Assembly (NCBI GenBank): GCA_030453435.1
Contig: JAKDKI010000011.1
Location: 1 to 17,708 of the forward strand
Direction: 5' to 3'
DNA: 17,708 bases
DNA from: Kocuria sp.
GTDB lineage: Bacteria; Actinomycetota; Actinomycetes; Actinomycetales; Micrococcaceae
The translations under genes were made by a program, and so were the position numbers. This document shows positions 1-17,708 of the stretch, piece after piece. How positions within the stretch are numbered: position 1 is the first letter of the stretch; each line of letters opens with the position of its first letter. The notes below the pieces were generated by a model. The model was not told the origin of the DNA and ran no database searches. It worked only from the letters and a program-made list of their open reading frames with translations.

Positions 1-104
1 CCGTTGGAGTCCTTGAAGGAGCGCGGATACACCTGGTAGATCACGGCGTCCCGCCACCACTCGGTACCGGACTGTTGACGTGGGGTCACTGTTTCTTCAG
101 ACAC
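1..104 (-). CDS. GH13 alpha-glucosidase, N-terminal fragment
   Basis: Partial gene running off the left edge; only the first ~34 codons are present. Read on the minus strand it gives residues including [21 protein letters not shown]-like text. The [15 protein letters not shown] signature is the first beta strand of GH13 alpha-glucosidases and oligo-1,6-glucosidases, which hydrolyse alpha-glucosidic bonds of maltose, isomaltose or trehalose-like sugars, usually in the cytoplasm. The start is taken as GTG at 104. A GGAGG abuts it too closely to act as a ribosome site, but a TAGCGT hexamer lies at -12 to -7, which fits a leaderless mRNA. An in-frame GTG at 89 is the alternative. The exact substrate cannot be given from this fragment. 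Confidence 0.85.
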   Translation of the reverse strand, partial: [34 protein letters not shown]

Positions 105-110
105 CCTCCA

Positions 111-116
111 ACGCTA
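111..116 (-). promoter_or_regulatory. Candidate -10 box, leaderless promoter of GH13 gene
   Basis: TAGCGT on the minus strand, followed by exactly six bases and then the GTG at 104. A weak -35-like TTCCCC lies 18 bp upstream (135-140). If transcription starts at the G of GTG, the mRNA is leaderless. This is inferred from spacing only. Confidence 0.4.
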
Positions 117-238
117 GTCAGCCTGCGGGGTGGAGGGGAAATCGTGAGTGCAGGAATGACATGGCTGCGATGGAGCTCGGCTGAGGGGACTGTGTAGTGG
201 GATGGGCCTGCCACTGCCGGTGCCGGGGAAGCGGCAAG

Positions 239-362
239 CTCAAGTGTGAGGTGAGGAAAATGCAGTCAAGAAGCCTTAGGGGAGGAAGATGCAGAAAACT
301 TGCCTGATCTGAGCATTTCCCTCACACGAGACTGGAGGCCTGCACTTTCCTCACCTGGGACT
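239..362. repeat. Palindromic interspersed repeat, copy A
   Basis: About 120 bp with nested inverted motifs. GTGAGGAAAATGCAG (251-265) faces CTGCACTTTCCTCAC (340-354), and GAGGAAGATGCAG (282-294) faces CTGAGCATTTCCCTCAC (309-325). The whole could fold as one long imperfect hairpin. A second copy in the same orientation lies at 1684-1800 on the other side of the nuclease-like gene; positions 307-333 match 1745-1771 at 25 of 27 bases. No transposase is present. It may be a MITE-like or REP-like intergenic element, or a pair of sites that bound an insertion. Confidence 0.75.
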
Positions 363-428
363 CGCCTCCATCCCCCCTGTCTGATTCACCAGCAGCCACT
401 TTTCGAGAGCCATGCAGCCAGCTGACTC

Positions 429-464
429 GAGTTCTCCAGCTGACATGAGTCCTGTGGAGAACTC
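429..464. promoter_or_regulatory. 10-bp inverted repeat upstream of AbiEi-like gene, possible operator
   Basis: GAGTTCTCCA (429-438) and TGGAGAACTC (455-464) are perfect reverse complements separated by 16 bases. The site ends 61 bp before the ATG at 526 and 49 bp before its possible -10 box. AbiEi-type antitoxins are known to bind inverted repeats at their own promoters, so an autoregulatory operator is plausible. It could also be only an RNA hairpin. Confidence 0.5.
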
Positions 465-513
465 TTGGCCGCGGGATTGTGGATAACTTCCGGCTTGTCC
501 GGGTCGTGTTCTC

Positions 514-519
514 TAGAGT
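514..519 (+). promoter_or_regulatory. Candidate -10 box, leaderless promoter of AbiEi-like gene
   Basis: TAGAGT followed by six bases (CCGAGC) and the ATG at 526. No Shine-Dalgarno precedes this ATG. No good -35 is seen at 16-18 bp; TTGTCC (495-500) is only 13 bp upstream. Confidence 0.45.
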
Positions 520-525
520 CCGAGC

Positions 526-1527
526 ATGCTGTATCAACAGAAGCCGCTGAAGTTCGGGGAGCGCCCGGTGGTGCTCCGCACGGGCCAAACTGGCAAGCGC
601 GCCTCGCAGCTGATGACCAAGCCCGGAGTTCAAAGAGTGACCAAAGGTGTCTGGGCAATGCATCCTGAGCCGCTCACCGCGGTGGAGCGATCACTGTTGT
701 TACAACAGCATCTGGGTGCGCCGGGATCAACACTTGCCGTGACCGGTTTCAATGCCTTGGACCTCTTGAAGATACCCGTGGGCTATACCGACCATTGGGT
801 GCATCAATCGCTGAAGATGCCACTTCCACGGATCATGCAAAACTTCTCGGTGGAACGACAAATGGTCCATTTGCGGTGGTCAGGTGCGCGCACTCAGACG
901 GTTGCTGAGGGGATCAAGTTCTCAAAGTCGATGGGACTAAGCAGCTTTGAAGGCCCCTGGGGTAGCCGAGTTACACACCCCGTGGAAGCGCTGGTGGTCG
1001 TTGCCCCAAGGTTGTCGCACTGGCGCATCATCGCCTGTTTGGACGCGATGATGTCCTGGCAATTCATGATTCCAGGTACCGGTGTCACGGCTGAACTTCC
1101 GAGAACTGTGATCGAAGAGTGCCTGAGCCATCTGCCTCCGCATGCGTTGGCCGTCAATGCCGTGCGTAGAGGATTGCGAGAGGCCCAGGAGTCCTGCTTC
1201 TCGGCCATGGAAACTCTGACTCGCATGATCGCGCTCCACGAAGGCCTGCCCCCGCCTCAGCTCAACTATCCGGTAGAAGTCAACGGGCGAACGTTTTACC
1301 TGGATCTGGCGTGGCCGGAGTTCAAGATCGCAGTTGAATACAACGGCCGTGTCCACGCAGAAGAAGTGGATGATTACCGGGACGAGATGTATCGATTCGC
1401 GCTCATTAGGGATAGCGGATGGGATCTCACGCTGTTGGTCAAAGGGGATCTCAAGGAGCCCGACCGGAGACGAAAGTGGGTCGAGCGGGTGCGTCGGGCG
1501 ACGTCGTCGGGGACCATCAGCCTCTGA
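526..1527 (+). CDS. AbiEi-like / DUF559 PD-(D/E)xK nuclease-fold protein
   Basis: 333 aa. The N-terminus has the G-V-x-R-V-x-x-G-V-W-A text (34-44) seen at the end of the winged helix in actinobacterial AbiEi-like antitoxin-domain proteins. The C-terminus (about 225-322) matches the DUF559/Vsr-like endonuclease fold: E229 in the first helix, D260 (YLDLAWPEF), E271 in VEYNG, H277, then R-D-E-M-Y-R-F and S-G-W-D. The usual acidic nuclease residues are therefore present. Such proteins are abundant in actinobacteria, vary between strains and have mostly unproven function; defence or nucleic-acid processing is inferred. It stands alone with no AbiEii toxin beside it. By eye its codon use is less GC-biased than its neighbours, and it lies between two copies of a palindromic repeat, so recent acquisition is plausible. 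The ATG at 526 is supported by a leaderless -10 spacing; the stop falls in a tandem array. Confidence 0.8.
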   Translation: MLYQQKPLKFGERPVVLRTGQTGKRASQLMTKPGVQRVTKGVWAMHPEPLTAVERSLLLQQHLGAPGSTLAVTGFNALDLLKIPVGYTDHWVHQSLKMPLPRIMQNFSVERQMVHLRWSGARTQTVAEGIKFSKSMGLSSFEGPWGSRVTHPVEALVVVAPRLSHWRIIACLDAMMSWQFMIPGTGVTAELPRTVIEECLSHLPPHALAVNAVRRGLREAQESCFSAMETLTRMIALHEGLPPPQLNYPVEVNGRTFYLDLAWPEFKIAVEYNGRVHAEEVDDYRDEMYRFALIRDSGWDLTLLVKGDLKEPDRRRKWVERVRRATSSGTISL

Positions 1528-1585
1528 CGGACTGACGGACTGACGGACTGACGGACTGACGGACTGACGGACTGACGGGCTGACG
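1524..1585. repeat. 8-bp tandem repeat (CTGACGGA), 7 units plus 6 bases
   Basis: Six perfect CTGACGGA units (1524-1571), one CTGACGGG (1572-1579) and CTGACG (1580-1585). The TGA stop of the upstream gene (1525-1527) is inside the first unit. Because the unit length is 8, TGA recurs in all three forward frames. Near-perfect identity suggests a young array, prone to slippage in copy number. Confidence 0.95.
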
Positions 1586-1630
1586 CCGAGGTCCACCGCC
1601 AGGATTGGTGTTCTGAGTCAGCGGCCAGCC

Positions 1631-1659
1631 TCGGGTGAGCACATGATCTGCTCACCCGA
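1631..1659. terminator. Strong hairpin, possible terminator
   Basis: TCGGGTGAGCA (1631-1641) and TGCTCACCCGA (1649-1659) form a perfect 11-bp stem with a 7-base loop, about 100 bp after the AbiEi-like stop. There is no T tract on either strand, so it is not a textbook intrinsic terminator. High-GC bacteria often use such I-shaped hairpins. It could serve both converging genes. Confidence 0.55.
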
Positions 1660-1683
1660 AAGCCAAACCTCTCCGGATACTGT

Positions 1684-1800
1684 CTCAAGTTAGGAAAATG
1701 CTCTAACGGGGGCCCAGGGGAGGGAACTGCAGAAAGTGGCTCACATCTGAGCACTTCCCTCACACCAGACTTGGCCGCTGCAGTTGCCTCACATGAGACC
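1684..1800. repeat. Palindromic interspersed repeat, copy B
   Basis: Second, diverged copy of the 239-362 element in the same orientation. Matching motifs are TAGGAAAATGC (1691-1701), GGAGGGAACTGCAG (1719-1732), CTGAGCACTTCCCTCAC (1747-1763) and CTGCAGTTGCCTCAC (1778-1792). The order and spacing of the inverted motifs agree with copy A; the left part lacks about 6 bases relative to it. Confidence 0.75.
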
Positions 1801-1840
1801 ACGTCGAACCCCACTGAAGCGCCCCGTGGCCCACCTGCCC

Positions 1841-2752
1841 CTAGTTCGCCGCCTGCAAGTGCGCCAGCGGCGACCACCGTTGGAAGATCCGGCGTAAGGC
1901 GGCCGTGGCGGCACCCTGATCGTTTGAGCGGAGGAGTTCCAGTGCGTCGGCCATGTCGCGGGGGCTCTCATCGGGCTGGATCCGGTCTGCCAGCGAGCCG
2001 TAGTCCAGGCTCACGAGTGAAGCGGGGCTGAACGTTCCGAGCCATCGACCCAAACGGGTCAGATCATCCGCGAACGCCTTGGCCTGCTGGGCTTCTTCGG
2101 ACAGCTCATCAGCGTTGGGACCGGCGGAAGCGAGTGCGGCGTCCTCCACGATCTGCGCCCCCTGGATGACTCTGCGAGCGGCGGTATCGGCCGGAGCGAC
2201 GAGCCGGTGCACTTCGTGGCCGGCGTGCACGGTGACCACCCGATCCTCCATGGTGAATCCCGCGAACCAGGCCAACGGAACAACGTACGCGGACTCCCGG
2301 GTATACAGCGGCTCGAACAGTTCCCCCGAAATCTCCCGAGCCGCGTCGCGCACCTGCTTCTCCGGGACCAGAAGCGGGAGGAGCTGAGCGCCGTCGTTGA
2401 GGGTGGCGTCAGAGAACAAACGAAGGGAACGGCGTAAGCGCTGCGGGGCGTGGAAGACGGGGAAGTCACCCACACCACCCACGAAACGGGATTCCGAACT
2501 GGGCGCCGTGGAGAAGGGGATGGTCCACAGGGGTTCGCGCGCCGGCGGCAGCGGGCTGTGGGACGTGTCCGCCAGGCGGGACAGCTGCTCGGTGAGCTCG
2601 TGGACCCCGCCCTCGAAAGGGTTGAGGGCGCGCGCGATGGCGGGGGCGTGCTCGGCGTCGAGCTCCTCCTGCGGCACATAAACGCGCAACGCAAACCGGA
2701 TGGGAGGACCGATGATCCCCCGGAATGCCGTGCCCACATTCACCAAGGCCAT
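1841..2752 (-). CDS. Conserved-type hypothetical protein coupled to xthA
   Basis: 303 aa, not recognised as a named family. No signal peptide, transmembrane segment or catalytic motif is evident; it looks like a soluble cytoplasmic protein with alternating strands and acidic helices (an acidic alanine-rich helical stretch at about 205-235). The ATG at 2752 lies three bases after the TGA of xthA, so translation is almost certainly coupled and the two share an mRNA. That could point to a partner in DNA repair, but gene order alone does not prove it. The overlapping minus-strand frame at 2059-2739 is a shadow. The stop is TAG at 1841. Confidence 0.8.
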   Translation of the reverse strand: MALVNVGTAFRGIIGPPIRFALRVYVPQEELDAEHAPAIARALNPFEGGVHELTEQLSRLADTSHSPLPPAREPLWTIPFSTAPSSESRFVGGVGDFPVFHAPQRLRRSLRLFSDATLNDGAQLLPLLVPEKQVRDAAREISGELFEPLYTRESAYVVPLAWFAGFTMEDRVVTVHAGHEVHRLVAPADTAARRVIQGAQIVEDAALASAGPNADELSEEAQQAKAFADDLTRLGRWLGTFSPASLVSLDYGSLADRIQPDESPRDMADALELLRSNDQGAATAALRRIFQRWSPLAHLQAAN

Positions 2753-2755
2753 GAG

Positions 2756-3562
2756 TCAGCCGATCTCGATAACCACGGGCGCATGGTCAGAGGCGCCCTT
2801 GCCCTTGCGCTCCTCGCGGTCGATCCACGCGTCCGTAACGCGATCGGCGAGGGCGGGGGAGCACAGCTGGAAGTCGATGCGCATGCCTTCCTTCTTGGGG
2901 AAGCGCAACTGCGTGTAATCCCAGTAGGTGTACACCCCGGGGCCCGGATGGCGGGGGCGGACCACGTCAACAAAACCGGCGTCGTCGATGAACGCATTGA
3001 ACGCCGCGCGCTCGCCCTCTGACACGTGGGTCATGTTGTTGTCCCGGAAGAACTGGATGTCCCACACGTCATCGTCCTGCGGGGCAACATTCCAGTCACC
3101 CACCAGAGCGATCTGCGCCTCGGGATCATCCTTGACCCATTGCTTGGCGTGGTCCTTGAGCACGCGCAGCCACTCGAGTTTGTAGGGCATGTGCGGATCG
3201 TCCAGGCCGCGGCCGTTGGGAACGTACAGGGACCACACGCGCACGCCGCCGCAGGTCGCAGCCATGGCGCGGGCTTCCTGAATCGGCTCCTGCTTCCCCT
3301 TGCCGAACACGGGCTGGTCGGGGAACGTGCGTTCCACATCCTTGAGCCCCACCCGCGAGGCAATGGCCACACCGTTCCACTGGTTCAGGCCGAAATGGGC
3401 CACCTCGTAGCCGGCGAATTCGAACAGTTCCCACGGGAAGTTCTCGTCCTTGGCCTTGGTCTCCTGGATGGCCAAGACATCCACGTCCGAACGGTCCAGC
3501 CACGCTTCAATGCGATCGGCGCGGGCTCGGATGGAGTTGACGTTCCACGTGGCGATTCTCAT
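2756..3562 (-). CDS. xthA: Exodeoxyribonuclease III / AP endonuclease
   Basis: 268 aa, the usual size for the family. It cleaves the backbone 5' of abasic sites and has 3'-5' exonuclease and 3'-phosphatase activity in base-excision repair. The EEP-fold motifs are all present: W-N-V-N-S-I-R (N7), Q-E-T-K (E34), W-S-L-Y-V-P-N-G-R (110-118), G-D-W-N-V-A-P (D156, N158), T-Y-W-D-Y (212-216), R-I-D-F (228-231) and S-D-H-A-P-V (D259, H260). These are the metal-binding and catalytic residues of the ExoIII family. The ATG at 3562 begins with the canonical MRIATWNVNS. There is no clear Shine-Dalgarno, but TACGGT sits at -12 to -7. It is followed by the coupled hypothetical gene ending at 1841. Confidence 0.96.
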   Translation of the reverse strand: MRIATWNVNSIRARADRIEAWLDRSDVDVLAIQETKAKDENFPWELFEFAGYEVAHFGLNQWNGVAIASRVGLKDVERTFPDQPVFGKGKQEPIQEARAMAATCGGVRVWSLYVPNGRGLDDPHMPYKLEWLRVLKDHAKQWVKDDPEAQIALVGDWNVAPQDDDVWDIQFFRDNNMTHVSEGERAAFNAFIDDAGFVDVVRPRHPGPGVYTYWDYTQLRFPKKEGMRIDFQLCSPALADRVTDAWIDREERKGKGASDHAPVVIEIG

Positions 3563-3568
3563 GACACC

Positions 3569-3574
3569 ACCGTA
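3569..3574 (-). promoter_or_regulatory. Candidate -10 box, leaderless promoter of xthA
   Basis: TACGGT on the minus strand, six bases before the ATG at 3562. A weak TTCCCG lies 18 bp further upstream. No ribosome site fits this ATG, so a leaderless transcript is likely. Confidence 0.45.
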
Positions 3575-3611
3575 GCGAGCCGCGGGCCGTCGCGGGAAAC
3601 CGGGGGCGCGA

Positions 3612-3962
3612 TTACTGCTCGCCCAGCGCAGCGAGCGTTTGTAGGTGCTCGGGTTTCACGGTGACGACGTCGCTCGCATAGTCATCGTGTTTACGCACCC
3701 ACAACTTCACGTACGGGCATACCGGCACGATGGCCAGCCCCTCGGCCACGGTTTCGCCCAGTGCCTGCTTGGTCAGCACAGCGGCAAGACCCTGTCCGCC
3801 GTACGTCTCATCCACCACGGTGTGGTAGAAAATCCGTTCCGCACAGTCGGCACCCTGATGAGTCGTGTAGTGGGATTCACCGATCACGGTGTCCCCGTCC
3901 AAGAGCTCGAAACGGCGGTGGTCCGGGTTGTCACGAACCGTGATGTTGTTCTGTTCCGTCAT
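3612..3962 (-). CDS. Small GNAT-like N-acetyltransferase (YidJ/Gtn10 type)
   Basis: 116 aa. It matches the small GNAT-like family (Acetyltransf_CG): strand text R-F-E-L-L-D-G-D-T-V-I-G (17-28), I-F-Y-H-T-V-V-D (44-51), then the acetyl-CoA-binding G-G-Q-G-L-A-A-V-L (55-63) and C-P-Y-V-K-L-W-V-R-K-H (82-92). Family members are about 90-110 aa; the acceptor is unknown. The start is ATG 3962 because GAGGAG lies about 6 bases upstream. A longer open frame continues to 4628 but only overlaps the next gene out of register. The preceding CMD-fold gene ends 29 bp upstream on the same strand, so the two probably form an operon. Confidence 0.88.
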   Translation of the reverse strand: MTEQNNITVRDNPDHRRFELLDGDTVIGESHYTTHQGADCAERIFYHTVVDETYGGQGLAAVLTKQALGETVAEGLAIVPVCPYVKLWVRKHDDYASDVVTVKPEHLQTLAALGEQ

Positions 3963-3991
3963 GGCTGGCTCCTCTATCCGTGGGCCGACTA

Positions 3992-4513
3992 CTACTCGCT
4001 GCGCGTGGCACGTACCGGGTGGCCGGACAGGATGGAAATCCGGTTGAAGGTGTTGATCGCAATGGCTGACCACTGCAACGCGGAGAACTGATTGTCCCTC
4101 AGGGTTTCCCGAGCCGACGACAGATCCCGGTGCAGCGTGGAGTGGTCCAGCTCGGTGGTTGTTTCCGCAATGGCCAGGGCGGAACGTTCCAGCGGGCTGA
4201 ACACCTGGGTCTCGCGCCACGCCGGCAACACTGCCAGCTGCTGATCGGTCACGCCGGCCTCGCGGGCCTGGCGCACGTGCATGTTCAAGCAGTACGCGCA
4301 GCCGTTGATCTGGGAGACCCTCACGTTGAGAAGCTCCGTGACTGAACGCGGGATCTCGGCATCCTCGTTGGCTGCGGCGACCTTGCGGGAGAACGCATTG
4401 ATGGCTCGCCAGCTGCCGGGATCGGACTTGTCCAAGAAGAAGTGCTCGTGTGTGCTCACACCTGTCCCAACGTGTTGGGCAGTCGCAAAATTTCGGGCTG
4501 GGAAGTGCCTCAC
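3992..4513 (-). CDS. Carboxymuconolactone decarboxylase / AhpD-fold protein
   Basis: 155 or 173 aa depending on start. Numbered from GTG 4459, the AhpD core is clear: E42, then I-N-G-C-A-Y-C-L-N-M-H with C54, C57 and H61. This is the redox-active C-x-x-C plus His of the alkylhydroperoxidase-like CMD family, so a thiol-dependent peroxidase or disulfide reductase role is likely. GTG 4459 gives MSTHEHFFLDKSDP, which resembles the usual N-terminus of relatives and has GGGA 5 bases upstream. GTG 4513 adds 18 atypical residues but has a GAGAGAG about 8 bases upstream. I list the longer form and regard 4459 as at least as likely. An inverted repeat at 4466-4479 lies beside the inner start. The GNAT-like gene follows. 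Substrate unknown. Confidence 0.85.
   Translation of the reverse strand: MRHFPARNFATAQHVGTGVSTHEHFFLDKSDPGSWRAINAFSRKVAAANEDAEIPRSVTELLNVRVSQINGCAYCLNMHVRQAREAGVTDQQLAVLPAWRETQVFSPLERSALAIAETTTELDHSTLHRDLSSARETLRDNQFSALQWSAIAINTFNRISILSGHPVRATRSE
4466..4479. promoter_or_regulatory. Inverted repeat at the inner start of the AhpD-like gene, possible operator
   Basis: CCCAAC-GT-GTTGGG, a perfect 6-2-6 palindrome 6 bp upstream of the GTG at 4459 (minus strand). It resembles a small dimeric repressor site and would control the AhpD/GNAT pair if transcription starts near 4459. If the true start is 4513, it lies inside the gene and is probably coincidental. Confidence 0.3.
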
Positions 4514-4563
4514 TTTTCGCGCTCTCTCCGCTTGTTCTCGGGCGCTCGCGCGTCTGGGCCAAG

Positions 4564-4569
4564 TAGGGT
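4564..4569 (+). promoter_or_regulatory. Candidate -10 box, leaderless promoter of cls
   Basis: TAGGGT followed by GATCGT and the ATG at 4576. No Shine-Dalgarno is present upstream of this ATG. No recognisable -35 at 16-19 bp. Confidence 0.45.
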
Positions 4570-4575
4570 GATCGT

Positions 4576-5835
4576 ATGAAGACCAGAGCTGCCGTAGCCC
4601 ACCGCAAGGGACGATCTCTCCTGTTCAAGACGGGGGTGGTTGCCGCTGGCTCGTTGGCCGCGGCTCAGGCCACGGTGATCGGCTCTCTGGCCGGTCTGGA
4701 CTGGTGGAAGCACCGCAACCGTAAGGTCCGCGATGCACCACGGCCGGGTACGTTCACGGCGCACGTCGAAGAGTCCGAGATCAATATCTACACCTCGGGC
4801 GACAGCGTTTACGACGACATGCTCGAAGCCATCAACGGAGCCCAAGAATCCATTCACATGGAGACGTTCATCTGGAAGAACGATGAAGTGGGTCAGCGGT
4901 TCCTGGACGCCCTCAACGCGGCAGCGGATCGTGGCGTGGATGTCTACGTAATTTATGACGGCTTCGCCAACCTGGTGATCCCCAACTCCTTCTATAAGTT
5001 CTCCGACAACGTCAACGTTTTCCGCATGCCCGTGGTGTGGCGTAAATGGTGGCGGGGGTTCTTGCGGTACAGCGGTTTCAACCACTCGAAGATTCTGGTG
5101 GTGGACGACCACATCGGCTTTGTCGGTGGTTACAACATTGGGTCCATGTATGCCAACCAGTGGCGTGACACCCACGTGCGTGAAATCGGTCCTGCCGTGT
5201 GGGGCCTGCGCAATTCCATCGCTCGAGTGTGGAACGAAGAGCGCGATCCGGATGACCAGATCGAGTGGATTCCCCCGCAGAACTGGGATCCGGAAGTGCG
5301 GGTGGCCGCGAACCTTCCGGTGCAACTCGTCTACCCGATCCGTCATCTGTATCTGAGCGCCATTGAGCGCGCCAAGGACCACATCTGGATCACCACGCCG
5401 TATTTCATCCCTGATCAGCAAATTTTGGAAGCGCTCACGGCTGCGTCCAAGCGGGGCGTGGACGTGAAGGTCATGGTTCCCAAGGATTCGAACCACATCC
5501 TGGCTGACTGGGTGTCCCGCGGTTTCTACGGCCAACTACTGGACGCGGGGGTGACCATCCTGTTGTATGCCGCGTCCATGATCCACGCCAAGACCGCAAC
5601 CATCGACGGTGAATGGTCCACCGTGGGCACCGCCAACATCGACCGGCTGTCGCTGACGTTCAACTACGAGACCAACGTGGAAATCATCGACCCGGATTTC
5701 GCGGCGGAAATGGAGAAGGTCTTTGAAGCTGACTCCGAGCACTGCGAGGTCCTCAGCTCACCGCGCTGGCGTGACCGTCACCCCATGGCGCGGTTCGCTG
5801 AGACCATACTGATTCCGCTGCGCCCGATCCTCTAA
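4576..5835 (+). CDS. cls: Cardiolipin synthase-like phospholipase D family protein
   Basis: 419 aa. Two HKD motifs are intact: F-N-H-S-K-I-L-V-V-D-D (H170, K172, D177) and M-I-H-A-K-T-A-T-I-D-G (H337, K339, D344), each followed by the G-T/S-x-N-I/D pattern (G-G-Y-N-I-G; G-T-A-N-I-D). Bacterial Cls enzymes of this type join two phosphatidylglycerols, or a related phospholipid donor, into cardiolipin at the membrane. A hydrophobic stretch at about 15-42 is a likely single membrane anchor, and a Trp/Arg-rich patch lies at 154-161. Typical Cls proteins have two N-terminal helices, so this is a short-N version; other phosphatidyl transfer is possible. The start ATG 4576 is leaderless by spacing. 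It is divergent from the AhpD-like gene and converges with the flavin monooxygenase 16 bp downstream. Confidence 0.88.
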   Translation: MKTRAAVAHRKGRSLLFKTGVVAAGSLAAAQATVIGSLAGLDWWKHRNRKVRDAPRPGTFTAHVEESEINIYTSGDSVYDDMLEAINGAQESIHMETFIWKNDEVGQRFLDALNAAADRGVDVYVIYDGFANLVIPNSFYKFSDNVNVFRMPVVWRKWWRGFLRYSGFNHSKILVVDDHIGFVGGYNIGSMYANQWRDTHVREIGPAVWGLRNSIARVWNEERDPDDQIEWIPPQNWDPEVRVAANLPVQLVYPIRHLYLSAIERAKDHIWITTPYFIPDQQILEALTAASKRGVDVKVMVPKDSNHILADWVSRGFYGQLLDAGVTILLYAASMIHAKTATIDGEWSTVGTANIDRLSLTFNYETNVEIIDPDFAAEMEKVFEADSEHCEVLSSPRWRDRHPMARFAETILIPLRPIL

Positions 5836-5851
5836 CCGGGATAGGAACGGG

Positions 5852-7147
5852 TCAGGTCTGCGCTAGGTGGCCTCGCAACGTGGTCGCTTGATACTCGGTG
5901 CGGTAGATACCGCGCCGTTGCAGTTCCGGGACCACGAGTTCCACAAAATCACGCAGTGAATGTGGTTGTTGCGGCGGCATCAGGTTGAAGCCGTCCGCGC
6001 CTCCGGTATTCAGCCACAGCTCCATCTGATCGGCAATGCTCGACGGCGTGCCCACCATGGTGTAATGCCCTCCTCCGGCAGCCAGCCGCCCCAGCAGTTG
6101 CCGGACCGTGGGCTGTTCCGCCTCGATGATGCGCAGAATGGTCCCGTAACGCCCTTGCGGGCCAGTGAACTCCTCGAGGGGAGGCAGCGGGGGCACGGGT
6201 TCGTCCAGCTCCCATTCCGAACAGTCCTGTTCCACGAACGTGCTCAATTGCGCCAGGGACTGCTCGACCGGGAGCAGCATGTCCACCGCCCGTTGTTTTT
6301 CGAGGGCCTGCTCGTGCGTCTCACCCACGTAGGTCACCAGGCCGGGCATGATGAGCACGCTCTGAGGATCCCGGCCCGCTTGTGCAATTCGCTGTTTCAC
6401 ATCCGAGTAGTACTCCTGTGCGGACGGTAGATCATAGGCGACCGCGTAAATCCCCTCGGCGTAGTCCGCGGCCAGTTCCCGCCCCGGCCCGGACGCCCCC
6501 GCCTGGAACAGCACCGGCTCACCCTGCGGGGAGCGGGGAACCGTGAGGGGCCCGTCCACCAGAAAGTGGTGACCGTCGTGATTCACCGGAGTGATTCGAG
6601 ACGAGTCTGCGTACACCCCGTTCCGGTCCGGCCGCAGCGCATCCGAGTCCCAACTGGACCACAGCGAGCGGGCCACTGACACGAACTCCCGCGCACGCTC
6701 GTACCGCTCCGTCTTGGGCGGCATAGCGGTGTACCCGTGATTACGAGCCTCCGCATCGAACATGGATGTCACCACGTTCCAACCCACTCGACCGCCGGAG
6801 GTGTGATCCAGCGGAGCCAGCATGCGTGCAGCGTGAAAGGGAGTGAAGAAGGTGGTGGAAACCGTGCACACCAGCCCAATGTGGGTTGTCGCCCGGGCCA
6901 TGGCGGACAGAGCCGTCAACGGTTCCAGGAACCACCGAGGGCCGTCCTCCACGGAGCTGATGCTGTGGCCGTCCGCAAAGAACACGGCGTCGAACAAACC
7001 TCGTTCGGCTAATTGCGCGAGCTCCTCGTAATACGCGATGTCGCCCAGCCGTTCGACGGGTGAATCCGGTGCGCGCCATGCCGCCTGGTGATGACCCGCG
7101 CCGAACAGGAACGCGTTGAGGTGCAACTTCTTGCGCTGAGCAGCCAT
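5852..7147 (-). CDS. NtaA/SnaA/DszA-family FMN-dependent monooxygenase (LLM class)
   Basis: 431 aa, close to family length (~440). Typical text of the NtaA/SnaA/DszA branch: L-N-A-F-L (10-14), H-H-Q-A-A-W-R (19-25), F-D-A-V-F-F-A-D (52-59), E-P-L-T-A-L (75-80), S-G-G-R-V-G-W-N-V-V-T-S (117-128), R-Y-x-R-A-x-E-F (148-155) and Q-A-G-A-S-G-P-G-R-E-L-A-A (215-227). Relatives use FMNH2 from a separate reductase to oxidise C-S, C-N or similar bonds (DszA, SnaA, NtaA, EmoA). The ATG at 7147 follows the TGA of the SDR gene with no gap, so translation is coupled, and the pair sits under a TPP riboswitch. Known relatives are not thiamine genes; I infer that the substrate is a thiamine-related pyrimidine or thiazole, or an analogue. 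No flavin reductase is nearby. Confidence 0.92.
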   Translation of the reverse strand: MAAQRKKLHLNAFLFGAGHHQAAWRAPDSPVERLGDIAYYEELAQLAERGLFDAVFFADGHSISSVEDGPRWFLEPLTALSAMARATTHIGLVCTVSTTFFTPFHAARMLAPLDHTSGGRVGWNVVTSMFDAEARNHGYTAMPPKTERYERAREFVSVARSLWSSWDSDALRPDRNGVYADSSRITPVNHDGHHFLVDGPLTVPRSPQGEPVLFQAGASGPGRELAADYAEGIYAVAYDLPSAQEYYSDVKQRIAQAGRDPQSVLIMPGLVTYVGETHEQALEKQRAVDMLLPVEQSLAQLSTFVEQDCSEWELDEPVPPLPPLEEFTGPQGRYGTILRIIEAEQPTVRQLLGRLAAGGGHYTMVGTPSSIADQMELWLNTGGADGFNLMPPQQPHSLRDFVELVVPELQRRGIYRTEYQATTLRGHLAQT

Positions 7148-7912
7148 TCAGTCCATCACCAGTCCGCCGTCGACCACCAGGTTCTGGCCGGTCACCGAAC
7201 GTGACCAGTCAGAGGCAAAGAACAGCGCGGAGTCGGCGAATTCTTCCGGCGCGGTGGCGCGGCCAAGGGGCGTTGAGGCGGCGATCAGATCGAACACGGC
7301 ATCGGGGGTGGCCGAACTCGCATCGGTGGTTCGCAGCAGACCACCGGAGATCATGTTCACGGTAATCCCCAGCGGACCGAGTTCCTTGGCGGCCGTGCGG
7401 GTCAGCGACAACAGCGCAGCCTTGGCCGCGGTGTAGTCGTGGTACGGAACCACGGGGTTTTGGAACAGATTGGTGCCGATATTGATGATCCGGCCCATGC
7501 CGGCTTCGGCCATTCCGGGGGTCACCGCCCTGATCACGTTGAGGGCGCCACCCACCGCACCGTTGAGCTGCTGGTTGAAGTGCTCCCAGGTAATGGTGTC
7601 CAGGGCGGGGCGGTCATCCCCGTTGAAGCTGAAATCCACCAGGGCGTTGTTGACGGCCACCGTGACAGGCGCACCAAAATGCTCACTCGCCTTGGCCACC
7701 ATGTCGGTGACCTGTTCGGCATCGGTAACATCCGCCTGCAGACCAATCACATGGTCTTCACCCAGCTCGGAGACAAGTTGATGGGCTCGTTCCTCGCTTT
7801 GGCGGTAGTTGATCACCACCCGAGCACCTTCGCGGACGAAGGCGCGAGTCAGGCACTCGCCCAAACCTCGTGCTCCGCCGGTGATGAGAACGATGTGCTC
7901 GTTGATCCGCAT
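7148..7912 (-). CDS. SDR-family NAD(P)-dependent oxidoreductase under a TPP riboswitch
   Basis: 254 aa classical short-chain dehydrogenase. Cofactor motif T-G-G-A-R-G-L-G (11-18); R37 after the second strand suggests NADP(H); D61-V (ADV), N88-N-A, N117, and Y160-x-x-x-K164. The catalytic serine, 13 residues before the tyrosine in FabG-type enzymes, is Thr147 here (I-I-N-I-G-T). ATG 7912 is chosen because AGGAG (7922-7918) ends five bases before it; the upstream GTG 7918 would overlap that site. It is the first gene after the riboswitch and ends directly at the start of the monooxygenase. Rodionov-type comparative studies reported a thi-box-linked SDR called oarX; I recall this but cannot confirm orthology. 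The substrate is unknown, and the general annotation 3-oxoacyl-ACP reductase would be misleading. Confidence 0.92.
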   Translation of the reverse strand: MRINEHIVLITGGARGLGECLTRAFVREGARVVINYRQSEERAHQLVSELGEDHVIGLQADVTDAEQVTDMVAKASEHFGAPVTVAVNNALVDFSFNGDDRPALDTITWEHFNQQLNGAVGGALNVIRAVTPGMAEAGMGRIINIGTNLFQNPVVPYHDYTAAKAALLSLTRTAAKELGPLGITVNMISGGLLRTTDASSATPDAVFDLIAASTPLGRATAPEEFADSALFFASDWSRSVTGQNLVVDGGLVMD

Positions 7913-7978
7913 GCTCACTCCTGTGGCTCTACGGCGAGTGGATGCGTTAAAGCTCAGGGTTTACTCCCGGCTACGACA

Positions 7979-8081
7979 TGACATCCCTTCGCCAGTGCTA
8001 ACTGGACAGGTTCAACGGGTGTGAATCTCAGCCGGTCCTGCGCATCGTGTGATGCGTGTGGGAGCTCGGCACCCCGTGTCA
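7979..8081 (-). promoter_or_regulatory. TPP riboswitch (thi-box)
   Basis: Read on the minus strand, all core elements occur in order. P1 is TGACA (8081-8077) with TGTCA (7983-7979). Next comes GGGGTGCC, then an optional P3a hairpin CGCATC-ACAC-GATGCG (8056-8041). CTGAGA (8031-8026) and ACCCGTTGAACCTG follow, then P5 CCAGT-TAGC-ACTGG and GCGAAGGGA (7992-7984). The aptamer binds thiamine pyrophosphate and normally lowers expression of the downstream genes. About 66 bases separate it from the SDR start. CACTC (7940-7936) can pair with GAGTG (7920-7916), which covers the Shine-Dalgarno, while no terminator with a U tract is seen, so translational control is more likely. Confidence 0.93.
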
Positions 8082-8090
8082 CTACTGTGT

Positions 8091-8106
8091 GAGTGTAGCC
8101 ACACTC
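8091..8106. promoter_or_regulatory. Inverted repeat between nadE and the TPP riboswitch
   Basis: GAGTGT-AGCC-ACACTC, a perfect 6-4-6 inverted repeat 11 bp after the nadE stop. It could be the weak nadE terminator (no T tract). On the minus strand it also contains TACACT, a plausible -10 for the riboswitch operon, so the site may combine promoter and operator. Confidence 0.4.
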
Positions 8107-8117
8107 GGTGGGTAAAG

Positions 8118-8945
8118 CTAAAGCGCGCGCCACCAGTCATCCGCCGGGGTCACCGGTACGGTGCGCTTGTGTCGTGAACGCAGGAAGATCGTCTCCAGCC
8201 GCTCTGCGACGTCGTCGGTGATTTCTTTGCCCTCTAGATAATCGTCGATGTCGTTGTAGGTCAGACCCAGTTCGTCCTCGTCCGTGCGACCGGGGTTGTC
8301 GTCCAGCAGGTCTGCGGTGGGTACCTTGGAGATCAGCGGTTCAGGCGATCCCAGGTATTCGAGCAGCTGCCGGTTCTGGCGTTTGTTCAGCCCACCCAGT
8401 GGCAGCAGATCCGCGCCGCCGTCGCCGAACTTGGTGAAGAAACCGGTCACCGATTCCGCGGCATGATCCGTTCCGATCACCAACAGATTGTTGTCCCCGC
8501 CGACGGCGTATTGGGCCGTCATGCGCACGCGCGCCTTGGTATTGCCTCGCGTGAAATCGGTCAGCTCCGATCCGGTGGCCGACTCGTAGGCCTCTTCGAA
8601 ACCGCGCACGGCCGGAGCGACGTCGTAGGTAATGGTCTGGTCCGGGGCGATGAACGCGAGCGCGGCCTGCGCATCGGCCTCGTCGTGCTGCACCCCGTGC
8701 GGGAGACGCATCGCTACGAACTGGACGTCACTACCTTGAGCACGAAGCTTCTCCACGGCCAGTTGGGCGAGCTTGCCCGCGAGAGTGGAATCCACCCCGC
8801 CGCTGATGCCCAGGACGAAGCCCTTGGTGTGAGTGGCCTCGAGGTAGTCGCACAGAAAATCGACCCTGCGTTCGACTTCCGCGGCGGGGTCGATCTGCGG
8901 TTTCACACCGAGTTCGGAAATGATCTGAGCCTGCAATTCGCGCAT
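8118..8945 (-). CDS. nadE: NH3-dependent NAD+ synthetase
   Basis: 275 aa, the same length as E. coli NadE. It amidates nicotinate adenine dinucleotide with ammonia and ATP to give NAD+, the last step of NAD synthesis. The ATP pyrophosphatase P-loop is S-G-G-V-D-S (48-53). Other family blocks are [10 protein letters not shown] (133-142), G-T-D-H-A-A-E (158-164), [15 protein letters not shown] (169-183) and K-R-T-V-P (260-264). No glutaminase domain is attached, so it is the ammonia-dependent type. ATG 8945 gives [19 protein letters not shown], aligned with known N-termini; the frame continues upstream to 9872 but that part is the shadow of the echA gene. TACCAT lies at -12 to -7. The gene is divergent from echA. 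Confidence 0.96.
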
Positions 8946-8951
8946 GCGGTC

Positions 8952-8957
8952 ATGGTA
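8952..8957 (-). promoter_or_regulatory. Candidate -10 box, leaderless promoter of nadE
   Basis: TACCAT on the minus strand, then GACCGC and the ATG at 8945. No Shine-Dalgarno is visible before this ATG. No convincing -35. Confidence 0.4.
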
Positions 8958-9041
8958 GTACTCGCGTGTTTCCGCGGTGTGACATGTCTTCACACTCGGC
9001 TTTTCAAGGTTGACCCAAGGCCCACATGAGATGCTGGTCAC

Positions 9042-9827
9042 ATGAGCGAAAACACCGAATACGAGACCATTGTGGTGAGCCGTGACGGCCGCGTAGGCGT
9101 GATCACCCTGAACCGCCCCAAGGCTCTCAATGCCCTGAATGAGCAGACCATGAACGATGTGGTTGCTGCCGCTACCGAGCTCGATCGCGACCCGGACATC
9201 GGCGCAATCGTCCTGACCGGTTCGGAAAAGGCGTTCGCCGCGGGCGCTGACATCAAGGAGATGGCCACTAAGTCCGCGGCCGAGATGTACCGCGTGGACT
9301 TCTTCTCGCCGTGGGATGCTTTCGCCCGCCTGCGCACCCCCAAGATTGCCGCCGTTGCCGGTTACGCCCTGGGCGGTGGCTGCGAGCTGGCCATGATGTG
9401 CGACCTGATCATCGCTGCGGACACCGCAAAATTCGGTCAGCCCGAGATCAATCTGGGCGTCATCCCCGGTATGGGCGGCACCCAGCGGCTCATCCGCGCC
9501 ATCGGCAAGTCCAAGGCCATGGACATGATCCTCACCGCACGCCAGATGGACGCAGAGGAAGCCGAACGCTCCGGCCTGGTAGCTCGCGTGGTTCCTGCCG
9601 ATCAGCTCCTGGACACCGCCAACGACGTCGCTCGCACCATTGCCGGGCTCTCCAAGCCCGTTGCTCAACACGCCGTCGAGTCCGTCAACGCGGCGTACGA
9701 GACCACCCTGCAGCAGGGTGTGCAGTACGAGCGCCGCGTATTCCACGGCTTGTTCTCCACCGCTGACCAGAAGGAAGGTATGGCCGCCTTCAGCGAGAAG
9801 CGCAAGGCCAACTTCACGCACGAGTAA
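9042..9827 (+). CDS. echA8: Enoyl-CoA hydratase, EchA8-like
   Basis: 261 aa crotonase, very similar in recalled text to mycobacterial EchA8. It hydrates trans-2-enoyl-CoA to 3-hydroxyacyl-CoA in fatty-acid beta-oxidation. The oxyanion-hole segments are [11 protein letters not shown] (64-74) and [13 protein letters not shown] (109-121). Both catalytic glutamates are present, E115 and E135 (G-Q-P-E-I-N-L-G), with the usual 20-residue spacing. The C-terminal helix [10 protein letters not shown] is typical. There is no Shine-Dalgarno before ATG 9042; GATGCT at -12 to -7 is a near match to the leaderless -10 pattern, and TTGACC (9010-9015) is a -35-like hexamer with too short a spacer. It stands alone, divergent from nadE. 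Confidence 0.94.
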
Positions 9828-10232
9828 AGCGTGAGCGAGGCGACCGAATGGCCTTGCCGGGCCGGTGAGCATTTGGTGAGAATCAACGACACGGTTGGAG
9901 CATGACCGACCGGCTCACCACAACTCATTCACCGGATCGCGGTCGCCAAGGCCGCTTACCAGGACCCGTTCACTGAGGCACGTTATTCGGGGAGGACATA
10001 CTCCCGAAAAACCGTTGACCAGTGGACGGGTTTTGCGTTGCCGCAGCCCGCTTTCGGCGAAGCCGTGCGCTGGTACACGGTTTTTGGAGGGTATGCGCCC
10101 TGCGAAGACCATGCGCCGATGAACGTTCCTTCCTCGTGCGGTTTGGACTCCACAGGCTATTGCGAACGTGCCAAAGACCCGCCGAAGTGCACAATGCCTT
10201 GCGAGGGAGGCACATGAGGGCTGGCCGATTGC
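9828..10232. other. Intergenic region between echA and MarR gene
   Basis: 405 bp with no gene I can support. The first ~115 bp show nothing beyond a 7-bp inverted match (GGTGAGC 9864-9870 / GCTCACC 9913-9919). From about 9945 to 10150 there is a cluster of degenerate repeats with inverted symmetry. Long open frames on both strands cross it but read only repeat text. Confidence 0.65.
9945..10150. repeat. Cluster of four degenerate 51-60-bp repeats with inverted symmetry
   Basis: Repeat units can be anchored at 9953, 10013, 10064 and 10124 (spacings 60, 51, 60). The best units are CGTTGACCAGTGGACGGGTT (from 10013) and CGTGCGCTGGTACACGGTTT (from 10064). The second also matches the first on the opposite strand: AAAAACCGTTGACCAG near 10008 against AAAAACCGTGTACCAG read backwards from about 10085. 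Each unit is a small imperfect hairpin, and TTCGGGGAG/CTCCCGAA (9986-9994 / 10001-10008) adds another. Forward translation gives a recurring R-x-L-V-x-G-F pattern, a sign of repeated DNA rather than of a protein. Confidence 0.55.
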
Positions 10233-10244
10233 TTGTCTGGGGTC

Positions 10245-10661
10245 ATGCGAGTGGTGGATGTGTATCGGTTGTCGAGGCGGCTCAAGGAGTTGGCGGATGC
10301 GGCCGTGCCCGCTGAGGGGGATGGCCGACTCAAACCCGGGGAAATGGAGGTGATGAACTACCTCGCGGAGAACCCGGGTGAATCGGTCAGTGGGATTGCG
10401 CGGGGAACGCGATTGTCCAAGAGTCTGGTGTCCAGGTACGTGAGGGAGCTCCATGGTGTGGGGCTCGTGAAGTATCAAACCGACTGCTTCGACGCGCGGT
10501 TCAGGATGATCGAGCTCTCGGAATCGGCGCGGAGGGAAATCCGGTTGCGGGCGGAAGTATCCGTCCAGTTTGCACTGTACGAACACGAACCGTGGCTGTC
10601 CTACAAACAACAACGGGACGCTCTTGACCTCATGAAGTCCTTGGCGGACATTCTTCGGTGA
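10245..10661 (+). CDS. MarR-family winged-helix transcriptional regulator
   Basis: 138 aa from ATG 10245. An N-terminal helix (1-20) is followed by a MarR winged helix: K-P-G-E-M-E-V-M-N-Y-L (30-40), S-V-S-G-I-A-R (47-53), the recognition helix L-S-K-S-L-V-S-R-Y-V-R-E-L (57-69), G-L-V-K-Y (73-77) and the wing with D83-A-R-F-R. A C-terminal dimerisation helix (95-138) completes it. Such proteins are dimeric repressors or activators, often ligand-responsive. The start is uncertain: GTG 10251 has GGGG 8 bases upstream, and TTG 10233 extends the frame by four codons. It precedes the molybdate operon by 78 bp on the same strand, but that operon has its own promoter, so a link to molybdate is not shown. 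The target is unknown. Confidence 0.85.
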   Translation: MRVVDVYRLSRRLKELADAAVPAEGDGRLKPGEMEVMNYLAENPGESVSGIARGTRLSKSLVSRYVRELHGVGLVKYQTDCFDARFRMIELSESARREIRLRAEVSVQFALYEHEPWLSYKQQRDALDLMKSLADILR

Positions 10662-10704
10662 GTAGCTTGTCGACCAGGTTGATCCGAATTTACGGAATCT
10701 TTCG

Positions 10705-10733
10705 CTGACTAAGCCCGCAAATGCGGATAGGCT
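10705..10733 (+). promoter_or_regulatory. Promoter of the molybdate operon, leaderless
   Basis: CTGACT (10705-10710), a 17-bp spacer and TAGGCT (10728-10733), then six bases and the ATG at 10740. This is the best sigma70-like promoter in the window, and its +1 would be the A of the ATG. No Shine-Dalgarno is present. Confidence 0.6.
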
Positions 10734-10739
10734 CGGCGC

Positions 10740-11141
10740 ATGACTTTGTTGCGGGTGGCTGATGCGGCGCTGTTCTTGGGTGTCAGTGATGACACGGTGC
10801 GTCGGTGGATTGACCAAGGCACGCTCACGCGTCAACAGAATGCCTCCGGTCATGTGGTAGTGGATGGAGTCGAGCTGGCCAAGCTGGCCAAGCGCAATGC
10901 GATAAACCCCAGAGACCCCAATAGCGGTAAGGGGTCGGCGAGGAACCGGTTGGTCGGACTGGTGACCTCGGTAACGTCGGACACGGTGATGTCCCAAGTG
11001 GAGATGCAGTGCGGCCCTCACCGGATCGTCTCGCTGATGAGCACCGAAGCCGTCCGGGAGCTCAAGCTCGAACCGGGGTCGGTGGCTACCGCGGTGGTTA
11101 AAGCCACCACCGTCATCGTCGAATCCGGAGATTTCTCGTGA
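10740..11141 (+). CDS. HTH-TOBE molybdate-responsive protein
   Basis: 133 aa with two parts. Residues 3-50 form an excisionase/MerR-type helix-turn-helix (L-R-V-A-D-A-A-L-F-L-G-V-S-D-D-T-V-R-R-W-I-D-Q-G). Residues 69-130 form a TOBE/Mop domain (N-R-L-V-G-L-V-T-S-V to A-V-V-K-A-T-T-V-I-V-E). TOBE domains bind molybdate or tungstate, so this is probably a sensor that controls the operon it heads, comparable in role but not in HTH type to ModE. It could instead be mainly a molybdate-storing molbindin. Its TGA (11139-11141) overlaps the GTG of modA. The first gene of the operon carries the oxyanion-binding domain that the ModC part downstream lacks. Confidence 0.9.
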   Translation: MTLLRVADAALFLGVSDDTVRRWIDQGTLTRQQNASGHVVVDGVELAKLAKRNAINPRDPNSGKGSARNRLVGLVTSVTSDTVMSQVEMQCGPHRIVSLMSTEAVRELKLEPGSVATAVVKATTVIVESGDFS

Positions 11142-11935
11142 GGGCCCGGGCCAGGTTTGCCGTGCTGAGTGCCGCGGCCGCATTGATTCTCATGGCGTGT
11201 GGAACCGGCGAAGGCAGCGACGGGAGCTCGAGCGCGAGTGGGGGAGCGGCGTCGTCGGAGCAAGGAACGGTGACGGTGTATGCGGCGGCGTCGTTGACCG
11301 ACAGCTTCGATCGGCTGGTTGAGGAGTTCGAGTCCCGGCACCCGGGCACAGACGTCATGGTGGATTACGGGGGATCGACCGGACTGGCGCAACGGTTGCA
11401 GGAGGGCGCGCGGGCGGATGTGTTTGCCTCGGCTGATGAGCGGATCATGGACCGGCTGACGGGTTCGGATCTGCCGACGGGTGAACCGGAGACTTTCGCG
11501 AGCAACACGCTCACTCTCGTTGTGCCGGACGGTAACCCGGCCGGCATTTCCGGGCTGAACGACCTTGGCAAAGAGGGTGTGAATTTCGTGCGGTGCTCGC
11601 CAGAAGTGCCGTGTGGTGCGGCCGCGGACGAGCTCGAAGAGTTGAACGGCGTGGAGCTGAACCCTGTGAGTTCGGAACACTCCGTGACCGATGTTTTGGG
11701 GAAGGTCACGTCGGGGCAGGCGGATGCTGGGCTCGTGTACGCCACCGATGCTCAGGCAGCCGGTGAGCGGGTAGAGAAGATCGAGGTGCCGCATGCGGAG
11801 GACGTGGTCAATCGCTACCCGGTGGTGAAGTTCCCCGGTTCGTCGAATGAGGCTGCCGCGGGGGATTTCGTCGACCTGCTCATGAGTGAGCGGGGTCAAG
11901 ACATCTTGCGAGATGAGGGGTTCGGCGCGCCATGA
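11138..11935 (+). CDS. modA: Molybdate ABC transporter substrate-binding lipoprotein
   Basis: 265 aa. It captures molybdate (or tungstate) outside the membrane and delivers it to ModB. The signal peptide is R-rich (MRARARF), followed by a hydrophobic core and lipobox L-M-A-C with C21 as the lipid anchor. A Ser/Gly linker spans about 26-42. The ModA fold follows: [13 protein letters not shown] (45-57) with the oxyanion-contacting serine, Y-G-G-S-T-G-L-A-Q (77-85) and A-D-V-F-A-S-A-D (93-100). [10 protein letters not shown] lies near 195-205, and a typical C-terminal [14 protein letters not shown] follows. GTG 11138 overlaps the preceding stop (GTGA), with GGAG about 8 bases upstream. Its stop overlaps the modBC start (ATGA). 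Confidence 0.96.
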
Positions 11936-13644
11936 TGCGCGCTCGATTCCGGACGGTGCCCGGGTGGGTGCTGATTCCGGCGCTGGTGGGGGTGCTGTTC
12001 GTGCTCCTGCCGCTGCTGGGCATGCTGCTGCGAGTGGACTGGGCGAGTTTATGGGGCCTGCTGACGTCCGAGTCTTCGCTCACGGCGCTCGGGCTGAGTT
12101 TGCGGACGGCACTGATCTCCACGGTGCTGTGTGTGCTTCTGGGGTGCCCGCTCGCATTGGTCCTGGCCAGAGTCCAGCTCCCGGGGCTGCGGATCTTGCG
12201 ATCGTTGGTGCTCCTACCGCTGGTGCTGCCGCCGGTGGTGGGCGGTATCGCGCTGCTGTACACCTTTGGACGTCTGGGGCTTGTGGGGCAACAACTGGAA
12301 GCGCTCGGGGTCTCGATTGCCTTCTCCACGAGCGCGGTGGTGCTCGCGCAGACATTTGTGGCGCTGCCGTTTTTGGTTGTGTCCCTCGAAGGTGCCTTGC
12401 GAACCATGGGCACCCGTTACGAGGAAGTTGCGGCCGGCCTGGGCGCTTCCCCCACGGTGGCACTGAGGCGAGTGACTCTTCCCCTGGTAGCTCCGGCGAT
12501 TGCCTCTGGGGCGGCCCTCTCCTTTGCTCGATGCTTGGGGGAGTTTGGGGCGACCCTGACTTTTGCGGGCAGCATGCAAGGCGTCACGCGCACCTTGCCG
12601 CTGGAAATCTACCTGCAGCGTGAGACTGACCCGGAGGCCGCTATCGCGCTATCGCTCTTGTTGGTGCTCGTGGCGGTTGCGGTCGTGGGATTTTCGGCCC
12701 CCTCCCGACGACGCCGCGGTGCCGGCTTCCGTGCAGGCTTGTCTGGCTGGGTGCGGGGTGCTGGACGGTCCGCGCGGGGTGTGGCTGAGGCAGATGGCGC
12801 TGCTACCTCACCCGCGCAGGCTCGAGGGGCCGCCGCTGAGCGAGGCAATTGTGATTCCTCTCGGTTCGAGGGGCTGTCGGGCCTTGGCGAGGTGCCGAAT
12901 CTTCAGGCGAGCCCGGCAGCTGGGCGGGAGGGCCACAACGGGTTGGAAGCGCGCGTGGTCTTGGAATCTCGGGGCGTCGATGCCGAACTTCGGGCTGATC
13001 GCGGTCAGACTGTGGCTCTGGTTGGGCCCAACGGGGTGGGCAAGTCCACGATTTTTGCGGTGATTGCCGGTCTCCTGGCGCCCGACCGGGGGCGAGTGCG
13101 GGTGGCCGGGAACGACGTTGTCGACCTGGGCGAAAGTAGCCGTGGCAAGTGGACCCCCGCACATCGACGGGGCGTGGCCCTGATGGCGCAGGAACCCCTG
13201 TTGTTCCCGCATCTGAGCGTGTTGGAGAACGTGGCCTTCGGGGCGCGGTGCAAGGGCCTTGGCCGGGATGCGTCGAGGCGATCGGCGCTTCGGTGGCTGG
13301 GGGAGACAAACGCGGAAGGGTTTGCCGACCGTTATCCCGAACAGCTGTCAGGTGGGCAGGCGCAGCGGGTCGCGATCGCTCGGGTGTTGGCAGCGGAACC
13401 GGAACTGGTGCTGTTGGATGAACCTCTGAGTGCGCTGGATATCTCGGCCCGGCCGGAGATTCGCAAGGTACTCAAGCGTGTGCTCGCGGAGAGGACCGCA
13501 GTGATCATTACCCACGATCCGGATGACGTTGCCGAGTTGGCGGATCACACGGTGCGGCTGGGGTCGGCCGGTAGCAAGCAGTTGGATCGCGGCGGCACCG
13601 ACTCGGGTGGCTCGAGCGCGGGTAGCTCGACCGCACGTGTTTGA
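11932..13644 (+). CDS. modBC: Fused molybdate ABC transporter permease and ATPase (ModB-ModC)
   Basis: 570 aa; moves molybdate inward across the membrane using ATP. Residues 10-255 are a ModB permease with about five membrane helices and the EAA loop (E-E-V-A-A-G-L-G-A, 164-172). Residues 256-336 are a low-complexity linker. Residues 337-545 are an ABC ATPase: Walker [10 protein letters not shown] (365-373), Q-loop Q420, signature L-S-G-G-Q (472-476), Walker B L-V-L-L-D-E (492-497) and H528. ModB and ModC are usually separate, and classical ModC has a C-terminal TOBE domain; here the ATPase ends without one. There is no stop or frameshift in the linker, so it reads as a true fusion. ATG 11932 overlaps modA; ATG 11935 is equally possible. 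The next gene starts directly after its TGA. Confidence 0.93.
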
Positions 13645-14247
13645 ATGACCAGCATGCCGCGCGTGAAAATTGCCCCTGACTGGGCCCGATGGGCATCGGA
13701 GATCTTCCAGCCACCGCTGACCCTGGCGGCTCTACTCGTGGCACTCCCGTGGGGCGCAAACCCAGGTGTGTGGTCCTTGTTGTGGGGTCTGGCAGCTGCG
13801 GTTTTCGTCTGTGGAGTCCCGCTGTCTGTGGTGCTGGTGCTGGTTCGGCGCGGTGTGCTGACCGATCACCACGTGAGTGAAAAAGCACAACGGCGGCCGG
13901 TAATGATCGGGACCCTGGTCATGGTGGTGGGTTTCCTTATCGCGGCCCTGTATTTCAAAGGGCCGGTAGAGATCGTCGGCTTGCTGGCCTCAACCGTCCT
14001 GGCGGGCACCCTGTTGGCCGTGGTGAGTCCGTGGTGGAAGATCTCGGGCCACGGCATGATGATGGGCGGCACCGTAGTGGTTCTTACGGTGTCCTGGGGT
14101 CCGTTCGGGCTGCTGTTCATCCCCGTGGCGCTGTTCGTGAGTTGGAGCCGCACGAAGCTCCAGGCCCACAGCGGTTCACAAGTGATCGCGGGCTTCCTCT
14201 ACGGGGTAGTGGTGCTCGGCGGTATCTACGCCTGGCTGGTGTTGTGA
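13645..14247 (+). CDS. PAP2-like integral membrane protein, probably lacking catalysis
   Basis: 200 aa with about six membrane segments (roughly 24-39, 45-66, 88-104, 108-127, 137-165, 180-199). It resembles actinobacterial PAP2-superfamily phosphatases, with S-G-H (134-136) and S-R-x5-H (S168, R169, H175). However, the first motif is degenerate (K-A-Q-R-R-P, 80-85, instead of K-x6-R-P), and the aspartate expected four residues after the histidine is Q179. A diminished or altered activity is possible; lipid phosphate or polyprenyl phosphate substrates are only a guess. Its ATG follows the modBC stop with no gap, so it is cotranscribed with the molybdate genes, with no obvious functional tie. 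ATG 13654 is an alternative start. Confidence 0.75.
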   Translation: MTSMPRVKIAPDWARWASEIFQPPLTLAALLVALPWGANPGVWSLLWGLAAAVFVCGVPLSVVLVLVRRGVLTDHHVSEKAQRRPVMIGTLVMVVGFLIAALYFKGPVEIVGLLASTVLAGTLLAVVSPWWKISGHGMMMGGTVVVLTVSWGPFGLLFIPVALFVSWSRTKLQAHSGSQVIAGFLYGVVVLGGIYAWLVL

Positions 14248-14284
14248 TCGCTCGCGGCTCGGCGCTTGGCCCTCGGCTCGGTGT

Positions 14285-14731
14285 TCAGCCCTCGATCGAG
14301 TACTTGGCATTCAGGGCGGCCGCGAGTTCCTTCATGTTGATTTCCCGATCCGGGAATGATCGCGGTCGAACCTCCGACAGGTCGACAACGAACCAGTTGG
14401 CCCCTTCCACGATGTACACGGCACCGGAGGGGTCGGCGGCGCTCGCGGCGGCCGATCGGGCTTCCTGGTGCGTCTCCGAAGTTTGGAACCAGAGGATCTC
14501 CACGGAATTGGTGCACATGCGAGAGTCGCCCGCGGGTTGAATGGAACTCGACATCGCGACCGGATCTCCGTGGGCATGGCTCGCACACCCGACGTGACCG
14601 TCCACCGCCCGGTAGACGTCATCCATGGAGCCGTAAGCAGGTAGGGCTTCGCTGGGAGTGCATGAGGCCGCGATGAACAGCATGCCCGTTGCTGAAGCGA
14701 GAAGCATTCGCTTCTTGACCAAGGAGTGCAT
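14285..14731 (-). CDS. Putative small lipoprotein of unknown function
   Basis: 148 aa. Start ATG 14731 is supported by GAGG five bases upstream; the frame continues to 14776 without a ribosome site. The N-terminus has K6-K7-R8, a hydrophobic stretch (9-22) and A-A-S-C with C24 as a likely but non-ideal lipidation site, so export to the cell surface is expected. The mature part has two more cysteines (C49, C73) that could form a disulfide, an alpha segment rich in Ala and acidic residues (88-101), and a strand pair G-A-V-Y-I-V-E-G-A-N-W-F-V-V-D-L (103-118). I recognise no family. It converges with the PAP2-like gene and lies downstream of the ABC exporter genes (gap 70 bp), so it may or may not share their mRNA. 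Confidence 0.75.
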   Translation of the reverse strand: MHSLVKKRMLLASATGMLFIAASCTPSEALPAYGSMDDVYRAVDGHVGCASHAHGDPVAMSSSIQPAGDSRMCTNSVEILWFQTSETHQEARSAAASAADPSGAVYIVEGANWFVVDLSEVRPRSFPDREINMKELAAALNAKYSIEG

Positions 14732-14801
14732 GGTTGCCTCAATTCGTAGCTGAGGTGCATCGCCCGTTCGGGTCACCCAATCATCTCATAAGGCTGCTTA
14801 C

Positions 14802-16406
14802 TTAATCTGTGGGAATGTCTCTGTGACGGAATGCGGCTACGGCCAGGGTTGTCGCAACAAGGGCGGCGGATGAGACCAAGGTGAGCGCGGCGACGTCGGC
14901 GGGAGAATCGCTGGCGAGGCGGGCCACGTGCTGGAAGGGGGAGAGGTTCGCAAGCCACATGGGCAGGTTCAGAAGTGATCCCATGATGGCGACGACCAGT
15001 ACGAACAACACCGGAACCCACGCCAGCACCGTGAAGCGGGGTGAAAGCGCGTAGAGAAGCACGGCGATTGAGCTAAAGAGCGCCAGAGCGGGCAGGTACG
15101 TGGCCCACGCGAGGAGAAGGCCCGAGTAGATGGCGGCAACGGAAATCACGGCGTCCGTGATAGCGGCGAGAACCAGCGTGCTCAGGAGTAGAACCACCGA
15201 GGAAATCACGAAGGAGAGCACCCACCAGCTCAGCAACCAACGCAATCGGGCGATCGGAAGCGACAGAGTTAGCTCGGTGCGCGCATCGGTTTCCTCACCG
15301 CGTAACCGGGATGCGAGCGCTACGGCCAGGGCCGCAGCACCGCAGGCCATGGTGGTCATCGCCAGGTCCAGGTAGCCCTGAACGGCCTGGTCCGATCCGC
15401 CCAGAAGCGTTTGATAGGCCGCGGGAAGGTCCGCGAACGAGTCGCGCATGGCCGGTGCCAGGGACCCATACGTCACGGCTAGAAGTATCAGTGCGATCAA
15501 CCACGTGAGGTTGGAGGTCCGGGTAAGCCGGAACCCCAAAGACAGCGGACCCCGCAGATGACCGGCCGCATGGGCCCGCCCGGAGCGTTGCGGCAGAAGA
15601 CCGGCATCCAGGTCGCGGCGGGACTGCAGGGTCATGGCGGCGAGCGTGATGAGCAGTGCGATTCCCCCGGCCAGCATGAGCGGCCACCAGCGCAGATCCA
15701 CAAACGCGCGGGTCTGCATGGACCAGGCAATGGGCGAGAACCAGGAGAGCCAACTGCCGCGTGGTTCCATGATGTCGCCCACGCCGCGGACCACCACAGC
15801 CACGCCCAGCACCGCCAGCCCGAGACCCACGGCGCCGCGGGGGCTAGAGGACAACTGTGCGCACAGCAATCCCACCGCCCCGAATACCAGCACCTGGGCA
15901 CCGACCCCCGCGCCAAAGGCCCAGCTGTCCTGGGCCGGAAGATCCAGCGTGAACATCGACCCGGCGGACACCAGCGCGATCAGTGCGGCGATGACGATCA
16001 GCATGAGCGTGGCCGCAGCCGGTGCCGCGTGCCGCCCCACGCGGGTGGATCGCAGCAGCTCGATTCGCCCGGCGGATTCCTCGCCGCGGGTGTGCCGCAC
16101 CGCCGTTTGCAGGGCCATGATCGCGACAGCCACCACGATGAACAACGTGTACTCGTTGGCCATCATGGCGCCCACGGTGTAGTTATCCAGGCCGTAGCCG
16201 GGCCCGCCCATGAAGATGCCGCTGGGCTGACTCATGATCGTGGCGCGCACCTGGCGTTCCTCGGCGCTCGAGAAGACCTGCGCGAGTTCCTGGCCGCCCC
16301 CGGCCAGCAGGAATCCAATGGCTGCGACCCAAATGGGCAGCCGGATTTGGTCGCGTTTCAGGGCCAATCTCAGCAAGGTGCCCGTGCCTTGAAGTTCGCG
16401 TGTCAT
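14802..16406 (-). CDS. ABC exporter permease, two-domain ABC-2 type
   Basis: 534 aa with roughly 12 membrane helices. It resembles actinobacterial exporter permeases annotated as tetronasin/multidrug ABC permeases. The two halves look duplicated: R-G-E-E-S-A-G-R-I-E-L-L (112-123) recurs as R-G-E-E-T-D-A-R-T-E-L (about 368-378), and W-L-S-W-F-S-P (near 219-225) as W-L-A-N-L-S-P (near 483-489). It would form the membrane channel for the ATPase encoded just upstream, whose TGA overlaps its ATG (ATGA, 16403-16406), so the two are coupled. Substrate is unknown; drug or lipid export is the usual suggestion. The last codons end at a TAA. Confidence 0.9.
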   Translation of the reverse strand: MTRELQGTGTLLRLALKRDQIRLPIWVAAIGFLLAGGGQELAQVFSSAEERQVRATIMSQPSGIFMGGPGYGLDNYTVGAMMANEYTLFIVVAVAIMALQTAVRHTRGEESAGRIELLRSTRVGRHAAPAAATLMLIVIAALIALVSAGSMFTLDLPAQDSWAFGAGVGAQVLVFGAVGLLCAQLSSSPRGAVGLGLAVLGVAVVVRGVGDIMEPRGSWLSWFSPIAWSMQTRAFVDLRWWPLMLAGGIALLITLAAMTLQSRRDLDAGLLPQRSGRAHAAGHLRGPLSLGFRLTRTSNLTWLIALILLAVTYGSLAPAMRDSFADLPAAYQTLLGGSDQAVQGYLDLAMTTMACGAAALAVALASRLRGEETDARTELTLSLPIARLRWLLSWWVLSFVISSVVLLLSTLVLAAITDAVISVAAIYSGLLLAWATYLPALALFSSIAVLLYALSPRFTVLAWVPVLFVLVVAIMGSLLNLPMWLANLSPFQHVARLASDSPADVAALTLVSSAALVATTLAVAAFRHRDIPTD

Positions 16407-17521
16407 GACGGGTCCGGTTCCGCACGCTTCCCAGGCGTGCGAGTCACCACGCCGACGACGTCGCCCGCCCCAGTTGCCTGAGCCGCCTCACCGTGCGGTT
16501 CCGCGCGGTAGTGGCGCATGAACAGCTCTTCGAGTGAGGCGGGGGTGACGTGCAACTGCCGCACATGCAAACCGTGGAGCCCGGGAAGCATGTCCTGCAG
16601 CGCGGAGGGTTCCACCTGCCCCGTGATGTGGAACCCCTCGGCCATCTCGTGAACCTGCAACCCGTGCAGGCTCGCGGTGTCGCCGAGCAACCCGGGATCG
16701 TTGGCGGTGATTACCTCGATCGTGACTCGGGTCAGGTGGCGCATGTCCTCCAGTCGACCCTGCTCGACCACCGTGCCTTCGCGGATGATGGCCACGGTGT
16801 CGCACAGCTGCTCGACCTCGGAAAGGATGTGGCTGGACAGCAGCACGGACACACCCTCGGCTCGCCGTTGTCTCACGACCTCCTGGAACTCCCGCTCCAT
16901 GAGGGGGTCCAGACCGGAGGTCGGTTCGTCCAGGACCAACAGCTCGGCGTCCGAGGCGAGCGCGGCAATCAGCGCGACCTTTTGCCGGTTGCCCTTGGAA
17001 TACGCGCGGGCCTTTTTGCGGGGATCCAGCTGGAATCGTTCGATCAGCTCCTCGACGGCGCCGTCCCGCGTTCCGCCGCGCATCCGGCACAGTAGATCGA
17101 TGCATTCGCCACCGGTCAGACCGGGCCACAGGTTCACATCGCCGGGCACGTAAGCGAGGTGTCGGTGAGCTTCCACAGCGTCACGCCAAGCATCGCGACC
17201 GAGTACGGTCGCAGTGCCCGAGTCCGCACGCAGCAGCCCCAGCAGGATGCGTATGGTTGTCGACTTTCCCGACCCGTTGGGGCCCAGGAATCCCGCAATC
17301 ACACCGCGCGGAATCCGTAGATCCACCCCGTTGAGCACGTGGGCTTTCCCGAACGATTTGTGGATTCCTTGCAGGTCCACGGCCAAATCGGTGGGATCGG
17401 GCGGCTCCACCGTCCGGGCCGCTGTGCCGACGCCGCGCTCGCCGTGACCCTCGCGCTCACCCGGCGGGGCGGCGTCGTCAAAGGAAGATGTGGCTGCTCG
17501 GTGACGCGGGTGGGAAGACAT
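16403..17521 (-). CDS. ABC exporter ATP-binding protein
   Basis: 372 aa. ATPase core: Walker A G-P-N-G-S-G-K-S-T (80-88), Q-loop area A-Y-V-P-G-D (123-128), variant signature Y-S-K-G-N-R-Q-K (174-181), Walker B L-L-V-L-D-E-P (194-200), D-loop S-G-L-D (202-205) and H231. A C-terminal domain (265-335) with E-E-L-F-M-R-H-Y is typical of drug-exporter ATPases such as DrrA. The first ~45 residues are an unusual charged, low-complexity extension before the domain starts at L-A-V-D-L-Q-G-I-H-K-S-F. ATG 17521 has TGAGG nine bases upstream; a GTG near residue 48 would remove the extension. It drives the permease encoded next. Confidence 0.93.
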   Translation of the reverse strand: MSSHPRHRAATSSFDDAAPPGEREGHGERGVGTAARTVEPPDPTDLAVDLQGIHKSFGKAHVLNGVDLRIPRGVIAGFLGPNGSGKSTTIRILLGLLRADSGTATVLGRDAWRDAVEAHRHLAYVPGDVNLWPGLTGGECIDLLCRMRGGTRDGAVEELIERFQLDPRKKARAYSKGNRQKVALIAALASDAELLVLDEPTSGLDPLMEREFQEVVRQRRAEGVSVLLSSHILSEVEQLCDTVAIIREGTVVEQGRLEDMRHLTRVTIEVITANDPGLLGDTASLHGLQVHEMAEGFHITGQVEPSALQDMLPGLHGLHVRQLHVTPASLEELFMRHYRAEPHGEAAQATGAGDVVGVVTRTPGKRAEPDPS

Positions 17522-17634
17522 GATGCGGAGCCTCAGGCAGACGATTTACGAAAAGCGATACCTCCATGTTGCACCCGTCACAGGGGTTTGGGAGGGTTGA
17601 GGCGGATTTATCTTTCCCTTCTTCAGGAGTACTC

Positions 17635-17708
17635 ATGCCCCGCCGCCAGAGAATCGTTCCGTCCTGCCTGCCCGCTCACGTCGCGGACAACAACGCCTAT
17701 TCCTACGG
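17635..17708 (+). CDS. Start of an unidentified gene, cut by the window edge
   Basis: ATG 17635 is preceded by AGGAG with a five-base gap, the best Shine-Dalgarno in the window. The open frame runs 24 codons to the edge (MPRRQRIVPSCLPAHVAD and on). The fragment is too short to name. It is divergent from the ABC exporter, so a regulator of that exporter is one possibility, but the residues seen do not show a helix-turn-helix. Confidence 0.6.
   Translation, partial: MPRRQRIVPSCLPAHVADNNAYSY

Follow-up and report, generated by a model that had tools for sequence, protein, structure and literature searches.

The window analysed here, a 17,708-nt stretch of a Kocuria sp. contig, carries on its minus strand a TPP riboswitch followed by genes for a short-chain dehydrogenase/reductase (SDR) and an FMN-dependent LLM monooxygenase. 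In the direction of transcription, the features are:

7967–8086, minus strand: TPP riboswitch aptamer (RF00059), from cmscan and our own covariance model
7913–7966, minus strand: presumed expression platform with the Shine-Dalgarno AGGAG ahead of the SDR start, read from the sequence
7148–7912, minus strand: SDR of the PRK08642 family, 254 aa from the ATG at 7912 (NF006393, Pfam adh_short_C2)
5852–7147, minus strand: NtaA/DmoA-type FMN-dependent (LLM) monooxygenase, 431 aa (TIGR03860, Pfam Bac_luciferase)

The riboswitch is complete. In a cmscan search of the whole window, RF00059 was matched across the entire model (positions 1–105) with 58.4 bits (E = 2e-9), exceeding the curated gathering score of 54.3, and the element scored 73.5 bits with our own covariance model, which was built from 21 sequences including the window element itself. 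The initial annotation had called a complete thi-box at 7979–8081 and staked the call on an RF00059 search, the absence of a match being taken as its refutation; the match was obtained, with somewhat wider boundaries. When helix P1 was forced in ViennaRNA, the unpaired probabilities of the first three Shine-Dalgarno bases fell from 0.72, 0.66 and 0.62 to 0.34, 0.20 and 0.07. In this folding model, TPP would control expression through occlusion of the Shine-Dalgarno sequence once P1 forms.

The SDR reading frame (7148–7918) is open from a GTG at 7918 and scores 433.7 bits with NF006393 (cut-off 292). The ATG at 7912, five bases past the AGGAG, is the more likely start codon, since the 34 best protein-search matches (the top one 99% identical) are all 254 aa long, the length obtained from this ATG. 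The N-T-Y-K set is retained: numbered from the GTG, N91, Y162 and K166 are conserved in all 86 aligned rows and T149 in 85 of them (a few rows being duplicates), with Y162 and K166 forming the Y-x-x-x-K motif. The LLM protein reaches 525 bits with the NtaA/DmoA model TIGR03860 (cut-off 279.7) and groups with Kocuria, sharing 81% identity with the K. marina protein. Its ATG directly abuts the SDR stop codon with zero bases between, and the 0-bp coupling noted in the initial annotation is therefore real; the order given there, a TPP riboswitch ahead of an SDR and an NtaA-type LLM, likewise agrees with the RF00059, NF006393 and TIGR03860 matches.

Related loci were compared in 80 genomic contexts (L140 and L143 were taken as L054 and L058 and counted once). 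The SDR adjoins the LLM gene in 75 of them, no SDR being found next to the LLM gene in L020, L036, L055, L066 and L067. A TPP riboswitch lies immediately 5' of the pair in 69 of the 80 loci, from Actinomycetota, Pseudomonadota and Bacillota and including three plasmid loci; the outcome named in the initial annotation as refuting its claim, a thi-box lacking in all relatives, was thus not observed. In one further locus (L006), the element precedes the order thiM-thiE-SDR-LLM; in nine Achromobacter loci, the only TPP element is a divergent one and the unit itself is not preceded by any, and L069 lacks the element altogether. An unfiltered search of a 501-base stretch each of L015 (Achromobacter) and L069 found no hidden plus-strand TPP element. 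In the Bacillota sample, the sole carrier was the already known Sporosarcina (1/296, E = 1e-140).

Because 69 of the 80 related loci carry the element directly upstream, chance placement of the riboswitch appears very unlikely. The predicted TPP control also speaks against the fatty-acid naming of the SDR as a 3-oxoacyl-ACP reductase, the name carried by the NF006393/PRK08642 model whose cut-off it exceeds. As a control, eight LLM paralogue loci (43–49% identity), hand-picked rather than drawn at random from 28 plasmid records below 60% identity, were inspected, and none of the eight had a TPP element within 3 kb, which weakens a generic NtaA-family explanation. In the motif comparison, the 16 'other' TPP elements were also picked by hand, and two of L156 were left out. 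The view that the pair is a sulfur- or carbon-scavenging system of the NtaA/SsuD kind with an accidental riboswitch is favoured by the ABC-transporter genes found beside the LLM gene in all five paralogue loci that are annotated (the other three records are unannotated there). However, the element is kept in the 69 loci and even in the divergent Mesobacillus (53% identical) but lacking from the paralogue loci, so that we regard this explanation as extremely improbable. Judged from sequence, the SDR-LLM unit is a widely conserved vitamin B1 module belonging to the TPP regulon.

Thiamin genes were then scored in 48 carrier genomes. A full-length or almost full-length ThiC was present in 29 and a damaged one in 1, and 18 had none, whereas ThiG was present in 47 (including 17 of the 18 ThiC-less carriers) and ThiD in all 48. 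TenA was found in 40 carriers. ThiM exceeded its cut-off in 21 (in 18 of these as a single full-length match) and was below it or missing in 27. On these counts, the frequent gap in carriers is on the pyrimidine side (ThiC) and not on the thiazole side.

The initial annotation noted that neither gene of the pair is a known thiamin synthesis or transport gene. Known thiamin genes do adjoin the pair in some relatives, namely a ThiV-like symporter, thiM-thiE or thiG. The ThiV-like gene neighbours the pair in 36 of the 80 loci and has its own TPP element in 35 of these; thiV has been termed a putative sodium symporter for 4-amino-5-hydroxymethyl-2-methylpyrimidine (HMP) (PMC10881298). In the ThiC-less drafts G028, G032 and G034, searched with stricter filters, TPP elements were found in just two places, before ThiV and before the pair. 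Other ThiC-less carriers have TPP elements ahead of YkoE-type genes (G001, G045 and G047) or of a TenA-ThiY-like ORF (G007). These TPP-regulated transporters suggest the uptake of a ready-made pyrimidine, and they argue against the idea that HMP is made without ThiC from some metabolite other than a thiamin breakdown product. This idea would account for the ThiC-less carriers that keep ThiG, but we know of no compound that enzymes of these two types could convert to HMP in two steps, and we give it only a slim chance.

Two other readings place the product elsewhere in the pathway. Salvage on the thiazole side, in which an oxidised or substituted thiazole (for example one whose side chain bears an aldehyde or acid group, or HET with a substituted ring) would be converted to HET or its phosphate, is suggested by thiM-thiE in L006, a single locus, and by thiG, which lies directly 3' of the LLM gene in four Marinobacter genomes (L057, L058, L137 and L141). 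However, ThiM, which is required for HET use and would be expected in carriers, lies over the cut-off in fewer than half of them, ThiG is nearly always present, and the linked symporter is of the kind described for HMP; thiazole-side salvage is thus unsupported by the gene content and, in our estimate, unlikely. Alternatively, the pair might act on an intact analogue of thiamin that is damaged or toxic (thiamin disulfide, an N-oxide or an antivitamin), repairing or removing it to give thiamin. An NtaA-type oxygenase with a reductase under TPP control would fit such a task, and the pair is also retained where HMP can be made, i.e. in the 29 carriers with full-length ThiC together with ThiG and ThiD; the combination of nearly universal ThiG and ThiD with frequently absent ThiC points instead to a product joining the pathway at HMP and not at thiamin, and analogue repair seems about as improbable as the thiazole reading.

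In Marinobacter and Rhodococcus, where genomes with an LLM match at 65% identity or more were taken as carriers (the SDR and TPP element being checked in some), the relation between the pair and ThiC differed. Of the 11 Marinobacter carriers, 7 lack ThiC, compared with 3 of 89 non-carriers (Fisher p = 2.2e-6, uncorrected for kinship), with partial ThiC matches (e.g. G108, G128 and G150) scored as present. The ThiC-less carriers include Marinobacter sp. F3R11 and ELB17, and two of them (G077 and G099) each consist of one contig spanning about the whole genome. On the rpoB tree, only two changes are needed to explain the carrier distribution, and the number of independent events is therefore small; a test of independent pairs yielded two pairs, too few to reach significance. 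The tree comprised 52 of the 95 Marinobacter genomes with an rpoB match (10 carriers, G106, G163 and 40 chosen others), while neither the carrier G118 nor G125 gave an rpoB match at the limit applied. With 2.1–2.2 Mb, the genomes G106 and G163 are small, and the branch leading to G163 is very long; their missing ThiC may therefore reflect incompleteness or misplacement. In Rhodococcus, 7 of the 22 carriers and 3 of the 6 non-carriers lack ThiC. There is therefore no association between the pair and ThiC loss in this genus, and the test of ThiC replacement failed there.

Related enzymes provide chemical precedents. NtaA cleaves C-N bonds, and the SsuD/MsuD alkanesulfonate monooxygenases convert R-CH2-SO3 to R-CHO and sulfite, the same LLM pattern as would be needed for a sulfonated pyrimidine, although the window LLM scores only 57.6 bits with the SsuD model, far below the cut-off of 518.2. 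The closest solved sequence found by phmmer is YtnJ/MoxC (PDB 1yw1 and 6ask; 322 bits), and YtnJ we take to be CmoJ. CmoJ, YxeK, DszA and DmoA have been grouped as C-S cleavage flavoenzymes, and CmoJ, which is homologous to YxeK and DszA, yields an aldehyde by this cleavage (PMC10863075). By homology, the window LLM may likewise release an aldehyde from a CH2-S-type substrate. The pair differs from YtnJ in having a TPP riboswitch, a coupled SDR and, in its LLM, a conserved H19-H20 where YtnJ has G-T, and the cysteine/sulfur salvage operon setting typical of CmoJ/YtnJ was not found around it, its context being the riboswitch and thiamin genes.

The TenA/YlmB/ThiY system, in which FAMP and AmMP are converted to HMP, supplies HMP under TPP control, as is proposed for the pair, and carriers have TPP-linked transporters resembling ThiV, YkoE and ThiY; the enzymes there are hydrolases, whereas the pair consists of an oxygenase and a reductase. 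According to PMC10470507, YlmB is not clearly present in two Roseobacteria, in O. lucimarinus or in other marine phytoplankton and bacteria, and FAMP did not support growth of the two Roseobacteria. ThiC, the HMP-P synthase that forms HMP-P from AIR in a radical cascade (PMC11117688), feeds the branch of the pathway proposed for the pair, but the pair, unlike ThiC, most likely starts from a preformed pyrimidine.

We therefore propose, giving it close to an even chance, that the unit salvages the pyrimidine half of thiamin and is repressed by TPP; the pyrimidine side, the aldehyde intermediate, its reduction and the substrate class are all inferred. When TPP is low, the riboswitch would permit translation of the SDR and LLM. 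The LLM, with O2 and FMNH2 from a separate reductase, would oxidise the methylene carbon of a 4-amino-2-methylpyrimidin-5-yl-CH2-X compound, freeing X and leaving the pyrimidine carbaldehyde, which the SDR would reduce to HMP, probably with NADPH, for consumption by ThiD and ThiE. Sulfite cleavage of thiamin leaves a sulfonate on the pyrimidine, and thiaminase I swaps in a base. X may be i) a formamide or other N-substituent (FAMP or its relatives), ii) a sulfonate or iii) a base introduced by thiaminase I. As TenA is present in 40 of the 48 carriers, the substrate would have to be one that TenA cannot handle.

The salvage role suggested in the initial annotation thus remains the best fit to the TPP control and the thiamin-gene neighbours, with its pyrimidine option favoured and its thiazole option not. 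In favour of the pyrimidine proposal are the conserved TPP element and its absence from the paralogue loci, the ThiV-like neighbour, the ThiC gaps with ThiG and ThiD kept, the Marinobacter counts, the CmoJ precedent and the retained N-T-Y-K set of the SDR. Against it stand the retention of ThiC in 29 carriers, the frequent TenA, the lack of an association in Rhodococcus, the few Marinobacter lineages, the five loci with no SDR next to the LLM gene, the Achromobacter loci and L069 with no TPP element before the unit, and the thiM-thiE and thiG neighbours, which are thiazole or joining genes. A bolder version, in which the pair is a separate O2-dependent HMP route that replaces ThiC in some bacteria, starting from a ubiquitous metabolite or from sulfite- or thiaminase-cleaved pyrimidines, is conceivable but doubtful. 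With a ubiquitous metabolite, this would be a third route besides ThiC and yeast Thi5; with cleaved pyrimidines, it would use substrates accepted by no known salvage enzyme.

Few bacterial regulons are as well mapped as those of thiamin, but this redox unit, under predicted TPP control in three phyla, is uncharacterised. No described function for a TPP-linked SDR-LLM pair was found in the literature searched, and the main text of one TPP-regulon survey (PMC3766115), the supplementary gene lists of which may name the genes, does not contain the words 'monooxygenase', 'oxidoreductase' or 'dehydrogenase'. If the pair feeds HMP, it would explain the source of the pyrimidine half of vitamin B1 in some ThiC-less bacteria, auxotrophy calls resting on a missing thiC would change, and flavin-dependent C-N or C-S cleavage would join vitamin salvage. 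For the pair, annotation as '3-oxoacyl-ACP reductase' and as 'nitrilotriacetate monooxygenase' is misleading.

A search of the literature for oarX together with thiamin gave no match. This gene, a 3-oxoacyl-ACP-reductase-like SDR gene with a thi-box in Methylobacillus, was reportedly described by Rodionov et al. in 2002 and resembles the SDR of the pair in its thi-box linkage; Methylobacillus also has an LLM relative (69%).

The TPP riboswitch on the minus strand and the two genes behind it form the following unit.

7967-8086, minus strand: TPP riboswitch (Rfam, full model, 58.4 bits against a threshold of 54.3)
7148-7918, minus strand: SDR gene, start more likely ATG 7912, 5' of the LLM gene
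5852-7147, minus strand: NtaA/DmoA-type LLM monooxygenase gene, 3' of the SDR gene

Both the riboswitch before the pair and the 0-bp coupling proposed in the initial annotation were borne out, the SDR stop directly abutting the LLM start codon. A NAD synthase gene lies upstream on the same strand and a convergent phospholipase-D-like gene downstream; no thiamin genes were detected among the subset of window ORFs scanned. Since forcing the aptamer P1 stem in a ViennaRNA model left the Shine-Dalgarno bases more strongly paired, control of the pair at the level of translation is plausible.

A protein search turned up near relatives in genera that include Kocuria, Rhodococcus, Halomonas and Methylobacillus. 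Named genomes were scanned with a 13-sequence LLM alignment, and the analysis uses the best 80 (L-numbers) of 490 confirmed loci, a set that leans to close relatives. Among these best 80, the SDR gene lies immediately 5' of the LLM gene in 75 (exceptions L020, L036, L055, L066 and L067). For a covariance model, 21 elements were combined, the window's among them, and these match it by construction. Applied to the window and to each of the 80 loci, the model placed a TPP element immediately 5' of the unit in 69 of the best 80 (median distance 65 bases before the aligned start). Rfam, run on 16 of the 80, detected TPP elements in all 16, in 15 of which the element precedes the unit on its coding strand (exception L015). 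Nine Achromobacter loci (L015, L016, L020, L029, L031, L035, L036, L055 and L067) have only the divergent element of a neighbouring symporter gene. The order in L006 is TPP element, then thiM-thiE-SDR-LLM. TPP elements also accompany plasmid copies of the unit in Pseudochrobactrum, Rhodococcus and Mesobacillus, the LLM of the last being 53% identical, and none was found within 3-kb flanks of eight LLM paralogue loci (43–49% identity). The pair is thus almost certainly a conserved member of thiamin regulons, behind a real riboswitch. Rodionov et al. 2002 reportedly named a thi-box SDR oarX. No published account of the SDR-LLM pair was found in a literature search that covered few subscription papers and, for PMC3766115, the main text.

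Of 71 riboswitches of the pair (window counted), 53 carry the P1 motif GACAC...UGUC, as do 3 of 16 other thiamin riboswitches compared; it is absent from all 36 minus-strand elements, of which 35 adjoin the symporter and one sits at a contig edge. This distribution would fit riboswitch and genes having been inherited or transferred together. In the LLM tree all 42 Pseudomonadota rows cluster, with three Nocardiopsis rows beside them, and the single Bacillota row (L073) falls among Actinomycetota; L022, labelled Cyanobacteriota, is Rhodococcus by title. Single loci depart from the common layout: in a metagenome-assembled actinomycete (L066:7902-9269) the TPP element immediately precedes the LLM gene, with no intervening SDR gene; Carnimonas nigrificans (L069:7229-9781) is the sole locus of the best 80 of 490 with the pair but no TPP element in the stretch examined, and there a NUDIX gene overlaps the LLM stop. 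In Alcaligenes (L061:10250-10393) an FMN riboswitch lies 1 kb downstream of the pair, possibly by chance, yet LLM needs reduced FMN.

The only strongly conserved further neighbour discernible was a sodium:solute symporter gene (PF00474), which tblastn located in 36 of the best 80 of 490 loci, all within the 42 Pseudomonadota, and in 5 of 5 Marinobacter regions outside the 80 (L137, L138, L139, L141 and L142). A minus-strand TPP element adjoins it in 35 of these 36 (exception L048). In published work thiV is described as a sodium:solute symporter and putative HMP transporter (PMC10881298), TPP-riboswitch-regulated and homologous to panF (PMC2211319). In four Marinobacter genomes thiG lies 3' of the LLM gene (L057, L058, L137 and L141); downstream ORFs scanned were otherwise mostly unrelated to thiamin.

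Gene content was compared in 48 carrier genomes (G-numbers), a selection from the 80 loci made for diversity that includes drafts and MAGs of unstated completeness. All 48 have a TPP riboswitch and ThiD (45 over cut-off), 47 ThiG (in pieces in G001-G003 and G030, with one in-frame stop in G038) and 40 TenA. ThiM was over cut-off in 21 (18 full-length in one piece) and ThiC in 30, one incomplete, leaving 18 carriers without ThiC and one with a damaged copy. The latter, in Kocuria tytonis (G003; L136:1-4001), is open and behind a TPP element, and aligns to the profile at positions 1-132, 232-297 and 363-419 only, with two internal stretches missing; judged by sequence, ThiC seems to be decaying in this carrier. 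The 18 ThiC-less carriers keep ThiG in 17 cases and TenA in 15, and in G028, G032 and G034 the only TPP elements found precede the symporter and the pair. A ThiM-dependent product would be useless in over half of the carriers and one entering at HMP would suit all; the pair probably acts on the pyrimidine side of thiamin.

Among 100 Marinobacter genomes, 11 encode the unit's LLM, and ThiC is missing in 7 of these 11 versus 3 of the other 89 (Fisher p 2.2e-6, which overstates independence because an rpoB tree of 52 of the 100 explains carriage by only 2 changes and the absence of ThiC by 6). ThiC-less carriers are interspersed there with ThiC-bearing ones, and since the seven include two single-contig assemblies, G077 (4.45 Mb) and G099 (4.00 Mb), the gap does not merely reflect draft quality. 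In 28 Rhodococcus genomes ThiC is missing in 7 of 22 carriers versus 3 of 6 others, showing no association. With few Marinobacter events and none of this link in Rhodococcus, the connection with ThiC loss is suggestive, not proven. Two Rhodococcus genomes of 6 Mb each (G067 and G069) have neither an LLM match at E 1e-100 nor ThiC.

The solved structure closest to the LLM is YtnJ, which we take to be CmoJ. NtaA and DmoA yield aldehyde products. The SDR has the catalytic N-T-Y-K set; its position 37, close to the site at which an acidic residue in SDRs selects NAD, is asparagine in 77 of 86 aligned rows and aspartate in 5. In a natural reading of these features, the LLM oxygenase would cleave its substrate, freeing an aldehyde that the SDR would then reduce to the alcohol with NADPH; were the substrate pyrimidine-CH2-X, the alcohol would be HMP. 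According to PMC10863075, CmoJ, which is homologous to YxeK and DszA, breaks a C-S bond and so yields an aldehyde together with a sulfenic acid. The aldehyde-to-HMP mechanism is tentatively put forward for the pair as a quite possible one. The released group X might be formamide (substrate FAMP) or a sulfonate left by sulfite cleavage, and adducts formed by thiaminase I are also candidate substrates. FAMP deserves attention because YlmB is not clearly present in Roseobacteria, O. lucimarinus and others, although neither of the two Roseobacteria tested grew on FAMP (both statements from PMC10470507). Plain AmMP is less likely as the sole substrate, TenA being present in 40 of the 48 carriers. 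That some loci have an LLM gene without an adjoining SDR gene suggests that specificity lies in the LLM step.

Elsewhere in the window, 11138-13644 (plus strand) encodes a solute-binding protein, then one 570-aa ORF with permease and ATPase domains, presumably a fused ModB-ModC; it is preceded by a 133-aa HTH plus TOBE protein (10740-11141), and from its sequence the set looks like molybdate transport. At 14802-16406 (minus strand), a 534-aa ORF with no Pfam match at 1e-5 overlaps an ABC ATPase gene (16403-17521) and probably encodes the membrane component of an ABC exporter.
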